Below are positions 1 through 64,000 of a stretch of DNA of 64,000 nucleotides, piece after piece; the stretch's first letter is position 1, and every line of letters starts with the position of its first letter. Location: NCBI RefSeq assembly GCF_030036535.1, contig NZ_CP080388.1, forward strand, positions 1,478,501 to 1,542,500. The letters are read 5' to 3'. The position numbers and the translations under genes were made by a program. The notes below the pieces were generated by a model. The model did not search any database, was not told where the DNA came from, and saw only the letters and a list, made by a program, of their open reading frames with translations. This DNA is from Agrobacterium cucumeris. GTDB taxonomy: Bacteria; Pseudomonadota; Alphaproteobacteria; Rhizobiales; Rhizobiaceae.

Positions 1-39
1 CAAGATGGTAATGGCGGCATCCGGGTTTTCGCGCATCAT
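1..39 (-). CDS. 5' end of an unidentified gene running off the left edge
   Basis: Only the first 13 codons are visible (MMRENPDAAITIL), read leftward from an ATG whose first base is at 39. A strong ribosome binding site (GGAGG, bases 47-51 on the minus strand) sits 7 bases before it and favours this ATG over the next one at 36. It lies 45 bp downstream of the GntR-type regulator gene in the same direction, so the two are probably co-transcribed. Too little sequence is present to identify the product. Confidence 0.6.
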   Translation of the reverse strand, partial: MMRENPDAAITIL

Positions 40-84
40 GTCAGTTCCTCCACTTGTGCCTGAACAGGTCGTATTTTGAATGGA

Positions 85-759
85 TCAGGCCCGAGCCTCT
101 TTGAGCAGCCGGACCTGACGCAGCGTGTTCTGACGGCTGCGCTCGAGATGCCGCCACAGGGCATCGACGATCTGGGCCTTGCTGCCGGCGGCGATGGCGT
201 CGGCGATATTCTGGTGCTCTTCCACCGAACGGGCGTAATCCCCGAGGATAGAGACGAAAACCGTGTGGGTCTGGTCGAGAATGCGTTCATGCGAGCCGGA
301 GATGACCGGAATGCGGGCGGCTGAAACCAGTGTCGTGTGAAAGCTGCGGTCGTAGAAAAGCGCTTTCGACAATTCGTCGAGCGTCGGGCCCTTGGCGAAT
401 TCGCGGTGTTGGGCAAGGCTTTCGAGAAGCTGCGCGTGCAGCGTCCCGTCCAGTTGTCCGGCATCGAAAGCCACTTCGACGGCGCCTTTTTCAAGCAGCA
501 TTCTGGCGGCGTAGAGCTCTTCCACATCCTCCACCGTGAAATCGCGCACCACCATGCCGCGCCTTGAAGAGTTGACCACCAGCCCGTCGGCCTCGAGTTT
601 CACGCAGGCTTCCTTGACCGGGGTGGGGCTGATGCCGAGATCGGCGGCAAGCTCGTTGGGCAGCAGCCGTTCGCCGCCGCGCAGTTTGCCACTAACGATG
701 CGGGCGCGCAGCTCCCGGTGCGCCTGTTCGGCGAGCGTGACTTTGACGAGTGTGTTCAT
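85..759 (-). CDS. GntR-family transcriptional regulator, FCD subfamily
   Basis: A 224-residue DNA-binding regulator. The N-terminal winged helix-turn-helix (about residues 10-75) carries the family pattern around 'LPNELAADLGISPTPVKEA'; the C-terminal all-helical FCD effector domain (about 85-215) contains the spaced acidic and histidine residues (D/H in 'YDRSFHTTL', 'EHQNIADAI') that in this family bind a metal and a carboxylate ligand. Members usually repress sugar-acid or carboxylate catabolism. I chose the ATG at 759; an upstream in-frame ATG at 801 would add 14 residues that do not look like the family N-terminus and has no clear ribosome binding site. It diverges from the enolase-superfamily gene at 1036, its most likely target, with an AT-rich 22-bp palindrome between them. 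The ligand is unknown. Confidence 0.9.
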   Translation of the reverse strand: MNTLVKVTLAEQAHRELRARIVSGKLRGGERLLPNELAADLGISPTPVKEACVKLEADGLVVNSSRRGMVVRDFTVEDVEELYAARMLLEKGAVEVAFDAGQLDGTLHAQLLESLAQHREFAKGPTLDELSKALFYDRSFHTTLVSAARIPVISGSHERILDQTHTVFVSILGDYARSVEEHQNIADAIAAGSKAQIVDALWRHLERSRQNTLRQVRLLKEARA

Positions 760-807
760 GGCCGCATCATTGCCCAGCTTGGAAAGACAGGCAACAATCA
801 AATATTA

Positions 808-829
808 AAAATAAAAAATTTTTTATTTT
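808..829. promoter_or_regulatory. AT-only perfect palindrome, possible operator
   Basis: Bases 808-829 form a perfect 22-bp palindrome made only of A and T (A4-T-A6 then T6-A-T4), 49 bp upstream of the GntR-type regulator start and about 207 bp upstream of the divergent dehydratase. The position suits an autoregulatory operator or AT-rich promoter element. It has no GC stem, so it is not a conventional terminator. The regulatory role is inference. Confidence 0.4.
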
Positions 830-1029
830 ACAAAATCCGTTTTTCCGTTAGCTCTATCTGCCATCGGAAGCCGGCTGCCGGAGGAGGGCGGTCCGGCAAT
901 CCCCTGACGGTTCAGTTCCCGCAACCATCGGGTGCGGGGCATACGACTTCACCCGCCAGTCGGCGAAGGTCGCTCAGAAAAGGGACTTCCGCCTTTCCTC
1001 CCCAGAAGCGTTCAAGCATCGAGGAATGA

Positions 1030-2152
<1,123 letters not shown>

Positions 2153-2154
<2 letters not shown>

Positions 2155-2183
2155 AAAAGGCGGCGCAGAAACTGCGCCGCCTT
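2153..2183 (-). terminator. intrinsic terminator between convergent genes
   Basis: A perfect 10-bp GC stem (2159-2168 with 2172-2181) around an AAA loop. On the minus strand it is followed by six T residues (complement of 2153-2158), so it is a strong terminator for the flavin oxidoreductase gene; it overlaps the stop codon of the rightward dehydratase gene and may also stop that transcript weakly. Confidence 0.85.
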
Positions 2184-2204
2184 GCTCATTTTCAGGACCA
2201 GCCG

Positions 2205-3227
2205 TTAGCGCCAGCCGAGAGCCGGCGCCACCTGCTTCAGGATCGTCTCGATCACATGGGCGTTGTAATCGACGCCCAGCTGGTTCGGTACGGTCAGGAG
2301 CAGCGTGTCGGCCTCGGCAATGGCTTCATCGGCCTTCAGCTGTTCGATCAGCGCTTCAGGCTCGGCGGCGTAGCTGCGCCCGAAGATCGCACGCGTCTTG
2401 TCGTCGATATAACCGATCTTGTCGTCGCCTTCATTGCCGTAACCGAAATAGGCCCGGTCACGGTCGCTGACGAGGGCGAAGATACTGCGGCTGACTGAGA
2501 CACGGGGCTCGCGGGCATGTCCGGCTTCCTTCCAGGCTTCCCGGAAGATACGGATCTGCTGCGCCTGCTGGACGTGGAAAGGTTCGCCCGTTTCATCCGT
2601 CTTCAGGGTGGAGCTTTGCAGGTTCATGCCAAGCTTTGCCGCCCACACCGCCGTCGCGTTGGAACTCGAACCCCACCAGATGCGCTCACGCAGCCCTTCG
2701 GAATGGGGTTCCAGGCGCAAAAGGCCGGGCGGGTTCGGGAACATCGGTCTCGGGTTTGGCTGCGCGAAACCTTCGCCCTTCAAAAGCTCCAGGAAGACTT
2801 CGGTATGTTGCCGCGCCATATCTTCCTCGGTCTCGCCCTCGGCCGGGCGGAAGCCGAAATAACGCCAGCCATCGATCACCTGTTCCGGCGAACCACGGCT
2901 GATGCCGAGTTGCAGGCGTCCACCGGCGATGAGGTCGGCCGAACCTCCATCCTCCGCCATGTAGAACGGGTTTTCATAACGCATGTCGATGACGCCGGTG
3001 CCGATCTCGATATTTTTCGTTCTGGCGCCGACGGCGGCCAGAAGCGGAAAAGGTGAGGCAAGCTGGCGGGCGAAATGGTGCACGCGAAAATAAGCGCCAT
3101 CGGCGCCGAGTTCTTCAGCGGCCACGGCAAGGTCTATCGATTGCAGCAGCGTGTCGGCCGCCGAGCGGGTCTGCGACTGGGGTGAGGGTGTCCAGTGGCC
3201 GAAGGATAAAAATCCGATCTTTTTCAT
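2205..3227 (-). CDS. LLM-class (luciferase-like) flavin-dependent oxidoreductase
   Basis: A 340-residue cytoplasmic protein of the bacterial luciferase-like fold, FMN-dependent. The N-terminus ('KKIGFLSFGHW') is the first barrel strand; 'GADGAYFRVHHF', 'IEIGTGVIDMRYENP' and 'GRLQLGISRGSPEQ' follow the family's conserved segments around the flavin site. Length is typical (about 330-350). Members are monooxygenases or F420/FMN reductases with very diverse substrates, so no specific reaction is assigned. The ATG at 3227 follows a GGAAGG ribosome binding site. It is a single-gene transcript ended by the terminator at 2153-2183, and divides the GntR/dehydratase pair from the LysR/transport operon. 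Confidence 0.88.
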   Translation of the reverse strand: MKKIGFLSFGHWTPSPQSQTRSAADTLLQSIDLAVAAEELGADGAYFRVHHFARQLASPFPLLAAVGARTKNIEIGTGVIDMRYENPFYMAEDGGSADLIAGGRLQLGISRGSPEQVIDGWRYFGFRPAEGETEEDMARQHTEVFLELLKGEGFAQPNPRPMFPNPPGLLRLEPHSEGLRERIWWGSSSNATAVWAAKLGMNLQSSTLKTDETGEPFHVQQAQQIRIFREAWKEAGHAREPRVSVSRSIFALVSDRDRAYFGYGNEGDDKIGYIDDKTRAIFGRSYAAEPEALIEQLKADEAIAEADTLLLTVPNQLGVDYNAHVIETILKQVAPALGWR

Positions 3228-3363
3228 GATGACCTTCCAGATGTCGGAGGATGCCGGTTTTCACAAACCGGCTTCGTTGTTGTCAGTCATATAAGCAACT
3301 GCGCACATCCTCCAATCCGTCACCCGTAAACACGGTGTCGCCGAAATGTGAACGATGGCCGTT

Positions 3364-4281
3364 TCAGGCAATCGTCCTGCGGTCGAGGATGAAGAGATTT
3401 TCGTGGGCGCGTGCGGTGGTCAGGATGAAATCCATCAGCGAGCGCACACGCGGCACGTTGGCAAGATCCTGATGGCTGGTCAGCCAATAGCCGCGCCGTA
3501 GTTGCACTTCGTCGGCAAGAACCATCTGCAAGTCCGGAAAACGGGCGGCGATGAAGTTCGGCAATATGCACAGGCCGCGGCCGCTCAGCGTGGCGGTCAG
3601 CTGGGCGAAAATGCTCGATGACTGAAAATTGGGGCGCAGGCCGGGCATCACGTCGCGCATGTAATCGAGGCCCGGCGAAAAAATCAGGTCCTGCACGTAA
3701 CCGATGAAGAAATGGTCGGGCAAATCCTCACGCCGCGTGATTTTCGGATGTCCGGCGAGATAGGAACGCGAGGCATAGATATGCAGTGTGTAATCGATGA
3801 TCTGTTCATTGATATAGGGACCGGCTTTTGGTGGATCGAGCGTGACGGCCACATCCGCTTCCTTTCTGGAAAGCGCCATGATCTGCTGGATCGTCACCAT
3901 CTCCACCATGATGTGGGGATGGGTGGCGGCGAAGTCTTTCAGCCTCTCCACGAAGAAAAAATTGGAAAAACCTTCAGGGGCGCTTAGGCGCACCACGCCG
4001 CGCAGCAGGCTGCCGCTTTCGGAAATATCCGATTGCAGTCTTTCGGCTTCCGCTTCTATGCGCTCGACCGTATCGACCAGCCGGCGCCCGACCGTCGTCA
4101 GCTCGTAACCGCGCGGGTTTCGCTCGAACAGCTTGGTTTTAAGCGAGAATTCCAGTCGATCGATGTGGCGGGAGACGGTTGCGTGGCTGGTGCGAAGGCT
4201 GCGGGCTGCCGATGAGAGCTGCCCGGTGCGGGCCACGGCCAGAAAATATTGCAGGTCGTCCCAGGTAAAAGGCGTGGCCAA
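3364..4281 (-). CDS. LysR-family transcriptional regulator, divergent to the transport/catabolic operon
   Basis: A 305-residue LysR-type regulator. The N-terminal helix-turn-helix ('WDDLQYFLAVARTGQLSSAA' onward, residues 7-65) is followed by a periplasmic-binding-protein-like effector domain (about 95-295). The start is a TTG at 4281 preceded by GGGAGA; no ATG lies close enough to give a complete DNA-binding domain, so TTG is well supported. It diverges from the 4514 operon with 232 bp between the two starts, the classic arrangement for a LysR activator and its target. An array of CTGTTC half-sites lies 22-48 bp upstream of its own start. The co-inducer is probably the transported compound or an intermediate (inference). 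Confidence 0.9.
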   Translation of the reverse strand: MATPFTWDDLQYFLAVARTGQLSSAARSLRTSHATVSRHIDRLEFSLKTKLFERNPRGYELTTVGRRLVDTVERIEAEAERLQSDISESGSLLRGVVRLSAPEGFSNFFFVERLKDFAATHPHIMVEMVTIQQIMALSRKEADVAVTLDPPKAGPYINEQIIDYTLHIYASRSYLAGHPKITRREDLPDHFFIGYVQDLIFSPGLDYMRDVMPGLRPNFQSSSIFAQLTATLSGRGLCILPNFIAARFPDLQMVLADEVQLRRGYWLTSHQDLANVPRVRSLMDFILTTARAHENLFILDRRTIA

Positions 4282-4302
4282 TCTCGTCTCCCATTCCGAG
4301 TT

Positions 4303-4329
4303 CTGTTCAAAAATGAACAGTTCCTGTTC
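4303..4329. promoter_or_regulatory. three alternating CTGTTC/GAACAG half-sites, candidate LysR operator
   Basis: Bases 4303-4309 (CTGTTCA) and 4314-4320 (TGAACAG) form a perfect 7-bp inverted repeat with an AAAA spacer. A third half-site CTGTTC (4324-4329) makes a second inverted repeat with the middle one around TTC. The array lies in the divergent control region next to the LysR gene, as expected for an autoregulatory and activator site. Binding by this LysR protein is inference. Confidence 0.5.
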
Positions 4330-4513
4330 GAAATTTGATGATGCCGTGCTCTTGTGTCAACCGAGGAATTCGAGAAATCTAAAACCAGGATGCGTCGCTT
4401 TGAGGAGAGTGGCGTGACCGTTCGGATGCAGCACCCGGGACGAACGCCATGCGGCTTCGTTCACTGTTGCACAGACAATCTGAGGCTCGCAATCATCTCT
4501 GGGAGGAGAAGTC

Positions 4514-5722
4514 ATGCGCAAGAGTATCGTTTTATCCACGGCCATGGCACTGGCCGCCGGCACCGCCGCTTATGCCGCCGAGATTTCGGACGGCAAGGTC
4601 AAGATCGGTATCCTGAATGACCAGTCCGGCGTTTACGCCAACTTTGGCGGTAAGTACTCTTACGAGGCCGCGAAGATGGCGGTTGAGGATTTCGGCGGCA
4701 AGGTGCTCAATGCGCCGGTTGAGGTCGTGACCGCCGACCACCAGAACAAGGCGGACGTGGCCTCCAACATTGCCCGGCAATGGTACGACACCGAACAGGT
4801 GGATTCGATCATGGAGCTGACATCGTCGTCAGTGGGCCTGGCCGTGCAGGCGCTCTCCAAGGACAAGAAGAAGATCACCGTCAACACCGGTGCGGCAACC
4901 ACCGAACTGACCGGCAAGCAGTGCAGCCCCTATGGTTTCCACTGGGCGTATGACACCTATTCGCTGGCGGTCGGCACCGGCGGCGCGCTGGTGAAGCAGG
5001 GCGGCGACAGCTGGTTCTTCCTGACTGCGGACTATGCTTTCGGTTACTCGCTGGAAGAAAACACCGCCAATTTCGTCAAGGCCAATGGCGGCAAGGTTCT
5101 GGGCTCCGTGCGCCATCCGCTGGCGACGACGGATTATTCCTCCTTCCTGCTGCAGGCGCAGTCTTCGGGCGCGAAGGTCATTGGCCTTGCCAATGCGGGC
5201 CTCGACACCTCCAACGCCATCAAGCAGGCGGCTGAATTCGGCATCGTTGCCGGCGGCCAGCGGCTTGCCGCTCTTCTCTTCACGCTCGCCGAAGTCCATG
5301 GCCTCGGTCTTGAGGCGGCGCAAGGTCTGACGCTGACGGAAGGTTTTTACTGGGACCGCGACGATGAATCGCGCAAGTTCGGCGAGCGTTTCAAGGAACG
5401 CACCGGCGCAATGCCGAACATGGTGCATGCCGGCACCTATTCCGCCGTGCTGCACTACCTGAAGGCCATCGAAAAGGCCGGCACTGATGATGCCGATGCC
5501 GTCGCCAAGGCCATGAAGGAAATGCCCGTCAACGACGTCTTCTCCAAGGACGGCCATGTGGCCGCCAATGGCCGCATGATCCACGACATGTATCTCATGG
5601 AAGTGAAGAAGCCGGATGAGAGCAAGCAGCCGTGGGATTATTACAAGGTGCTCGCCACCATCCCCGGCAAGGAAGCCTTCATGGACCCTGCAAAAAGCGG
5701 TTGCCCGCTGGTGACGCAATAA
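4514..5722 (+). CDS. ABC transporter periplasmic binding protein, branched-chain amino acid (LivJ/LivK) type
   Basis: A 402-residue secreted binding protein. Residues 1-21 are a signal peptide ending in AYA before AEISDG. The mature part is the type I periplasmic binding fold (Peripla_BP_6) beginning 'KVKIGILNDQSGVYANFGG', typical of the amino-acid/amide (HAAT) uptake family. It captures the substrate for the two permeases and two ATPases encoded directly downstream. Binding proteins of this family also take aromatic acids, amides and other small carboxylates, and the downstream enzymes are not those of leucine, isoleucine or valine breakdown, so the ligand is left open. A GGGAGGAGAAG ribosome binding site precedes the ATG. 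First gene of a ten-gene rightward operon. Confidence 0.93.
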   Translation: MRKSIVLSTAMALAAGTAAYAAEISDGKVKIGILNDQSGVYANFGGKYSYEAAKMAVEDFGGKVLNAPVEVVTADHQNKADVASNIARQWYDTEQVDSIMELTSSSVGLAVQALSKDKKKITVNTGAATTELTGKQCSPYGFHWAYDTYSLAVGTGGALVKQGGDSWFFLTADYAFGYSLEENTANFVKANGGKVLGSVRHPLATTDYSSFLLQAQSSGAKVIGLANAGLDTSNAIKQAAEFGIVAGGQRLAALLFTLAEVHGLGLEAAQGLTLTEGFYWDRDDESRKFGERFKERTGAMPNMVHAGTYSAVLHYLKAIEKAGTDDADAVAKAMKEMPVNDVFSKDGHVAANGRMIHDMYLMEVKKPDESKQPWDYYKVLATIPGKEAFMDPAKSGCPLVTQ

Positions 5723-5751
5723 AAGACTGACGCAATAAAGGGGAAAGTTTC

Positions 5752-6537
5752 ATGATGATCGCTCCCGCCCCCGCCGGGCAGGCCGAACCTCGCGTCGTTC
5801 TTTCGGCGCGTGGTCTCAGCAAAACCTTCGGCGCATTCGCAGCCGTGAAAAACGTCGATCTCGACGTCCACCATGCCCGCGTTCATGCGCTGATCGGCCC
5901 AAACGGCGCCGGCAAGACTACGGTCTTTAATCTGTTGACCAAGTTTCTCCAGCCGACGGGCGGAGCGATCACTTTCATGGGAACGGATATAACAAGGACG
6001 CCACCGGACAAGGTGGCGCGTCTCGGCCTCGTCAGGTCTTTCCAGATATCGGCGGTGTTTCCGCATCTGACGGTTCTGGAAAATGTGCGGGTAGCGTTGC
6101 AGCGTCCGAATGGCCTTGCAACGCAGTTCTGGCTGCCGCTCTCCTCGCTCGACAGGCTGAATGCCCGCGCCGAGGAGCTGATCGCAACGGTTGGCCTGAC
6201 ACGGGAAAAACATGCGCTTGCGGCCGATCTTTCTTACGGCCGCAAGCGGGTTCTCGAAATCGCCACCACGCTGGCGCTCGATCCCAAGGTTCTGCTGCTG
6301 GACGAGCCGATGGCCGGCATGGGTGGGGAAGATGTCTCCCATGTCGCCGAGCTTATCCGCGAGGTGGCAAAGACACGTGCGGTGCTGATGGTCGAACATA
6401 ATCTGAAAGTCGTTGCCGATATCTGCCATCACGTCACGGTGCTGCAGCGCGGTGAAATTCTGGCGGAGGGCGATTATGCCGCCGTTTCGGCCGATCCGCG
6501 TGTGCGCACGGCCTATATGGGCACGGAGGAGGCTTGA
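5752..6537 (+). CDS. ABC transporter ATP-binding protein, LivG type
   Basis: A 261-residue ATPase. Walker A is G49-PNGAGKTT with K55; the Walker B/H-loop segment includes 'LLLDEPMAGMGGEDV', and the region after Walker B contains the extra LivG-type loop. The signature reads 'LSYGRKR', the LivG form of LSGGQ. It energises import by the permease pair 7243-9136. It follows the binding-protein gene by 29 bp and is separated from the next ATPase gene by one base. Confidence 0.94.
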   Translation: MMIAPAPAGQAEPRVVLSARGLSKTFGAFAAVKNVDLDVHHARVHALIGPNGAGKTTVFNLLTKFLQPTGGAITFMGTDITRTPPDKVARLGLVRSFQISAVFPHLTVLENVRVALQRPNGLATQFWLPLSSLDRLNARAEELIATVGLTREKHALAADLSYGRKRVLEIATTLALDPKVLLLDEPMAGMGGEDVSHVAELIREVAKTRAVLMVEHNLKVVADICHHVTVLQRGEILAEGDYAAVSADPRVRTAYMGTEEA

Positions 6538-6538
6538 T

Positions 6539-7240
6539 ATGGCGGCAATGCTCGAAGTCTCCAACCTGAAATCCTGGTATGGCGAAAGCCAGGCCCTGCA
6601 CGGCGTCGATCTGACGGTCGGCGAGGGCGAAACCATCACCATTCTCGGCCGCAACGGCGTGGGCAAAACCACGACGCTGCGCACCATCATGGGCATCATC
6701 CGCAACCGCAAGGGCGTCATTAAGCTCGGCGGCAAGGATATGATGCCGGTGCCGCTGCATCGCACGGCAAAATACGGCATCGGTTTCGTGCCGGAAGAAC
6801 GTGGTATCTTCGCAACGCTGAGTGTCGAGGAAAACCTGAAGCTGCCGCCCGTTGTCGCATCCGGCGGCATGACGCTCGATGAAATCTACGAACTGTTTCC
6901 CAATCTCCATGAGCGCCGCATGAGCCCCGGCACCAAGCTTTCCGGTGGCGAGCAGCAGATGCTGGCCATGGCGCGCATCCTGCGCACCGGGGTGAAGGTG
7001 CTGCTGCTTGATGAACCGACGGAGGGGCTTGCACCCGTCATCGTGCAGCGCATCGGCGAAGTGCTGCAAAAGCTGAAGAGCCGCGGCATGACCGTGGTTC
7101 TGGTGGAGCAGAATTTCCGTTTCGCAAGCCGCATTGCCGACCGCTTCTACCTGATGGATCATGGCCAGATGGTCAGCAATTTTCCGGTGGGCGAGCTTTC
7201 CGGCCGCATGGGCGAACTCAATAAAGTGCTGGGGGTTTAA
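6539..7240 (+). CDS. ABC transporter ATP-binding protein, LivF type
   Basis: A 233-residue ATPase, the second nucleotide-binding subunit of this importer. Walker A 'GRNGVGKTT' (K43), signature 'LSGGEQQ' and Walker B 'VLLLDEPTEGLAP' are all intact. The ATG at 6539 is chosen because GGAGGAGG sits in the end of the preceding gene and only one base separates the two genes, implying translational coupling. An ATG at 6548 is a possible alternative. LivF and LivG form a heterodimer in this transporter class. Confidence 0.94.
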   Translation: MAAMLEVSNLKSWYGESQALHGVDLTVGEGETITILGRNGVGKTTTLRTIMGIIRNRKGVIKLGGKDMMPVPLHRTAKYGIGFVPEERGIFATLSVEENLKLPPVVASGGMTLDEIYELFPNLHERRMSPGTKLSGGEQQMLAMARILRTGVKVLLLDEPTEGLAPVIVQRIGEVLQKLKSRGMTVVLVEQNFRFASRIADRFYLMDHGQMVSNFPVGELSGRMGELNKVLGV

Positions 7241-7242
7241 CG

Positions 7243-8130
7243 ATGACAATGATCTTCGGCATTCCAATTCAGGCCCTGCTCGGGCAATTGCTGATCGGCC
7301 TTATCAACGGCTCTTTTTATGCCCTGCTGTCGCTCGGCCTGGCCGTCATTTTCGGCCTGCTGCGCGTCATCAATTTTGCCCATGGGGCGCAATATATGCT
7401 CGGCGCTTTCGTCGCCTTTCTCGGCCTGCAATATTTCGGCATCAATTTCTGGGCGGCACTGGTGGTGACACCGCTCGTCGTTGCTCTTTTCGGTGCGATC
7501 GTCGAACGCCTTCTGCTGTCGCGGCTTTATGATCTTGATCCGCTTTACGGGCTGCTTTTCACTTTCGGCCTGGCGCTTGTGGTGGAAGGCACGTTCCGCT
7601 GGCTTTACGGCGCTGCCGGCCAGCCCTATTCGGTGCCGCGTGAGCTTGCCGGCGGCACCAATCTCGGCTTCATGTTCCTGCCGAATTATCGCGCCTTCGT
7701 TGTCGTCATTTCGCTGGTTGCCTGCCTTGCCACCTGGGCGCTGATCGAAAAGACGCGGCTCGGTTCCTATCTGCGGGCGGCGACGGAAAACCCGACGCTG
7801 GTGCAGGCTTTCGGCATCAACGTGCCGGTGCTCCTGACGCTGACCTACGCATTGGGTGCCGGCCTTGCAGGCTTCACCGGCGTGCTGGCGGCGCCCATCT
7901 ATCAGGTCTCGCCGCTGATGGGCACCAACCTCATCATCGTGGTCTTCGCCGTGGTCGTCGTCGGCGGCATGGGGTCGATCATGGGGGCCATCGTCACCGG
8001 TTACATGCTCGGCATCGCCGAAGGGCTGACCAAGGTGTTTTACCCTGAAGCCTCCAACATCGTCATCTTCGTCATCATGGCCTTTGTGCTGCTCATCCGC
8101 CCCGCCGGACTTTTCGGAAAGGACGCCTGA
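7243..8130 (+). CDS. ABC transporter permease, LivH type
   Basis: A 295-residue integral membrane protein with about eight hydrophobic helices spread over its length. The segment 'GLLRVINFAHGAQYM' is the conserved LivH signature near the N-terminus and 'VVVVGGMGSIMGAIVTGY' the conserved cytoplasmic coupling region near the C-terminus. It forms half of the inner-membrane channel. The ATG follows the LivF stop by two bases. Confidence 0.94.
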   Translation: MTMIFGIPIQALLGQLLIGLINGSFYALLSLGLAVIFGLLRVINFAHGAQYMLGAFVAFLGLQYFGINFWAALVVTPLVVALFGAIVERLLLSRLYDLDPLYGLLFTFGLALVVEGTFRWLYGAAGQPYSVPRELAGGTNLGFMFLPNYRAFVVVISLVACLATWALIEKTRLGSYLRAATENPTLVQAFGINVPVLLTLTYALGAGLAGFTGVLAAPIYQVSPLMGTNLIIVVFAVVVVGGMGSIMGAIVTGYMLGIAEGLTKVFYPEASNIVIFVIMAFVLLIRPAGLFGKDA

Positions 8131-8131
8131 T

Positions 8132-9136
8132 ATGTCCAAAGCCACCCATACCACCGCCGGTACGATGCCGCAGACGGAAGTTTCGACGACTGCCGGAACC
8201 ATCAAGACCGTGCTCATTCTGGCGGGGCTTGCCGTGCTCATCGCCGCGCCGATGTTCGTTTACCCGATCTTTCTGATGAAGCTCCTGTGCTTTGCACTGT
8301 TTGCCTGCGCCTTCAATCTGCTGATCGGTTACACGGGACTGCTGTCCTTCGGCCATGCGGCGTTTTTCGGCGGTGCGGCCTATTTCACGGCCTATTCGGT
8401 GAAGGAATGGGGCGTGACGCCGGAGATCGGTCTTGTGATCGGTATGGCGGGTGCTGCCCTTCTCGGCCTCGTCATCGGCTTTTTCGCCATCCGTCGTCAG
8501 GGCATCTATTTCGCCATGATTACGCTCGCGCTGTCGCAGATGTTTTATTTCTTCTGCCTTCAGGCGCCGTTTACCCATGGCGAGGACGGGTTGCAGGGCG
8601 TGCCGCGCGGCCATCTCTTCGGCCTTCTCGATCTCAACGCGCCACTCAACATCTATTACACGGTGCTGGCGGCCTTTGTGCTTGCACTGTTGGTCATCTG
8701 GCGTTTCGTCAACTCGCCCTTCGGCATGATCCTGAAATCCATCCGCGAAAACGAGCAGCGCGCCATTTCGCTGGGCTACAGCGTGCAGCGTTACAAGCTC
8801 GGCGCCTTCGTCATGTCGGCGGCGCTTGCCGGGCTTGCGGGCGGTCTGAAGGCGTTGGTCTTCCAGTTCGCCACGCTGACCGATGTGACCTGGCAGATGT
8901 CCGGCGAAGTGATCCTGATGACGCTGCTCGGCGGCATCGGCACCATGATCGGCCCGATCTTCGGCGCGGGCCTGGTGGTCACCCTGCAGAACTATCTCGC
9001 GACATCGGATTTCCCGGTCACCATCATTACCGGCCTTGTGTTCATGGCCTGCGTTCTGGTGTTCCGGCGCGGTTTGATCGGCGAATTTTATGCGTCGCGG
9101 CTCGGGAGAAAACTCGGCTTCCAGCACCGCGGCTAG
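8132..9136 (+). CDS. ABC transporter permease, LivM type
   Basis: A 334-residue integral membrane permease, partner of the LivH-type subunit. It has the LivM signatures 'GYTGLLSFGHAAFFG' and 'ENEQRAISLGYSVQRYKL', and the late 'LLGGIGTMIGPIFGA' segment. The start at 8132 gives a 30-residue hydrophilic N-terminus rich in Thr; it is one base after the LivH stop. It completes the importer; the 75-bp gap that follows contains a stem-loop before the first enzyme gene. Confidence 0.93.
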   Translation: MSKATHTTAGTMPQTEVSTTAGTIKTVLILAGLAVLIAAPMFVYPIFLMKLLCFALFACAFNLLIGYTGLLSFGHAAFFGGAAYFTAYSVKEWGVTPEIGLVIGMAGAALLGLVIGFFAIRRQGIYFAMITLALSQMFYFFCLQAPFTHGEDGLQGVPRGHLFGLLDLNAPLNIYYTVLAAFVLALLVIWRFVNSPFGMILKSIRENEQRAISLGYSVQRYKLGAFVMSAALAGLAGGLKALVFQFATLTDVTWQMSGEVILMTLLGGIGTMIGPIFGAGLVVTLQNYLATSDFPVTIITGLVFMACVLVFRRGLIGEFYASRLGRKLGFQHRG

Positions 9137-9167
9137 ACATTTTTGAAAAACACTTGAGAGGCCTCCC

Positions 9168-9187
9168 CCGCGTCCGGGACGACGCGG
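9168..9187 (+). other. stem-loop in the gap between transporter and enzyme genes
   Basis: CCGCGTC (9168-9174) and GACGCGG (9181-9187) form a perfect 7-bp stem with a 6-base loop, 25 bp before the GMC oxidoreductase start. No T-run follows, so it is not a convincing terminator; it could stabilise or partly attenuate the transcript. Confidence 0.4.
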
Positions 9188-9211
9188 CAAGGGCGGCGTA
9201 TGGAGAAGAGC

Positions 9212-10807
9212 ATGGGCGAATATGACTATATCGTCATCGGAGCGGGGAGTGCCGGATGCGTTCTCGCCAACCGCCTTTCGAAAGACCCGAACAACCGCGT
9301 GCTGCTTCTGGAAGCGGGAGGCAACGACAATTACCACTGGATCCATATTCCGGTCGGTTATCTCTATTGCATCAACAACCCGCGCACCGACTGGTGTTTC
9401 AAGACGGCGGAAGAGCCGGGCCTTAACGGCCGCGCGCTGATCTATCCGCGCGGCAAGGTTCTGGGCGGCTGTTCCTCCATCAACGGCATGATCTACATGC
9501 GCGGCCAGGCGCGGGACTATGACGTCTGGCGGCAGCTTGGCTGCGAGGGCTGGGGCTGGAACGATATCCTGCCCTATTTCCTGAAGTCGGAGGATTTTTA
9601 TCGCGGCAAGAGCGATCTGCATTCCGCCGGCGGCGAATGGCGGGTGGAAAAAGCCCGGGTGCGCTGGGATGTGCTGGATGCCTTCCAGAAGGCGGCGGGC
9701 GAGGCCGGCATTCCCGCGACTGACGATTTCAACCGGGGCGACAATGAGGGTGCCGGTTATTTCGATGTGAACCAGCGCTCTGGCTGGCGCTGGAACACGG
9801 CGAAAGCCTTCCTGAAACCGGCGCTTGGTCGTAAAAACCTGACGGTTTTGACCAAAGCTCACGTCAAACGGCTTATCATCGAAGAAGGTCGGGTTACGGG
9901 TGTCGAGTTGCACCATGACGGCGTTCTGAAAAAGATGCGGGCGCGGCGCGAGACGGTGCTTTCCGCCGGCGCTATCGGCTCGCCGCATGTTCTGGAGCTT
10001 TCCGGTGTCGGCCGTGGCGATGTGCTTCAGGCCGCCGGTATCGACACCGTGGCCGAGGTTCAGGGCGTGGGAGAAAACCTGCAGGATCACCTGCAACTGC
10101 GCATGGTCTATAAGGTCTCCGGTGTTCTGACGCTGAACGAACGGGCCTCCACCCTGTTCGGCAAGGCACGGATCGGTCTTGAATATGCGCTGACCCGCTC
10201 CGGGCCGATGTCGATGGCGCCGAGCCAGCTCGGCGTCTTCACCCGTTCTTCGCCGGAAAAGGAAACTGCCGATCTGGAATATCATGTCCAGCCGGTTTCG
10301 CTCGACAAGTTCGGTGATCCGGTTCACACTTTTCCTGCCATTACTGCAAGTGTCTGCAATCTGCGGCCGGAAAGCCGTGGCTCAGTGCATGTGAAAGGAC
10401 CGGATTTCGCCATGCAGCCGGAAATCCGCCCGAACTATCTTTCCACGGAAGGCGACCGCCAGGTGGCCATCGATTCCATGCGGCTGACGCGCCGCATCGT
10501 CGCCCAGCCGGCCTTTGCCCGGTTCAAGCCACAGGAATACCGGCCCGGCCCGTCCTTTGAAAACGATAATGATCTCGCCAGGGCGGCGGGCGATATCGGC
10601 ACCACCATTTTTCATCCCGTTGGCACGTTACGCATGGGGTCGGATGTGGAAAGCGTTGTCGATAACAGGCTGAAGTTCCGCAGGCTTGCGGGGCTGCGCG
10701 TCGCGGATGCCTCCATCATGCCGCGGATCACATCCGGAAATACCAATTCGCCAACGATCATGATTGCCGAAAAGGCTGCCGACATGATCCTTGCGGATAA
10801 TCGTTGA
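9212..10807 (+). CDS. GMC-family FAD-dependent alcohol oxidoreductase (choline-dehydrogenase-like)
   Basis: A 531-residue glucose-methanol-choline oxidoreductase. The N-terminus '[19 protein letters not shown]' is the FAD-binding Rossmann motif, followed by the GMC signature '[19 protein letters not shown]', and the C-terminal catalytic segments '[10 protein letters not shown]' and '[15 protein letters not shown]' carrying the active-site His and Asn. These flavoenzymes oxidise primary or secondary alcohols to aldehydes or ketones. The ATG at 9212 is preferred over one at 9200 because GGAG lies six bases before it. Encoded between an importer and 3-hydroxyacid enzymes, it probably oxidises the imported alcohol; the substrate is not known. 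Confidence 0.92.
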
Positions 10808-10820
10808 GAGGAACGCTCCC

Positions 10821-11705
10821 ATGAAGACCGTCGCTTTTATCGGACTTGGACATATGGGCCTGCCGATGGCCGCCAATCTCGTCAAGGCGGGTTATACCGT
10901 GAAGGGTTTTGACCTTTCCGAAACCTGCCGTGCGGAAGCGAGGCAAGCCGGTATTCCCATTGCTGCGGATTCCGCCGAGGCGACGGCAGCGGCTGATGTG
11001 ATCATCACCATGCTGCCGAAGGGCGAACATGTGGTTTCGGTCTATGGTGATCTGGTACAAAAAGTCTCCGCCGGGACGCTCCTTATCGATTGCTCGACTG
11101 TGGATATGGAAAGCGCGCTGAAGGCGCATGAGCTGGCCGCTTCTGCCGGTTGCCCCTCCGTCGATGCGCCTGTCTCCGGCGGCACGGGTGGGGCTTCCGC
11201 CGGCACATTGACCTTCATGTGCGGCGGCGAGGCCGACGCCTTTTCGGCGGCAAAGCCGGTGCTGGAGGCAATGGGCAAAAAGATCGTCCATTGCGGCAAG
11301 CGTGGCAATGGCCAGGCGGCGAAGATCTGCAACAACATGATCCTTGGCATTTCCATGATCGCGGTTTCGGAAGCCTTCGTGCTTGGCGAAAAACTCGGTC
11401 TTTCGCATCAGGCGCTGTTCGATGTTGCCTCCACCTCTTCAGGGCAGTGCTGGTCGCTCACCACCTATTGCCCGGTGCCGGGGCCGGTGCCGACATCGCC
11501 CGCCAACAAGGATTACCAGCCCGGATTTGCGGCGGCCCTGATGCTCAAGGATCTGAAGCTCTCGCAAGAGGCCGCCAATGGAGCCGGGGCTTCGACCCCG
11601 CTTGGTGCTGCGGCATCGGCGCTTTACGAGAACTTCGTCGGCGAGGGCGGTGGCGGGCGCGATTTTTCCGCCATCGTCGAGATGCTGCGCGGGAGCGAAG
11701 CATGA
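10821..11705 (+). CDS. mmsB: 3-hydroxyisobutyrate dehydrogenase-like NAD(P)-dependent enzyme
   Basis: A 294-residue beta-hydroxyacid dehydrogenase. Residues 5-25 hold the NAD-binding motif ('FIGLGHMGLPMAANL'), 'DAPVSGGTGGASAGTLTFM' is the substrate-binding signature, and 'GNGQAAKICNN' contains the catalytic lysine. The best family match is 3-hydroxyisobutyrate dehydrogenase (HIBADH), which makes methylmalonate semialdehyde in valine breakdown, but related enzymes act on other 3-hydroxyacids and glyoxylate-type substrates. The ATG has a GAGAGGAAC ribosome binding site. Its stop overlaps the next start (ATGA), showing translational coupling with acetoacetyl-CoA synthetase. Confidence 0.88.
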   Translation: MKTVAFIGLGHMGLPMAANLVKAGYTVKGFDLSETCRAEARQAGIPIAADSAEATAAADVIITMLPKGEHVVSVYGDLVQKVSAGTLLIDCSTVDMESALKAHELAASAGCPSVDAPVSGGTGGASAGTLTFMCGGEADAFSAAKPVLEAMGKKIVHCGKRGNGQAAKICNNMILGISMIAVSEAFVLGEKLGLSHQALFDVASTSSGQCWSLTTYCPVPGPVPTSPANKDYQPGFAAALMLKDLKLSQEAANGAGASTPLGAAASALYENFVGEGGGGRDFSAIVEMLRGSEA

Positions 11706-13657
11706 CGGACGCCGCGCCTTCCGATATTTTGTGGGTGCCGACGAGGGAAAGGCTGGCGCGCTCGGCGCTTTTTTCCTTCGCAGAGAAAACGGCAAAACTG
11801 CACGGGGTGGCCGCCGATGATTATGCCGGCCTGCTGCGCTGGTCCATCGATGCACCGGACGCTTTTTACGATGCTCTGTGGGATGAACTTGGGATTATCG
11901 GTACGCGCGGCGAAACAGCGTTCAAGGCTGATGCGACGATGCGTGAGGCCGAATTTTATCCGGGTGCGCGGCTCAACTATGCCGAAAACCTGCTGCGCGA
12001 TGCCGACGAGAGGCTGGCCATCATCGCCCATCGGGATGACGGAACGCGGCGCGAAATAAGCCGAAGAGACCTTTACGACGATGTTTCCCGTCTGGTACAG
12101 GCGCTCGCCCATGCGGGCGTCAAGGAAGGCGACCGGGTGGGAGCCATCGTTACCCATGATATCGAGGCGATCGTCAGCTATCTCGCAGTCAGCGCCATCG
12201 GTGCGATCTGGTCGTCCTGCTCGCCGGATTTCGGCCCGGCGGGCGCTTCAGACCGTCTGTCGCAGATCGACCCGAAAATCCTGATCGCCGTGCCGGAATA
12301 TGGTTATGCCGGCAAACGCATCGATGTTGGCCCGACCATCCGTGCCGTGGCGGAAAGTGCGAGGCCCGAAAAGATCGTGCTCATCGGTGATGCGGTTCCT
12401 TCCGGCCTTGCCGATCTCGGCTGCGTGACGCTCCCGGATTTCGTCGCGCCATATAAGGCGGGGGAGATTGCCTTCAACCGTCTGCCGATCAAGGCGCCGC
12501 TGGCGATCCTTTATTCCTCCGGCACGACAGGCAAGCCGAAATGCATCACCCATTCCGGCGGCGGGCTGCTGCTTCAGCACATGAAGGAGCAGAAGCTGCA
12601 ATGCGATATCCAAGAAGGGGAGCGCTTCTTCTATTTCACCACCTGTGGCTGGATGATGTGGAACTGGCAGATCTCCGGTCTGGCGCTTGGCGCAACGCTC
12701 GTCACCTATGACGGCAATCCCGGTTACCCCAACCCTGCGCGGCTGATCGACCTCATCGACGCGGAACGGATCGCCACCTTCGGCACCTCGGCAAAATTCA
12801 TCGATGCCTGCCTGAAGGCCGGGCTGAAACCGCGTGAAAGTCATGACCTGCCCTCGCTGAGGACGATCCTTTCCACCGGCTCGCCGCTCATCCCGCAATC
12901 CTTCGATTATATCTATCGCGACTGGAAGGCGGATGTGCATCTCGCCTCCATTTCCGGCGGCACGGACATCTGCGCCTGTTTCCTTGGCGGCAATCCGCTG
13001 CAGCCGGTTCATCGCGGTGAATTGCAGGGCGCGATGCTCGGCATGGATATCGATACGCTTGACGATGAAGGTCGTTCCGTTCGCGGCGTTGCCGGTGAGC
13101 TGGTCTGCCGCAATGCGCATATCTCCATGCCGGTCAAATTCTGGGGCGATGAGGATGGCTCGCGGTATCAGGCCGCCTATTTCGACCGTTTCCCCGGCAT
13201 CTGGGCGCATGGCGATTTCGCCGAACTGCGCCCATCCGGCGGATATGTCATCCACGGCCGTTCGGACACGACGCTTAATCCCGGCGGGGTCCGCATCGGT
13301 ACGGCCGAAATCTACCGGCAGGTGGAAACCGTGCCTGAAGTCGAGGAAGCCATTGCCGTCGGGCAGGATATCGACGGCGACCAGCGGGTCATCCTCTTCC
13401 TGCGCATGAAGGGTGGTGCGGCCTTGACGGAAGAGCTGGAAAAGACCATCCGCAGTCGCATTCGCTCGGGCGCCACGCCGCGGCATGTGCCGGCAAGGAT
13501 CATTGCCGTCAGCGCCATTCCCCGCACACGCTCCGGCAAGATTTCCGAAATCGCGGTGCGCGACACCATCCATGGCCGGCCGGTGAAGAATGTCGATGCG
13601 CTTGCCAACCCGGAATCGCTCGAGCTTTTCCGCAATCTGCCGCAGCTGAAGGACTAG
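11702..13657 (+). CDS. acetoacetyl-CoA synthetase
   Basis: A 651-residue ANL-family adenylate-forming enzyme that converts acetoacetate, ATP and CoA into acetoacetyl-CoA. The length and the segments 'ILYSSGTTGKPKCITHSGGG' (P-loop), 'TTCGWMMWNWQISGLALGA', 'SISGGTDICACFLGG' and the C-terminal 'RTRSGKISEIAVRD' (catalytic lysine of the A10 motif) match acetoacetyl-CoA synthetase rather than acetyl-CoA synthetase. The start overlaps the previous stop by ATGA. Together with the next gene it lets the cell feed 3-hydroxybutyrate or acetoacetate into acetyl-CoA metabolism. Confidence 0.93.
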   Translation: MTDAAPSDILWVPTRERLARSALFSFAEKTAKLHGVAADDYAGLLRWSIDAPDAFYDALWDELGIIGTRGETAFKADATMREAEFYPGARLNYAENLLRDADERLAIIAHRDDGTRREISRRDLYDDVSRLVQALAHAGVKEGDRVGAIVTHDIEAIVSYLAVSAIGAIWSSCSPDFGPAGASDRLSQIDPKILIAVPEYGYAGKRIDVGPTIRAVAESARPEKIVLIGDAVPSGLADLGCVTLPDFVAPYKAGEIAFNRLPIKAPLAILYSSGTTGKPKCITHSGGGLLLQHMKEQKLQCDIQEGERFFYFTTCGWMMWNWQISGLALGATLVTYDGNPGYPNPARLIDLIDAERIATFGTSAKFIDACLKAGLKPRESHDLPSLRTILSTGSPLIPQSFDYIYRDWKADVHLASISGGTDICACFLGGNPLQPVHRGELQGAMLGMDIDTLDDEGRSVRGVAGELVCRNAHISMPVKFWGDEDGSRYQAAYFDRFPGIWAHGDFAELRPSGGYVIHGRSDTTLNPGGVRIGTAEIYRQVETVPEVEEAIAVGQDIDGDQRVILFLRMKGGAALTEELEKTIRSRIRSGATPRHVPARIIAVSAIPRTRSGKISEIAVRDTIHGRPVKNVDALANPESLELFRNLPQLKD

Positions 13658-13661
13658 GCCG

Positions 13662-14447
13662 ATGGAGGACCAACCGAAAACCGTGCTCGTCACCGGTTCC
13701 ACCAGCGGCATCGGGCTCGCTATCGCCAAACGTTTTGCCGAGGCGGGGTATCTGGTCGCGGTGCATGGCATAGAGACGCCGGAAGAGGCGACGCAGGCCC
13801 TGGAGATGGTTGCGAAGGTGGCACGGTACAGGCCGGTCTATTTTTCGGCCAACCTCGCAAACTACGACGAAAGCGCCCATCTGCCGGAAACCGTCATCGC
13901 CGAATTCGGCCACATCGATGTGCTCGTCAACAATGCCGGCATCCAGAAGGTCGCGCCGATCGACGAGTTCGATTTCGCCGATTTTTCCCGCATCGTTGCC
14001 ATTTCGCTCGACAGTGCCTTTCACACCATCCACGCAGCCCTGCCGGGCATGAAGGAACGTGGGTGGGGCCGCATCGTCAACATCGCCTCCGCCCACGGCC
14101 TGCGCGCCTCGCCCTTCAAGGCGCCCTATGTGGCGACCAAACATGCGGTGGTGGGGCTGACGAAAAGCGTGGCGCTGGAAGTGGCCGAACTCGGCATCAC
14201 CTGTAATGCCATCTGCCCCGGTTATGTCTGGACTCCGCTGGTTGCTGCGCAGGTCGCGGATCAGGCCCGGGTGCATGGCATGAGCGAGGAGGATGTGGTG
14301 AAAAAGGTGATGCTTGCGCCGCAGCCGACCCGGCAATTTGTGCAACCGGAAGAAGTGGCGGAAATGGCGCTTTATCTTGCCGGCGACATGGCGCGGTCGA
14401 TCACCGGAACGAATATTTCCATCGACGGCGGCTGGACCGCGAAGTAG
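13662..14447 (+). CDS. bdhA: 3-hydroxybutyrate dehydrogenase (SDR family)
   Basis: A 261-residue short-chain dehydrogenase/reductase. It has the NAD site 'TGSTSGIGLAIA', the 'NNAG' motif, the catalytic serine in 'IVNIASAHGL' and the Y156-xxx-K160 pair in 'YVATKHAVVGLTK'. The sequences 'AHGLRASPFKAPYVATKH' and 'NAICPGYVWTPLV' are characteristic of D-3-hydroxybutyrate dehydrogenase, which interconverts 3-hydroxybutyrate and acetoacetate with NAD+. It is the last gene of the operon, four bases after acetoacetyl-CoA synthetase, whose substrate it produces. Confidence 0.92.
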   Translation: MEDQPKTVLVTGSTSGIGLAIAKRFAEAGYLVAVHGIETPEEATQALEMVAKVARYRPVYFSANLANYDESAHLPETVIAEFGHIDVLVNNAGIQKVAPIDEFDFADFSRIVAISLDSAFHTIHAALPGMKERGWGRIVNIASAHGLRASPFKAPYVATKHAVVGLTKSVALEVAELGITCNAICPGYVWTPLVAAQVADQARVHGMSEEDVVKKVMLAPQPTRQFVQPEEVAEMALYLAGDMARSITGTNISIDGGWTAK

Positions 14448-15061
14448 TTTCTGCCGGCATGTCCCGCAAAGCCGCTTCGCTTCCTCCCGGCTTTATTCTG
14501 CGATTTTCCACTTTATAGCTGTGTGGGGCGCTGAAACGCGAAGATACAGGCTGCTGAACTGACGCTTTGTGGCGTATTATTAGCACAATCTGACTATTCT
14601 CTGCGGTTGTAGCGCAATAGGGGGTGCACATTAACGGCGAACATGCCACAGTGAGGGCATTGTTTTTAATTGATCTATTTTTCTGATAGTTATGATGTTG
14701 AGAATTTTTACTTTTCTGGAGATTCTGCCGGTATGGCGCAGCCGTCGCCTTGAGGCAAAAAAATATCGGGCTGCCGGCGGTCATTCCGAATTTGGTGGGG
14801 TGCGACCGCCTGCGCGGTTGAACCAGACCCCCGACACTGCGAGCGCTGGAACCGTCCCGGACAAGCCGGGCGAAACGGTGGATGCCCGGCGGACAACCTC
14901 CTGGCTGGGGCTCAGGCAAAGCTTCAGTGAAATCGAGACGGCGGCCGCTCCGGATCTCGATATGCCTTGTCCAGCCGAGTGTAACTGAAGGCTCTCTCTT
15001 CTCTCTGGAACCAAACCGTGACCCTGCGGATTAAATTCACAGGTTACAGGGAGTAAAAGAT
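14448..15061. other. 614-bp gap without a convincing gene
   Basis: No open frame here has a plausible start and codon pattern. The first third is unremarkable, bases about 14655-14715 are AT-rich and could hold a promoter, and about 14768-14895 looks like a degenerate palindromic intergenic repeat (CCCGG/CCGGG stem within it, and the words 'tggatgcc' and 'gtcattccg' seen in Rhizobiaceae RIME-type elements). I see no intrinsic terminator for the upstream operon. Confidence 0.5.
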
Positions 15062-15403
15062 ATGGCCAGAGAAAATGCCAGCTATCTCCACGGTCGGGAC
15101 GCTCCGAAAACGGAGACGGCAACCCAGGCGCGGCAGGGGTCCAGAGGACGGCCGGTTCTTGTCATACTGATTGTCAGTGTTCTTCTCGCGTTGGTCGTCT
15201 GGGCGGTTGTGGAATATTCGGTTTTTGAGCCGGATGAAAACCGTCCGCAAAGCACGCAGACCGAGACGGCACCCGTGCCGCAGCAGCCTTCCGGCTCCGG
15301 CAGCTTCGACAACAACCCTGCAAATGGCGGTGCTGCACCTCCCGCTTCGACGGATACGAATCCGACGCGTCAGGACTCGACGGGAGCGCCACAAAACCCC
15401 TGA
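15062..15403 (+). CDS. hypothetical single-pass membrane protein
   Basis: A 113-residue protein of unknown function. Residues 1-30 are hydrophilic and basic, about 31-50 form one strong transmembrane helix ('VLVILIVSVLLALVVWAVV'), and 51-113 are a low-complexity tail rich in Pro, Gln, Ser, Thr, Asn and Gly, probably disordered and in the periplasm given the basic N-terminal flank. A GGGAG ribosome binding site precedes the ATG. A weak EcfG-like box (GGAAC at 15007-15011) lies upstream but has no good -10. It precedes the glucose dehydrogenase gene by 104 bp; no functional link is evident. Confidence 0.7.
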   Translation: MARENASYLHGRDAPKTETATQARQGSRGRPVLVILIVSVLLALVVWAVVEYSVFEPDENRPQSTQTETAPVPQQPSGSGSFDNNPANGGAAPPASTDTNPTRQDSTGAPQNP

Positions 15404-15412
15404 CGACCATGA

Positions 15413-15428
15413 CGTGAAATTTTTCACG
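15413..15428. promoter_or_regulatory. 16-bp inverted repeat upstream of glucose dehydrogenase
   Basis: CGTGAAA (15413-15419) and TTTCACG (15422-15428) form a perfect inverted repeat with a 2-bp spacer, between the small membrane protein and gcd. It may be an operator or a short hairpin; no protein is assigned. Confidence 0.35.
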
Positions 15429-15447
15429 ACAAATGAATAGTTTGTGT

Positions 15448-15473
15448 GGAACCAGATTGGCCCCGATTTCATT
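15448..15473 (+). promoter_or_regulatory. possible EcfG-type promoter of gcd (imperfect)
   Basis: GGAAC (15448-15452), a 17-base spacer and CATT (15470-15473) resemble the general-stress consensus GGAAC-N16/17-CGTT with one mismatch in the -10. It lies 35 bp upstream of the gcd start. Confidence 0.35.
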
Positions 15474-15507
15474 TCACCCAAAGTGACAGGAATCGGGGGT
15501 TTCATTC

Positions 15508-17844
15508 ATGGCAGTCACCGTCACTGCAGTTATTCTCACGCTGATCGGCCTTGCGCTGTTTGGTTTCGGCTCCCAGCTGGTGATGCTGGGCGGCAGTTTT
15601 TATTATGTCCTTTCCGGGCTGGCTTTTCTGTTGACGGCTATTTTGCTGTTTCAGCGCAATCGCGCAGCACTCCACGTCTATGCCGTCTTCATTGTCGCGA
15701 CACTTGCCTGGGCGGTCTGGGAAGTCGGTTTCGACTGGTGGCAGCTCGGCCCACGTGGCGGTATCATCATTCTCATCGGCGTTTGGATGCTGGTGCCCTG
15801 GGTCAGAAAGCCGCTTGGTTTTTCAAGCCCGACCGGGCTCAGCTACGGCCCCAATGCCTGGCCGCTTGTGTTATCGGTTCTCGCTTCCATGGCCGTGGCC
15901 GGATACTCGATGGCGCAGGATCCGCACGACCAGGCAGGTTCCCTGCCTCAGGAAATTGCGTTGGCGACGCCCGATTTGGGCGGCAACGTGCCGGATGCGG
16001 ACTGGCATCAATATGGCCGCACGCCCTTTGGCCAGCGTTACTCACCGCTGACCCAGGTGAATGTCGACAATGTCTCGCAGCTGAAGGAAGCCTGGCGTTA
16101 CCAGACGGGCGACGTGAAGCTACCCGACGATGTCGGCGAAACCACCTATCAGGTGACGCCGCTCAAGGTCGGCAACACGCTTTATATCTGCACGCCGCAT
16201 AACTGGGCGATTGCCATCGATGCGGCAACCGGCAAGGAAAAGTGGAAATACGACCCGAATGTCGGTCTCAATCCCGACCGCCAGCACCAGACGTGCCGCG
16301 GCGTTTCCTATTATGCCGAGCCGAATGCGGCTCAAGGCACGGCATGCGCAGAGCGCGTCTACCTGCCGACGTCGGATGCGCGGCTGATCGCGCTTGATGC
16401 TGCGACCGGTCAGGTCTGCACCTCCTTTGCCGATCAGGGTGTTCTGCATCTCGAACAGGGCATGAAGTACAATCCTGCCGGTTATTATTATTCGACCTCG
16501 CCGCCCGTCATCGCGGCGGGCAAGATCATCATCGGCGGCGCGGTAAACGACAATTATTCCACGCAGGAACAGTCCGGCGTCATCCGTGCTTTCGATGTGA
16601 ACAGCGGTGCCCTGATCTGGAACTGGGATTCCGGCAATCCGGAAAAGACCGAGCCGATTGCGGCGGGCGAGACCTATACCACCAACTCGCCGAACAGCTG
16701 GTCAGTGCTGAGCTATGACGAAGGCCTCGGCCTGGTTTATGTCCCGCTGGGCAATCAGGTGCCGGACCAGCTTGGCATGGGCCGCAGCGAGAATGTGGAG
16801 AAATATTCCTCCTCCATTGTCGCGCTCGATATCAACACCGGCAAGGACCGCTGGGTTCGCCAGACGGTCCATCACGATTTATGGGACATGGACGTTCCGG
16901 CGCAACCGGTGCTGCTCGACATCACCAAGGACGGCCAGAACGTGCCGGCCCTTGTCGGACCCACCAAGCAGGGCGACATCTACGTTCTCGATCGGCGCAC
17001 CGGCGAGCCGCTTCTGCCGATTACGGAAGAGCCGGCGCCGGGCGGTGCGATCCCTGAAGACTTCACCTCCCCGACGCAGCCGACGACGGCCCTGTCTTTC
17101 AAGCCGGAGCCGCTGAAGGAAAAGGACATGTGGGGCGTCTCCATGTTCGACCAGCTCGCCTGCCGCATTCGCTTCCATCAGTTGGACTACAAGGGCCGTT
17201 ATACGCCGCCCTCGCTTAATGGCTCGATCATCTATCCGGGCAATTTCGGCACGTTCAACTGGGGCAGCGTGGCGGTCGATCCGGAACGTCAGGTCATGTT
17301 CGGCATGCCGACATATCTTGCCTTCACCTCCCAGCTCGTGCCGCGCGCCGACATTCCCCCGAAGGGACAGGATGAGAAGGGCAGCGAGCAGGGCCTGAAC
17401 CGCAATGATGGCGCACCTTATGGCGTGTTCATGGGGCCGTTCCTTGGCCCGTTGCAAATCCCCTGCCAGGCACCGCCATGGGGTTATGTCGCGGGTGCCG
17501 ATCTGCGCACCGGCGATATCGCCTACAAGCACAAGAATGGCACGGTCTATGACATGACGCCGCTGCCGCTGCCCTTCAAGGTTGGCGTGCCCGGCATTGG
17601 TGGGCCGATGATCACCAAGGGCGGCGTGGCCTTCCTCGGTGCCGCTGTCGATAACTTTCTGCGCGCTTACGACCTCACCACCGGCAAACAGCTGTGGGAA
17701 GCGCGTCTACCGGCCGGTGGCCAGGCAACGCCCATGACCTATGCGCTGGAAGGCGGCAAGCAATATGTGGTGATGGTTGCGGGTGGCCATGGTTCCGTCG
17801 GCACCAAGCCGGGCGACTATGTGATCGCTTATACGCTGCCGTAA
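15508..17844 (+). CDS. gcd: membrane-bound PQQ-dependent glucose dehydrogenase
   Basis: A 778-residue quinoprotein of the membrane-bound glucose/quinate/shikimate dehydrogenase family. Residues 1-135 contain about five transmembrane helices; the rest is a periplasmic eight-bladed propeller beginning at the family segment 'ADWHQYGRTPFGQRYSPLTQ'. Tryptophan-docking style repeats ('AIDAATGKEKWKYDP', 'ALDINTGKDRWVRQTVHHD') and 'HHDLWDMDVPAQPVL' are visible. It oxidises glucose to gluconolactone in the periplasm and passes electrons to ubiquinone. Many rhizobia and agrobacteria make this enzyme as an apoprotein that needs external PQQ; no PQQ synthesis gene is in this window. Quinate dehydrogenase is the main alternative. 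A strong terminator follows. Confidence 0.9.
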   Translation: MAVTVTAVILTLIGLALFGFGSQLVMLGGSFYYVLSGLAFLLTAILLFQRNRAALHVYAVFIVATLAWAVWEVGFDWWQLGPRGGIIILIGVWMLVPWVRKPLGFSSPTGLSYGPNAWPLVLSVLASMAVAGYSMAQDPHDQAGSLPQEIALATPDLGGNVPDADWHQYGRTPFGQRYSPLTQVNVDNVSQLKEAWRYQTGDVKLPDDVGETTYQVTPLKVGNTLYICTPHNWAIAIDAATGKEKWKYDPNVGLNPDRQHQTCRGVSYYAEPNAAQGTACAERVYLPTSDARLIALDAATGQVCTSFADQGVLHLEQGMKYNPAGYYYSTSPPVIAAGKIIIGGAVNDNYSTQEQSGVIRAFDVNSGALIWNWDSGNPEKTEPIAAGETYTTNSPNSWSVLSYDEGLGLVYVPLGNQVPDQLGMGRSENVEKYSSSIVALDINTGKDRWVRQTVHHDLWDMDVPAQPVLLDITKDGQNVPALVGPTKQGDIYVLDRRTGEPLLPITEEPAPGGAIPEDFTSPTQPTTALSFKPEPLKEKDMWGVSMFDQLACRIRFHQLDYKGRYTPPSLNGSIIYPGNFGTFNWGSVAVDPERQVMFGMPTYLAFTSQLVPRADIPPKGQDEKGSEQGLNRNDGAPYGVFMGPFLGPLQIPCQAPPWGYVAGADLRTGDIAYKHKNGTVYDMTPLPLPFKVGVPGIGGPMITKGGVAFLGAAVDNFLRAYDLTTGKQLWEARLPAGGQATPMTYALEGGKQYVVMVAGGHGSVGTKPGDYVIAYTLP

Positions 17845-17867
17845 AACGCGACAGCTTCAGGTAAATA

Positions 17868-17899
17868 AAAAACCGGAATGGGAGACCATTCCGGTTTTT
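17868..17899. terminator. bidirectional intrinsic terminator
   Basis: A 9-bp stem (17873-17881 with 17886-17894) with a GAGA loop, extended by five A-T pairs (17868-17872 with 17895-17899) that supply a T-run on either strand. It separates gcd from the convergent ferritin-like gene and probably serves both. Confidence 0.9.
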
Positions 17900-17921
17900 G
17901 CTTGTGCGGTCGAAGCGGTGA

Positions 17922-18422
17922 TCATGCCGCCTTTTTCTGAGCCGCAGCATTGATCGAGGTCTTGGCGAGCGAGGTCAGCGCATCGTCGGTCTTGGTTTCT
18001 TCCTTGAGCGTGGCATCCAGCAGTGAAACCGCCTTGGTGTGGCCAAGCTTTTCCGCCCAGGCTTTCAGCGTGCCGTAACGGGCGATTTCATAATGCTCGA
18101 CGGCCTGGGCCGACGAAATAAGACCGGCATCGAGCGCCGCAGTGCCCTTGAACTCGTCAATGATCTCTTCGCCTTCGGCGATAATGCCCTGGATGGCTTC
18201 GCAGGTCTTGCCCTGCGCCCGCTTGCCGATGACTTCGAACACTTCCTGCAGGCGCTCCACGTGCCCCTGCGTCTCTTCCTTGTGTTTTTCAAACGCCTGT
18301 TTCAGCTTCGGGTCTGTCGCTGCCCGGGCCATTTTCGGCAGGGCTTTGAGGATCTGCCTTTCGGCGTAATAGATATCCTTCAGCGTGTCGTAAAACAGGT
18401 CGTCGAGTTTCTTCTCGGCCAT
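17922..18422 (-). CDS. ferritin-like YciE/DUF892 family protein
   Basis: A 166-residue all-helical protein. The pattern 'LDDLFYDTLKDIYYAERQIL', the Glu/His-rich helices ('EKHKEETQGHVERLQEVF', 'AVEHYEIARYGTLKAWAEKL') and 'LLDATLKEETKTDDAL' match the ferritin-like YciE family, which has a diiron-type four-helix bundle. Its biochemical role is not settled; relatives are induced by stress and stationary phase. The ATG at 18422 is chosen over one at 18437 because AGAAGGA precedes it. A near-consensus general-stress promoter (18480-18504) lies about 60 bp upstream. Confidence 0.87.
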   Translation of the reverse strand: MAEKKLDDLFYDTLKDIYYAERQILKALPKMARAATDPKLKQAFEKHKEETQGHVERLQEVFEVIGKRAQGKTCEAIQGIIAEGEEIIDEFKGTAALDAGLISSAQAVEHYEIARYGTLKAWAEKLGHTKAVSLLDATLKEETKTDDALTSLAKTSINAAAQKKAA

Positions 18423-18479
18423 TGTTCCTTCTCCCATGGTATGAAAATGCAGGATGTGCGCCCATGCGCACGGGAGGCA

Positions 18480-18504
18480 AACCTTTCGCCGCCCCTATGG
18501 TTCC
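18480..18504 (-). promoter_or_regulatory. possible EcfG-type promoter (imperfect) of the YciE-like gene
   Basis: On the minus strand GGAAC (18504-18500), a 16-base spacer and GGTT (18483-18480) match the general-stress consensus except for one -10 base. Next to it, 18510-18523 is a perfect 14-bp palindrome CGTTGCGCGCAACG in the same divergent region. Confidence 0.45.
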
Positions 18505-18596
18505 GGCTCCGTTGCGCGCAACGTTTATATTGCCGCGCGGAACCAACCGGCCTTCCCGAACTTACTGGTGATGAAATTTCGGGAGGAGACGCGACC

Positions 18597-19082
18597 ATGC
18601 CCCAGAGCCTTGCAGAAGAATTTTCCATGAATGTTTCCATGCCTTTCGAGGTGCTGCTGGTGCGCGTGTTTGGCGCGGTCATTCTATGCGGCCTGATCGG
18701 TCTGGAGCGGGAATTTCACAAGAATACCGCCGGTCTGCGCACCAACATGCTGATCGGCCTTGCCGCCGTCACCTTCTGTGTCATCACCATCCACATGATG
18801 GAGACGATGGCGGAAGGTCATGAGGCCGCACGGCTCGATCCCATCCGGCTGGTGGAGGCCGTGACGGCGGGCATCGCCTTTCTCGCGGCGGGTGTGGTCG
18901 TTTATACCAAGGGCGATGTCAAAGGCCTGACGACGGGGGCGAGCATGTGGCTTTCGGCCGCGATCGGCCTCTCTGCCGGGCTCGGCATGTGGCCGCTTGC
19001 GCTGTTAGCCTCCGGCGTCGGCATTATCATTCTCTGGACGCTTCGCCGCATGCAGGTGGCCGCCGGTATCAAGGAAGACTGA
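18597..19082 (+). CDS. MgtC/SapB-family membrane protein
   Basis: A 161-residue inner-membrane protein with about four hydrophobic helices. It has the MgtC core 'LLVRVFGAVILCGLIGLERE' and 'TAGLRTNMLIGLAA' (with the conserved R-T-N/H-x-L-x-G pattern), and 'LTTGASMWLSAAIG', which corresponds to the family's T-A-A-x-x-W segment. MgtC proteins modulate ATP synthase or Mg2+ homeostasis in other bacteria; the C-terminal ACT-like domain of longer family members is absent here. Start at 18597 behind GGGAGGAG. It is transcribed away from the YciE gene and converges on the FAD oxidoreductase gene. Confidence 0.87.
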   Translation: MPQSLAEEFSMNVSMPFEVLLVRVFGAVILCGLIGLEREFHKNTAGLRTNMLIGLAAVTFCVITIHMMETMAEGHEAARLDPIRLVEAVTAGIAFLAAGVVVYTKGDVKGLTTGASMWLSAAIGLSAGLGMWPLALLASGVGIIILWTLRRMQVAAGIKED

Positions 19083-19089
19083 CCGGGCA

Positions 19090-20316
19090 TCAACCGAAGC
19101 GGAAAAGATCGGCGTCGGGGTCCTTGCCGCCATTAACGGCGGCGGCGACGATTTCGGCGGCGATCTGGCTGAAGGTGATGCCGTTGCCGCCAAAACCCAT
19201 GACGGCATAGATATTCTTCATGCCGGGAACTGCGCCGATCAGCGGCAGGCCCGTGGTGGTGGTGCCAAACGCCGCTGCCCAGCGATATTCCGGTTCGCCG
19301 ATATCGACGCCGAGCAGTTTTTCGATCTTGCTACGGATAATCTTCGTTTTAGAGGCCAGCTTGCGCTCCGACTGGAAGGAGGTAGGGTTTTCCTCATCTT
19401 CGCCGCCGGCAATCATGCGTCCGTTTCGGTCGGTGCGCAGATAAAGATAGGGGTCGGAAGCCTCCCAGACGATGTGGTTCTCCAGCCAGTCCGGCAGCTC
19501 AAGTCCTTCCCTGCTCGCCAGGGCCCAGGTGGAAATGATCTGGTGTTGCGGACTTTCAAGCATTTTCAGGAATTGATATCCGGTGCAGAAGACGACATTG
19601 CGGGCAGACAGGATTTTGCCCTCAGCCGTCGCAAGGACCACCTCGTCACCGAGATTTCTAAGATCGGTAATTTCAAGCTGTGAGACAATTTCAGCGCCTG
19701 CACCCGCCGTGTGGCGCAACAGGCCGGCTGTCAGCTGCGCGGGGTTGGCGGAGGCCGAGATGTCGCTGAGAATGGCGGCGGTCCGCTCCAGGCCATATTG
19801 TTCTTTCAGTTCCGCAGCACTGAGGAACCTGGCCTCGATGCCGGCCTCCCCGCGCGCGGCCGCTTCCGCCTTCAGCGCACGCGACCCCATTTCATCTCCG
19901 GCAAGGTAAAGTGCCTGCTTGCGCGCCATGCTGCAGGAGATGCCAAGCGACGTGACGATTTCTTCGAGACGCAAGACGGCGCGGGCCGAGCGCTGCCATG
20001 CCCTGTCGGCGGCATCCTTGCCGATCATCTTTCTGAGTTCCGTCAGCGGCGTGTCGATCTCGTGCTGGATCATCGCGGTGCTGGCCACGCTGCTGCCCAT
20101 CACCGGTTCTCTCTTGTCGATGATCAGCATGGATTGCCCCGGGCGATGCAGCGCGTGCGACACCAGCGCGCCGCTTATGCCAGCACCGACGACGATCGTG
20201 TCGTAACGGTCGGATTTTGGCGTCGTTCCGCTGCGGATGCCGATGCGTGGGCTATCGGCCCAGAGCGGCTTTGAATCCCTGAGATCGCGTTCTTTCGTCA
20301 GTTTGGATGTCGGCAT
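19090..20316 (-). CDS. FAD-dependent oxidoreductase, DAO (glycine/D-amino-acid oxidase-like) family
   Basis: A 408-residue flavoprotein. 'DTIVVGAGISGALVSHAL' is the N-terminal FAD-binding motif (about residues 40-58), and the C-terminal 'NIYAVMGFGGNGITFSQIAA' is the DAO-family FAD-closing segment. The middle ('YLYLRTDRNGRMIAGGEDEE') is typical of gamma-glutamylputrescine oxidase-like enzymes. The amine or amino-acid substrate is unknown. The start at 20316 avoids overlap with the upstream gene, which ends at 20336; longer in-frame starts would overlap it. Last gene of the operon from the EcfG promoter at 21637-21661, hence probably a stress-induced enzyme. Confidence 0.85.
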   Translation of the reverse strand: MPTSKLTKERDLRDSKPLWADSPRIGIRSGTTPKSDRYDTIVVGAGISGALVSHALHRPGQSMLIIDKREPVMGSSVASTAMIQHEIDTPLTELRKMIGKDAADRAWQRSARAVLRLEEIVTSLGISCSMARKQALYLAGDEMGSRALKAEAAARGEAGIEARFLSAAELKEQYGLERTAAILSDISASANPAQLTAGLLRHTAGAGAEIVSQLEITDLRNLGDEVVLATAEGKILSARNVVFCTGYQFLKMLESPQHQIISTWALASREGLELPDWLENHIVWEASDPYLYLRTDRNGRMIAGGEDEENPTSFQSERKLASKTKIIRSKIEKLLGVDIGEPEYRWAAAFGTTTTGLPLIGAVPGMKNIYAVMGFGGNGITFSQIAAEIVAAAVNGGKDPDADLFRFG

Positions 20317-20335
20317 GAAATAGTCCTGAAAGGTC

Positions 20336-20746
20336 TCATGGCTCGGTATAGCCGGATACGTTGAGATTGAGTGTTCCGCGGCGGGGATCGTTGCGGAAGA
20401 AAAGCGTGCCGGCGTCCTTTGATTCCGAGGCGACATAATCGAATGTCACATCAGCGCTTTCCTGCATCGTGCCGTCTTGCTGCAGCTCGCCGCGCACTTG
20501 CACCTGCGCTGCCGTCGTCATCGAGAGATTGCGGATATCGAACTTCACGCGGTACGGAACGGACTGCCCCTCCACGCTGGTGACGGCTATTTCGAAACGG
20601 GCATCCTCCGGCTGGTAACGATAGATATCGTAGGCGATCCAGCCGAGCATGGCCGCAACAAGAAGCGTGCAGATCGCGCCTGTTACCCATTCTATCCAGT
20701 GGGGATCGGAACTTTCGGTGTGTTTGTTACCCTTCGATGTCGTCAT
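20336..20746 (-). CDS. TIGR02588-family membrane-anchored protein of unknown function
   Basis: A 136-residue protein. Residues 1-17 are hydrophilic, about 18-40 form one transmembrane helix ('WVTGAICTLLVAAMLGWIAY'), and 45-136 are a soluble beta-rich domain ('VPYRVKFDIRNLSMTTAAQV', 'RRGTLNLNVSGYTEP') resembling an immunoglobulin-like fold. Topology (cytoplasmic N-terminus, periplasmic domain) is inferred. I recognise it as the TIGR02588 family, which regularly sits beside TIGR02587; neither has a known function. It follows that gene by 7 bp. Confidence 0.8.
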   Translation of the reverse strand: MTTSKGNKHTESSDPHWIEWVTGAICTLLVAAMLGWIAYDIYRYQPEDARFEIAVTSVEGQSVPYRVKFDIRNLSMTTAAQVQVRGELQQDGTMQESADVTFDYVASESKDAGTLFFRNDPRRGTLNLNVSGYTEP

Positions 20747-20753
20747 CTTGTCC

Positions 20754-21614
20754 TCACAGGATCAATCGGGCGGAGGCCGCGCCGATCGAAGCCGGGACGC
20801 CCAGAATGACGGCGGCGCTCATGATCTGCGACAGCGACGTATGGTCGAGACGCTCGAAGGTCCAGAGCGTGTAGATGCTGATGGCGATGGCGATGACATA
20901 GCCCGGCAGGGTAAAACGGATGAAGGATTGCCACCAATGCTGCCCATCATGCAGCTGGTGAGAGCCCTTGAAATGAAGCGCATAGACAAAGCCGTGCATG
21001 ATGGCGATCGACAGTAGGCAAAGCGCCAGAATGTGATAGGGCGTCACCTTGTAGGCGATCAGGATCATCTCTTCCGTCGGCGCGACATTGAGGTTGAGAA
21101 AGAGCGCTCCGACCATCATCATGAACAGTTCGTGCAGATAACCGGTCTTGCCGGAATATTCGCCTTCCTCTTCGTCCTGCGCATCCGAATGCTGGCCGAG
21201 CTGACTGCGGCCGAGCAGCGCGCCGATGCTCGCCGGAACGGATTGCAGCGCAATCTTTGTGATGATGGTGGAGACGGTCATCTGGTCGTTCAGGATACCG
21301 AACAACAGCAGCACAGCGGCGCTGACGGCTATGCCGAGCCCATAGGCCGTGATCGCGTCACGCAGCGCCTGGCCCCGGGAATGAATATTCTCAAAGCCGA
21401 TGCGGCGGGCGAGAAGCAGCAGCAGCGGCAGGTTGAGGATGCAGAGCAGCAGCAGCCGCCACGGATTGATGTAAAGACCGAGAAACCACATTTCCATGGT
21501 CATCAGCATTGGCAGTGCAAACAGCAGGGCACCCGCCGTGCCACGTGCCAGACCGGTCAGAAACTGTCTGACCTCATCGTTATCGGTGTCTTTTCGATTG
21601 ATTGCTGCCGCCAT
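20754..21614 (-). CDS. TIGR02587-family integral membrane protein of unknown function
   Basis: A 286-residue inner-membrane protein with about seven hydrophobic segments. Conserved-looking parts include 'LTGLARGTAGALLFALPMLM', 'TMEMWFLGLYINPWRLLLLC' and 'NLNVAPTEEMILIAY' in the C-terminal half; a hydrophilic stretch with 'SQLGQHSDAQDEEEGEYSGK' lies between helices. The start at 21614 is supported by GAGGGG and by a perfect EcfG promoter only 23 bp upstream; the longer frame to 21755 would read through that promoter. First gene of a three-gene leftward operon with TIGR02588 and an FAD oxidoreductase. Confidence 0.82.
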   Translation of the reverse strand: MAAAINRKDTDNDEVRQFLTGLARGTAGALLFALPMLMTMEMWFLGLYINPWRLLLLCILNLPLLLLLARRIGFENIHSRGQALRDAITAYGLGIAVSAAVLLLFGILNDQMTVSTIITKIALQSVPASIGALLGRSQLGQHSDAQDEEEGEYSGKTGYLHELFMMMVGALFLNLNVAPTEEMILIAYKVTPYHILALCLLSIAIMHGFVYALHFKGSHQLHDGQHWWQSFIRFTLPGYVIAIAISIYTLWTFERLDHTSLSQIMSAAVILGVPASIGAASARLIL

Positions 21615-21636
21615 GCCGCCCCTCACATGGGGGAAT

Positions 21637-21661
21637 AACGCAATGGTGTTTTTCCGGTTCC
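21637..21661 (-). promoter_or_regulatory. EcfG-type general-stress promoter
   Basis: Perfect match on the minus strand: GGAAC (21661-21657), 16-base spacer, CGTT (21640-21637). It ends 23 bp before the TIGR02587 start and should drive the three-gene operon. Confidence 0.8.
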
Positions 21662-21666
21662 GCCGT

Positions 21667-22107
21667 TTATTTGGCGGGATCGATGAGGGCGATACCGAAT
21701 TCCGGGCGATAGCTGCGCCGCAATTCCGCGGGTGTTTCGCGGATGACCACTTCAAGCGTTGGTCGCACCACGCCCTTCAAAAAATGGCCGCCTTTTGTAG
21801 ACCCGTCGGCAAAACCCAGAACCACATGCAGATGCGGATTGGGGTCATCGTTTTCATCAAGGGTAATGTCGCCGAGCAGGCTCAGAACCTCGCTCTGCTG
21901 GGTAACCGGTATTTCCTTGTACTCCCGCGTCGAAAGATCGAAAAAGGCGAGAGTTGCCGTTGCAAAGGCACCGATGGCCGTCACCGAAGCGGCGTTGATG
22001 TTCTCCGTGCCCGCAAAACGGCGGATGGCCTCGAAGGCTTCTTCCTCCGGCTCGATGACGAGAATGAAAGTGCGCTCCGCGCCGCTCGCCAGCAATCTGC
22101 TTTTCAT
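21667..22107 (-). CDS. PPC/DUF296 domain protein (AT-hook-protein-like domain)
   Basis: A 146-residue protein made of a single PPC (plant and prokaryote conserved, DUF296) domain. The pattern 'AERTFILVIEPEEEAFEAI', 'NINAASVTAIGAFATATLAF', 'GDITLDENDDPNPHLHVVLG' and 'GGHFLKGVVRPTLEVVIRE' fits the family, including the clustered histidines ('HLHV', 'GGH') that bind metal in some bacterial members. Prokaryotic members have no AT-hook and their role is unknown. It lies after a hairpin in the same direction as the DJ-1/PfpI gene. Confidence 0.85.
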   Translation of the reverse strand: MKSRLLASGAERTFILVIEPEEEAFEAIRRFAGTENINAASVTAIGAFATATLAFFDLSTREYKEIPVTQQSEVLSLLGDITLDENDDPNPHLHVVLGFADGSTKGGHFLKGVVRPTLEVVIRETPAELRRSYRPEFGIALIDPAK

Positions 22108-22121
22108 GGGTCTCTCCCAAT

Positions 22122-22148
22122 AAAAGTGCCGCCGGAAACCGGCGGCAC
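22122..22148 (-). terminator. intrinsic terminator or attenuator between the PfpI-like and PPC genes
   Basis: A perfect 10-bp stem (22126-22135 with 22139-22148) and AAA/TTT loop, followed on the minus strand by TTTT (complement of 22122-22125). It lies only 19 bp before the PPC-domain gene, so that gene is expressed by read-through or from a promoter inside the preceding gene. Confidence 0.75.
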
Positions 22149-22164
22149 GGGGTGGTAAGTGCCT

Positions 22165-22725
22165 TCATGCGGCACGGCGCTCGTGACGGCCTTCCTCAAC
22201 CTCTTCGACGATTTTCGCAACGAAGGCATCGAGGTCTTCGGGACTGCGGGAGGTGATGATGCCCTTGTCCGTCACCACCTTTTCGTCCTTCCAATTGGCG
22301 CCGGCATTTTTCAGGTCTGTCTTGATCGACCAGTAAGAGGTGGCGTCACGACCGCGCAGGGCGTCCGCTTCCACCAGAAGCCAGGGCGCATGGCAGATGG
22401 CGGCCACCACCTTGCCGGATTTGACGAAATCGCGAACCACGCGCATCGCATCCTCATCATGGCGCAGAATATCCGGGTTGATCTGGCCGCCCGGAAGAAC
22501 CAGCGCGTCGAAATCATCCGATTTGACAGTCTTGGCGGAAAGATCCACCGCGATGCTGTCGCCCCAGTTCTTTTCATCCCAGCTCTTGATTTCGCCCGTT
22601 TTGATCGAAGCGATCTTTACATCGGCACCTCTGGCCTTCAGCTGGTCGTAGGGCACCCTGAGTTCCGAGCGCTCATAGCCGTCGGTTGCGAGAATGACGA
22701 TTTTTGCAGCGTTGATTGAAGTCAT
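22165..22725 (-). CDS. DJ-1/PfpI-family glyoxalase or protease-like stress protein
   Basis: A 186-residue class I glutamine-amidotransferase-like protein. The nucleophile-elbow cysteine is C111 in 'AAICHAPW', with H112 after it; 'ALVLPGGQINPDILR' carries the conserved PGG oxyanion segment, and a conserved Glu (E19) is present in 'DGYERSEL'. This matches the PfpI/YhbO/YraA subgroup, reported as protein/nucleotide deglycase or glyoxalase and generally stress-induced. Start supported by GGAGAC. It follows the 73-residue gene by 18 bp and shares its EcfG promoter. Confidence 0.9.
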   Translation of the reverse strand: MTSINAAKIVILATDGYERSELRVPYDQLKARGADVKIASIKTGEIKSWDEKNWGDSIAVDLSAKTVKSDDFDALVLPGGQINPDILRHDEDAMRVVRDFVKSGKVVAAICHAPWLLVEADALRGRDATSYWSIKTDLKNAGANWKDEKVVTDKGIITSRSPEDLDAFVAKIVEEVEEGRHERRAA

Positions 22726-22743
22726 GTCTGTCTCCTTCGGTGT

Positions 22744-22965
22744 TCAGTCGTCCTTGTCCGAATTTACGGAAGGCAGGAAAAACTCCACGTCCTTGCGGCG
22801 TTCGGCCTCGAGATTTTCGATGTACGTTTGCCAGAATGTCTCAGCGTCTGCCGGTTCCTGATCCCATTGGCGCACGAAGGTCTTGTTGTCGTCGATCATC
22901 ACCTGACGTGTGCCGCCAAGTCGCAGATATTCTTCCGCAAGTTTGCGCGTTTCGGTCTTTTCCAT
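22744..22965 (-). CDS. small hypothetical protein (73 aa)
   Basis: A 73-residue, highly charged soluble protein with no membrane segment or cysteine. 'RKLAEEYLRLGGTRQVMIDD' and 'AETFWQTYIENLEAERRKDV' predict two or three helices. I do not recognise a family with certainty; similar small proteins appear beside stress genes in rhizobia. The ATG at 22965 is preferred (AAGGAG 9 bases upstream); a longer frame from 23046 lacks such a site. It is the first gene downstream of the EcfG promoter at 23123-23147. Confidence 0.7.
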   Translation of the reverse strand: MEKTETRKLAEEYLRLGGTRQVMIDDNKTFVRQWDQEPADAETFWQTYIENLEAERRKDVEFFLPSVNSDKDD

Positions 22966-23122
22966 GTCGCAGCTCCTTGTGCGCGGAAAGTGGGGACGGA
23001 GGGACGCCGGATGGGTAAGAAGCTCGACTGCCGCTTCGTTGGCCACCGGGAGAAAACGGAAAAATCCCGATGTTCTTCGGCACCATCACGTCCGTTTGAC
23101 ACGGCGGCCCTCCTGCCAGAAC

Positions 23123-23147
23123 AACGTGAGCTTTCCGGTATGGTTCC
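23123..23147 (-). promoter_or_regulatory. EcfG-type general-stress promoter
   Basis: Perfect minus-strand match: GGAAC (23147-23143), 16-base spacer, CGTT (23126-23123). The first gene in its direction starts at 22965, leaving a leader of about 150 bases with no gene I can support. Confidence 0.75.
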
Positions 23148-23255
23148 GCAGTTTTTCGGGCGGTGTCTGTGCCGGGTGCAAATGTATCGTGCACAATTTT
23201 TATCGGAACAAACGGCCAAGTCGCGTTGTTTTACACCCGATGCAGGGGAGGCAGC

Positions 23256-24086
23256 ATGGCAGCCAGACAGAGCGACGGCGAACATTACGGTCATAACCAA
23301 GACAAGGGTTTCTGGTCGATCGACTTCGGCAACTCGCCCGTTGTCGGCACGGCCATTCATGACGGTCATTTCATTCGCCCGGAAGTGGCGGGGCTCATGG
23401 CTCTTTCACCTGAGCAGAGGCTGCGCGAGGAAGACCCCTTTACCGGCGAGATGATTTCGGGGCTGACAAGTCGCCTCGTCGTTCATCATTCTCGCTTCGA
23501 AATCGATCTCAACCGCGCTGCCGATCAGGCGATCTACCTGAAGCCCGAACAATCCTGGGGGCTTGAGGTCTGGAACGAGGAGCCGGCGGAACTAGCGCTT
23601 CGGCAATCGCTCGATTTCCACGACGATTATTATGCGATGCTGGAGGCAGTTCTGTCGACGGTGGAGCGACGGCATGGTGCTTTCGTGGTGCTGGACGTGC
23701 ACAGCTATAATCATCGCCGGCAGGGCGCTGCCGCGCCTGCGACGGCGCAGGCGGAAGCGCCCGATATCAATATCGGTACATTTTCCATGGATCGCAGCCG
23801 CTGGAGCGATGTGGTCAGCGCTGTCGGTCATCATTTCGCGTCAGCGACCATCGGCGGTCGACGCCTTGATGTTCGCGAAAACGTGGCGTTTCAGGGCAAA
23901 GGGGAACAGACCCGCTTTATCCACGAACGCTTTGCCGAAAACGGCTGCGCGATCGCAATCGAGTTCAAGAAATTCTTTATGGATGAGTGGACGGGAAAGC
24001 CGGACACACGGGTGATATCCGATATCCGTGATACGATCGCTGCCCTTCAGCCGGTTCTCGAAAAATGCCTGGGGTCGCGGCGATGA
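23256..24086 (+). CDS. N-formylglutamate amidohydrolase-family protein
   Basis: A 276-residue zinc hydrolase of the N-formylglutamate amidohydrolase family. Family features visible are 'GRRLDVRENVAFQGKGEQTR', 'VVLDVHSYNHRRQG' with the D-x-H-S metal site, and the late 'AIAIEFKKFFMDEW' segment with the conserved Glu. In histidine degradation (HutG) the enzyme cleaves N-formylglutamate, but no hut genes are nearby; this copy is fused into an operon with a metallopeptidase and an ATP-grasp ligase, suggesting another amide or formyl substrate. The ATG follows GGGAGG. The stop overlaps the next start (ATGA). Confidence 0.85.
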   Translation: MAARQSDGEHYGHNQDKGFWSIDFGNSPVVGTAIHDGHFIRPEVAGLMALSPEQRLREEDPFTGEMISGLTSRLVVHHSRFEIDLNRAADQAIYLKPEQSWGLEVWNEEPAELALRQSLDFHDDYYAMLEAVLSTVERRHGAFVVLDVHSYNHRRQGAAAPATAQAEAPDINIGTFSMDRSRWSDVVSAVGHHFASATIGGRRLDVRENVAFQGKGEQTRFIHERFAENGCAIAIEFKKFFMDEWTGKPDTRVISDIRDTIAALQPVLEKCLGSRR

Positions 24087-25960
24087 GCGTTTCTTCGGCC
24101 CGCAGCGAGCCTTCTCCCATCGTCGACCTGGTGGATGATGTCGTCGCCTGCCTGAAGGGCGGCAAGGCTATCCGCCGGGATGTCGGAAAAAACGGCAGGC
24201 TGCACATCGACCGGCCGCTGCCATTCCTCTGCCTGCATCTGACGGGAGGTACGAAAGATCTTGCCGCGCGCGATATTGCCGCCGCCCATGCATCCTATCT
24301 CATCGCTTCCACCATTCAGGAGGCCGCGCCGCTGATCGAGGCTGTGGGCGCCGCCATGCTGCAGCGTTTCGGCGCCTTCATAGTCCTCGATATCGGTGAA
24401 CTGGAACACGATATTCTACTGGCCGACGACTCCCCCTTTCTGCCGCATTATGAGGTTTCCGTTTCAGCGACTTCAGAACCGGAAACGCAGAAAGCCCGCC
24501 GGGTCTTCATCAAGGCCGTCTGTGATGCCGAAGTGCGGTTTCGCACGCCGCGTATCACCCGGCCGGAGCCGGAAGCCGATCCGATCCTCAGGTTTCAGAA
24601 TACCGGTCTGGATTTTCCCTGCATCAGCGTGCGCTTCGCGCCGATCTATCGACAGCCGGAATCCGGTGCCGATTATCCCGGCCTGCGCGAAACGATGATT
24701 GCCGATCTTTTCGATGCGGGTTTGCAGGCCTTCTCGTCATTTTCCGCCGGTATGGATGCGCTGAAGGTCACCAGCCACCGGGCGCTTGGCCGCAAGGCCT
24801 TTGTCGATGCCGTCCGGCGTGCCGACCGCTCGGTGGATGAGATCGTTTCATCCTTCGATTTTCTTCTGTCGGTTACGCCGATCAATGCCCGCCGGGCCTT
24901 TGAGGAGTTTCGCGATGGCAGCTTTCAGTTTGCGCCACGCCTGCTTTACCGGCCGCTCGGCGTTGATGTCGAGGAGCAGAAACGCAAGCTCTATTCCGTC
25001 GTTTTCGATCATCTGGAAGACCCGGTGCTCTATCACCTCTACCGGGAGAAACAGCAGGAGATCGACCTGCAACTGACGATGCTTGCGAACCTGCATCATC
25101 GCACCTTCACCGATTTTTCACGCGCCCTCTATGGCGCCGTCGAACCCGCTCTTCTGACGCTGGCGCTTCGTGTGCTTGAGGATTGCCCACGCGCCCAGGA
25201 AAGCGGCGAAATCGCCATGGTGGACTGTTACGCGGTCGCCAGAAAATCGCGCGAGATGGTCGAGACCTATCTGGCGGAAGAGCCGGAATTCAAGGCTCGC
25301 GTCGAAATCCGCGACGACCTGCCGCCCGGCCTGATGGTGACGGGCGAGAAGCTCTTGATTTCCCGCCACACCGTCATGGAACAGCGCCGTGTCGAAGCAC
25401 TGCTGTCGCATGAGATCGGCGTGCATCTTCTTACCTATTTCAACGGTTCGTTTCAGGGCCTGCGGCTCTTCCGCACCGGCCTTTCCGGTTACGAGGGCGT
25501 GCAGGAAGGGCTGGCGGTGCTGGCGGAACATCTGGCCGGTGGCATGACGCGTGAGCGCCTGCGGCTGATTGCCGGCCGCGTCGTCGGCTGCGCCACCATG
25601 CTTGATGGCGCGACATTCGTTGAGACCTTCCGCATCATGACCCGTGATCACGGTTTCGACGAGGCAGGCGCCTTCAATATGGTGCTGCGCATCTATCGCG
25701 GCGGCGGCCTGTCGAAGGACGCCATTTATCTGCGCGGGCTGGCCGAGGTGCTGGAGCATCTGCGCAGGGGCGGGGCGCTTGATCCATTCTGGATGGGCAA
25801 GATCGCCGCTCAACATTTCCCGGTCATGCAGGAACTCGCCCTGCGCGGCCTTTTGCGTCCGCCGGGTGTCAGACCCGCATTTCTGCTGCCCGCCAAGGCC
25901 AATGAACGGCTGGAAAAAATACGGGCGGGATTATCCATTGCCGAACTGGCAACATTATAG
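24083..25960 (+). CDS. QEGLA-motif DUF1704 metallopeptidase (MATCAP/KIAA0895-like)
   Basis: A 625-residue soluble protein. The C-terminal half contains H443-E444-x-x-x-H448 ('LLSHEIGVHLLTYFNG') and the eponymous Q474-EGLA motif ('GYEGVQEGLAVLAEHL'), the signature of DUF1704 (TIGR02421, 'flavohemoglobin expression-modulating QEGLA motif protein'). Eukaryotic relatives (KIAA0895L/MATCAP) are zinc tyrosine carboxypeptidases that remove the C-terminal tyrosine of tubulin, so a carboxypeptidase-like activity is likely here (inference). The N-terminal 250 residues look like a separate, unassigned domain. The ATG at 24083 overlaps the previous stop by four bases. All putative metal ligands are intact. 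Confidence 0.85.
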   Translation: MSVSSARSEPSPIVDLVDDVVACLKGGKAIRRDVGKNGRLHIDRPLPFLCLHLTGGTKDLAARDIAAAHASYLIASTIQEAAPLIEAVGAAMLQRFGAFIVLDIGELEHDILLADDSPFLPHYEVSVSATSEPETQKARRVFIKAVCDAEVRFRTPRITRPEPEADPILRFQNTGLDFPCISVRFAPIYRQPESGADYPGLRETMIADLFDAGLQAFSSFSAGMDALKVTSHRALGRKAFVDAVRRADRSVDEIVSSFDFLLSVTPINARRAFEEFRDGSFQFAPRLLYRPLGVDVEEQKRKLYSVVFDHLEDPVLYHLYREKQQEIDLQLTMLANLHHRTFTDFSRALYGAVEPALLTLALRVLEDCPRAQESGEIAMVDCYAVARKSREMVETYLAEEPEFKARVEIRDDLPPGLMVTGEKLLISRHTVMEQRRVEALLSHEIGVHLLTYFNGSFQGLRLFRTGLSGYEGVQEGLAVLAEHLAGGMTRERLRLIAGRVVGCATMLDGATFVETFRIMTRDHGFDEAGAFNMVLRIYRGGGLSKDAIYLRGLAEVLEHLRRGGALDPFWMGKIAAQHFPVMQELALRGLLRPPGVRPAFLLPAKANERLEKIRAGLSIAELATL

Positions 25961-25970
25961 GAGGGGCTTC

Positions 25971-27017
25971 ATGCGTATCGCATTTTTCGTCAATTCAATC
26001 GAAACCGAGGGACCGAATTACGCCACCGGCCTGCTGGCCATGGCGGCGCTCAATCGCGGCCATGAGGTAGTCTACCTGACGCCCGGCGACTTCACTTTGC
26101 GCTCGGATGACAGCCTGACCATCCATGCCACCGTGCTGCCGAAGGCGAAAATCAAAAAGGGCGAGACGTTCCACACCACGCTTCAGGATAAGGCGCTGGA
26201 GCGGCGGACCATGGATATCGAGGAAATCGATGCACTGATGCTGCGCAACGACCCGTCGCTCGACCAGACGACGCGGCCGTGGGCGGTGCATGCCGGCATC
26301 CTGTTCGGGCGGCTTGCCGAACAGCGCGGCGTCGTGGTTCTGAACGATCCGGAAGGTCTGGCGCTCGCCCAGAACAAGCTCTATTTCCAGAGCTTTCCGG
26401 AAATCGTCCGGCCGACCACGATCATTTCGCGCAATGTCGATGAGATCCGCGCCTTTGCCGATGCGCATCCCAAGGGCGTCATCGTCAAGCCGCTGCAGGG
26501 TTCGGGCGGCAAGAACGTCTTCAAGATCGGTTCCAGCAAGGAAGCCAATCTCAACCAGATTTTCGAGGCGGTGAGCCTCGAGGGTTATCTGATCGCGCAG
26601 GCCTATCTGCCGGCCGCCAAGGACGGGGACATCCGCTTCTTCATGATGAATGGCCGACCGCTGATGCGGGACGGCAAATATGCCGCACTCCGCCGTGTGC
26701 CGGCGAAAGGCGATCTGCGCTCCAACATTCATGCCCAGGGCACGGCAGAAGCCGTGAAGGTGACGGACGACATCGTGGCGCTTGCCGAAATGATGCGGCC
26801 GAAGCTCGTGGAGGACGGCATGTTTCTGGTCGGGCTCGATATCGTCGGTGACAAGATACTGGAAGTGAATGTGTTTTCGCCCGGTGGCTTGTCGAATATC
26901 CTCGAACTCACCAATGTCGATTTCAGCGATACGATCATCGACGCGGTGGAAACCAAAGTCTCCATGCAGGCCGCATCGGGCGGGGCCCTCTCCAACCGGT
27001 TGCTCGCAACGCTTTGA
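25971..27017 (+). CDS. GshB-like ATP-grasp ligase
   Basis: A 348-residue ATP-grasp enzyme resembling prokaryotic glutathione synthetase. The N-terminal domain ('MRIAFFVNSIETEGPNYAT') is the pre-ATP-grasp fold; 'VIVKPLQGSGGKNVFKIG' is the nucleotide-binding loop, and 'FLVGLDIVGDKILEVNVFSP' contains the metal-binding D/E/N residues. These enzymes form an amide bond through an acyl phosphate. It lacks the glutathione-pathway neighbour gshA; instead it follows a hydrolase and a peptidase, with a strong AGGAGGGG site ten bases after the previous stop. It probably ligates an amino acid or peptide to an unknown acceptor. Canonical glutathione synthesis is the alternative. Confidence 0.85.
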   Translation: MRIAFFVNSIETEGPNYATGLLAMAALNRGHEVVYLTPGDFTLRSDDSLTIHATVLPKAKIKKGETFHTTLQDKALERRTMDIEEIDALMLRNDPSLDQTTRPWAVHAGILFGRLAEQRGVVVLNDPEGLALAQNKLYFQSFPEIVRPTTIISRNVDEIRAFADAHPKGVIVKPLQGSGGKNVFKIGSSKEANLNQIFEAVSLEGYLIAQAYLPAAKDGDIRFFMMNGRPLMRDGKYAALRRVPAKGDLRSNIHAQGTAEAVKVTDDIVALAEMMRPKLVEDGMFLVGLDIVGDKILEVNVFSPGGLSNILELTNVDFSDTIIDAVETKVSMQAASGGALSNRLLATL

Positions 27018-27018
27018 A

Positions 27019-28041
27019 CTACTCCCGCAACTCGGCTGATTGCATTTGCCGATACCAGGCGACGAGGGCCTTGATGCCCTCTTCGACCGGGGTCTGCGGC
27101 ACATAACCGGTCAGTGCCCTCAGAAGATCGGGTGAGGCAAAGGTGCGGGGAACGTCGCCCTGCTGCATCGGCAGCATGTTGCGGATTGCCGGCTTGCCGA
27201 CTGCCTTTTCGATCGTTTCGACGAAATGCATCAGCTCCACCGGCTGGCCGCCGCCAATATTGACGACGCGGAAGGGCGCGTGATGCGAGAGCGTGTCGAT
27301 GACACCATTCTGCGTAACCCGGTTTTCTTCGGACGGGATGATCTGGCTCAGCCGGACGATGCCTTCGACCAGATCGTCGATGTAGGTGAAGTCGCGGCTC
27401 ATATTGCCCTGGCCATAAATGTCGATTGGCCGGCCGTTGGAGACGGCATCGACGAATTTGATCGGCGCCATGTCCGGCCGTCCCCACGGCCCGTAAACCG
27501 TGAAGAAGCGGAAGGCGGTGGTGGGCAATTTGTGTAGATGGGCATAGCTATGCGCCATCAGCTCCATCGATTTTTTGGTGGCGGCATAAAGCGTCATTGG
27601 CTCGTCGGCCTTGTCACTCTCCGCAAAGGGGATTTTTTCGTTGGCGCCGTAGATGGAGGAGGTCGATGCCAGCATCAGGTGCTTGACCTCAAGGCTTCTC
27701 GCGAGCTCCAGCATGTTGAACGAGCCGATGAGATTGGAATCGATATAGGCGCGCGGATTTTCAAGGCTGTAACGAACACCGGCCTGGGCGGCGAGATGGA
27801 TGATGATCTCAGGTTCTGCGGCCTCCGCCGCCCGCTTCAGCGCATCGGTATCTTCCAGCATGCCGATTTCGGCCCGGAAGCCGTTGGAGCGGGAAAGGAT
27901 GGCGTGGCGTTTTTCTTTCAGGCTGACATCGTAATATTTCGTCATGCCGTCGAAGCCGGTCACGAAGTGTCCCGCATCCAGCAGCCGCTTTGCGACGTAA
28001 AAGCCGATGAAGCCTGCCGTGCCGGTAACCAGATAACGCAT
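27019..28041 (-). CDS. lpsL: UDP-glucuronate 4-epimerase
   Basis: A 340-residue extended SDR. The NAD site '[20 protein letters not shown]', '[20 protein letters not shown]' and the Y-xxx-K pair in '[16 protein letters not shown]' are intact; '[20 protein letters not shown]' is characteristic of UDP-glucuronic acid 4-epimerases (LpsL/GlaE). It makes UDP-galacturonate for LPS and capsule sugars. It lies 86 bp downstream of the UDP-glucose dehydrogenase gene in the same direction, the rkpK-lpsL arrangement known from rhizobia. It converges on the ATP-grasp gene with one base between stops. Confidence 0.92.
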
Positions 28042-28127
28042 GATGACTATATCCCGAATCTGTTGGTGCGTTTGCGGTTAAACCGAAGCGCGAAAATTGT
28101 TTCAGTGAAATTCCAGACGACGAAGCG

Positions 28128-29459
28128 CTAGAGTTCCTTGCCGGCGGTATCCTCATGCGGGCGGCCGACGGCGGCATAGATGAAACCATGCGCGGCAACT
28201 TCATCGGTGCGGTAAATATTGCGCAGGTCCACCAGAACAGGGTTTTTCATGATCGCCTTCAGGCGCGGCAGATCAAGCGCGCGGAACTGGTTCCATTCCG
28301 TCACGATCACCACGGCATCGGCATCTTGCGCTGCCTCGTAGGGGCCCGTTGCGTATTCGATATCCTCCATCAGATGGCGGGCATTCGCCATGCCTTCGGG
28401 ATCGTAACCGACCACTTTCGCCCCACCGTCCTGCAGGGTCTGGATGATGGCGATCGCCGGGCTGTCGCGCATGTCGTCGGTATTCGGCTTGAAGGTCAGG
28501 CCAAGCACGGCGATCTTCTTGCCACGCACGTCGCCGCCCACGGCGTTGATAACCTTGCGGCCCATGGCGCGCTTGCGGTTGTCGTTGATGGCGATGGTGG
28601 TTTCGATCAGCCGCACCGGCGCGTCATAATCCTGCGCGGTCTTGGCAAGCGCCAGCGTATCCTTTGGGAAACAGGAGCCACCATAACCGGGGCCTGCATG
28701 CAGGAACTTCGAGCCGATGCGGCCATCGAGACCGATGCCGCGCGACACGTCCTGCACATTGGCGCCGACCTTTTCGCAGAGATCGGCCATTTCGTTGATG
28801 AAGGTGATCTTCATCGCCAGAAAGGCGTTGGCGGCGTATTTGATCAGTTCCGAGGCGCGTCGCGTGGTGAAGAGCAGCGGCGACTGGTTGAGGTAGAGCG
28901 GACGGTACACCTCCGTCATGACAGGGCGGGCCCGCTCGTCCGAAAGGCCAACGACGATACGGTCCGGCCGCTTGAAATCCTCGATGGCGGCACCTTCGCG
29001 CAGGAATTCCGGGTTGGACACCACGGCGAAATCGGCGGAGGGGTTTTCCTCGCGAATGATGCGCTCCACCTCGTCGCCGGTGCCGACCGGAACGGTCGAT
29101 TTGGTGACGATGACGGTGAAACCATCCAGCGCATGGGCGATCTCTTTTGCCGCCGCATAGACATAACCAAGATCCGCATGGCCATCGCCGCGCCGCGAGG
29201 GCGTGCCGACCGCGATGAAGACGACCTCGGCATTGGCGACGGCAGCGGAAAGATCGGTGGTGAAACTCAACCGGCCGGCCCTGGCGTTATTGGCGACGAT
29301 CGTCTCCAGGCCCGGTTCGAAGATCGGAATATGGCCGTTTTTCAGGGCCTCGATCTTCTCCGGCATCTTGTCGACGCAGACCACATCGTGGCCGAAATCT
29401 GCAAAACACGCGCCGGACACGAGGCCGACATAACCCGAACCGATCATCACTATCCGCAT
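28128..29459 (-). CDS. rkpK: UDP-glucose 6-dehydrogenase
   Basis: A 443-residue UDP-glucose/GDP-mannose dehydrogenase. 'MRIVMIGSGYVGLVSGACFA' is the N-terminal NAD site; the catalytic cysteine is C263 in 'GSCFPKDT', and 'LGLTFKPNTDDMRDSPA' marks the C-terminal UDP-binding domain. It oxidises UDP-glucose twice to UDP-glucuronate, the substrate of the epimerase encoded just downstream. Length and motifs match rhizobial RkpK closely. The two genes are needed for acidic surface polysaccharides and lipid A/LPS galacturonate in relatives. Confidence 0.94.
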   Translation of the reverse strand: MRIVMIGSGYVGLVSGACFADFGHDVVCVDKMPEKIEALKNGHIPIFEPGLETIVANNARAGRLSFTTDLSAAVANAEVVFIAVGTPSRRGDGHADLGYVYAAAKEIAHALDGFTVIVTKSTVPVGTGDEVERIIREENPSADFAVVSNPEFLREGAAIEDFKRPDRIVVGLSDERARPVMTEVYRPLYLNQSPLLFTTRRASELIKYAANAFLAMKITFINEMADLCEKVGANVQDVSRGIGLDGRIGSKFLHAGPGYGGSCFPKDTLALAKTAQDYDAPVRLIETTIAINDNRKRAMGRKVINAVGGDVRGKKIAVLGLTFKPNTDDMRDSPAIAIIQTLQDGGAKVVGYDPEGMANARHLMEDIEYATGPYEAAQDADAVVIVTEWNQFRALDLPRLKAIMKNPVLVDLRNIYRTDEVAAHGFIYAAVGRPHEDTAGKEL

Positions 29460-29841
29460 TCTTTTTCCTTTCGGTTAGCGAGGCCATGTTAACGCGGCAA
29501 TACCAGCCGGGGAAATCGGCGGGCGAAAATTACACGATAATATTTAGCCGCCTTCACGCCCGTCGCCAAGCGCCACGATGCACACCGGCTAACCTCTTTC
29601 CATGACGGTGATGTGATGGCGGCGGCGGGACAAATTTGCCGCACCTTGCAGCCATTTGCACCGGCCGGGTCCAATCGGGCAATTTTGCGTCTTTTGCGGC
29701 TTGCACTCATAGGTAGCCGGGTCTAGCCATAGGGCTGAGGATCAAATCTGCCAGACTGTCTGTCCCACAAAGGGGCGTCCGGGTCGCGTTTAACGCGACC
29801 GGGAGAAGCTTTGCGTTGCGGTCGGTGTTCGGGGAAGTCAA
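29460..29841. other. 382-bp divergent intergenic region
   Basis: The region between rkpK (leftward) and the EamA transporter (rightward) must hold both promoters. I see no gene with a credible start, no terminator and no clear sigma-factor consensus in it. Confidence 0.5.
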
Positions 29842-30729
29842 ATGCAAAAGGGTTTTCTGCTCGGTCTGTTCGCTTATGCGACCTTTTCCATGGGCGATGC
29901 CACCATCAAGTCGCTTGGATCGCAGATCAGCGTTTTCGAAATCGGCTTCTTCAGCATTCTCTTCTCCGGCATCTTCATCTTCTTCAGCAAGCCGCGTGAG
30001 GAAAGGTGGCGTGAATTCTGGCGCATGAGCAGACCATTCGCCGTGCATGGCCGCGCGATTTCCGGCCTCTTCGCCGGTATTTTCGGCATCTATGCCTTCA
30101 CCACCATTCCGCTGGCGGAAGCCTATGCGCTGATCTTCCTGTCGCCGCTTTTCGTCACCGTGCTTTCCGCCGTGGTGCTGAAGGAGAATATCGGCCCGTG
30201 GCGCTGGGCGGCGGTTCTGGCCGGCATCGTCGGCGTCATTCTCGTGGTGCGGCCGGGCTTCAAGTCGCTGGAACTCGGGCATTTTGCCGCCATCGGCGTG
30301 GCGTTCCTGGCGGCGATGACCATCGTGCTGCTGCGCTCGCTGGCGGGTAAGGAGAAGCGCACCTCGATCATGGGTGTGCTGTTGATTTACGGTCTGACTT
30401 TTAACGGCATCGCGTCCATTCCCGATTTCGTCATGCCCAACCTGCACCAGCTTCTGGCCTTCGCCTTCATCGGCCTTTGCACGGCGACGGGGCAGATAAC
30501 CCTTCTGGTCGCGACCCGCATCGCGCCGGCAAGCCAGATCGCGCCCTCGCATTATTCGCAAATCCTCTGGGCGGTGGCGATCGGCATGACCTTCTTTCAC
30601 GAATATCCTGACGCCGTTGCGGTGCTGGGTCTAGCGGTCATCGCTGGATCGGGACTTCTGACGATGATCCGCGAAAAGGTAAGGCTTGGCACCGTGCGCT
30701 GGAACCCGTTTTTCCGCAATCGCCTGTGA
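29842..30729 (+). CDS. DMT-superfamily (EamA) transporter
   Basis: A 295-residue membrane protein with ten predicted helices in two EamA repeats. The first repeat begins 'QKGFLLGLFAYATFSMGDAT'; the internal 'EAYALIFLSPLFVTVLSAVV' and 'GVILVVRPGFKSLELG' are typical of S-adenosylmethionine- or metabolite-exporting EamA proteins, and the second repeat ends 'YSQILWAVAIGMTFFHEYPD'. The substrate is unknown. A GGGGAAG ribosome binding site precedes the ATG. It is followed after about 105 bp by the glutathionyl-hydroquinone reductase gene in the same direction. Confidence 0.88.
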   Translation: MQKGFLLGLFAYATFSMGDATIKSLGSQISVFEIGFFSILFSGIFIFFSKPREERWREFWRMSRPFAVHGRAISGLFAGIFGIYAFTTIPLAEAYALIFLSPLFVTVLSAVVLKENIGPWRWAAVLAGIVGVILVVRPGFKSLELGHFAAIGVAFLAAMTIVLLRSLAGKEKRTSIMGVLLIYGLTFNGIASIPDFVMPNLHQLLAFAFIGLCTATGQITLLVATRIAPASQIAPSHYSQILWAVAIGMTFFHEYPDAVAVLGLAVIAGSGLLTMIREKVRLGTVRWNPFFRNRL

Positions 30730-30834
30730 ACCCTTCTGCCGATCAGAAACAGTGCGTCAACCGAAGCGTGGCTTGTGATGAGGTGGCGACCCGGCCCATA
30801 AGGCTTTCATCTTTAGATGAACAGGGAGCCGCAA

Positions 30835-31815
30835 ATGCTCGTGGATGGAAAATGGACCGCCGAATGGCATCCGGTGCAGGCAACCGACAAAAAGGGTGGC
30901 TTCGTTCGCCAGACCTCCGGTTTCCGCAACTGGGTAACGGCTGATGGCTCGGCGGGACCAACGGGCGAGGGCGGTTTTGCGGCTGAGGCCGGTCGCTACC
31001 ACCTCTATGTCGCGCTGATCTGCCCATGGGCATCGCGAACGCTGATCGGCCGCAAGCTGAAGAAGCTTGAAGAGGTGATTTCCGTTTCCGTGGTCGAGCC
31101 GGCGCTTTCGGACGAAGGCTGGAAATTCTGCGACTATCCGGGTTCGGATCGGGACATGCTGAACGGTTTCACCCATGTGCATGAGGCCTATACCAGCGCC
31201 GACCCGCATTATACCGGTCGTGCCACCGTCCCGGTGCTTTGGGACAGGAAGACGAAAACCATCGTCAACAATGAATCTGCCGATATTCTGCGCATGCTGA
31301 ATTCCGGGTTCGGTGATCTCGCCGATAATGCGATCGACCTTTATCCGGAGGCGCTGCGCGACGGGATCGACGCTCTCAACGAGCATATCTATCCGCGTCT
31401 CAACAACGGCGTTTACAGAACCGGTTTTGCCACCACGCAGGTGGCTTATGAGGAAGCCTTTGCCGAGGTTTTCGAAACGCTCGATGAGCTTGAGACGCGG
31501 TTGGCGACGGGCGGGCCTTTCCTCTTCGGTGATCTTCTGACCGAAACGGATGTCCGGCTTTTTGTGACGCTGGTTCGTTTTGACGCCGCCTATTACGGCC
31601 TGTTCAAATGCAATCTTCGCCGCATCGCCGATTATCCCGCGCTGCAGGCCTATATGATACGGGTGCTGAACGTTCCAGGCGTGCGCGACACGGTCAATAT
31701 CGACCATATCAAGCGCGGTTATTATTCCATCAAGGCGCTCAACCCGACCCGGATCGTGCCGGTCGGCCCCGATCTTCCGGGGCTTGATGAGGTCTCCCTC
31801 CGGTCCTCGAAGTGA
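30835..31815 (+). CDS. glutathionyl-hydroquinone reductase (Xi-class GST, YqjG/ECM4 family)
   Basis: A 326-residue glutathione-transferase-fold enzyme. The catalytic cysteine is C63 in the signature 'ICPWASR', in place of the Ser/Tyr of ordinary GSTs; 'IVNNESADILRMLN' is the glutathione-contact helix. These enzymes reduce glutathionyl-hydroquinones to hydroquinones, releasing oxidised glutathione. Length is right for the family. The start at 30835 has GGGAG six bases upstream; an ATG at 30817 is less likely. It converges with a LysR gene 12 bp away. Confidence 0.92.
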   Translation: MLVDGKWTAEWHPVQATDKKGGFVRQTSGFRNWVTADGSAGPTGEGGFAAEAGRYHLYVALICPWASRTLIGRKLKKLEEVISVSVVEPALSDEGWKFCDYPGSDRDMLNGFTHVHEAYTSADPHYTGRATVPVLWDRKTKTIVNNESADILRMLNSGFGDLADNAIDLYPEALRDGIDALNEHIYPRLNNGVYRTGFATTQVAYEEAFAEVFETLDELETRLATGGPFLFGDLLTETDVRLFVTLVRFDAAYYGLFKCNLRRIADYPALQAYMIRVLNVPGVRDTVNIDHIKRGYYSIKALNPTRIVPVGPDLPGLDEVSLRSSK

Positions 31816-31827
31816 CCGGATAACGGA

Positions 31828-32730
31828 CTAGACAGGCTTGCCGACCTGCTCGAGCAGCCAGGCCTGAAAGGCGCGGGCGAGTGCATTGTCCTGCCGCCCT
31901 TCCGGCAGGGCGACGTAATAGCTCTTGTCGGTCTGCAGGGGGATGTCGAAGACGATTTCGAGGCGGCCGGAGGCAAGTTCCGCCTCGATGAGATATTTCG
32001 GCAGAAGGGCAAAACCGATACCGCTTGCGGCAGCTTCGATGATCATCGAGAACTGGTCGAAACGGCTTCCCTGATAGGCATTTTCCGCCGTCACCCCGTT
32101 CATCTCCAGCCATTCCGTCCATAGTTTCGGCCGCGTCGTCACATGCAGCAATGGGTGTTCGGCCAAATCCTGCACCCGGTTCACTTTGGCGCGGCCAAGC
32201 AGGGCGGGACTGGCGACGGGCACGATCACCTCGTTGCATAAAAACGTGCAGGTGCCATGCGCCCAGACCGGTTGGCCATAATGAATGGCGAGATCGAAAC
32301 CTTCCTCATCGAAATCGAATGGATGCGAGCGCGAGCCGATCGTAATCGCCATATCCGGATTGGCATCGATGAAGCGGGAGAGGCGTGGCATAAGCCAGCG
32401 GCTGCCAAAGGTCGGTAACGTTGCGACGGAAAGCGATGCGTGCGATGTTCCGGCCGAAACCGCACGCACCATCAGCTGTTCGGATTGCTGCAACAGGCGC
32501 CGTACATCGGGCAGGAATTTACGGCCCGCTTCCGAAAGCACGACCCGCCTGCGGATGCGCTCGAAAAGCTGCATTCCCGTCTGCGCTTCCAGTTCGCCGA
32601 TCTGCCGGCTCACCGCGCTCTGCGTGAGGTTGAGTTCTTCCGCCGCGCGGGTAAAATTGCCGTGCCTTGCCGCGCATTCAAACGCCTGCAGGGTGACGAT
32701 ATCTGGGACCAGTCTTCTGCGCGGATCCAT
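31828..32730 (-). CDS. LysR-family regulator (GcvA-like)
   Basis: A 300-residue LysR protein with the N-terminal helix-turn-helix ('LQAFECAARHGNFTRAAEEL' ... 'SAVSRQIGELE') and a type 2 periplasmic-fold effector domain ending near 'ARAFQAWLLEQVG'. The overall pattern is of the GcvA subgroup. It diverges from the aldehyde dehydrogenase gene at 32933 with about 200 bp between starts, so it probably regulates that gene, perhaps in response to a lysine or pipecolate intermediate. No ribosome binding site is obvious before the ATG at 32730. Confidence 0.9.
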   Translation of the reverse strand: MDPRRRLVPDIVTLQAFECAARHGNFTRAAEELNLTQSAVSRQIGELEAQTGMQLFERIRRRVVLSEAGRKFLPDVRRLLQQSEQLMVRAVSAGTSHASLSVATLPTFGSRWLMPRLSRFIDANPDMAITIGSRSHPFDFDEEGFDLAIHYGQPVWAHGTCTFLCNEVIVPVASPALLGRAKVNRVQDLAEHPLLHVTTRPKLWTEWLEMNGVTAENAYQGSRFDQFSMIIEAAASGIGFALLPKYLIEAELASGRLEIVFDIPLQTDKSYYVALPEGRQDNALARAFQAWLLEQVGKPV

Positions 32731-32932
32731 TCCATTCTCGCATCAACTTACCCGCTTTCCTCATTGGAAAAGGGTTGCTATGCCCATATATGATTACGGG
32801 AAAGAATGGAATGGTGTTTTGCCGGCTTGGCGGCACCGTTGACAAATTCGGGGAAAGAAGAGCGACGGGAGTTGAAAGCGCCGTATTAAAAACGGCCTTT
32901 CCTCCCCTTTCAGCCAAAAAGGATAATTGGAC

Positions 32933-34462
32933 ATGGATGCGACCACGAAGCTTGACGTGAAACAGGAAGCAGCCGCCCTTCTCGACAGGATGGGTGTTGC
33001 CCGCGATCTTTATACCGGCGGCAACATGGCGTCCTTCAGCCCGGTGACGGGTGAACAGGTGGCAAACCTGAAGACCGTTTCGGTCGAGGGCGTGGCAGCG
33101 GTGGTCGACAAGGCCGATGCCGCCTTCAAGCAATGGCGCAATGTGCCGGCTCCCCGTCGTGGCGAGCTGATCCGGTTGCTCGGCGAAGAGCTGCGCGCCT
33201 TCAAGGCCGATCTCGGCCGTCTCGTGTCATTGGAAGCGGGCAAAATCCCGTCCGAAGGTCTCGGCGAAGTGCAGGAAATGATCGATATCTGCGATTTCGC
33301 CGTCGGTCTTTCCCGCCAGCTTTATGGCCTCACCATCGCCACCGAACGTCCCGGCCACCGCATGATGGAGACCTGGCATCCGCTCGGTGTTGTCGGCGTC
33401 ATCTCGGCCTTCAATTTCCCCGTCGCCGTCTGGTCGTGGAATGCCGCACTTGCCATTGTCTGCGGCAATTCGGTGGTCTGGAAGCCATCGGAAAAGACGC
33501 CGCTGACGGCGCTGGCCGTTCAGGGCATCTTCGAACGAGCCGCCGCCCGCTTCGGCGATGCGCCGGAAGGTCTTTCACAGCTGCTGATCGGCGATCGTGC
33601 CGTGGGTGAAGCATTGGTGGATAATCCCAAGGTGCCGCTGGTCTCTGCCACCGGCTCCACCCGCATGGGCCGTGATGTCGGCCCGCGCCTGGCAAAGCGT
33701 TTTGCCCGCGCCATTCTGGAACTCGGCGGCAACAATGCCGGTATCGTCTGCCCGTCCGCCGATCTCGACATGGCGCTGCGCGCTATCGCCTTCGGTGCCA
33801 TGGGCACGGCCGGCCAGCGCTGCACCACGCTTCGCCGTCTCTTCGTGCATGACAGCGTTTACGACCAGCTCGTGCCGCGCCTGAAAAAGGCCTATGCCTC
33901 CGTCTCCGTCGGCAACCCGCTGGAAAGCTCGGCACTTGTCGGCCCGCTGGTCGACAAGGCAGCGTTTGACGGCATGCAGAAGGCGCTCGAGGCGGCGAAA
34001 GCCCATGACGGCGTGGTGAATGGCGGCGGCCGCGTGGATACCGGTGCGGCGGATGCCTATTATGTGAAGCCCGCGCTCGTCGAAATGCCTGAACAGGTTG
34101 GCCCGGTGCTCGAAGAGACCTTCGCGCCGATCCTCTATGTCATGAAATACAGCGATCTCGATCAGGCAATCGACGCGCATAACGCTGTCGCCGCTGGTCT
34201 TTCCTCGTCGATCTTCACCCGCGACATTCAGGAATCGGAACGTTTCCTGTCGTCGGAAGGCTCGGATTGCGGCATCGCCAACGTTAATATCGGCACCTCG
34301 GGCGCAGAAATCGGTGGCGCTTTCGGGGGCGAGAAGGAGACCGGCGGCGGCCGTGAATCCGGTTCGGATGCGTGGAAAGCCTATATGCGCCGCGCCACCA
34401 ACACCGTCAATTATTCCAAATCGCTGCCGCTGGCGCAGGGTGTGTCCTTCGACATCGAATGA
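32933..34462 (+). CDS. ALDH7-type aldehyde dehydrogenase (aminoadipate semialdehyde dehydrogenase-like)
   Basis: A 509-residue NAD-dependent aldehyde dehydrogenase. The catalytic cysteine is C297 in 'GTAGQRCTTLRRL', the general-base glutamate is in 'LELGGNNAGIV', and 'ATGSTRMGRDVG' is the cofactor loop. 'GNNAGIV', 'FNFPVAVWSWN' and the C-terminal 'GTSGAEIGGAFGGEKETGGG' are diagnostic for family 7 (antiquitin/AmaB), which oxidises L-2-aminoadipate 6-semialdehyde (piperideine-6-carboxylate) in lysine catabolism. The ATG at 32933 is placed 8 bases after AAGGAT; an in-frame TTG two codons upstream is less likely. Its transcript ends at the hairpin 34516-34544. Confidence 0.92.
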   Translation: MDATTKLDVKQEAAALLDRMGVARDLYTGGNMASFSPVTGEQVANLKTVSVEGVAAVVDKADAAFKQWRNVPAPRRGELIRLLGEELRAFKADLGRLVSLEAGKIPSEGLGEVQEMIDICDFAVGLSRQLYGLTIATERPGHRMMETWHPLGVVGVISAFNFPVAVWSWNAALAIVCGNSVVWKPSEKTPLTALAVQGIFERAAARFGDAPEGLSQLLIGDRAVGEALVDNPKVPLVSATGSTRMGRDVGPRLAKRFARAILELGGNNAGIVCPSADLDMALRAIAFGAMGTAGQRCTTLRRLFVHDSVYDQLVPRLKKAYASVSVGNPLESSALVGPLVDKAAFDGMQKALEAAKAHDGVVNGGGRVDTGAADAYYVKPALVEMPEQVGPVLEETFAPILYVMKYSDLDQAIDAHNAVAAGLSSSIFTRDIQESERFLSSEGSDCGIANVNIGTSGAEIGGAFGGEKETGGGRESGSDAWKAYMRRATNTVNYSKSLPLAQGVSFDIE

Positions 34463-34515
34463 CATCTGTGACCTGTCGCTCGTCCGGAGCGATAATGATG
34501 TGTGGTATTGCTTTT

Positions 34516-34544
34516 ATCGGCGCGGATTTTTCCGCGCCGATTTT
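34516..34544 (+). terminator. intrinsic terminator after the aldehyde dehydrogenase gene
   Basis: A perfect 11-bp stem (34516-34526 with 34531-34541), TTTT loop, followed by TTTGTTTT. It lies between the convergent aldehyde dehydrogenase and putA genes and could also work weakly for putA. Confidence 0.88.
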
Positions 34545-34564
34545 GTTTTGGGCAATCGTGCCGC

Positions 34565-37500
34565 TCAGCCGATGCTCATCAGGCTGGCATTGCCGCCGGC
34601 CGCGGTCGTGTTGACGCTGACGGAGACTTCTTCGACCAGCCAGTCGAGATTATAGGACTGACTTTCACCGGAAAGCGCCTCCGTGGTTGCGGCCTGCACG
34701 AGAACCAGTGGGCCGGGCAGGGTGGCGATCTTTTTGTTGGTCGTCACGATACGCTCTGCATCACCCTCGACCAAGGCGCCAGCAAAGGGGCCGGATTTTG
34801 CCCAGTCATCCGCCCAGACGATGCGCGAGGTGACGGTTGCCGGCAGCCCGTAGATCGATTTTTCGAGGCCAGAGGCATTGTCGATGACGGCCGTGTTTCC
34901 GGTGGCAAGTGCTGCCGCTAGCTGGCGGTAAAGCCCCTGTTCGGTTGCCGGAACCAGCAGGATGCTGCCGCGCGGATGAAGCGCATAGACGTTTCGTTCG
35001 CCGACGGGGCCTGCCAGCTCGGTTTCGAAGCCGAGGCCGGAAAGCGCCGCCGCCTGCCGTGCTGCTTCGGCCGCAACGGTTTCGCCGTTTTCATCCAGCC
35101 AGCGGGCAAGATCGACGGCGGCCTGATCCTGCTGGCTTGCAACCCGGTCGATCTTCGGCGCAGCCTGCGTCATGCGGCCGAGATAGAGCGGGCCGCCGGC
35201 CTTGGGGCCGGTGCCGGAAAGACCGCGCCCGCCAAAGGGCTGCACGCCGACCACCGCGCCGATGATGTTGCGGTTCACATAAAGATTGCCGGCCGCGACG
35301 CGCGACAGCACATGCTGGATCGTATCGTCGAGGCGCGTATGCAGGCCGAAGGTCAGGCCGTAACCGGTGGCGTTGATTTCGTCGATCAGCCGGTCGAGAT
35401 TATCCCGCTTGAAGCGGATCACATGTAGCACCGGGCCGAATACTTCCCGTTTCAGATCGGCGAGCGATTTCATCTCGATGATGGTCGGCGGCACGAAGGT
35501 ACCCTTGCCGGTTTCACCCGCAAGCGTGATCTGTTCGATGCGGTGGCCGAGTGCGCGCATGCCATCAACATGCTTTTCAATGATGCCCTTGGCCTCAGCG
35601 GTGATGACGGGGCCGATATCGATGGAAAGCCGGTCGGTGCGGCCGATGCGCAATTCATGCAGCGCACCTTTGAGCATGGTGAGCGTGCGATCCGCCACAT
35701 CTTCCTGCAGGCAGAGAATGCGCAGCGCCGAGCAGCGCTGGCCGGCGCTGTCGAAGGCCGATGCGATGACATCAGCGACAACCTGTTCGGCGAGTGCGGA
35801 GGAATCGACGATCATGGCATTCTGGCCGCCGGTTTCGGCAATCAGCGGAACCGGCTGACCGTTCGTCAGAACCCGGCCGGCCAGCTGGCCCTGAATGAGC
35901 CGCGCCACTTCCGTCGAACCGGTGAACATCACACCCGCCGTCAGCGGTGAGCCGACAAGTGCCGCGCCCGTCTTGCCGTCGCCCGGCATAAGCTGCACGG
36001 CATCCTGCGGAACACCGGCTTCATGCAGCAGGCGTACACCCTGCGCCGCGATCAGCGGCGTTTCTTCCGCGGGCTTTGCCAGAACCGGATTGCCGGCAAC
36101 CAGTGCCGCCGCCACCTGACCGATGAAGATGGCGAGCGGGAAGTTCCACGGGCTGATGCAGACGACCGGGCCAAGCGGTGTTTCGCCAGCCTTGAAATTC
36201 TTGCGGGCTTCCGCTGCGTAATAACGCAGGAAGTCGATCGCCTCGCGCACTTCGGCAATGGCGTTGGGCATGGATTTTCCCGCCTCGCGCATGATGAGGC
36301 CGAGCAGATCAGGCATCTCGGCCTGCATTGCGTCAGCGGCGCGCTCCAGGCAGGCGGCACGCTCTTCAACCGGGGTGGAGGGCCAGGTGGAGGCCGCCGC
36401 CCGCTGCATCGCCGCTTCGGCATCGGCTTCGGTCGGTTCGGTCACATGGCCGACAATATCCGTGTGGTCGCCGGGGTTGAGCACCGGCCGTGTCTGGCCG
36501 CTTGCCTGCGGCGCTGCGGCTTTCCACTCGGTTGCCGCAGCGGCCTTCAAGGTGCTGTCGAGTGCGCAGAGCGTTGTTTCACTGGACAGATCGAGGCCGG
36601 CAGAATTCTTTCGGTCCGGGCCGAAAAGACCTTCCGGCGCGGCGATACGGTCGTGCCGTGCGCCGGGAACGGCATAAGCCTTGACCACCGTGACCGGGTC
36701 CTCCAGCAGGGAATCGACCGGAACGGCGGGATCGGCGATGCGGTTGACGAAGGAGGAGTTCGCGCCGTTTTCCAGCAGGCGGCGAACCAGATAGGCAAGC
36801 AGCGTCTCATGGGTGCCGACGGGGGCGTAGAAGCGGCAGGGGCGGTCGAGCTTTTTCTTGCCGACGACCTCGCTGTAAAGCGGTTCGCCCATGCCGTGCA
36901 GGCACTGGAACTCATAATCGCCAAGTTTGAACTCGGAACCGGCCAGATGATAGATGGTCGCCATGGACTGCGCATTGTGGGTCGCAAACTGCGGGAAAAT
37001 CACGTCGCGCGCGCCGAGCAGCTTGCGGGCGCAGGCAATGTAGGAGACGTCGGTGTGCACCTTGCGGGTGAAGACCGGAAAGTCCTCCAGCCCATCCACC
37101 TGCGCGCGTTTGATTTCCGCATCCCAGTAAGCGCCCTTGACGAGGCGCACCATGATGCGGCGGCCCGAACGGCGGGCGAGATCGATGATGTAATCCAGAA
37201 CGAAGGGGCAGCGGCGGCCATAGGCCTGCACCACAAAACCGAGGCCGTTCCAGCCGGCAAGGTCCCTGTCGAGCGCCAGTTCTTCGAGAAGGTCAAGCGA
37301 CAGTTCCAGCCGGTCTGCTTCTTCCGCGTCGATATTGAGGCCGATATCGTATTTCTTGCTGAGCAGCATCAGCGATTTGACACGCGGCAGAAGCTCGGCC
37401 ATCACCCGCTCGGCCTGCGCGCGGGCGTAACGCGGATGCAGCGCCGAAAGCTTGATGGAGATGCCTGGACCGCCATAGATGCCGCGGCCGGCAGAGGCCT

Positions 37501-38239
37501 TGCCGATGGCGTGGATGGCGTTTTCATAATCCTTGTAATAACGCTCCGCATCCCTGGCGGTGGTCGCGGCTTCGCCCAGCATGTCGTAGGAATACTGGAA
37601 GCCCTGCTCCTCCAGCGGCTTGGAGCGTTTGATGGCTTCGCCGATCGTTTCGCCGGTCACGAATTGTTCGCCCATCATGCGCATCGCCATATCGACGCCG
37701 CGGCGGATGACGGGTTCGCCGGCCCGCGCGATCAGCTTGGTCAAGGCCGCGGAAAGGCCGCTGTCATTGACGGTCGAGGTCAGTTTGCCGGTGATGACGA
37801 GACCCCAGGTGGCGGCGTTGACGAAAAGCGAGCGCCCGCCGCCAATATGCGACTTCCAGTCGCCGCGCGCGATCTTGTCGCGGATCAGCGCATCGCGGGT
37901 GGCGGTGTCGGGAATGCGCAGCAGCGCTTCGGCAAGGCACATCAGCGCCACGCCTTCATGGCTGGAGAGCGAATATTCCTGCACCAGCCCTTCGACGCCG
38001 GTGCCCCTGGTCTTGGCGCGCAGCGCCTCGATCAGCTTGCCGGCGGTGGTGCGGATGGCTTTCGTCTGCTCCGGTGTCACCGTTGCCGCCTCAATCAATG
38101 GGGCCAGGCATTCTTCCTCGGGGCGGCGATAGGCGGCGGTGATTGCCTTGCGCAGCGGGCTTTGGTCACGCACCGGCGGCGCGAAATTCTGGAAAATACC
38201 GTTCATTGCTACACCGGCGTTGCTTGCACCATTGGCCAT
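34565..38239 (-). CDS. putA: bifunctional proline dehydrogenase / pyrroline-5-carboxylate dehydrogenase
   Basis: A 1224-residue enzyme that oxidises proline to glutamate. The FAD-dependent proline dehydrogenase barrel (about 130-460) includes K368 in 'RLVKGAYWD'; the aldehyde dehydrogenase domain (about 540-1000) has its nucleophile C836 in 'GQRCSALR'. A C-terminal segment to residue 1224 resembles the extra domain of longer PutA proteins, and the extreme C-terminus is Gly/Ser-rich. There is no N-terminal ribbon-helix-helix domain, so this PutA is not autoregulatory; regulation falls to the divergent putR, as described for Agrobacterium. The ATG at 38239 has CAGGA upstream; an ATG at 38206 has no ribosome binding site. 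Confidence 0.96.
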   Translation of the reverse strand: MANGASNAGVAMNGIFQNFAPPVRDQSPLRKAITAAYRRPEEECLAPLIEAATVTPEQTKAIRTTAGKLIEALRAKTRGTGVEGLVQEYSLSSHEGVALMCLAEALLRIPDTATRDALIRDKIARGDWKSHIGGGRSLFVNAATWGLVITGKLTSTVNDSGLSAALTKLIARAGEPVIRRGVDMAMRMMGEQFVTGETIGEAIKRSKPLEEQGFQYSYDMLGEAATTARDAERYYKDYENAIHAIGKASAGRGIYGGPGISIKLSALHPRYARAQAERVMAELLPRVKSLMLLSKKYDIGLNIDAEEADRLELSLDLLEELALDRDLAGWNGLGFVVQAYGRRCPFVLDYIIDLARRSGRRIMVRLVKGAYWDAEIKRAQVDGLEDFPVFTRKVHTDVSYIACARKLLGARDVIFPQFATHNAQSMATIYHLAGSEFKLGDYEFQCLHGMGEPLYSEVVGKKKLDRPCRFYAPVGTHETLLAYLVRRLLENGANSSFVNRIADPAVPVDSLLEDPVTVVKAYAVPGARHDRIAAPEGLFGPDRKNSAGLDLSSETTLCALDSTLKAAAATEWKAAAPQASGQTRPVLNPGDHTDIVGHVTEPTEADAEAAMQRAAASTWPSTPVEERAACLERAADAMQAEMPDLLGLIMREAGKSMPNAIAEVREAIDFLRYYAAEARKNFKAGETPLGPVVCISPWNFPLAIFIGQVAAALVAGNPVLAKPAEETPLIAAQGVRLLHEAGVPQDAVQLMPGDGKTGAALVGSPLTAGVMFTGSTEVARLIQGQLAGRVLTNGQPVPLIAETGGQNAMIVDSSALAEQVVADVIASAFDSAGQRCSALRILCLQEDVADRTLTMLKGALHELRIGRTDRLSIDIGPVITAEAKGIIEKHVDGMRALGHRIEQITLAGETGKGTFVPPTIIEMKSLADLKREVFGPVLHVIRFKRDNLDRLIDEINATGYGLTFGLHTRLDDTIQHVLSRVAAGNLYVNRNIIGAVVGVQPFGGRGLSGTGPKAGGPLYLGRMTQAAPKIDRVASQQDQAAVDLARWLDENGETVAAEAARQAAALSGLGFETELAGPVGERNVYALHPRGSILLVPATEQGLYRQLAAALATGNTAVIDNASGLEKSIYGLPATVTSRIVWADDWAKSGPFAGALVEGDAERIVTTNKKIATLPGPLVLVQAATTEALSGESQSYNLDWLVEEVSVSVNTTAAGGNASLMSIG

Positions 38240-38346
38240 TCTGAAAATCCTGAAAAAGCTGTTGAAGAAAGGCCGTCGGCGGCAGCGTGTCCTCCGCCCG
38301 CCGCTTTTCATCCTGCCGCTGACAATACCATCACCAAGAAAATTGC

Positions 38347-38379
38347 TATGGCCTTATTTTTGGAATAAAACAGGCCATA
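38347..38379. promoter_or_regulatory. inverted repeat in the putA-putR control region, candidate PutR site
   Basis: TATGGCCT (38347-38354) and AGGCCATA (38372-38379) form a perfect 8-bp inverted repeat around a 17-bp AT-rich spacer, centred midway between the two divergent starts. Long, spaced, AT-cored dyads suit Lrp-type proteins. PutR binding is inference. Confidence 0.5.
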
Positions 38380-38414
38380 TGAACTTTTGTTTTCTTCAAT
38401 TGGCGTGAAAGAAC

Positions 38415-38885
38415 ATGGCAAATAGTCACAAAACAGACGATCTGGACCATTTCGATCTCAAGATCCTCGAGGCCTTGAGCGAAGACGGCCGCATGTCGGT
38501 GCTGCAACTGTCGAAAAGGGTGGGCCTTTCCAAGACGCCGTGCCAGACGCGGCTGAAGCGGTTGGTAGATGAGGGTTACATTCTGGGCTTCCGGGCGGTG
38601 CTCAATCCGCACAAACTCGGCGTCGATCACATTGCTTTTGCCGAAGTCAAACTTTCCGATACACGGGAAAAGGCACTGGAGGAATTCAACACGGCGGTTC
38701 GCAAGATCAAGGAAGTCGAGGAATGCCACATGATTGCCGGCGCCTTCGATTATCTTTTAAAGGTACGCACCAGCGACATTCGCAAATATCGGCGGGTGCT
38801 GGGGGAGAAAATCTCGAGCCTGCCATCGGTCGCCAATACTTCGACCTTCGTGGTCATGCAGTCAGTCAAGGAAACCGGCATCTAG
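38415..38885 (+). CDS. putR: Lrp/AsnC-family activator of proline catabolism
   Basis: A 156-residue Lrp/AsnC regulator. The N-terminal winged helix ('LDHFDLKILEALSEDGRMSV' ... 'SKTPCQTRLKRLVDEGYILG', residues 9-60) is followed by the RAM/Lrp ligand-binding domain (about 75-150, 'AGAFDYLLKVRTSDIRKYRR'). Position and type match Agrobacterium PutR, the Lrp-like protein that activates putA in response to proline. It diverges from putA with 175 bp between starts and contains the spaced inverted repeat described above in its promoter region. Confidence 0.95.
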   Translation: MANSHKTDDLDHFDLKILEALSEDGRMSVLQLSKRVGLSKTPCQTRLKRLVDEGYILGFRAVLNPHKLGVDHIAFAEVKLSDTREKALEEFNTAVRKIKEVEECHMIAGAFDYLLKVRTSDIRKYRRVLGEKISSLPSVANTSTFVVMQSVKETGI

Positions 38886-38932
38886 AGATGCCCCGCTTTC
38901 TGCCTGGCAATGAAAGTCACGGGCAGACATGG

Positions 38933-38961
38933 AAAAACGGGCAGACGTAAGCCTGCCCGTT
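38933..38961 (-). terminator. intrinsic terminator of the nepR-ecfG operon
   Basis: A 9-bp stem (38936-38944 with 38953-38961) with an 8-base loop; on the minus strand it is followed by a T-run (complement of A residues 38933-38937, partly in the stem). It lies 26 bp after the ecfG stop and also near the end of the convergent putR gene. Confidence 0.8.
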
Positions 38962-38986
38962 CGCTGTTCTTAAAAATTCAGTTCTT

Positions 38987-39556
38987 TCAGCGCGCCGTGG
39001 CAGCGGCGGTAACCGCGCTCATCTGCGCATCCGGACCGAACTCATTTTCGTTTTCGATACCCAGAAGCTCCTGCAGACGCAGTCTTGCGCGGCTGACACG
39101 GCTCTTGATCGTGCCGACAGGGCAACCGCAAATCTCAGCGGCTTCCTCATAGGCAAAGCCCGAGGCACCAATCAGCAGGATGGCTTCACGCTGGTCATCA
39201 GGCAGTTTTGCGAGTGCTGAGCGGAAATCCTGAAGGTCGACCGAACCGTGCTGCTCGGGCGGCACCGAGAGGCGCGAGGTATAGACCCCGTCCGTATCCT
39301 GCACCTCACGGCCGGATTTGCGGATCTGGCTGTAAAACTCGTTGCGCAGGATCGTCACCAGCCATGCCCGCATGTTGGTGCCGGGTTGGTAGCTGTCCTG
39401 TTTCGCCCAGGCCTTCATGATCGTGTCCTGCACGAGGTCGTCGGCACGGTCTCTCGAGCGGATGAGCGAAATGGCGAAGGCGCGCAGGTTCGGCAGCGCC
39501 GCCAGCATTTCCCGCTTGAAATTGTATTCTGTCTGCTCCGGCTCTTTCGCCATCAT
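38987..39556 (-). CDS. ecfG: EcfG-family general-stress RNA polymerase sigma factor
   Basis: A 189-residue ECF sigma factor. Region 2 ('ALPNLRAFAISLIRSRDRAD' ... 'LVQDTIMKAWAKQDSYQPGT') and region 4 ('LPDDQREAILLIGASGFAYE' ... 'GCPVGTIKSRVSRAR') are intact. Its pairing with nepR and divergent phyR identifies it as EcfG (RpoE2 in Sinorhizobium), the sigma factor of the alphaproteobacterial general stress response, which reads GGAAC-N16/17-CGTT promoters. The start overlaps the nepR stop (two consecutive ATG codons at 39554-39556 and 39551-39553; either may be used), so synthesis is coupled to its anti-sigma factor. Confidence 0.95.
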   Translation of the reverse strand: MMAKEPEQTEYNFKREMLAALPNLRAFAISLIRSRDRADDLVQDTIMKAWAKQDSYQPGTNMRAWLVTILRNEFYSQIRKSGREVQDTDGVYTSRLSVPPEQHGSVDLQDFRSALAKLPDDQREAILLIGASGFAYEEAAEICGCPVGTIKSRVSRARLRLQELLGIENENEFGPDAQMSAVTAAATAR

Positions 39557-39759
39557 TCCTCCGAAGCCTTTATTTTGGCTTTGCTTTCGGCTTCATCGAG
39601 TTTTTCGAGAAGATCGAGGAATTTGTCAGGGATGCCTTCATCCTGAACGGCATCGTAAAGCTCCCTGAGCTTGCGGGAAATCACCGCCCGCCCGGAATGT
39701 GGAACCTGAGGGGCGGCCGAATTGTCCGGCGAATCTTGGTCCGATTGAAACATGCTCAT
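39553..39759 (-). CDS. nepR: NepR-type anti-sigma factor
   Basis: A 68-residue protein. The conserved helix 'SRKLRELYDAVQDEGIPDKF' followed by 'LDLLEKLDE' is the NepR core that wraps around EcfG. Under non-stress conditions NepR sequesters EcfG; phosphorylated PhyR mimics the sigma factor and titrates NepR away. The N-terminal 25 and C-terminal 10 residues are polar and probably disordered, as in the family. Encoded directly upstream of and overlapping ecfG, opposite phyR. Confidence 0.95.
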   Translation of the reverse strand: MSMFQSDQDSPDNSAAPQVPHSGRAVISRKLRELYDAVQDEGIPDKFLDLLEKLDEAESKAKIKASEE

Positions 39760-39792
39760 AACGTCCGGTATTCCTTTTGTGTCGTGGCAAAT

Positions 39793-39817
39793 AATGCGTG
39801 GTGAAAAAAATAGTTCC
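39793..39817 (-). promoter_or_regulatory. possible EcfG-type promoter of nepR-ecfG (imperfect)
   Basis: On the minus strand GGAAC (39817-39813), a 16-base spacer and CATT (39796-39793): one mismatch from the -10 consensus. It lies 34 bp before the nepR start and would give positive feedback on the sigma factor. Confidence 0.5.
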
Positions 39818-39825
39818 GGCCCTCG

Positions 39826-39851
39826 GGAACTTTTTTTGCGATACGCACGTT
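39826..39851 (+). promoter_or_regulatory. EcfG-type promoter of phyR
   Basis: Perfect plus-strand match: GGAAC (39826-39830), 17-base spacer, CGTT (39848-39851), 46 bp before the phyR start. Autoactivation of phyR by EcfG is established in related species. Confidence 0.85.
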
Positions 39852-39897
39852 GCTATCTTGGGTTTGCGTTGCAAACCGCATAAACGGGGAGAATTCC

Positions 39898-40692
39898 ATG
39901 TCAGTTTCTACACGCATCGCACCGCACCTGCCATATCTGCGCAGGTTTGCGCGTGCCGTTTGCGGCTCACAATCCACGGGCGATGCCTATGTTGCGGCAA
40001 CACTCGAAGCTCTGATCGCCGATATCAGCATCTTCCCGCAGACAAGCAGCGATCGCGTTTCGCTCTATCAATTGTTCGTATCGATCTTTAGTTCCGTCAC
40101 GATCAATATTAAGGCGGATGAAAACCTGTCAGGATGGGAGAAGCGCGCTTCTGCGAACCTTTCTGCCGTGCCGCCGCTTGCCCGTCAGGCTTTCCTGCTG
40201 ACGACGGTCGAAGAGTTCACACCTTCGGAAGCCGCAGAGGTTCTGAGAGTGTCTGAAGACCAGGTCGGCAGGCTGATCGATGAGGCGGCTTCCGAAATCG
40301 CCCGCCAGGTCGCAACCGATATCATGATCATCGAGGACGAACCTCTGATCGCCATGGATATCGAACAGATGGTCACCGATCTCGGTCACCGCGTCACGGG
40401 TATTGCCCGCACGCATACCGAGGCGCTCGACCTTTTCCATCGCACGCAGCCGAAAATGATCCTTGCCGATATCCAGCTTGCAGACGGCAGCTCCGGTCTG
40501 GATGCGATGAAGGACATCCTGCAGATGACCACCCTCCCGGTGATCTTCATCACGGCTTTCCCCGAGCGTCTTTTGACGGGCGAGCGGCCTGAGCCGACCT
40601 TCCTTGTGACGAAACCTTTCAACCCGGACATGGTGAAAGCGCTTATCAGCCAGGCCCTGTTTTTCAACGAAAGCTCTCGCGTCGCGGCGTGA
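39898..40692 (+). CDS. phyR: PhyR, anti-anti-sigma response regulator
   Basis: A 264-residue protein with the diagnostic order of an N-terminal sigma-like domain (about 1-125, 'LPYLRRFARAVCGSQSTGDA' ... 'FTPSEAAEVLRVSEDQVGR') and a C-terminal receiver domain (about 140-260). The phosphorylated aspartate is D191 in 'MILADIQLADG', with acidic residues in 'IMIIEDEPLIAMD' and the conserved Lys in 'FLVTKPF'. When phosphorylated it binds NepR and frees EcfG. The ATG at 39898 follows GGGGAG. An EcfG promoter precedes it, and another follows its stop, driving the adjacent kinase. Confidence 0.96.
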   Translation: MSVSTRIAPHLPYLRRFARAVCGSQSTGDAYVAATLEALIADISIFPQTSSDRVSLYQLFVSIFSSVTINIKADENLSGWEKRASANLSAVPPLARQAFLLTTVEEFTPSEAAEVLRVSEDQVGRLIDEAASEIARQVATDIMIIEDEPLIAMDIEQMVTDLGHRVTGIARTHTEALDLFHRTQPKMILADIQLADGSSGLDAMKDILQMTTLPVIFITAFPERLLTGERPEPTFLVTKPFNPDMVKALISQALFFNESSRVAA

Positions 40693-40718
40693 AATTTGCC
40701 GAAACCGCAGACGAGCCG

Positions 40719-40743
40719 GGAACCAGTGTGGTGCCCGGGCGTT
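40719..40743 (+). promoter_or_regulatory. EcfG-type promoter of the soluble HWE kinase
   Basis: Perfect plus-strand match: GGAAC (40719-40723), 16-base spacer, CGTT (40740-40743), in the 101-bp gap after phyR and 50 bp before the kinase start. Confidence 0.8.
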
Positions 40744-40793
40744 GGCGGTTACGGTCGTGGGGTTGACCCGCGGCTTTCTGCAAGGAGACGAAT

Positions 40794-41777
40794 TTGCATC
40801 GGCTGGCATGGCATAACGCGGAGAGGGACGAGAGCGAGCTTCACGATTCGCTCGTTCTCGCCTTGCTCGATTCGGGTGAGACGGTCATGCTGCAGGACTG
40901 GAAGCGCGAATATATATTCGTGGCCAATCTGCCGGATGTCTGGAAATTGCCGGCGGATTCTCACCCGACGGATGAAAATCTGTTTGGAAATGACCTGTCC
41001 ACCCGGCTGGCCGAGCTGAAAAAGGACATGGTGACGGCTGGCAGCCGGGGTATGCTGGAGGTTAATGCCGGCCAGAACCGGGTCTTCCAGTTTCAGGTCC
41101 ATTCCACCTTCAACCAGTCGAACCAGATGGTGATGAAGACCACCATCCGCGAGGTGACGGCGGAACGGCGGCGCGAGCAGCTGTTGCGCTCCTTGCTGCG
41201 CGAGGTCAGCCACCGTTCCAAGAACCTGCTGGCGATCATCCAGAGCCTTGCGGGCCAGACAGCCCGTTTCAGCCTCACCAAGGATGATTTTCTGCGCAAG
41301 TTCCGTGGACGGCTGCACGCGCTTGCCCAAAGCCAGGATCTCATCACGGATTCGGACTGGCGGGGCGCGCGCATATTCGAACTTCTCCGCCAGCAATTCG
41401 ATCTCTATGTGCCGGAATATCCGAACCTCATTCACATGGAGGGGGAAAACCTGCTGCTTAACCCGAACGGGGCGCTTTATATCGGGCTGGCCTTCCACGA
41501 ACTGGTCGTCAACACGGTGAGCCATAGCGGCAATCTTGCCGATCATCCGCCTATATCCCTGCAGTGTCGCCAGGACGGTGATTTTTATATCGTTGAATGG
41601 AACGAGCCGATGATGCCTTCGAAAGAGCCGGCAGAGGCAAGGCGCGGCAGTTTCGGCAGCGTCGTGCTGGAAAAGGTCGTTCCTTCCGCTCTTGGAGGAA
41701 GTGCCGAATACCAGCTGACGCCGGAGCGCATCGTTTACCGGTTGAAGTTCCCTTCGGGCGACAGCACGGATTCCTGA
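40794..41777 (+). CDS. soluble PAS-HWE/HisKA_2 sensor histidine kinase
   Basis: A 327-residue cytoplasmic kinase without membrane segments. The N-terminal third is PAS-like ('MLQDWKREYIFVANLPDVWK'); H140 in 'EVSHRSKNLLAIIQSL' is the phosphoacceptor of the HisKA_2/HWE family, and 'AFHELVVNTVSHSG' and the C-terminal 'GSFGSVVLEKVVPSAL' form the ATP-binding domain. Kinases of this class phosphorylate PhyR in alphaproteobacteria. The start is a TTG at 40794, seven bases after AAGGAG; the next ATG would delete the start of the PAS domain. The EcfG promoter upstream implies feedback on stress signalling. Confidence 0.9.
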   Translation: MHRLAWHNAERDESELHDSLVLALLDSGETVMLQDWKREYIFVANLPDVWKLPADSHPTDENLFGNDLSTRLAELKKDMVTAGSRGMLEVNAGQNRVFQFQVHSTFNQSNQMVMKTTIREVTAERRREQLLRSLLREVSHRSKNLLAIIQSLAGQTARFSLTKDDFLRKFRGRLHALAQSQDLITDSDWRGARIFELLRQQFDLYVPEYPNLIHMEGENLLLNPNGALYIGLAFHELVVNTVSHSGNLADHPPISLQCRQDGDFYIVEWNEPMMPSKEPAEARRGSFGSVVLEKVVPSALGGSAEYQLTPERIVYRLKFPSGDSTDS

Positions 41778-41832
41778 GAGTTATCGAACCGCAGGTCAGG
41801 CCGAAAGGCTGTTTCATTCTGTGGAGGCGCAA

Positions 41833-41898
41833 TAAAAAAGCACGGCCCATAGGAGAGCCGTGCTATTTTTATGACGGGTTTTCAGGGGCGAAACCCGT
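41833..41898. terminator. two adjacent stem-loops between convergent kinase genes
   Basis: The first is AGCACGGC (41839-41846) with GCCGTGCT (41857-41864), flanked by A6 on the left and ATTTTT on the right, a bidirectional terminator. The second is ACGGGTTT (41874-41881) with AAACCCGT (41891-41898), followed by TTTAT. Together they end both kinase transcripts. Nothing else is seen in the 260-bp gap. Confidence 0.8.
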
Positions 41899-42037
41899 TT
41901 ATAGTCAGCCAAGCTTCAGGCGGGGACGGGGGAATTGCTTGGCTGCAGTACTAATGCATGCAACCGCATTCGGTTCCCGGAAAATGCATTTTTTTAGCAA
42001 TCGGCAGATTTGTGGCCATTCTCACCGTCGATGCGGT

Positions 42038-43756
42038 TCAGTGTGCCGGGTCCGGCCGCTTCGGCGTGAAATACCGTATCGGCGCTTCCAGAGACCATTC
42101 GAAGCCGGTTTGCCGGTACTCCGTCGTCACATGTCCGCCGAATGCGCCTTCCGCATGTCGTTTGATGACGGTGGTGCCGAAACCCTTGCGGCTCGGCTCC
42201 TTTGCCGGTGGCCCGCCCGTCTCGGTCCAGAGCAGATGAAGCATTTGCCTACCGTCTTTTTCGAGCGGCTTCCAGCTGACGGTGATTTTCCCGAGCGGCG
42301 CCGAAAGCGCGCCATATTTAATGGAATTCGTGGTCAGCTCATGCACCACAAGCCCGAAATTCTGCGCCGCCTCCGGCGACAGCATGAAATCGTCGCCCGC
42401 CAGCACCACACGTTCCGATACGGTGCCGAAAACTTCGAGGTGGGTCTCGATCAGCTTGCGGATCGGCAGCCCCTGCCACTGAACTTCCGCGAGCGCCCGG
42501 ATCGACATGCCGAGACCGCGCAGGCGATGGTCGACCTCTTTCTGGAACTCCGGAATGCTTTTATTTTCCCGGCCCAATTGCCGTATCATCGCCTGAACCA
42601 GCGTCAGAATATTCTTGGAGCGGTGAACCAGTTCGTGCAGCAGCAATTGCAGCCGCTCTTCCGACTGGCTTCTATCGAAGGAAGCGTTGGAGAGTGCGAT
42701 GGCGACCTGATTGGCTTCCTTTATCTTGGTATCCACCGGCGCGACGATCTCGCCTTCGCCAATGCGCTCCGCCATATGGGTCAGATCGCGAATGGAGCTG
42801 CGCAATTGTCGGCCGACCAGATAGGCGCCGCCGATGGCGATCAGCACCAGCACAAGGCTGCCGATCATCATCTGCCGCCAGGTGTCGATCAGTGCCGCCT
42901 GGCTGGCGGCCAGCGGTCCCCACATCACCGTCTTCCATTGCCAGCCCGGCAATTGGGCATAGGCGTAGAGATTGCCCTTGCCGTCGAAGAAATTCCCACT
43001 GAAGGCCTGCATTTCCGACAATATTTCCGGGGTGACAAAGGGTTTCCCAACTTCGGCCTCATCCTGGGCGCTGGAAACGACAACCCGGTTGGTGCCGTCG
43101 ATGATGGCGACCGCCCAGTTGCGCGGCAGGTTTTCCGTGGGAATAAGCCGGCCAAGATCGCTGGCATTCTGCGTCAGGATCAGGGCGTCCCCGGCAAGGC
43201 CCAGCTCCGGGTCAAGCGGCATGGTGACGTTGAACACCCACTCATGGCTGGTGGAGCCGAAAAACAGATCCGAGACGGTGATGCGGCGGGATTCTATCGC
43301 CTTGGCCAGATTTGCCTCGGCCGGCACCTTGCCGAGAGGCTGGCCATAGGGCACCCGGGTATTGAGACGCTGCTGACCATCCTTGGCGGCGAGCAGGGCG
43401 TAGAGGCCCTCCTTCTTCAGGCTTTCGGCGACGCGACCCTGAAACGCTGCGAGATTGCCGCTCTCAAGCTCGGGAAACTGCGACAGCAGATTGAGCGAGG
43501 TGGCGACTTCCTGCAGGCGGCGATCGATGTTGCGACTGACGACCCGGACATCCTCGATGGTTTCCCTTTGCAGGTCGTCGCGTTTTTCGGCTTCGAGGCG
43601 CAACATCAGGTAGCCGACAAAAAGGATGAGCGGCAGGGTGATGACGGTTGCCATCACCACCAGATAGGTGCCGATTGAGGCGGTCGGGAAAAAATTCGCG
43701 CTGCGCCGACGTAAAGTCGAGATCATGTCTTTCAGTCTGTCGCCGGGTTGAGGCAT
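42038..43756 (-). CDS. transmembrane HWE/HisKA_2 sensor histidine kinase
   Basis: A 572-residue membrane sensor. One transmembrane helix near residues 28-50 ('IGTYLVVMATVITLPLILFV'), a periplasmic sensor of about 235 residues resembling a double-Cache domain, and a second helix near 285-305 ('QMMIGSLVLVLIAIGGAYLV') lead to a HAMP-like linker ('LTHMAERIGEGEIVAP') and the kinase core. H378 in 'ELVHRSKNILTLVQAM' is the phosphoacceptor, and 'VVHELTTNSIKYGALS' the N-box. No cognate response regulator is adjacent, so it may signal to PhyR from about 2 kb away (inference). Confidence 0.9.
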   Translation of the reverse strand: MPQPGDRLKDMISTLRRRSANFFPTASIGTYLVVMATVITLPLILFVGYLMLRLEAEKRDDLQRETIEDVRVVSRNIDRRLQEVATSLNLLSQFPELESGNLAAFQGRVAESLKKEGLYALLAAKDGQQRLNTRVPYGQPLGKVPAEANLAKAIESRRITVSDLFFGSTSHEWVFNVTMPLDPELGLAGDALILTQNASDLGRLIPTENLPRNWAVAIIDGTNRVVVSSAQDEAEVGKPFVTPEILSEMQAFSGNFFDGKGNLYAYAQLPGWQWKTVMWGPLAASQAALIDTWRQMMIGSLVLVLIAIGGAYLVGRQLRSSIRDLTHMAERIGEGEIVAPVDTKIKEANQVAIALSNASFDRSQSEERLQLLLHELVHRSKNILTLVQAMIRQLGRENKSIPEFQKEVDHRLRGLGMSIRALAEVQWQGLPIRKLIETHLEVFGTVSERVVLAGDDFMLSPEAAQNFGLVVHELTTNSIKYGALSAPLGKITVSWKPLEKDGRQMLHLLWTETGGPPAKEPSRKGFGTTVIKRHAEGAFGGHVTTEYRQTGFEWSLEAPIRYFTPKRPDPAH

Positions 43757-43887
43757 ACAAAAAACTCCGGCAGTTATGGCATTGTTACGGCAGGAATAAT
43801 ACCGCGCTGTCCCCCTTTAGCAATGCCTGATTTTTACCCTCGGTTGTCGCGACATCAGGCGAATGCACCGTTTTGCGCGAAAAAAAC

Positions 43888-43913
43888 GGAACTATTTCAA
43901 CAACCAGCCCGTT
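43888..43913 (+). promoter_or_regulatory. EcfG-type promoter of the PRC-barrel protein
   Basis: Perfect plus-strand match: GGAAC (43888-43892), 17-base spacer, CGTT (43910-43913), 81 bp upstream of the next rightward gene. Confidence 0.8.
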
Positions 43914-43994
43914 TGCAAGACGAACCGGCCAGCGAGCGGAAGCGAAATTCATCACCGCCCGGCCAGTTGAGAACGATGAAAGGAAGGTACGAAA

Positions 43995-44570
43995 ATGGCA
44001 AAGAAACTTACGATACTCGTCACCGCCGCCCTGATGGGCACGACGGCTTTCGCGCCGCTTGCCATCGCTCAGGGCACCACCCAGCCCGCACCGGCAAATC
44101 CGGGTGCGCAGACTGAGCCGGTAACGCCGCCTGCCACTCCGATGACGCCTGCGGCTCCTGTAGCCAATGACAGCGCGGCCACAACCACGGGCGGTGCTTA
44201 TATCACCGAGCAGGGCGAAACGCAGATCAGCGCCAATGACTATATTGGCAAGTCGGTCTACACCGCAGCCGATGAGAGCATCGGTAACGTCACCAATCTC
44301 ATCATGGAAGAAGATGGTGGTCTGGTCGCAGCCGTGATCGGCGTTGGCGGTTTCCTCGGCATCGGCGCGAAGGACGTAGCCGTGCCCATGGACAAGGTGA
44401 CGATGACGCGCAATGCGCAGGACGGCACCATTCGTCTGACGACGACCGAAACGGCGGAAACGCTGAAGGCGGCGCCCGAGTTCAAGACGCTGGAACAGAA
44501 GACCAGCGAAAAGAATGCGGCCACCCCGGCGGCACCTGACAGTACAACCACATCTGCCACCAAGCCTTAA
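43995..44570 (+). CDS. secreted PRC-barrel domain protein
   Basis: A 191-residue exported protein. Residues 1-25 are a signal peptide ending 'PLAIA|QG'. A Pro/Ala/Thr-rich linker (about 26-70) leads to one PRC-barrel domain (about 78-150, 'DYIGKSVYTAADESIGNVTN' ... 'IGAKDVAVPMDKVTM'), then a polar tail. Such periplasmic PRC-barrel proteins are common in rhizobia and repeatedly stress-induced, but their role is unknown. The perfect EcfG promoter upstream makes it a likely general-stress gene. A strong terminator follows. Confidence 0.88.
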   Translation: MAKKLTILVTAALMGTTAFAPLAIAQGTTQPAPANPGAQTEPVTPPATPMTPAAPVANDSAATTTGGAYITEQGETQISANDYIGKSVYTAADESIGNVTNLIMEEDGGLVAAVIGVGGFLGIGAKDVAVPMDKVTMTRNAQDGTIRLTTTETAETLKAAPEFKTLEQKTSEKNAATPAAPDSTTTSATKP

Positions 44571-44624
44571 TCCCATACCTGGGAGGCAGGAGCGGGCACT
44601 GGCGTAAATCCGCCGTCCCGCGAG

Positions 44625-44654
44625 AGACACCGGCCATTGGCCGGTGTCTTTTTT
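44625..44654 (+). terminator. intrinsic terminator after the PRC-barrel gene
   Basis: A perfect 11-bp stem (44625-44635 with 44639-44649) with an ATT loop, followed by a T-run. It lies between the PRC-barrel gene and the convergent epimerase gene. Confidence 0.9.
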
Positions 44655-44673
44655 GTTTTGGCCTATGGGCCGC

Positions 44674-45657
44674 TCAATCCCCGGCGTTGCGCGAGGAATG
44701 CCATGCCCAGGCGGATTTGATGATGTCCGAGAGGGAATAACGCGGTTCCCAACCGAGAACTTCTTTGGCCTTGTCGTTATTGGCCACCAATGTGGTGGAA
44801 TCGCCGTCGCGCCGGCCGGTATATTCGACCGGGAAGGGGCGGCCCGAGACCTCGGAAATTGCCGCCAGCAATTCCTTCACCGTGGTGCCGGTGCCGGTGC
44901 CGAGGTTGAGTTCGACGGTTTCGCCACCCGCCAGCAGATAATCCACCGCCCGCACATGGGCATCGGCGAGATCGAGGATGTGAATGTAATCGCGCACGCA
45001 GGTGCCGTCGCGGGTGTCGTAATCCGTGCCGAACACCTTGAAGCCTTGACGCCGTCCAAGTGCGGCCTCGATGGCGAGCGGGATGGCGTGGGTTTCCGGC
45101 TTGTGCCACTCGCCGATACGGCCCTCGAAATCCGCGCCAGCAGCATTGAAATAACGCAGCATGACCGAGCGCAGCCCCTTATAGGTGCTGTAATCCTTCA
45201 GCGCCTGTTCCACCACCCATTTGGTGCGGCCATAGGGGTTGATGGGCGCTTGCCGGTGCGTCTCGTCGATCGGTACCTGTTCCGGCAGTCCATAGGTGGC
45301 GCAGGTGGAGGAGAAAACAAAGGCGGTGACGCCGGCATCAATCGCAGCGGAGAGCAGGTTAAGCGAGCCGATGACGTTATTATCGTAAAAGGCGACGGGC
45401 TGCTTCACGGATTCGCCGACTTCGATCAACGCCGCGAAATGCAGAACGGCTTCCGGCTGGTACTTGGCAAAGACTTCATCCAGTCGCGCCCGGTCGCGAA
45501 TATCGCCCTGTTCGAAGGGTCCCCAGCGGACGAATTCCTCATGTCCATTGGACAGATTGTCGAAAACAACCGGTTCATATCCTCGCTCCGACAGGAGAAG
45601 GCACGTATGCGAACCGATATAACCGGCACCGCCAACGACAAGGACTTTCTTCTTCAT
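44674..45657 (-). CDS. exoB: UDP-glucose 4-epimerase
   Basis: A 327-residue extended SDR (GalE family). 'KKVLVVGGAGYIGSHTCLLL' is the NAD site, 'FSSTCATYGLPEQVPIDE' holds the catalytic serine/threonine, and 'PYGRTKWVVEQAL' the Y-xxx-K pair. 'GTCVRDYIHILDLADAHV' is the classic GalE signature. It interconverts UDP-glucose and UDP-galactose; in rhizobia the orthologue ExoB supplies galactose for succinoglycan and LPS. The ATG at 45657 is used; a frame from 45711 would add 18 residues before the Rossmann motif. Confidence 0.94.
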   Translation of the reverse strand: MKKKVLVVGGAGYIGSHTCLLLSERGYEPVVFDNLSNGHEEFVRWGPFEQGDIRDRARLDEVFAKYQPEAVLHFAALIEVGESVKQPVAFYDNNVIGSLNLLSAAIDAGVTAFVFSSTCATYGLPEQVPIDETHRQAPINPYGRTKWVVEQALKDYSTYKGLRSVMLRYFNAAGADFEGRIGEWHKPETHAIPLAIEAALGRRQGFKVFGTDYDTRDGTCVRDYIHILDLADAHVRAVDYLLAGGETVELNLGTGTGTTVKELLAAISEVSGRPFPVEYTGRRDGDSTTLVANNDKAKEVLGWEPRYSLSDIIKSAWAWHSSRNAGD

Positions 45658-45850
45658 CAAACGCCTTTCAATAAATACGGACGCGCCGAGACTGTATGTC
45701 ACTTTGTTCAAATAAGGGCGGCATGGCGCGGGACGCCATTTGCCAGTCTATCCATTGCGCGTAACATAAAAAAAACTGCGCATCCATCATCTGGATGCAC
45801 AGCTTTTATAAGGGTCCGGGGAAGTGCATAAAACACGCCCGAAGGCGTGT

Positions 45851-46285
45851 TTATTTCTTTTTCCTCGTATTGGCTCTCGTCGCCAGGAAACCGGCGGCCA
45901 TGGCAACAGCGAGTGTCGCATAGGGCCGCGCCTGGATCGCCAGCGTCAACAGTGACTGCAAGGCGAGGGGGGCTGCCGTCAGCGGAGCAGCCGCCAAGGG
46001 TGCAACCGGCCGGGCGGCATAGGCTCTGGGCCTTTTTACGATTGCCAGCGCCACCAGCATGATGACGCCGAGCAGAAACGCGGTGCCCGCGACGACGAGC
46101 GCGGCGGGACCCGCGCCGACATGCCGGGCAAGATAGATCGACCCTGCAACCACGGCGGCGACGAAGGCGATCAGGAAAAAGACACCGGTCAGCACCCACA
46201 GGATGATGGTGGCACGCAGACGCCGCGTCACCACGCGTCCTTCGCGCTGGGTGTCTCCCAGATAGACCAGCAATGCCTCAAGCAT
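45851..46285 (-). CDS. YqjE-like membrane protein (phage-holin-fold family)
   Basis: A 144-residue inner-membrane protein. Two long hydrophobic helices (about 29-50 and 57-85) are followed by an Ala/Pro-rich stretch and a third hydrophobic segment near 112-132, ending in a basic tail (TRANTRKKK). The N-terminal two-helix part resembles the YqjE/holin-3-like family. In enterobacteria yqjE lies next to yqjD, an ElaB relative; the same order is seen here. Function unknown, probably membrane or ribosome-association during stress. It is 9 bp downstream of the ElaB/YqjD-like gene. Confidence 0.75.
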   Translation of the reverse strand: MLEALLVYLGDTQREGRVVTRRLRATIILWVLTGVFFLIAFVAAVVAGSIYLARHVGAGPAALVVAGTAFLLGVIMLVALAIVKRPRAYAARPVAPLAAAPLTAAPLALQSLLTLAIQARPYATLAVAMAAGFLATRANTRKKK

Positions 46286-46294
46286 GATGCGGCC

Positions 46295-46639
46295 TTATCG
46301 ACGTGTAAGGAGAGCGAGCACGAAGCCGACGCCAACGGCGATGCCGAGGGACTGGAGCGGGTTTCTCTGAACCTGATCGGTCAGATTGTCGTTCAGCGAC
46401 GAAATTTCGCTTCGGACGCTGTCGGCCATTTCGCCGGAAGCGGTGAGCGCGTCATCAGCCACGCGGGCGGCCTGCGCCTTCAGCTCATGCGAGGCACCGA
46501 CGCCCAGCGCCTTAACGCTCTTGGCAAGATTTGCCAGATCTTCGCGAAGCTGGGCGAGCTGCGCCGCAACGTCGGCGGCATCACCATTTTCGAGGGATTG
46601 CTGGATCTTGTCATTAACGCTGCTACGCACGCTTGCCAT
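46295..46639 (-). CDS. ElaB/YqjD-like (DUF883) membrane-anchored protein
   Basis: A 114-residue protein. Residues 1-85 are a long amphipathic helix, probably coiled coil ('AQLAQLREDLANLAKSVKAL'), and the C-terminus is a short membrane anchor after the family motif 'QRNPLQSLGIAVGVGFVLAL' ending in LLTRR. This matches the DUF883/ElaB/YqjD family, whose E. coli members bind ribosomes at the inner membrane in stationary phase under RpoS. Here the equivalent control would be the EcfG promoter at 46769-46793. Confidence 0.85.
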   Translation of the reverse strand: MASVRSSVNDKIQQSLENGDAADVAAQLAQLREDLANLAKSVKALGVGASHELKAQAARVADDALTASGEMADSVRSEISSLNDNLTDQVQRNPLQSLGIAVGVGFVLALLTRR

Positions 46640-46768
46640 AGGTGAAGTCCTTCCTGGAACATCGTTGATGGAAATCGCGGCGGGCCAACCCGACTGCCGC
46701 TACAGGCTATTTCTGTCGCTCGAAAACTTCCGTTCCGGTGACCGAAACACCTGCCTGTCCGCCATTCA

Positions 46769-46793
46769 AACGCGCCGATGCAGGCTTGGTTCC
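46769..46793 (-). promoter_or_regulatory. EcfG-type promoter of the ElaB/YqjD-YqjE-like operon
   Basis: Perfect minus-strand match: GGAAC (46793-46789), 16-base spacer, CGTT (46772-46769). The first gene starts 130 bp downstream; the leader contains no gene I can support. Confidence 0.72.
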
Positions 46794-46940
46794 GCAACGT
46801 GACGTGTTTTCTTCGCAGGCATTTCCGGTTGGGGGCAATTTTCTGGGAATTCGGTGCCGGACATTTGTTTTCCTGTCACAAGCATCATATAAGGCCCATC
46901 ATCGAGACGTACCTTGACTTCAATCAATATGTGAAACGAC

Positions 46941-48038
46941 ATGCTTCAAACGCCTTATTACCTCATCGACAAGACAAAACTTCTTCGCAACATGGAGAAG
47001 ATTGCTTATGTGCGGGAAAAATCCGGCGCCAAGGCGCTTCTGGCGTTGAAGTGCTTCGCCACATGGTCGGTGTTCGATTTCATGTCGCAATATATGGACG
47101 GCACCACCTCGTCCTCACTTTATGAGGTGCGTCTCGGCCGCGAGAAATTCGGTGGCGAAACCCACGCCTATTCTGTCGCCTATGCCGATTACGAAATCGA
47201 TGAGGTGATTGCGAATGCCGACAAGATCATCTTTAATTCGATCGGTCAGCTGGAGCGTTTCGCCGACAAGGCCGCCGGCATAACGCGTGGCCTGCGTCTC
47301 AATCCGCAGGTCAGCTCTTCCAGTTTCGATCTTGCCGACCCCGCGCGCCCGTTCAGCCGTCTTGGTGAATGGGACGTTGCCAAGGTCGACAAGGTCATGG
47401 ACCGTATTTCCGGTTTCATGATCCACAACAATTGCGAAAATGGCGATTTCTCGCTGTTTGACCGGATGTTGACGCAGATCGAAGAGAAATTCGGATCGCT
47501 GCTGTCACGTGCCGAATGGGTCAGCCTCGGCGGCGGCATTCATTTCACCGGTGACAACTACCCGCTCGACCAGTTCTGCGAGCGTCTGCGGGCGTTCTCG
47601 GAAAAATATGGCGTGCAGGTCTATCTGGAGCCCGGCGAAGCTTCGATCACCAAAAGCACCACACTTGAGGTGACGGTGCTCGACACACTATTCAACGGCA
47701 AGAACCTCGCCATCGTCGACAGTTCCATCGAAGCCCACATGCTCGATCTGCTGATCTACCGCGAAACCGCGAAGGTTTCGCCGAACGAGGGCGAGCACCC
47801 CTACATGGTCTGCGGCAAGTCCTGCCTGGCGGGCGATATTTTCGGCGATTTCCGCTTCGACAAGGAGCTGAAGGTCGGTGACCGCATCTCCTTCCAGGAC
47901 GCGGCCGGTTACACCATGGTCAAGAAGAACTGGTTCAACGGCGTGAAGATGCCGGCGATCGCCATCAAGGAACTGGACGGCACGGTCCGCGCCGTTCGTG
48001 AATTCGACTTTGCCGATTTCGAGCAAAGCCTGTCTTAA
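46941..48038 (+). CDS. nspC: carboxynorspermidine/carboxyspermidine decarboxylase
   Basis: A 365-residue PLP enzyme of the alanine-racemase-fold decarboxylase family. The cofactor lysine is K37 in 'LLALKCFATWSVF'; 'GLRLNPQVSSSSFDLADPAR', 'GVQVYLEPGEAS' and 'GKSCLAGDIFGDF' (the active-site cysteine loop) follow. It decarboxylates carboxyspermidine to spermidine, the last step of the carboxyspermidine route that replaces S-adenosylmethionine decarboxylase/spermidine synthase in many bacteria; in Agrobacterium this pathway has been shown to make spermidine. The partner dehydrogenase gene follows after 59 bp. Confidence 0.93.
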   Translation: MLQTPYYLIDKTKLLRNMEKIAYVREKSGAKALLALKCFATWSVFDFMSQYMDGTTSSSLYEVRLGREKFGGETHAYSVAYADYEIDEVIANADKIIFNSIGQLERFADKAAGITRGLRLNPQVSSSSFDLADPARPFSRLGEWDVAKVDKVMDRISGFMIHNNCENGDFSLFDRMLTQIEEKFGSLLSRAEWVSLGGGIHFTGDNYPLDQFCERLRAFSEKYGVQVYLEPGEASITKSTTLEVTVLDTLFNGKNLAIVDSSIEAHMLDLLIYRETAKVSPNEGEHPYMVCGKSCLAGDIFGDFRFDKELKVGDRISFQDAAGYTMVKKNWFNGVKMPAIAIKELDGTVRAVREFDFADFEQSLS

Positions 48039-48097
48039 ACCCTGTTTCAACATCCAACGAAGCTCATCCCTGCGGGGAAAAGGAGGCATCACCTGAA

Positions 48098-49336
48098 ATG
48101 AAGAAGAACGTTCTGATCATCGGCGCCGGTGGCGTAGCACAGGTCGTGGCGCATAAATGCGCCCAGAACAGCGATGTATTGGGAGACATTCATATTGCGT
48201 CACGGACTTTGGAAAAGTGCCGCAAGATTGTCGAGTCCGTACGCGAAAAGAAGAGCCTCAAGACAGATGTGAAACTTGAGGCCCATGCGCTTGACGCTAT
48301 GGATATCGAGGCGACGAAAGCCTTGATCAAACAGACCGGCGTGGAAATCGTCATCAATGTCGGTTCGTCTTTCGTTAACATGTCCGTTCTTCGTGCCTGC
48401 ATGGACGCAGGTGTTGCCTATATGGACACGGCGATCCATGAGGATCCCACCAAGATTTGCGAAGCGCCGCCGTGGTATGGAAACTACGAGTGGAAGCGCG
48501 CCGCTGAGTGCAAGGAAAAGGGCGTCACCGCCATTCTCGGCGTCGGTTTCGACCCCGGCGTGGTCAATGCCTATGCCCGCCTTGCCAAGGACGAATATTT
48601 CGACAAGGTCACCTCGGTCGATATCGTCGATATCAATGCCGGCAGCCATGGCCGCTGGTTCTCGACCAATTTCGATCCGGAAATCAACTTCCGCGAATTC
48701 ACCGGCGTTGTCTATTCCTGGCAGAAGGGTGAGTGGCAGACGAACCAGATGTTTGAAGTCGGTCAGGAATTCGATCTGCCTGTCGTCGGCAAGCAGAAGG
48801 CTTACATGACCGGCCATGACGAAGTGCATTCGCTGTCCAAAAACATGGACGGTGCCGATGTGCGCTTCTGGATGGGCTTCGGCGATCACTACATCAACGT
48901 CTTCACCGTGCTGAAGAACCTTGGCCTGCTTTCGGAAAAGCCGGTCAAGACGGCCGAGGGTCTGGAAGTCGTGCCGCTGAAGGTCGTCAAGGCTGTGCTG
49001 CCCGATCCGTCTTCGCTGGCGCCTGACTATGTCGGCAAGACCTGCATCGGCGATATCGTCAAGGGCATCAAGGACGGCAAGGAACGCGAAGTCTTCATCT
49101 ACAACGTGGCCGACCATAAGGACGCCTATGAAGAAGTTGGTTCGCAGGGCATTTCCTACACCGCCGGCGTTCCCCCGGTCGCCGCTGCCATGCTCATCGC
49201 CACCGGCGAATGGGACGTGAAGCAGATGGCCAATGTGGAAGAACTGCCGCCGAAGCCGTTCCTGAACATTCTGAACAAGATTGGTTTGCCGAACCGCATC
49301 AAGGATGAAAACGGCGATCGCGCGCTGGAGTTCTGA
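48098..49336 (+). CDS. carboxy(nor)spermidine dehydrogenase (saccharopine-dehydrogenase family)
   Basis: A 412-residue NAD(P)H-dependent enzyme. 'KKNVLIIGAGGVAQVVAHKC' is the nucleotide-binding site; 'VNVGSSFVNMSVLRACMDAG', 'AYMDTAIHEDP' and 'ILGVGFDPGVVNAYARLA' match the saccharopine-dehydrogenase-like fold. It condenses putrescine with aspartate semialdehyde and reduces the imine to carboxyspermidine, the substrate of the decarboxylase encoded just upstream. AAAGGAGG precedes the start. The transcript ends at the hairpin 49371-49394. Lysine-pathway saccharopine dehydrogenase is unlikely given this neighbour. Confidence 0.93.
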   Translation: MKKNVLIIGAGGVAQVVAHKCAQNSDVLGDIHIASRTLEKCRKIVESVREKKSLKTDVKLEAHALDAMDIEATKALIKQTGVEIVINVGSSFVNMSVLRACMDAGVAYMDTAIHEDPTKICEAPPWYGNYEWKRAAECKEKGVTAILGVGFDPGVVNAYARLAKDEYFDKVTSVDIVDINAGSHGRWFSTNFDPEINFREFTGVVYSWQKGEWQTNQMFEVGQEFDLPVVGKQKAYMTGHDEVHSLSKNMDGADVRFWMGFGDHYINVFTVLKNLGLLSEKPVKTAEGLEVVPLKVVKAVLPDPSSLAPDYVGKTCIGDIVKGIKDGKEREVFIYNVADHKDAYEEVGSQGISYTAGVPPVAAAMLIATGEWDVKQMANVEELPPKPFLNILNKIGLPNRIKDENGDRALEF

Positions 49337-49370
49337 TTGCAGACGTTTTGAGAAATTGAGACAAAATAAA

Positions 49371-49394
49371 AGCCCCGCGAAAGCGGGGCTTTTT
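49371..49394 (+). terminator. intrinsic terminator of the spermidine operon
   Basis: AGCCCCGC (49371-49378) and GCGGGGCT (49383-49390) pair around a GAAA tetraloop and are followed by TTTT. Confidence 0.9.
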
Positions 49395-49448
49395 GTTGCT
49401 GGCCAGTTTTTCGACCGAACAGTTTGGCGAAGTCGTAGCATTCTCACT

Positions 49449-49559
49449 GTCACCGCGGATTTAATCCGGGGTCCAGGGCGATCAAGTCCTTGATCGCGAG
49501 ACAATCTTTTCGCGATGCAGACGCACCGTGGCTGGATGCCGGCTCAAGGCCGGCATGAC
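49449..49559. repeat. RIME-like palindromic intergenic repeat
   Basis: About 110 bp between the spermidine terminator and the helicase gene contain three dyads: a CGCGG/CCGGG end segment ('accgcggatttaatccgggg'), CGATCAAG-TC-CTTGATCG (49479-49496) and TGCCGGC-TCAAG-GCCGGCA (49537-49555). The words 'ccggattaaatccg' and 'gtcatgccggccttgagcc' (reverse strand) are the style of Rhizobium-specific intergenic mosaic elements (RIME). Such elements occur in many copies in these genomes; a more decayed example may lie at 14768-14895. Confidence 0.6.
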
Positions 49560-49614
49560 GGCAGAAATTTTGTCGGCGATCCAGAGTCTCGCCTGAACGG
49601 GACCGGAGTAACCC

Positions 49615-51462
49615 TCAGCCCTTCGTTGGCTTCGGTCCACGCTTCTCGAACGGCTTGTCCTTTTTGCCTTCGTATTTCGGCTTGTCGCCGAAGGGCTTTT
49701 TCTTTTTCCAGGGCTTGTCTTCGCCCTTGCGGTCATCGCGCGGGGCGCTTGCATTGTCCGATTTGGTGAACTTCCGCTGGGCCTTTGCCGGCCTTGTATC
49801 TTCACGGGCACTGCCGGTCATTTCCGGCTTGCCTTCCAGCGCCTTCAGGCGAATGCCCTTCTCCAGCATCATGTCCTTGCCGATGGCGGAGGTGAAACGG
49901 TCGACGGCATCGGCGGCCAGTTCCACGAAGGTCTCGGTTTGCTGCATGCGGATCGCGCCGATATCCTGACGGGTGATCTTGCCGAAACGGCACAGCATCG
50001 GGATGAGCCAGCGCGGCTCGGCGCTCTGCTTGCGGCCAACGGAAAGCGAGAACCACGCGCTGTCGGAGAAGTCGGAGCGCTCGCGGCGCGGTGCATTGTT
50101 TTCGACCGTTTCGAAACTGTCGCGGCGCGGCTTGCGGGTGTTATCCAGCGCGACTTCGAAAATATCTTCCGGTGCCGAGCGTCCGGCGTGATAGAGGCGC
50201 ACGAAGGCGGCGGCGACTTTTTCCGCGCCATGCTGTTCCAGCAGCTTCGTCACGAAATCGCGTTCGTCCTCAGCCACGGCTTCGCTGAGCGTCGGATCTG
50301 CCAGAAGCCTTGCGCCGTCGCGCTCGACGATCTCTTCGACGGAGGGCGGGCGAACCCATGCGGGGCTGACCTTGGCGCCTTCAAGAAGGCGTTCGGCCTT
50401 GCGGCGCTGGCTCACGGGCACGATGATGGCGCTGACGCCCTTCTGCCCGGCGCGGCCGGTACGGCCGGAACGGTGCAGAAGCGTTTCGGAATTGGTCGGC
50501 AGGTCGGCATGGATAACGAGTTCCAGGCCGGGCAGGTCGATGCCTCGGGCAGCAACGTCGGTCGCCACGCAAACACGGGCGCGGCCGTCACGCATGGCCT
50601 GCAGCGCGTGCGTGCGCTCGTTCTGCGTCAGTTCGCCGGAGAGGGCGACGACGGAGAAGCCGCGATTGTTCAACCGGGCCGTCAGATGGTTGACCGCGGC
50701 GCGGGTCGAGCAGAAGACGATGGCGTTGCGGGCTTCGTAAAAGCGCAGCGCGTTGATGATGGCGTTCTCGCGATCAGACGGCGACACCAGAAGCGCGCGA
50801 TATTCGATATCCACATGCTGCTTCTGTTCGGAAGCGGTGGCGATGCGCACTGCGTTCTTCTGGTAGCTTTCGGCCAGCTTGGCAATGCTGCGCGGCACGG
50901 TGGCCGAGAACATCAGCGTGCGGCGATCTTCGGGCGATTCTTCCAGAATGAATTCCAGATCCTCACGGAAGCCGAGGTCGAGCATCTCGTCGGCCTCATC
51001 CAGCACCACGGCGCGGATGGACGACAGATCGAGTGCGCCACGCTTGATATGGTCACAGAGACGGCCGGGTGTGCCAACGACGATATGGGCGCCGCGTTCC
51101 AGCGCCCGGCGCTCATTGCGGATATCCATGCCGCCGACACAGGATGCGATCGACACGCCGGCAAATTCATAAAGCCATTCCAGCTCGCGCTTGACCTGCA
51201 TGGCCAGTTCGCGGGTTGGGGCAATGGCAAGAGCGAGCGGCGCGGAAGCCTGACCGAAGCGGGTATTTTCCGACAGCAGCGTGGTTGCGAGCGCGATGCC
51301 GAAGGCAACCGTCTTGCCGGAACCGGTCTGCGCGGAAACCAGCGCATCCTTATCGGCGAGTTCCGGCGCAAGCATGGCCTTCTGCACGGGGGTCAAGTCG
51401 TTGTAGCCGCGTTTTTCCAACGCCTGCGCGATCGCCGGGGCGATACCCTGGGTGTCTGTCAT
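49615..51462 (-). CDS. DEAD-box ATP-dependent RNA helicase (DeaD/CsdA-like)
   Basis: A 615-residue RNA helicase. Motif I 'SAQTGSGKTVAFG', motif II D-E-A-D in 'VVLDEADEMLDLGF', motif III 'SAT', and motif VI 'HRSGRTGRAGQKG' are intact in two RecA domains (about 1-370). Residues about 450-535 form a DbpA-type RNA-binding domain ('AWFSLSVGRKQSAEPRWLIP'), and the last 75 residues are a basic Lys/Gly-rich tail. This layout matches DeaD-type helicases involved in ribosome assembly and mRNA turnover, often cold-induced. Single gene, divergent from lysC. Confidence 0.93.
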   Translation of the reverse strand: MTDTQGIAPAIAQALEKRGYNDLTPVQKAMLAPELADKDALVSAQTGSGKTVAFGIALATTLLSENTRFGQASAPLALAIAPTRELAMQVKRELEWLYEFAGVSIASCVGGMDIRNERRALERGAHIVVGTPGRLCDHIKRGALDLSSIRAVVLDEADEMLDLGFREDLEFILEESPEDRRTLMFSATVPRSIAKLAESYQKNAVRIATASEQKQHVDIEYRALLVSPSDRENAIINALRFYEARNAIVFCSTRAAVNHLTARLNNRGFSVVALSGELTQNERTHALQAMRDGRARVCVATDVAARGIDLPGLELVIHADLPTNSETLLHRSGRTGRAGQKGVSAIIVPVSQRRKAERLLEGAKVSPAWVRPPSVEEIVERDGARLLADPTLSEAVAEDERDFVTKLLEQHGAEKVAAAFVRLYHAGRSAPEDIFEVALDNTRKPRRDSFETVENNAPRRERSDFSDSAWFSLSVGRKQSAEPRWLIPMLCRFGKITRQDIGAIRMQQTETFVELAADAVDRFTSAIGKDMMLEKGIRLKALEGKPEMTGSAREDTRPAKAQRKFTKSDNASAPRDDRKGEDKPWKKKKPFGDKPKYEGKKDKPFEKRGPKPTKG

Positions 51463-51852
51463 CTACCGTCTTTCGGATATGAAGCTGCCCGCATCCGCCC
51501 GAAACCAATAGGTCCTAAAGTCTCCGGGGCAGCCGATACAGGCCATTTCGGCCATCTGGCCGGTTGCATTGCCCGCGCTCATACTGCGAATAGGCCGGTT
51601 TGTACAGTGCACTGCGGTACGCTCTTTTACGGGTATTTTCTCCTGCCCTGTGTTCCAGCCCGCCATCGTCCTTCGCAAACGCCATTCAAAAGGCGTACCG
51701 CATGGTTCATAAACGGCATTGCGTGCCCCCCGCCTTTTCGCTAAGAGACCCGCAACTTGAGGCTCTTTGTCAGGAAGGGCCGACTGGGTTTGTTCTTGTC
51801 CACACCGGGTGAAAACCGGCTGGCGGAAAAAAGGGATGTACTGGTCAAGGCT
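51463..51852. other. 390-bp divergent region between the helicase and aspartokinase genes
   Basis: Contains the promoters and leaders of both genes. An open frame extends upstream of the lysC start to 51757, but the extra residues do not match aspartokinase. I see no riboswitch fold or attenuator that I can support. Confidence 0.45.
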
Positions 51853-53130
51853 ATGGCTCGCATTGTCATGAAATTCGGCGGCACGTCCGTCGCGAACCTC
51901 GAACGCATTCACAATGTCGCACGGCATGTGAAACGCGAAGTGGATGCCGGCCATGAAGTGGCCGTGGTCGTTTCCGCCATGTCCGGCAAAACCAACGAAT
52001 TGGTGGACTGGGTGCAGAACGCCGCGAAGGTGACCGGCACCAACGCCGCCTCCTTCTATGATGCGCGCGAATATGACGCGGTTGTCGCATCCGGCGAGCA
52101 GGTGACGTCAGGTCTGCTGGCGATCACCCTGCAGTCCATGGGCATCAATGCACGCTCCTGGCAGGGCTGGCAGATCCCGATCCGTACCGACAATGCGCAT
52201 GGCGCCGCCCGTATTCTGGAGATTGACGGGTCCGACATCGTCAAGCGCATGGGGGAAGGACAGGTTGCCGTCGTTGCCGGTTTCCAGGGCATCGGCCCGG
52301 ATAATCGCATCGCGACGCTTGGTCGCGGCGGCTCTGACACGTCGGCTGTGGCCATTGCCGCCGCCGTCAAGGCGGATCGTTGTGACATCTATACCGATGT
52401 CGACGGCGTTTACACGACCGATCCGCGCATCGAGCCCAAGGCTCGCCGCATGAAGAAAATCGCTTTCGAGGAAATGCTCGAAATGGCGTCTCTTGGCGCG
52501 AAGGTTCTGCAGGTTCGCTCCGTCGAGCTTGCCATGGTACACAAGGTGCGCACCTTCGTTCGCTCCAGTTTCGAGGATCCCGATGCGCCGGGCATGGGCG
52601 ACCTCATCAACCCGCCCGGTACTTTGATTTGTGACGAGGATGAAATCGTGGAACAGGAAGTCGTAACCGGCATCGCCTATGCCAAGGATGAAGCACAGAT
52701 TTCGCTGCGCCGCGTGGCCGACCGTCCGGGCGTTTCCGCCGCGATCTTCGGTCCGCTGGCCGAAGCGCATATCAATGTCGACATGATCGTGCAGAACATC
52801 TCCGAAGATGGCTCGCGCACCGACATGACCTTCACCGTTCCCTCGGGCGACGTTGCCAAGGCGCTCAAGGTTCTCGACGACAACAAGGCCCAGATCGGCT
52901 TCGACGTTGCCCAGAACGAGACGGGTCTCGCCAAGGTGTCCGTCATCGGTATTGGCATGCGCAGCCACGCCGGCGTTGCCGCCAGCGCGTTCAAGGCACT
53001 TGCCGAGAAAAACATCAACATCAAGGCCATCACCACGTCAGAGATCAAGATTTCGATCCTGATCGACGGCGCCTATGCCGAACTTGCCGTTCGCACTTTG
53101 CATTCGGCCTACGGTCTCGATAAGAGCTAA
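51853..53130 (+). CDS. lysC: aspartate kinase
   Basis: A 425-residue aspartokinase, first enzyme of the aspartate family pathway (lysine, threonine, methionine, diaminopimelate). 'IVMKFGGTSVANLERIHNVA' is the N-terminal kinase signature, 'GRGGSDTSAVAIAAAVKADR' the nucleotide-binding segment, and two C-terminal ACT domains ('AAIFGPLAEAHINVDMIVQN', 'AFKALAEKNINIKAITTSEI') give feedback control. Length fits the alphaproteobacterial alpha/beta-type enzyme. The ATG at 51853 is used because the kinase core begins there; its ribosome binding site (CAAGG) is modest. Its product also feeds carboxyspermidine synthesis through aspartate semialdehyde. Confidence 0.95.
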   Translation: MARIVMKFGGTSVANLERIHNVARHVKREVDAGHEVAVVVSAMSGKTNELVDWVQNAAKVTGTNAASFYDAREYDAVVASGEQVTSGLLAITLQSMGINARSWQGWQIPIRTDNAHGAARILEIDGSDIVKRMGEGQVAVVAGFQGIGPDNRIATLGRGGSDTSAVAIAAAVKADRCDIYTDVDGVYTTDPRIEPKARRMKKIAFEEMLEMASLGAKVLQVRSVELAMVHKVRTFVRSSFEDPDAPGMGDLINPPGTLICDEDEIVEQEVVTGIAYAKDEAQISLRRVADRPGVSAAIFGPLAEAHINVDMIVQNISEDGSRTDMTFTVPSGDVAKALKVLDDNKAQIGFDVAQNETGLAKVSVIGIGMRSHAGVAASAFKALAEKNINIKAITTSEIKISILIDGAYAELAVRTLHSAYGLDKS

Positions 53131-53138
53131 ATCCGAGA

Positions 53139-53222
53139 CATCGGTTCCCGATGCTCCGATTCTTCGGAGTTGCGTTCTTCCGATGTGGCGTTTCTTGAAA
53201 GCGTGTCCCTTGCGGGACGCGC
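53139..53222 (+). other. three successive stem-loops between lysC and ptsP
   Basis: CATCGG/CCGATG (53139-53144 with 53148-53153), CTCCGA/TCGGAG (53154-53159 with 53164-53169) and GCGTGTCCC/GGGACGCGC (53201-53209 with 53214-53222, one G-T pair) follow each other. None has an immediate T-run, although an AT-rich stretch with T6 begins near 53230. They may act as a weak terminator or as RNA-processing structures. Confidence 0.45.
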
Positions 53223-53306
53223 TTCTGGCGCTATAAATTTTTTAAATGACGTTTTGATTCTCGAATATTATGACATTCGGATCGGAAGCGTCGGGGAGCA
53301 AACGCG

Positions 53307-55574
53307 ATGAGAGACCTTTCCGCAGGTCCGCGCGTCCTGCTCAAGCGGCTGCGCGAAATGATGGCGGAGCACCTTGAACCGCAGGATCGTCTGGACCAGA
53401 TCGTCCGTCAGATTGCCAGCAACATGGTGGCGGAGGTTTGCTCGGTCTACGTGCTGCGTTCCGACAGCGTGCTGGAGCTTTACGCCACCGAAGGTCTTAA
53501 CAAGGATGCTGTGCATCTTGCCCAGCTGAAAATGGGGCAAGGTCTTGTCGGCACCATTGCCGCTTCCGCTCAACCGCTCAATCTTTCCGATGCGCAGGCG
53601 CATCCCGCATTCCGCTATCTTCCTGAAACCGGTGAGGAAATTTATCATTCCTTCCTCGGCGTGCCGATTTTGCGCTCCGGTCGCACTCTTGGCGTTCTTG
53701 TGGTCCAGAACAAGGCCAGCCGAACATACCGGGAGGATGAAGTTGAAGCGCTTGAGACAACCGCGATGCTTATCGCTGAAATAGTGGCGAGCGGCGAGTT
53801 GAAAAAGATCACCCGCCCCGGTGTGGAGCTGGACCTGACGCGCGCCGTCACCATCGATGGCGATGGTTATGGCGAAGGCATCGGTCTCGGTCACGTCGTG
53901 CTGCACGATCCCCGCATTGTCGTCACCAACCTGCTGAACGAGGACGCGGATACGGAAATCCGCCGTCTTGCCGATGCTATCGGCTCGCTGCGCCTGTCGA
54001 TCGATGACATGTTGCAGCGCCGCGACGTGCCGACCGAAGGTGAGCACCGCGAGGTTCTGGAGACCTATCGCATGTTCGCCCACGATCAGGGCTGGGTGCG
54101 GCGCATGGAAGAGGCGATCCGCAACGGCCTGACGGCGGAAGCGGCGGTCGAGAAAGTGCAGAGCGACACCAAGGCGCGCATGATGCGCCTGACCGATCCT
54201 TATCTGCGCGAGCGCATGCATGACTTCGATGATCTTGCCAACCGGCTGCTGCGTCAGCTGATCGGTTTTGGCGGGCGCGGACCGGAGCAGGATTTCCCGC
54301 TCGACGCCATCGTTCTGGCACGCGCCATGGGCGCTGCCGAATTGCTGGATTACCCGCGTGAAAAACTGCGCGGTCTGGTGCTCGAAGACGGCGCGGTGAC
54401 GAGCCACGTCGTTATCGTGGCGCGCGCCATGGGTATTCCGATCATCGGCCAAGCGGCCGGCATCGTCGCGCTGGCGGAAAACAACGATCCGATCATCATC
54501 GATGGTGATGACGGTCAGGTGCATCTGCGCCCGATGTCGGATCTGCAGCGTGCCTATGAAGAAAAAGTTCGCCTGCGTGCCAAGCGGCAGGAGCAGTTCC
54601 GTGCGCTGCGCAATGTCGAGCCGATCACCAAGGATGGCCAGAAGGTCAATCTGAAGATGAATGCGGGCCTGCTGGTGGATTTGCCGCAGCTGGAGGAATC
54701 CGGCGCCGACGGCATCGGCCTGTTCCGCACCGAGCTGCAATTCATGATCGCTTCCAACATGCCGAAGGGCGAGGAGCAGGAGGCTTTCTATCGCTCCGTT
54801 CTGCGGCAGGCCAAGGGCAAGAGCGTCACCTTCCGCACGCTGGATATCGGCGGCGACAAGGTCGTTTCCTATATGCGCGGCCAGGAAGAGGAAAATCCGG
54901 CACTCGGCTGGCGCGCGATTCGCCTGTCGCTTGACCGTCCGGGCCTGATGCGCACGCAGATGCGCGCACTGCTGCGCGCCGCGTCCGGTGCGGAGCTGCG
55001 CATGATGTTGCCGATGGTGACGGAAGTGTCCGAAATACGGGCGGCACGCGATCTTCTGCAGAAGGAAGTGCAGCATCTTTCGAAGTTCAGCCATGCGCTG
55101 CCGAAAAAGCTGCAATTCGGCGCGATGCTGGAAGTGCCGTCGCTGATGTGGCAGCTCGATGAGCTGATGCAGGAGGTGGATTTCGTTTCCGTCGGTTCAA
55201 ACGACCTGTTCCAGTTCTCCATGGCGGTCGATCGTGGCAATGCCCGGGTTTCGGATCGTTTCGACAATCTCGGCAAGCCATTCCTGCGCATTCTGCGTGA
55301 TATCGTTCGCGCCGGCGAAAAGCACCACACATCGGTCACGCTGTGCGGCGAGATGGCGGGCAAGCCACTGACTGCCATGGCGCTGATCGGTCTCGGTTTC
55401 CGGTCGATTTCCATGTCGCCAACGGCAATCGGTCCGGTCAAGGCCATGCTGCTCGGGCTGGACGCGGCACGTCTTGCCGACGAGTTGAATGCCGCGCTTG
55501 ACGATCATAATTCGCTGGAAAGCGGGCGCGAGGTGTTGTTACGCTTTGCTGCAGCGCATTCCATTCCCATTTAA
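53307..55574 (+). CDS. ptsP: PTS-Ntr enzyme I (phosphoenolpyruvate-protein phosphotransferase)
   Basis: A 755-residue protein. The N-terminal GAF domain (about 1-155, 'QDRLDQIVRQIASNMVAEVC' ... 'FLGVPILRSGRTLGVLVVQN') is followed by the enzyme I domains: HPr-binding and swivelling domain with the phosphohistidine H367 in 'GAVTSHVVIVARAM', and the PEP-binding barrel with 'DGIGLFRTELQFM' and 'SVGSNDLFQFSMAVDRGNA'. It transfers phosphate from PEP to NPr in the nitrogen-related PTS, a regulatory cascade. It lies in the conserved order lysC-ptsP-prfA-prmC seen in rhizobia. Confidence 0.95.
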   Translation: MRDLSAGPRVLLKRLREMMAEHLEPQDRLDQIVRQIASNMVAEVCSVYVLRSDSVLELYATEGLNKDAVHLAQLKMGQGLVGTIAASAQPLNLSDAQAHPAFRYLPETGEEIYHSFLGVPILRSGRTLGVLVVQNKASRTYREDEVEALETTAMLIAEIVASGELKKITRPGVELDLTRAVTIDGDGYGEGIGLGHVVLHDPRIVVTNLLNEDADTEIRRLADAIGSLRLSIDDMLQRRDVPTEGEHREVLETYRMFAHDQGWVRRMEEAIRNGLTAEAAVEKVQSDTKARMMRLTDPYLRERMHDFDDLANRLLRQLIGFGGRGPEQDFPLDAIVLARAMGAAELLDYPREKLRGLVLEDGAVTSHVVIVARAMGIPIIGQAAGIVALAENNDPIIIDGDDGQVHLRPMSDLQRAYEEKVRLRAKRQEQFRALRNVEPITKDGQKVNLKMNAGLLVDLPQLEESGADGIGLFRTELQFMIASNMPKGEEQEAFYRSVLRQAKGKSVTFRTLDIGGDKVVSYMRGQEEENPALGWRAIRLSLDRPGLMRTQMRALLRAASGAELRMMLPMVTEVSEIRAARDLLQKEVQHLSKFSHALPKKLQFGAMLEVPSLMWQLDELMQEVDFVSVGSNDLFQFSMAVDRGNARVSDRFDNLGKPFLRILRDIVRAGEKHHTSVTLCGEMAGKPLTAMALIGLGFRSISMSPTAIGPVKAMLLGLDAARLADELNAALDDHNSLESGREVLLRFAAAHSIPI

Positions 55575-55602
55575 AAGACTTATTTCATTATCGGAGTGAC
55601 TG

Positions 55603-56685
55603 GTGGCGAAGCTTCCCGTCGAAAAAATGCGCGAGTTGGAAAGGCGTTTCGGAGAGATCGAAGCGCGGATGTCGGCTGGCCCGGCGGCAGATGTTTATGT
55701 GAAGCTGGCTTCGGAATATTCCGAACTGCAGCCGGTCGTGAACAAGATCCGCGATTACGAAAAGGCGATTGCCGAGGCTGCCGATCTCCAGGCGCTGCTC
55801 GCCGACAGGACGACCGACAGGGACATGCGCGATCTGGCGGAAATGGAGCTGCCGGAGGTCGAAGCCTGCATCGGTGAGCTAGAGAAGGACATGCAGGTCC
55901 TGCTGCTTCCCAAGGATGCGGCGGATGAAAAAAGCGCGATCCTTGAAATCCGTGCCGGCACAGGCGGCTCCGAAGCGGCGCTGTTTGCCGGCGATCTGTT
56001 CCGCATGTATGAGCGCTTCGCATCGACCAAGGGCTGGAAAGTCGAAGTCCTTTCCGCCAGCGAAGGTGAAGCGGGCGGTTATAAGGAAATCATCGCCACG
56101 ATCAGCGGGCGAGGGGTGTTCTCCAAGCTGAAGTTCGAATCCGGTGTGCATCGCGTGCAGCGGGTACCGGAAACGGAAGCGAGCGGCCGTATTCACACCT
56201 CCGCTGCCACCGTCGCGGTGCTGCCGGAAGCGGAGGACATCGACGTCGAAATCCGCCCGGAAGATATTCGCATCGATACGATGCGCGCCTCGGGCGCCGG
56301 CGGTCAGCACGTCAATACCACCGACTCTGCCGTTCGTATCACCCATCTTCCGACGGGATTGATCGTCACCAGTTCGGAGAAATCCCAGCACCAGAACCGC
56401 GCCAAGGCCATGCAGGTTCTGCGTTCGCGTCTTTACGATATCGAGCGGCAGAAGGTGGATAGTGAACGCTCGGCGGACCGCAAAAGCCAGGTCGGTTCGG
56501 GTGACCGGTCAGAGCGCATCCGCACCTATAACTTCCCGCAGGGGCGGGTCACCGATCACCGCATCAACCTCACCCTCTATAAACTCGACAGAATGATCGA
56601 AGGTGAGATTGATGAGCTCGTGGATGCGTTGATCGCCGATTATCAGGCCGGCCAGCTGGCACTGCTTGGCGAACAGCAGCTTTGA
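55603..56685 (+). CDS. prfA: peptide chain release factor 1
   Basis: A 360-residue class I release factor that reads UAA and UAG. The GGQ motif is at residues 233-235 in '[20 protein letters not shown]', and '[20 protein letters not shown]' is the RF1 decoding-domain region. Length equals that of typical RF1. The start is a GTG at 55603 with CGGAG upstream. The stop overlaps the start of prmC, whose product methylates the GGQ glutamine. Confidence 0.97.
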
Positions 56686-57548
56686 GCGGCGCTGAGGGGA
56701 CCGTTTCGACCGAACTTGCCGCTGCCCGCAAACGGCTGCAGGCGGCCGGTGTTGCCGATCCGCTTCTCGATGCGCGCCTGCTGATCGGTGAGGTTATTGC
56801 CTTTTCACTGACCGATTTCGTAATGAAGCCGGATCGGCCCCTTACGCAGGAAGAACAGGCCCGCATCGCTTCCATGATCGAAAGGCGGGCCGGGGGAGAA
56901 CCCGTCCACCGCATCCTCGGTCACCGGGAATTTCACGGCCTCGATCTTCTGCTGTCGAAGGATACGCTCGAACCCCGTCCGGACACGGAGGTTCTGGTTG
57001 ATACGCTGTTGCCGGCGTTAAAGGAGGCGGTTTCCCACAAGGGCAGCGCCCGCATTCTGGATCTGGGCACGGGCACGGGGGCGATCTGTCTGGCGCTTTT
57101 GAAGGAATGCCCTGACGCGACGGGTATCGGCAGCGATATTTCCACTGGTGCCTTGGAGACGGCTGCGAAAAACGCATCCAGAAACGGGCTCGAAACGCGT
57201 TTTGAGATCATGCAGAGCGACTGGTTCGAAAAAATCTCCGGCCGCTTTGACATAATTGTGTCGAATCCGCCTTATATAAGAAGCGATATCGTTACAACGC
57301 TCGACCGAGAGGTTCGTCATCATGATCCGATGGCGGCGCTGGACGGAGGTCAGGACGGCCTTGCACCGTACCGCCTTATTGCTGCCGACGCAGGCTGCTT
57401 TCTTGTGGAAAACGGGATCGTTGGTGTGGAGATCGGTTTCGATCAAAGGCTTGATGTTTCCACGATATTTGCTTCTAACGGTTTCTCTCTTGTGGAGGCC
57501 GTGAAGGATTATGGCGGCAACGACAGAGTTTTGATCTTCCGGAGATAG
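56682..57548 (+). CDS. prmC: release factor glutamine methyltransferase
   Basis: A 288-residue S-adenosylmethionine-dependent N5-glutamine methyltransferase. The substrate-binding N-P-P-Y motif is at residues 195-198 ('[11 protein letters not shown]'), and '[20 protein letters not shown]' is the SAM site; the N-terminal helical domain recognises the release factor. It methylates the GGQ glutamine of RF1/RF2. The start is a TTG overlapping the prfA stop (TTGA), with no better ATG or GTG nearby, so translation is coupled. Confidence 0.94.
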
Positions 57549-57942
57549 TTCTTCGCGATATGGCGGCGGATTTTTGCAGAGATATTTTGCACAGCAAAAG
57601 AAAAGGCTTGGATTTCCGCAGGAAGCGGGATAGTTTGCGGCCACATGCAGGGTGGCTGAGGACGAACGCAGATTCGTCAGGGTATGGGTCAGTCCCGAAG
57701 CGGGTTCTTTTGAGAGCCCTGAAAGGCTGGGCGTTTCCGGCATGTGAATCAGTAAACTTTGTTCGCAGGCGGCTCGGTGCAGCATTTGCGCGACCGGTCG
57801 TCACACGCGAGGTCTTGTCCGGGGTTATCTTCGGCAGGACGCGTGACGGAACAATTTCAGGAAAAATTTCCAGCGGTTTTCCGTCCGGAATTGCATGAAA
57901 ATAACCAGATTGTCAGCAAAACAGAATTCAGGTGAGCAATTG
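57549..57942. other. 394-bp gap before the DUF4167 gene
   Basis: No credible gene. It must hold the promoter of the DUF4167 gene. No terminator for prmC is evident. Confidence 0.45.
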
Positions 57943-58746
57943 ATGAGGCCAGGACAGCAAAACAAGCGCGGCCGGGGGCGTGGAAGCAACAATAATAACA
58001 ACAATAACAATGGTGGCGGTAATAACAACTTCAACCGCAAGGGCGGCAATCCGCTCACCAGGACTTATGACAGTTCCGGCCCCGATGTTAAGATTCGTGG
58101 TACAGCCCAGCACATAGCGGAAAAATACGCTGCCCTTGCCCGGGACGCGCAGAGTTCCGGCGACCGTGTGATTGCGGAAAACTATCTGCAACACGCTGAG
58201 CACTACAACCGCATCATTGCCACGGCTCAGGCCCAGATGCAGGAACGTTTCCAGCGCGACGATCGCGGTGAATATAATTCCGCCGAGACGGATGCCGACG
58301 ATATGGATGGAAACGATGGCGACGACGGCGTCGTTGCATCGCAGCAGCATTCCGAACAGGTAGAGCGCGTCCAGCAGCCGGAGCGCCAGGAGCGCACTGA
58401 GCGGAGCGAGCCACGCCAGGAACGTCGCGAACGTCCCGACCGTCGTGAACGGCAGGAACGTCAGCCGCGCCAGCCGCAGGTCTCGGCCGAGCAGCAGCCA
58501 CCGGTTTATGACGCCAGCCAGGCACCGCAGCCCGTCATCGAAGGTACGCCCATGGAAGTGGCCGTCGAGGAAGAGCAGCAGCAGGCGGAAGCACCCGCAA
58601 CCGAACGTGCGCCAAAGACCCGCCGTGCCACGACCCCGCGCCCGCGTCGTCCGCGCCGTGCCGCGGCGGCGGAAGGTGCTGAAGGTGAAGACGCGCCCGC
58701 CGGTGAAGACGCAACACCGGCCACTCTTGAAAACGCTGCTGAATAA
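57943..58746 (+). CDS. DUF4167 protein with Asn/Gly-rich N-terminus
   Basis: A 267-residue basic, largely disordered protein. It begins 'MRPGQQNKRGRGRG', continues with an Asn-rich tract encoded by alternating AAT/AAC codons (about residues 15-30), then a conserved helical domain (about 38-95, 'RTYDSSGPDVKIRGTAQHIA' ... 'AENYLQHAEHYNRIIATAQA') that defines DUF4167. The rest is rich in Arg, Gln, Glu and Pro with repeated 'QERxER' units and an Ala/Pro/Arg tail. The family is confined to Rhizobiales and relatives; an RNA- or ribosome-related role is plausible from the RGRG-type start but unproven. The ATG at 57943 follows AGGTGA. Confidence 0.87.
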   Translation: MRPGQQNKRGRGRGSNNNNNNNNGGGNNNFNRKGGNPLTRTYDSSGPDVKIRGTAQHIAEKYAALARDAQSSGDRVIAENYLQHAEHYNRIIATAQAQMQERFQRDDRGEYNSAETDADDMDGNDGDDGVVASQQHSEQVERVQQPERQERTERSEPRQERRERPDRRERQERQPRQPQVSAEQQPPVYDASQAPQPVIEGTPMEVAVEEEQQQAEAPATERAPKTRRATTPRPRRPRRAAAAEGAEGEDAPAGEDATPATLENAAE

Positions 58747-58762
58747 GCAGGGATTTCAGGCA

Positions 58763-58823
58763 GGCCGCGTCAAACACGCGGCCAACCACGCAATTGAAAA
58801 ACTCCGGCTTGCCGGAGTTTTTT
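58763..58823 (+). terminator. double hairpin and intrinsic terminator after the DUF4167 gene
   Basis: GGCCGCGT/ACGCGGCC (58763-58770 with 58776-58783) is followed by AACTCCGG/CCGGAGTT (58800-58807 with 58812-58819) with a CTTG loop and then TTTT. The second hairpin is the terminator. Confidence 0.85.
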
Positions 58824-59059
58824 GTTTTTAGGGTTCAGATGGCAGGAGCCGTTGGCAGGCAAAGAGGGTGGTTGCGCGCCGGCAAACTGACGTCTGTCAA
58901 AACAGGCGAAAATTTCCCGAATGGCGGTTTTGCGCCCCTTTAAACCGATGAAAATGCCTCCCATATTCGTGCAGGAAGGACGCAAGCCGCATTCGCCGGC
59001 AACCGTCATTCGAGAGGCGGCGATCGTGAAATCCTTTAAACACGGCTGTCGTAGCGGGG

Positions 59060-59091
59060 CTTGCCTTTTGAGGGAGCCTCAACCCTAACAC
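59060..59091 (+). promoter_or_regulatory. possible heat-shock (RpoH) promoter of clpB
   Basis: CTTG (59060-59063) and a CCTA-containing -10-like segment (59084-59089) lie 50-80 bp upstream of clpB. The spacing (about 20) is longer than the usual 17-18 for alphaproteobacterial RpoH promoters and the -10 is only a partial match, so this is tentative. Confidence 0.3.
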
Positions 59092-59138
59092 CCGGAGCCG
59101 TGCCGAAAGCGGGCGGGCCGGTCAATGGAGGTTCGACT

Positions 59139-61763
59139 ATGAATATTGAAAAATACTCCGAACGCGTTCGCGGTTTTCTGCAATCGGCACAGACCTTTGC
59201 GCTTGCCGAAAATCATCAGCAGTTTTCTGCGGAACATGTTCTCAAGGTTTTGCTCGATGACGAGCAGGGCATGGCGGCATCGCTGATCGAGCGGGCTGGT
59301 GGCGACGCGAAAGAAGCGCGTCTTGCCAATGATGCCGCGTTGGCGAAATTGCCCAAGGTTTCCGGCGGCAATGGCGGCCTTTCGCTGACGGCGCCGCTTG
59401 CCAAGGTGTTTTCGACTGCTGAAGATCTTGCAAAGAAGGCAGGCGACAGCTTCGTTACCGTCGAGCGCCTTTTGCAGGCGTTGGCGATTGAAAGCTCTGC
59501 TTCCACTTCGGCTTCGCTGAAAAAGGCAGGCGCAACGGCGCAGGCTCTCAACCAGGTCATCAACGACATCCGCAAGGGCCGCACGGCCGATAGCGCCAAT
59601 GCCGAACAGGGTTTTGACGCGTTGAAGAAATACGCGCGCGATCTGACGGAGGAAGCCCGCGAGGGTAAACTCGACCCTGTCATCGGCCGCGACGACGAAA
59701 TTCGCCGTACCATTCAGGTCCTTTCGCGCCGCACCAAGAACAACCCCGTGCTGATCGGTGAACCGGGCGTCGGTAAAACGGCAATTGCCGAAGGGCTTGC
59801 GCTGCGCATCGTCAATGGTGACGTGCCGGAAAGCCTCAAGGACAAGAAGCTGATGGCGCTCGATATGGGCGCGCTGATCGCCGGTGCGAAATATCGCGGT
59901 GAATTCGAGGAGCGCCTGAAGGCCGTACTCAATGAGGTGCAGGCCGAAAATGGTGGCATCATCCTGTTCATCGATGAGATGCACACGCTGGTCGGTGCCG
60001 GCAAGGCCGATGGCGCGATGGATGCGTCCAACCTGCTGAAGCCCGCGCTTGCCCGTGGTGAACTGCACTGCGTTGGCGCCACCACGCTTGATGAATATCG
60101 CAAGCACGTGGAAAAGGACCCGGCCCTTGCCCGCCGTTTCCAGCCCGTGCTGGTGGATGAACCGACCGTGGAAGACACGATCTCGATCCTGCGTGGTCTG
60201 AAGGAAAAATACGAACAGCATCACAAGGTCCGCATCTCGGATTCGGCCCTGGTTGCGGCTGCAACGCTTTCCAACCGCTATATTACCGACCGGTTCCTGC
60301 CCGACAAGGCAATCGATCTGATGGACGAGGCCGCTTCGCGTCTTCGCATGCAGGTGGATTCCAAGCCGGAAGAACTGGACGAACTGGATCGTCGTATCAT
60401 CCAGCTCAAGATCGAGCGCGAAGCCTTGAAGCAGGAGACGGACCAGTCCTCCGTCGATCGCCTTAAAAAGCTTGAAGACGAGTTGGCCGATACGGAAGAA
60501 AAGGCAGATGCGCTGACGGCACGCTGGCAGGCGGAAAAGCAGAAGCTCGGCCATGCCGCCGATTTGAAAAAGCGGCTGGACGAAGCCCGCAACGAACTGG
60601 CAATTGCCCAGCGCAACGGCCAGTTCCAGCGCGCCGGCGAGTTGACCTATGGCATTATTCCGGGCCTTGAAAAGGAACTGGCTGCGGCGGAAGCGCGTGA
60701 CAGCAGCGGTGCCGGCTCGATGGTTCAGGAGGTGGTGACACCGGACAATATTGCCCATGTCGTTTCCCGCTGGACCGGCATTCCCGTCGACAAGATGCTG
60801 GAAGGTCAGCGCGAAAAGCTGCTGCGCATGGAAGACGAGCTTGCCAAGTCCGTTGTCGGGCAGGGCGAGGCCGTTCAGGCAGTTTCCAAGGCGGTTCGCC
60901 GTTCGCGTGCCGGCCTTCAGGATCCGAACCGCCCGATCGGCTCGTTCATCTTCCTTGGCCCGACCGGTGTGGGCAAGACCGAGCTGACGAAGTCGCTCGC
61001 CCGCTTCCTGTTCGACGACGAAACCGCGATGGTTCGCCTCGATATGTCGGAATATATGGAGAAACACTCCGTTGCCCGGCTCATCGGTGCGCCTCCCGGT
61101 TATGTCGGTTACGAAGAGGGTGGTGCCCTGACCGAAGCCGTTCGCCGCCGGCCCTATCAGGTCGTGCTGTTCGACGAGATCGAGAAAGCGCATCCGGACG
61201 TCTTCAATGTCCTGTTGCAGGTGCTGGATGATGGCCGCCTGACGGATGGCCAGGGCCGCACCGTCGATTTCAAGAACACCATCATCATCATGACCTCGAA
61301 TCTCGGTTCGGAATTCATGACGCAGATGGGCGACAATGACGATGTGGATTCGGTTCGTGAACTGGTGATGGAGCGGGTCCGGTCGCATTTCCGGCCGGAG
61401 TTCCTCAACCGTATCGACGATATCATCCTGTTCCACCGCCTGCGGCGTGATGAAATGGGTGCGATCGTGGAAATTCAGTTGAAGCGGCTCGTCTCGCTGC
61501 TGGGTGATCGCAAGATCTCGCTCGAACTGGATGAGGATGCCCGCAGCTGGCTCGCCAACAAGGGCTATGATCCCGCTTACGGCGCACGTCCGCTGAAGCG
61601 GGTGATCCAGAAGTCGGTTCAGGACAGGCTTGCCGAAATGATCCTCGGCGGGGAAATCCCCGATGGTTCGCGGGTCAAGGTGACGTCCGGCACGGACCGG
61701 CTGCTGTTCAAGGTCAAGCCTCCGAAGGGCGAGGCCGAAACCGAAACGGCCGATGCGGCATAA
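59139..61763 (+). CDS. clpB: ATP-dependent disaggregase ClpB
   Basis: An 874-residue Hsp100 chaperone that works with DnaK to dissolve protein aggregates. Domains in order: Clp N domain (1-145), AAA1 with Walker A 'GEPGVGKT' (K213), the long coiled-coil M-domain (about 410-530, '[20 protein letters not shown]' style heptads), AAA2 with Walker A '[19 protein letters not shown]', and the C-terminal domain ('[20 protein letters not shown]'). The M-domain identifies ClpB rather than ClpA. The ATG at 59139 follows GGAGG; a frame from 59061 would overlap the promoter region. Confidence 0.97.
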
Positions 61764-61767
61764 AACT

Positions 61768-61793
61768 AAAGGGCTCCGGAAACGGAGCCCTTT
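61768..61793. terminator. bidirectional intrinsic terminator after clpB
   Basis: AAAGGGCTCCG (61768-61778) pairs with CGGAGCCCTTT (61783-61793) around a GAAA tetraloop; a T-run exists on the plus strand and the A-run gives T residues on the minus strand. It ends clpB and possibly the convergent peptidase gene. Confidence 0.9.
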
Positions 61794-61832
61794 TCATTTG
61801 ATCTGCTTTTCGGACCGCAAAATGCCGGCGGA

Positions 61833-63779
61833 TTACCGGCTCGCCACCTGATTTGGTTTGTCCTCGATGTTGAGCAGGTTGTCGATGCGCTTTCTCTCAT
61901 CGGAGAAACGTGCGAGCGCATCACCGGAAAGCGATTTGCCGCCCGGCAGGCGCACTTTCATCGCATCGACTTTCGTGCCGTTGACGATCAGTTCGTAATG
62001 CAGGTGGGCGCCGGTCGAAAGGCCGGTCGATCCGACATAACCGATGACCTGACCCTGTCGGACCTTGGCGCCTTCGGTGACACCTTTGGCGATGGCGCTC
62101 TGGTGATTATAGGAAGAGACATAGCCATTGGCATGGCGCAGCAGGGTCTGGTTGCCGTAACCAGAGGCCCAGCCGGCCTTTTCGACAGTGCCGTTACCGG
62201 TTGCGATGATCGGCGTGCCGCGGGCGGCGGCCCAGTCGGTGCCGGTATGCATGCGGCTGAATTTCAGAACCGGGTGACGGCGCATGCCGAAACCGGATGT
62301 CATGCGGCCGTTCGGAACGGGGTTACGCAACAGGAACTGCCGTATGCTTTTGCCGTTCTCGTCGAAATAATCGATACTGTTGTCTTCAGGGTTCTGGAAC
62401 CGGTAAAACCGCGTCTCGTTGTCGCCGAACTTGGCGTTGACGTAGAGCAGCTCCGACTTGTCGGTGGCCTTGCCATCGGCGTCTTCCACGGAGAAGAATG
62501 CTTCCAGCGTATCCGCCGGCTTGAGCTGCGCCTGAAAATCGACGCTGCTGGCCAGAAGCTTGATAAGCTGGGAAACCATGCTCTGGTTCATGCCGTAAGC
62601 GAGAGCCGCGCGGTAGACACCGTCATAGACGCTGGGCAGGTCGCGGCCAGCCGCAGGCGCCGGCGTACTGTCGAAGGCGGTCGCCACAGCGTCGAGTTTC
62701 GGCGGTTCGCTGGCCTTGATGAAGTTTTTGCGGTCATCGACGGCCATGGTGACCATGTGACGGCCCTTGCGATAAAGGCTGACGCGCACGATGTCGCTTT
62801 TTTCGTCTTCCTGAATAATGCCGACGCGCAGCACATCACCGCTTTCGACATTGTTCGACTGGAGTTGCGGTGACAGCAGCCCGGCGATTTCCGATGATTG
62901 TACCTTGGAGTAACCCGCGCCGAACAAAGCAGCCTCGATGGTCTCGGTCTGGCGGGCAGGGATCACGTCGTCGGCATATTCCTTGACCGGCACCGATGCC
63001 GATTGCGGGGTTGAAACCGACATATTCTGTTCAACGACACGGGCGGCGAGGCCGGCCGTGATATCGACATCACCTTCATCATTATCAAAGCGGCGCGGGT
63101 CGATGTAATAAAGCGCGGCAACTTGCTCATTGCCATCCGTCAGGATCGAGCCATTCGATCGTACCGCTTCCTCCACCTCGTCAAAGCTCAAGGAGCCGGC
63201 AAAGGCATATTTGGAGTGCAGGACCGGAAAGGCTACAGTCTTCAGGCTGACTTCGGATTCAACCTCGGAGCCGTAGATCGTTCCCGTGCGGCTCGGTGCA
63301 GGCGCGGCTGCGTCCTTGTCGTCGTTGCTCGCGAAAATGTTTAAGGGATCGAAGGCGGGATAATCATCCTGCTTGGCATAATTCGCTGCCAGCGGAATTT
63401 TGACGTGAGAGAAGGGAACCTTGCGGACCACTTCCTTGTCGCCTTCATTGATGACAGTCGAGACTTCCATGATCGACCGGTCGGATGGCCGGGCCGCGAT
63501 ATTCGGGGCGATAAGGCGCGTGCCGCGGCGCGCGGCTTCCGTCGCATTGTTACCCATGTCCGCCTTCGCGAAGGCTTCGGCGGGAATGGCGAGCTGCTGA
63601 CGACCGTCCAGAGCTGCAAACAGAGCCACACCCATCAATATGGAAGAAGTGATGCCGGTCAGAAATGTACCGGAGAGCCATCGCAGCGAAATTTCGCGAC
63701 GATCGGGTGCACGGCGCCCTTCCGCCAGAATTGGCGGTTCCGTGCCTAGCGACCGGATCACATTGCGATCCGCAGTCAT
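61833..63779 (-). CDS. M23-family (LytM) membrane-anchored metallopeptidase
   Basis: A 648-residue cell-envelope protein. A cytoplasmic N-terminus of about 35 residues and one transmembrane helix (about 36-56, 'GTFLTGITSSILMGVALFAA') anchor a long periplasmic region. The catalytic M23 domain is at about 505-605, with the zinc motifs H-x-x-x-D in 'RMHTGTDWAAARG' and H-x-H in 'STGAHLHYELIVNG'. All metal ligands are present, so it should be an active peptidoglycan endopeptidase; the region between (about 260-480) looks like LysM/SH3-type cell-wall binding modules of this family. It remodels the wall during growth or division. Its promoter lies right of 63779. Confidence 0.9.
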   Translation of the reverse strand: MTADRNVIRSLGTEPPILAEGRRAPDRREISLRWLSGTFLTGITSSILMGVALFAALDGRQQLAIPAEAFAKADMGNNATEAARRGTRLIAPNIAARPSDRSIMEVSTVINEGDKEVVRKVPFSHVKIPLAANYAKQDDYPAFDPLNIFASNDDKDAAAPAPSRTGTIYGSEVESEVSLKTVAFPVLHSKYAFAGSLSFDEVEEAVRSNGSILTDGNEQVAALYYIDPRRFDNDEGDVDITAGLAARVVEQNMSVSTPQSASVPVKEYADDVIPARQTETIEAALFGAGYSKVQSSEIAGLLSPQLQSNNVESGDVLRVGIIQEDEKSDIVRVSLYRKGRHMVTMAVDDRKNFIKASEPPKLDAVATAFDSTPAPAAGRDLPSVYDGVYRAALAYGMNQSMVSQLIKLLASSVDFQAQLKPADTLEAFFSVEDADGKATDKSELLYVNAKFGDNETRFYRFQNPEDNSIDYFDENGKSIRQFLLRNPVPNGRMTSGFGMRRHPVLKFSRMHTGTDWAAARGTPIIATGNGTVEKAGWASGYGNQTLLRHANGYVSSYNHQSAIAKGVTEGAKVRQGQVIGYVGSTGLSTGAHLHYELIVNGTKVDAMKVRLPGGKSLSGDALARFSDERKRIDNLLNIEDKPNQVASR

Positions 63780-64000
63780 ACCAGCTGTGCCCCGTCGGTC
63801 ATGCGCTCTCCAGAAACTTCAGGCGAAGGTGTGCAACTTTCAAAGCCATGAGTCAAATTGATCGACGCATCGAAAGATATGTCGCAACAGCCTACATAAG
63901 AACACGCGCACGCATGCCCGCATTAACGCTTCGTTGGCAAAGCAATTAGCGAGGAACCGGGCCAAAAGAAGGCGCGGGGCTCGACTTGATGTCGCGGGCT
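63780..64000. other. gene-free right edge of the window
   Basis: 221 bp upstream of the M23 peptidase gene. It should contain that gene's promoter; no gene, repeat or RNA is recognised before the window ends. Confidence 0.45.

What the first reader, a model, noticed from the sequence alone, without database searches (positions are those of the whole stretch)
23256..27017. Tightly coupled amidohydrolase - QEGLA metallopeptidase - ATP-grasp ligase operon: possible tag-writing and tag-erasing system
Three genes overlap or nearly touch (ATGA overlap, then a 10-bp gap with a strong ribosome binding site). The order is an N-formylglutamate-amidohydrolase-like zinc enzyme, a DUF1704 metallopeptidase with intact H443-E-x-x-x-H448 and QEGLA motifs, and a GshB-like ATP-grasp ligase. 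Eukaryotic DUF1704 relatives (MATCAP) remove the C-terminal tyrosine of tubulin, and ATP-grasp ligases of the tubulin-tyrosine-ligase kind add it, so ligase plus peptidase in one operon suggests a reversible amino-acid modification of a protein, peptide or metabolite. No hut genes and no gshA lie nearby, so histidine or ordinary glutathione metabolism is a poor explanation. Substrate and biology are unknown.
Basis: partly seen in the sequence, partly recalled or inferred. Interest (0 to 1): 0.75.

Follow-up and report, generated by a model that had tools for sequence, protein, structure and literature searches.

The report
Stress-linked amino-acid ligase and hydrolase operon
Three neighbouring genes, one for an enzyme of a kind that joins amino acids and two for enzymes of kinds that clip such bonds, travel together across bacteria, in rhizobia behind an apparent general-stress switch; what they act on is unknown.

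Summary
In detail: FG (FGase family), QE (MATCAP/DUF1704) and GS (glutathione-synthetase-like ATP-grasp) form a tight operon and a conserved module. The order is kept in 69 of 69 loci found by homology to QE. In 398 genomes of the phylum, 15 of 16 GS genes lie beside a QE gene; the 16th is at a contig edge. Elsewhere FG is fused to QE. The window's genome has a separate true GshB. But 6 of 14 GS-bearing genomes have GshA and no other synthetase found, so there GS is the only candidate. New: (1) an EcfG-type general-stress promoter-like site precedes FG in 71 of 79 distinct upstream regions against 13 of 419 controls, and phyR-nepR-ecfG lies in the window; (2) QE has an FGase/carboxypeptidase-fold N-terminal domain without the active-site motifs that separate FG proteins keep; (3) rlo-like genes follow GS in two genomes of one genus. 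Best reading: a stress-induced cycle making and breaking the C-terminal amide of a small, probably gamma-glutamyl, peptide. Protein tagging stays possible.

The parts
23205..23230 (+). EcfG-type general-stress promoter-like site GGAAC-N17-TGTT
   Evidence: same spacing as the site before phyR in this window
23256..24086 (+). FG: FGase-family amidohydrolase of carboxypeptidase-like fold
   Evidence: PF05013 99 bits; model pLDDT 90.9, best fold 2q7s N-formylglutamate amidohydrolase, TM 0.73
24083..25960 (+). QE: N-terminal pseudo-FGase-like domain plus C-terminal MATCAP (DUF1704/TIGR02421) domain; the ORF list gives start 24065, the ATGA-overlap start 24083 is preferred
25971..27017 (+). GS: GshB-like ATP-grasp ligase, PRK12458 subfamily, not this genome's GshB
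22744..22965 (-). 73-aa protein, divergent from the operon; possible associate, not an obligate part
23120..23147 (-). EcfG-like site facing the small gene (window only, conservation not tested)
38987..39556 (-). ECF sigma factor beside nepR and phyR (EcfG by position)
   Evidence: NF009199 347 bits
39586..39687 (-). NepR anti-sigma domain
   Evidence: PF18557 58.5 bits at G000:C2:1518086-1518187
39898..40692 (+). PhyR response regulator / anti-anti-sigma factor, with EcfG-type site at 39826-39851
   Evidence: NF006623 386 bits; PF22029, PF22233

Best explanation
A stress-induced module that makes and unmakes one kind of amide bond, between an acyl carboxylate and a free alpha-amino acid. GS makes it with ATP. 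QE, a MATCAP-family carboxypeptidase, cleaves it; FG, whose fold relatives also release an amino acid from an acyl group, cleaves the same or the next bond. Most likely substrate: a gamma-glutamyl peptide such as gamma-Glu-Cys, to which GS adds a C-terminal residue that may not be glycine and QE takes it off again, i.e. remodelling of glutathione-like peptides under stress. FG is a separate gene in rhizobia and some other lineages, where QE keeps a dead FGase-like domain (perhaps a docking remnant), and is fused to QE in others. In Rhizobiales transcription is by the general-stress sigma factor EcfG. The logic is like RimK-RimB (ligase plus its own peptidase). Shown: gene linkage, families, folds, kept or lost motifs, promoter motif. 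Inferred: reactions, substrate, reversibility, EcfG-dependent transcription, stress role.
Confidence: 0.42

Rival explanations
1. Accessory glutathione metabolism: GS is a glutathione synthetase, stress-induced in rhizobia and the only one in some lineages; FG and QE hydrolyse glutathione-related or N-acyl peptides.
For: NF009110 is named glutathione synthetase and the catalytic core is kept. In 6 of 14 GS genomes (G046, G077, G133, G149, G153, G213) GshA scores 684-863 bits over a cut-off of 463, while no GshB reaches its cut-off, the next best match after GS being 62.6 bits or less, and no eukaryotic-type synthetase was found.
Against: GS is below the two glutathione synthase equivalog cut-offs (202 of 299, 220 of 272 bits); outside the single GshB clade; acceptor-loop SPT to SPG; 8 of 14 GS genomes, the window's among them, keep a true GshB; constant linkage to two hydrolases.
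Confidence: 0.28
2. Protein tag writer/eraser: GS adds an amino acid to a protein C-terminus and QE removes it, parallel to tubulin tyrosination or RimK/RimB.
For: MATCAP fold of QE; human relatives process tubulin tails and deglutamylate (PMC10499314, title, start of abstract and passages); Rim and Rlo pair an ATP-grasp protein with a peptidase (PMC11957791, PMC12239564, passages); rlo-like genes beside GS in L161 and L170.
Against: GS has the GshB-type N-terminal domain (54.6 bits) and is below the RimK subfamily cut-off (79 of 143). No obligate partner protein found: the small neighbour is absent from 4 of 14 QE genomes. FG is left unexplained.
Confidence: 0.15
3. Purely catabolic or repair operon: QE and FG degrade damaged or N-acylated peptides and GS salvages products; no cycle.
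For: Two hydrolases, one FGase-like; an AstE-type gene lies beside QE in L160, where GS is missing.
Against: GS is the most constant partner of long QE, odd for a catabolic unit.
Confidence: 0.1

Closest known systems
RimABK (RimK ATP-grasp glutamate ligase, RimB retropepsin-like protease, RimA phosphodiesterase)
   Same: ATP-grasp ligase encoded with a dedicated peptidase; RimB acts on the glutamate tails that RimK makes (PMC11957791, PMC7343187, passages)
   Different: GS is GshB-like, below the RimK cut-off; the hydrolases are MATCAP and FGase, not a retropepsin
RloABC operon, linked to hypo-osmotic stress
   Same: ATP-grasp protein plus peptidase and a stress link (PMC12239564, passages); rlo-like genes are next to GS in L161 and L170
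   Different: Rlo peptidases are secreted retropepsins with a membrane transglutaminase-like partner
MATCAP/TMCP tubulin carboxypeptidases
   Same: QE has the MATCAP fold and the HExxxH and QEG motifs
   Different: Extra FGase-like domain; partner ligase is GshB-type, not tubulin tyrosine ligase (that comparison is recalled)
Glutathione synthetase GshB
   Same: Fold and ATP-grasp core; in six genomes GS may stand in for it
   Different: Separate from the GshB clade, acceptor-loop change, operon context
HutG N-formylglutamate deformylase
   Same: FGase superfamily of FG
   Different: 24 of 279 bits for the HutG equivalog

Membership tests
TIGR02421 / PF08014 MATCAP family (QE) | score over curated cut-off; HExxxH and QEG motifs | tested here: met
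   456.2 over 338.65 and 322.4 over 27 bits; invariant residues in 55 sequences
TIGR02421 / PF08014 MATCAP family (QE) | MATCAP fold | tested here: met
TIGR02421 / PF08014 MATCAP family (QE) | carboxypeptidase activity | not testable with these tools
   needs an assay
PF05013 FGase family (FG) | gathering cut-off, FGase fold, kept motifs | tested here: met
   99.2 over 28.9 bits; 2q7s TM 0.73; of 78 separate FG rows D-x-H-S/T-Y in 78, DLNR in 77, IHxG in 76
HutG N-formylglutamate deformylase | TIGR02017 equivalog cut-off | tested here: not met
   24.3 of 278.75 bits
Glutathione synthetase GshB (GS) | TIGR01380 / NF003573 equivalog cut-offs | tested here: not met
   202.5 of 299.05 and 220.3 of 272 bits
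Glutathione synthetase GshB (GS) | lies in the GshB clade | tested here: not met
   21 GshB rows one clade 100/98, GS outside it
Glutathione synthetase GshB (GS) | glutathione synthesis | not testable with these tools
   only candidate found in 6 of 14 GS genomes, redundant in 8
PRK12458 / NF009110 ligase subfamily (GS) | curated cut-off | tested here: met
   488.6 over 408 bits
RimK family ligases | TIGR00768 cut-off | tested here: not met
   79.2 of 143.4 bits
Rim/Rlo ligase-peptidase systems | retropepsin-like peptidase in the operon | tested here: not met
   the three genes are FGase, MATCAP and GshB-like
EcfG (general stress) regulon | GGAAC-N16/17-CGTT-type promoter | tested here: met
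   strict form 40/79, wider form 71/79, controls 5/419 and 13/419; the window's site has TGTT where the consensus (PMC3892343) has CGTT
EcfG (general stress) regulon | EcfG-dependent transcription | not testable with these tools

The most novel reading that the evidence does not exclude
A third, independently built class of reversible amino-acid tagging in bacteria: a GshB-like ligase writes and a MATCAP carboxypeptidase erases a C-terminal residue on a cellular protein under general or osmotic stress, a bacterial parallel of the tubulin tyrosination cycle that uses the same eraser family.
Probability: 0.15. Interest if true: 0.88.

Novelty: new variant of a known kind. Interest (0 to 1): 0.58.

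Why it matters
It gives a functional setting to two families for which I found no tested bacterial role (DUF1704/TIGR02421 and PRK12458; searches), links them in Rhizobiales to the general stress response, and offers a bacterial setting in which to ask what MATCAP carboxypeptidases do without tubulin. It also raises the question of how six genomes with GshA but no recognised GshB finish glutathione, or whether they make something else. Three clean deletions and one ligase assay would decide.

Tried and rejected
Sole glutathione synthetase: rejected for the window's genome, not for six other genomes. Histidine (hut) catabolism: HutG equivalog not met. NAGGN osmolyte synthesis: not pursued. The small neighbour as sole substrate: rejected; present in 10 of 14 QE genomes and 9 of 137 others of the family, and by coordinates next to the operon in 1 of those 10 (G000); the association (hypergeometric 6e-8) ignores phylogeny. 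Single-sequence PDB searches for QE and FG found nothing, the FG profile only two chance antibody hits. gshB2/meliloti literature search: none. In print: searches for QEGLA, DUF1704, 'flavohemoglobin expression-modulating' and TIGR02421/PRK12458 listed no study of the operon; only CC-licensed PMC papers are held. I found no source for the family name 'flavohemoglobin expression-modulating'.

Rows dropped or doubled: one search left out L001, L002, L003-L014 and L023. Searches counted identical upstream sequences once and left out L020 and L021. Of 52 non-own TIGR02421 rows, 40 regions were fetched. The FG, QE and GS sets hold 74 rows, 73 distinct, and L157 repeats the genome of L095; the 89 GS rows count L020 twice. 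The group of 80 includes L160 and L164, where no separate FG was seen. The FG profile was contaminated by the Photobacterium fusion, so FG scores on QE proteins are not used. The FG-QE profile match is inflated because that alignment holds fused FG domains; one search is the clean test and is weak. In one search a strict IHxGH pattern was met by only 3 of 7 fused domains.
Full report
What is there. On the + strand three genes form one unit: FG 23256-24086, QE 24083-25960 (ATGA overlap) and GS 25971-27017, with GGAGGGG before GS. FG is an FGase-family protein (PF05013, 99 bits), QE a MATCAP/DUF1704 protein (PF08014 322 bits; TIGR02421 456 bits, cut-off 338.65), GS a member of the PRK12458 subfamily (488 bits, cut-off 408) below the cut-offs of two glutathione synthase equivalogs and of the RimK subfamily.

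Conservation. All 69 loci found in the named genome collection by homology to QE carry FG, QE and GS in that order with gaps of at most 15 and 26 bases as extrapolated from the matches; the titles name Agrobacterium, Rhizobium, Pararhizobium, Mesorhizobium, Shinella, Devosia, Phyllobacterium, Ensifer and others. In an even draw of 398 genomes of the phylum, 47 have a TIGR02421 match and 14 have PRK12458 over its cut-off. Of the 16 GS genes in those 14 genomes, 15 lie directly beside a QE gene (two of these QE genes are cut by a contig end); the last starts 48 bases from a contig end. GS scores (436-488 bits) stand far above the next match (241). I fetched 40 of the 52 non-own QE loci. In 13 of the 40 a GS gene lies beside QE; 12 of these QE reading frames have 627 codons or more and one is cut. 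One long QE (L160) lacks GS and has an AstE/aspartoacylase-type gene beside it. The other 26, of 384-549 aa and one of 702 aa (L158), have no GS and no separate FG match in the stretch. Within its own genus QE was found in 25 of 25 genomes and in none of 16 genomes of other families of the order; in 151 genomes of the own family, in 14. Breaks exist: FG is interrupted in S. medicae WSM419 (L018; two matching pieces about 1.9 kb apart), and QE matches in pieces in L028, L106 and L109.

Is GS a glutathione synthetase? In the window's genome a separate GshB scores 403 bits on TIGR01380 (cut-off 299), GS 202. In a tree of 49 ligases the 21 GshB form one supported clade; GS falls outside it in two lineages that match the two architectures, the branching order between them and GshB being less certain (92/85). 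GS keeps the ATP-grasp core shared with GshB, but the GshB loop S-P-T is S-P-G in 88 of 89 GS rows (one gap) and T in 21 of 21 GshB; RimK structures aligned also read SPG there. This suggests another acceptor amino acid without naming it. Against this, only 8 of the 14 GS-bearing genomes have a GshB over the cut-off. The other six (G046, G077, G133, G149, G153, G213; three of them at least 99% complete) have a plant-type GshA at 684-863 bits (cut-off 463), no other TIGR01380 match above 62.6 bits and no eukaryotic-type synthetase. In those lineages GS is the only candidate found for the second step of glutathione synthesis.

Stress control. A GGAAC-N17-TGTT site starts 51 bases before FG. The R. 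etli EcfG motif is GGAAC-N16-CGTT (PMC3892343, passages). Within 150 bases upstream of FG, the strict pattern GGAAC-N15-19-[CT]GTT occurs in 40 of 79 distinct sequences, against 47 of 4740 random stretches and 5 of 419 upstream regions of other ORFs; the wider GGAAC-N16-18-[AG]TT, chosen after viewing sequences, in 71 of 79 against 85 of 4740 and 13 of 419. Related sequences are not independent, but the spacer diverges while the ends stay. The same window holds an ECF sigma gene (38987-39556), nepR (39586-39687) and phyR (39898-40692) with its own site. Passages of a P. damselae transcriptome list a gene annotated gshB 38-fold and the next locus tag, the QEGLA protein, 27-fold higher at 1% NaCl, with RimK 52-fold (PMC10308900); that this gshB is GS is inferred from the tags and from the order in L020. 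HdfR-like LysR genes lie near 9 of 14 GS-bearing loci of this set (L020, the query, included) and 0 of 28 GS-less ones; of two scanned, L020 passes the HdfR cut-off and L161 does not. In L161 and L170, two genomes of one genus, genes like rloA and rloC follow GS; the L161 RloA- and RloB-like proteins score below their NCBIfam cut-offs, and RloB was not looked for in L170. Rlo proteases are needed for hypo-osmotic survival in Pseudomonas aeruginosa (PMC12239564, passages).

Reading. Both hydrolase families are of kinds that release a free amino acid from an acyl group, and ATP-grasp ligases of the GshB/RimK kind make just such bonds. The simplest account of so constant a trio is one bond, made by GS and broken by QE and FG, under stress control. 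It works like RimK-RimB and Rlo but is not a member of either, because the peptidase is of another family. The GshB-type N-terminal domain and the six GshA-only genomes favour a gamma-glutamyl peptide; the MATCAP relationship keeps a protein tail possible. I put the cycle on a small peptide at 0.42, plain accessory glutathione metabolism at 0.28, the protein tag at 0.15, and a purely catabolic role at 0.1.

Limits. No activity, substrate or expression data for the window's organism, whose name is not given (its QE is 97-99% identical to records titled Agrobacterium tumefaciens and Rhizobium rhizogenes). Literature claims come from passages of open papers only.

Noticed in passing
window 38987-40692: The general-stress locus (ECF sigma, nepR, phyR) lies about 12 kb from the operon; a gene at 42038-43756 (-) matches histidine kinase families below their cut-offs.
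   Followed up: partly
window 22744-22965 (-): A 73-aa protein without a Pfam match, divergent beside the operon in Agrobacterium loci and in the same direction before FG in Sinorhizobium (L018, L019); found in 10 of 14 QE genomes and 9 of 137 others of the family, mostly not adjacent.
   Followed up: partly
G046, G077, G133, G149, G153, G213: Genomes with a strong plant-type GshA but no GshB over cut-off and no eukaryotic-type synthetase; GS is the only candidate found.
   Followed up: partly
L144 726-1646, L180 3043-3948, L150 3745-4653: RimK or RimK-family ligase genes near short QE genes (L144, L180, one genus) and beside GS (L150).
   Followed up: no
L163 11174-11895, L164 9536-9838: Small proteins with signal-peptide-like starts and a shared C-x-x-[WY]-A-x-E-D-G motif, by eye, near the operon.
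   Followed up: no
L160 7158-10110: A long QE gene beside an AstE/aspartoacylase-type gene, without FG or GS.
   Followed up: partly
L018 5298-7944: FG in S. medicae WSM419 is interrupted: two matching pieces about 1.9 kb apart, QE and GS still present.
   Followed up: partly
window 17922-22725: DUF892, DUF2391, PCC-domain and DJ-1/PfpI genes just upstream, a stress-like cluster; EcfG-like sites there not tested for conservation.
   Followed up: no
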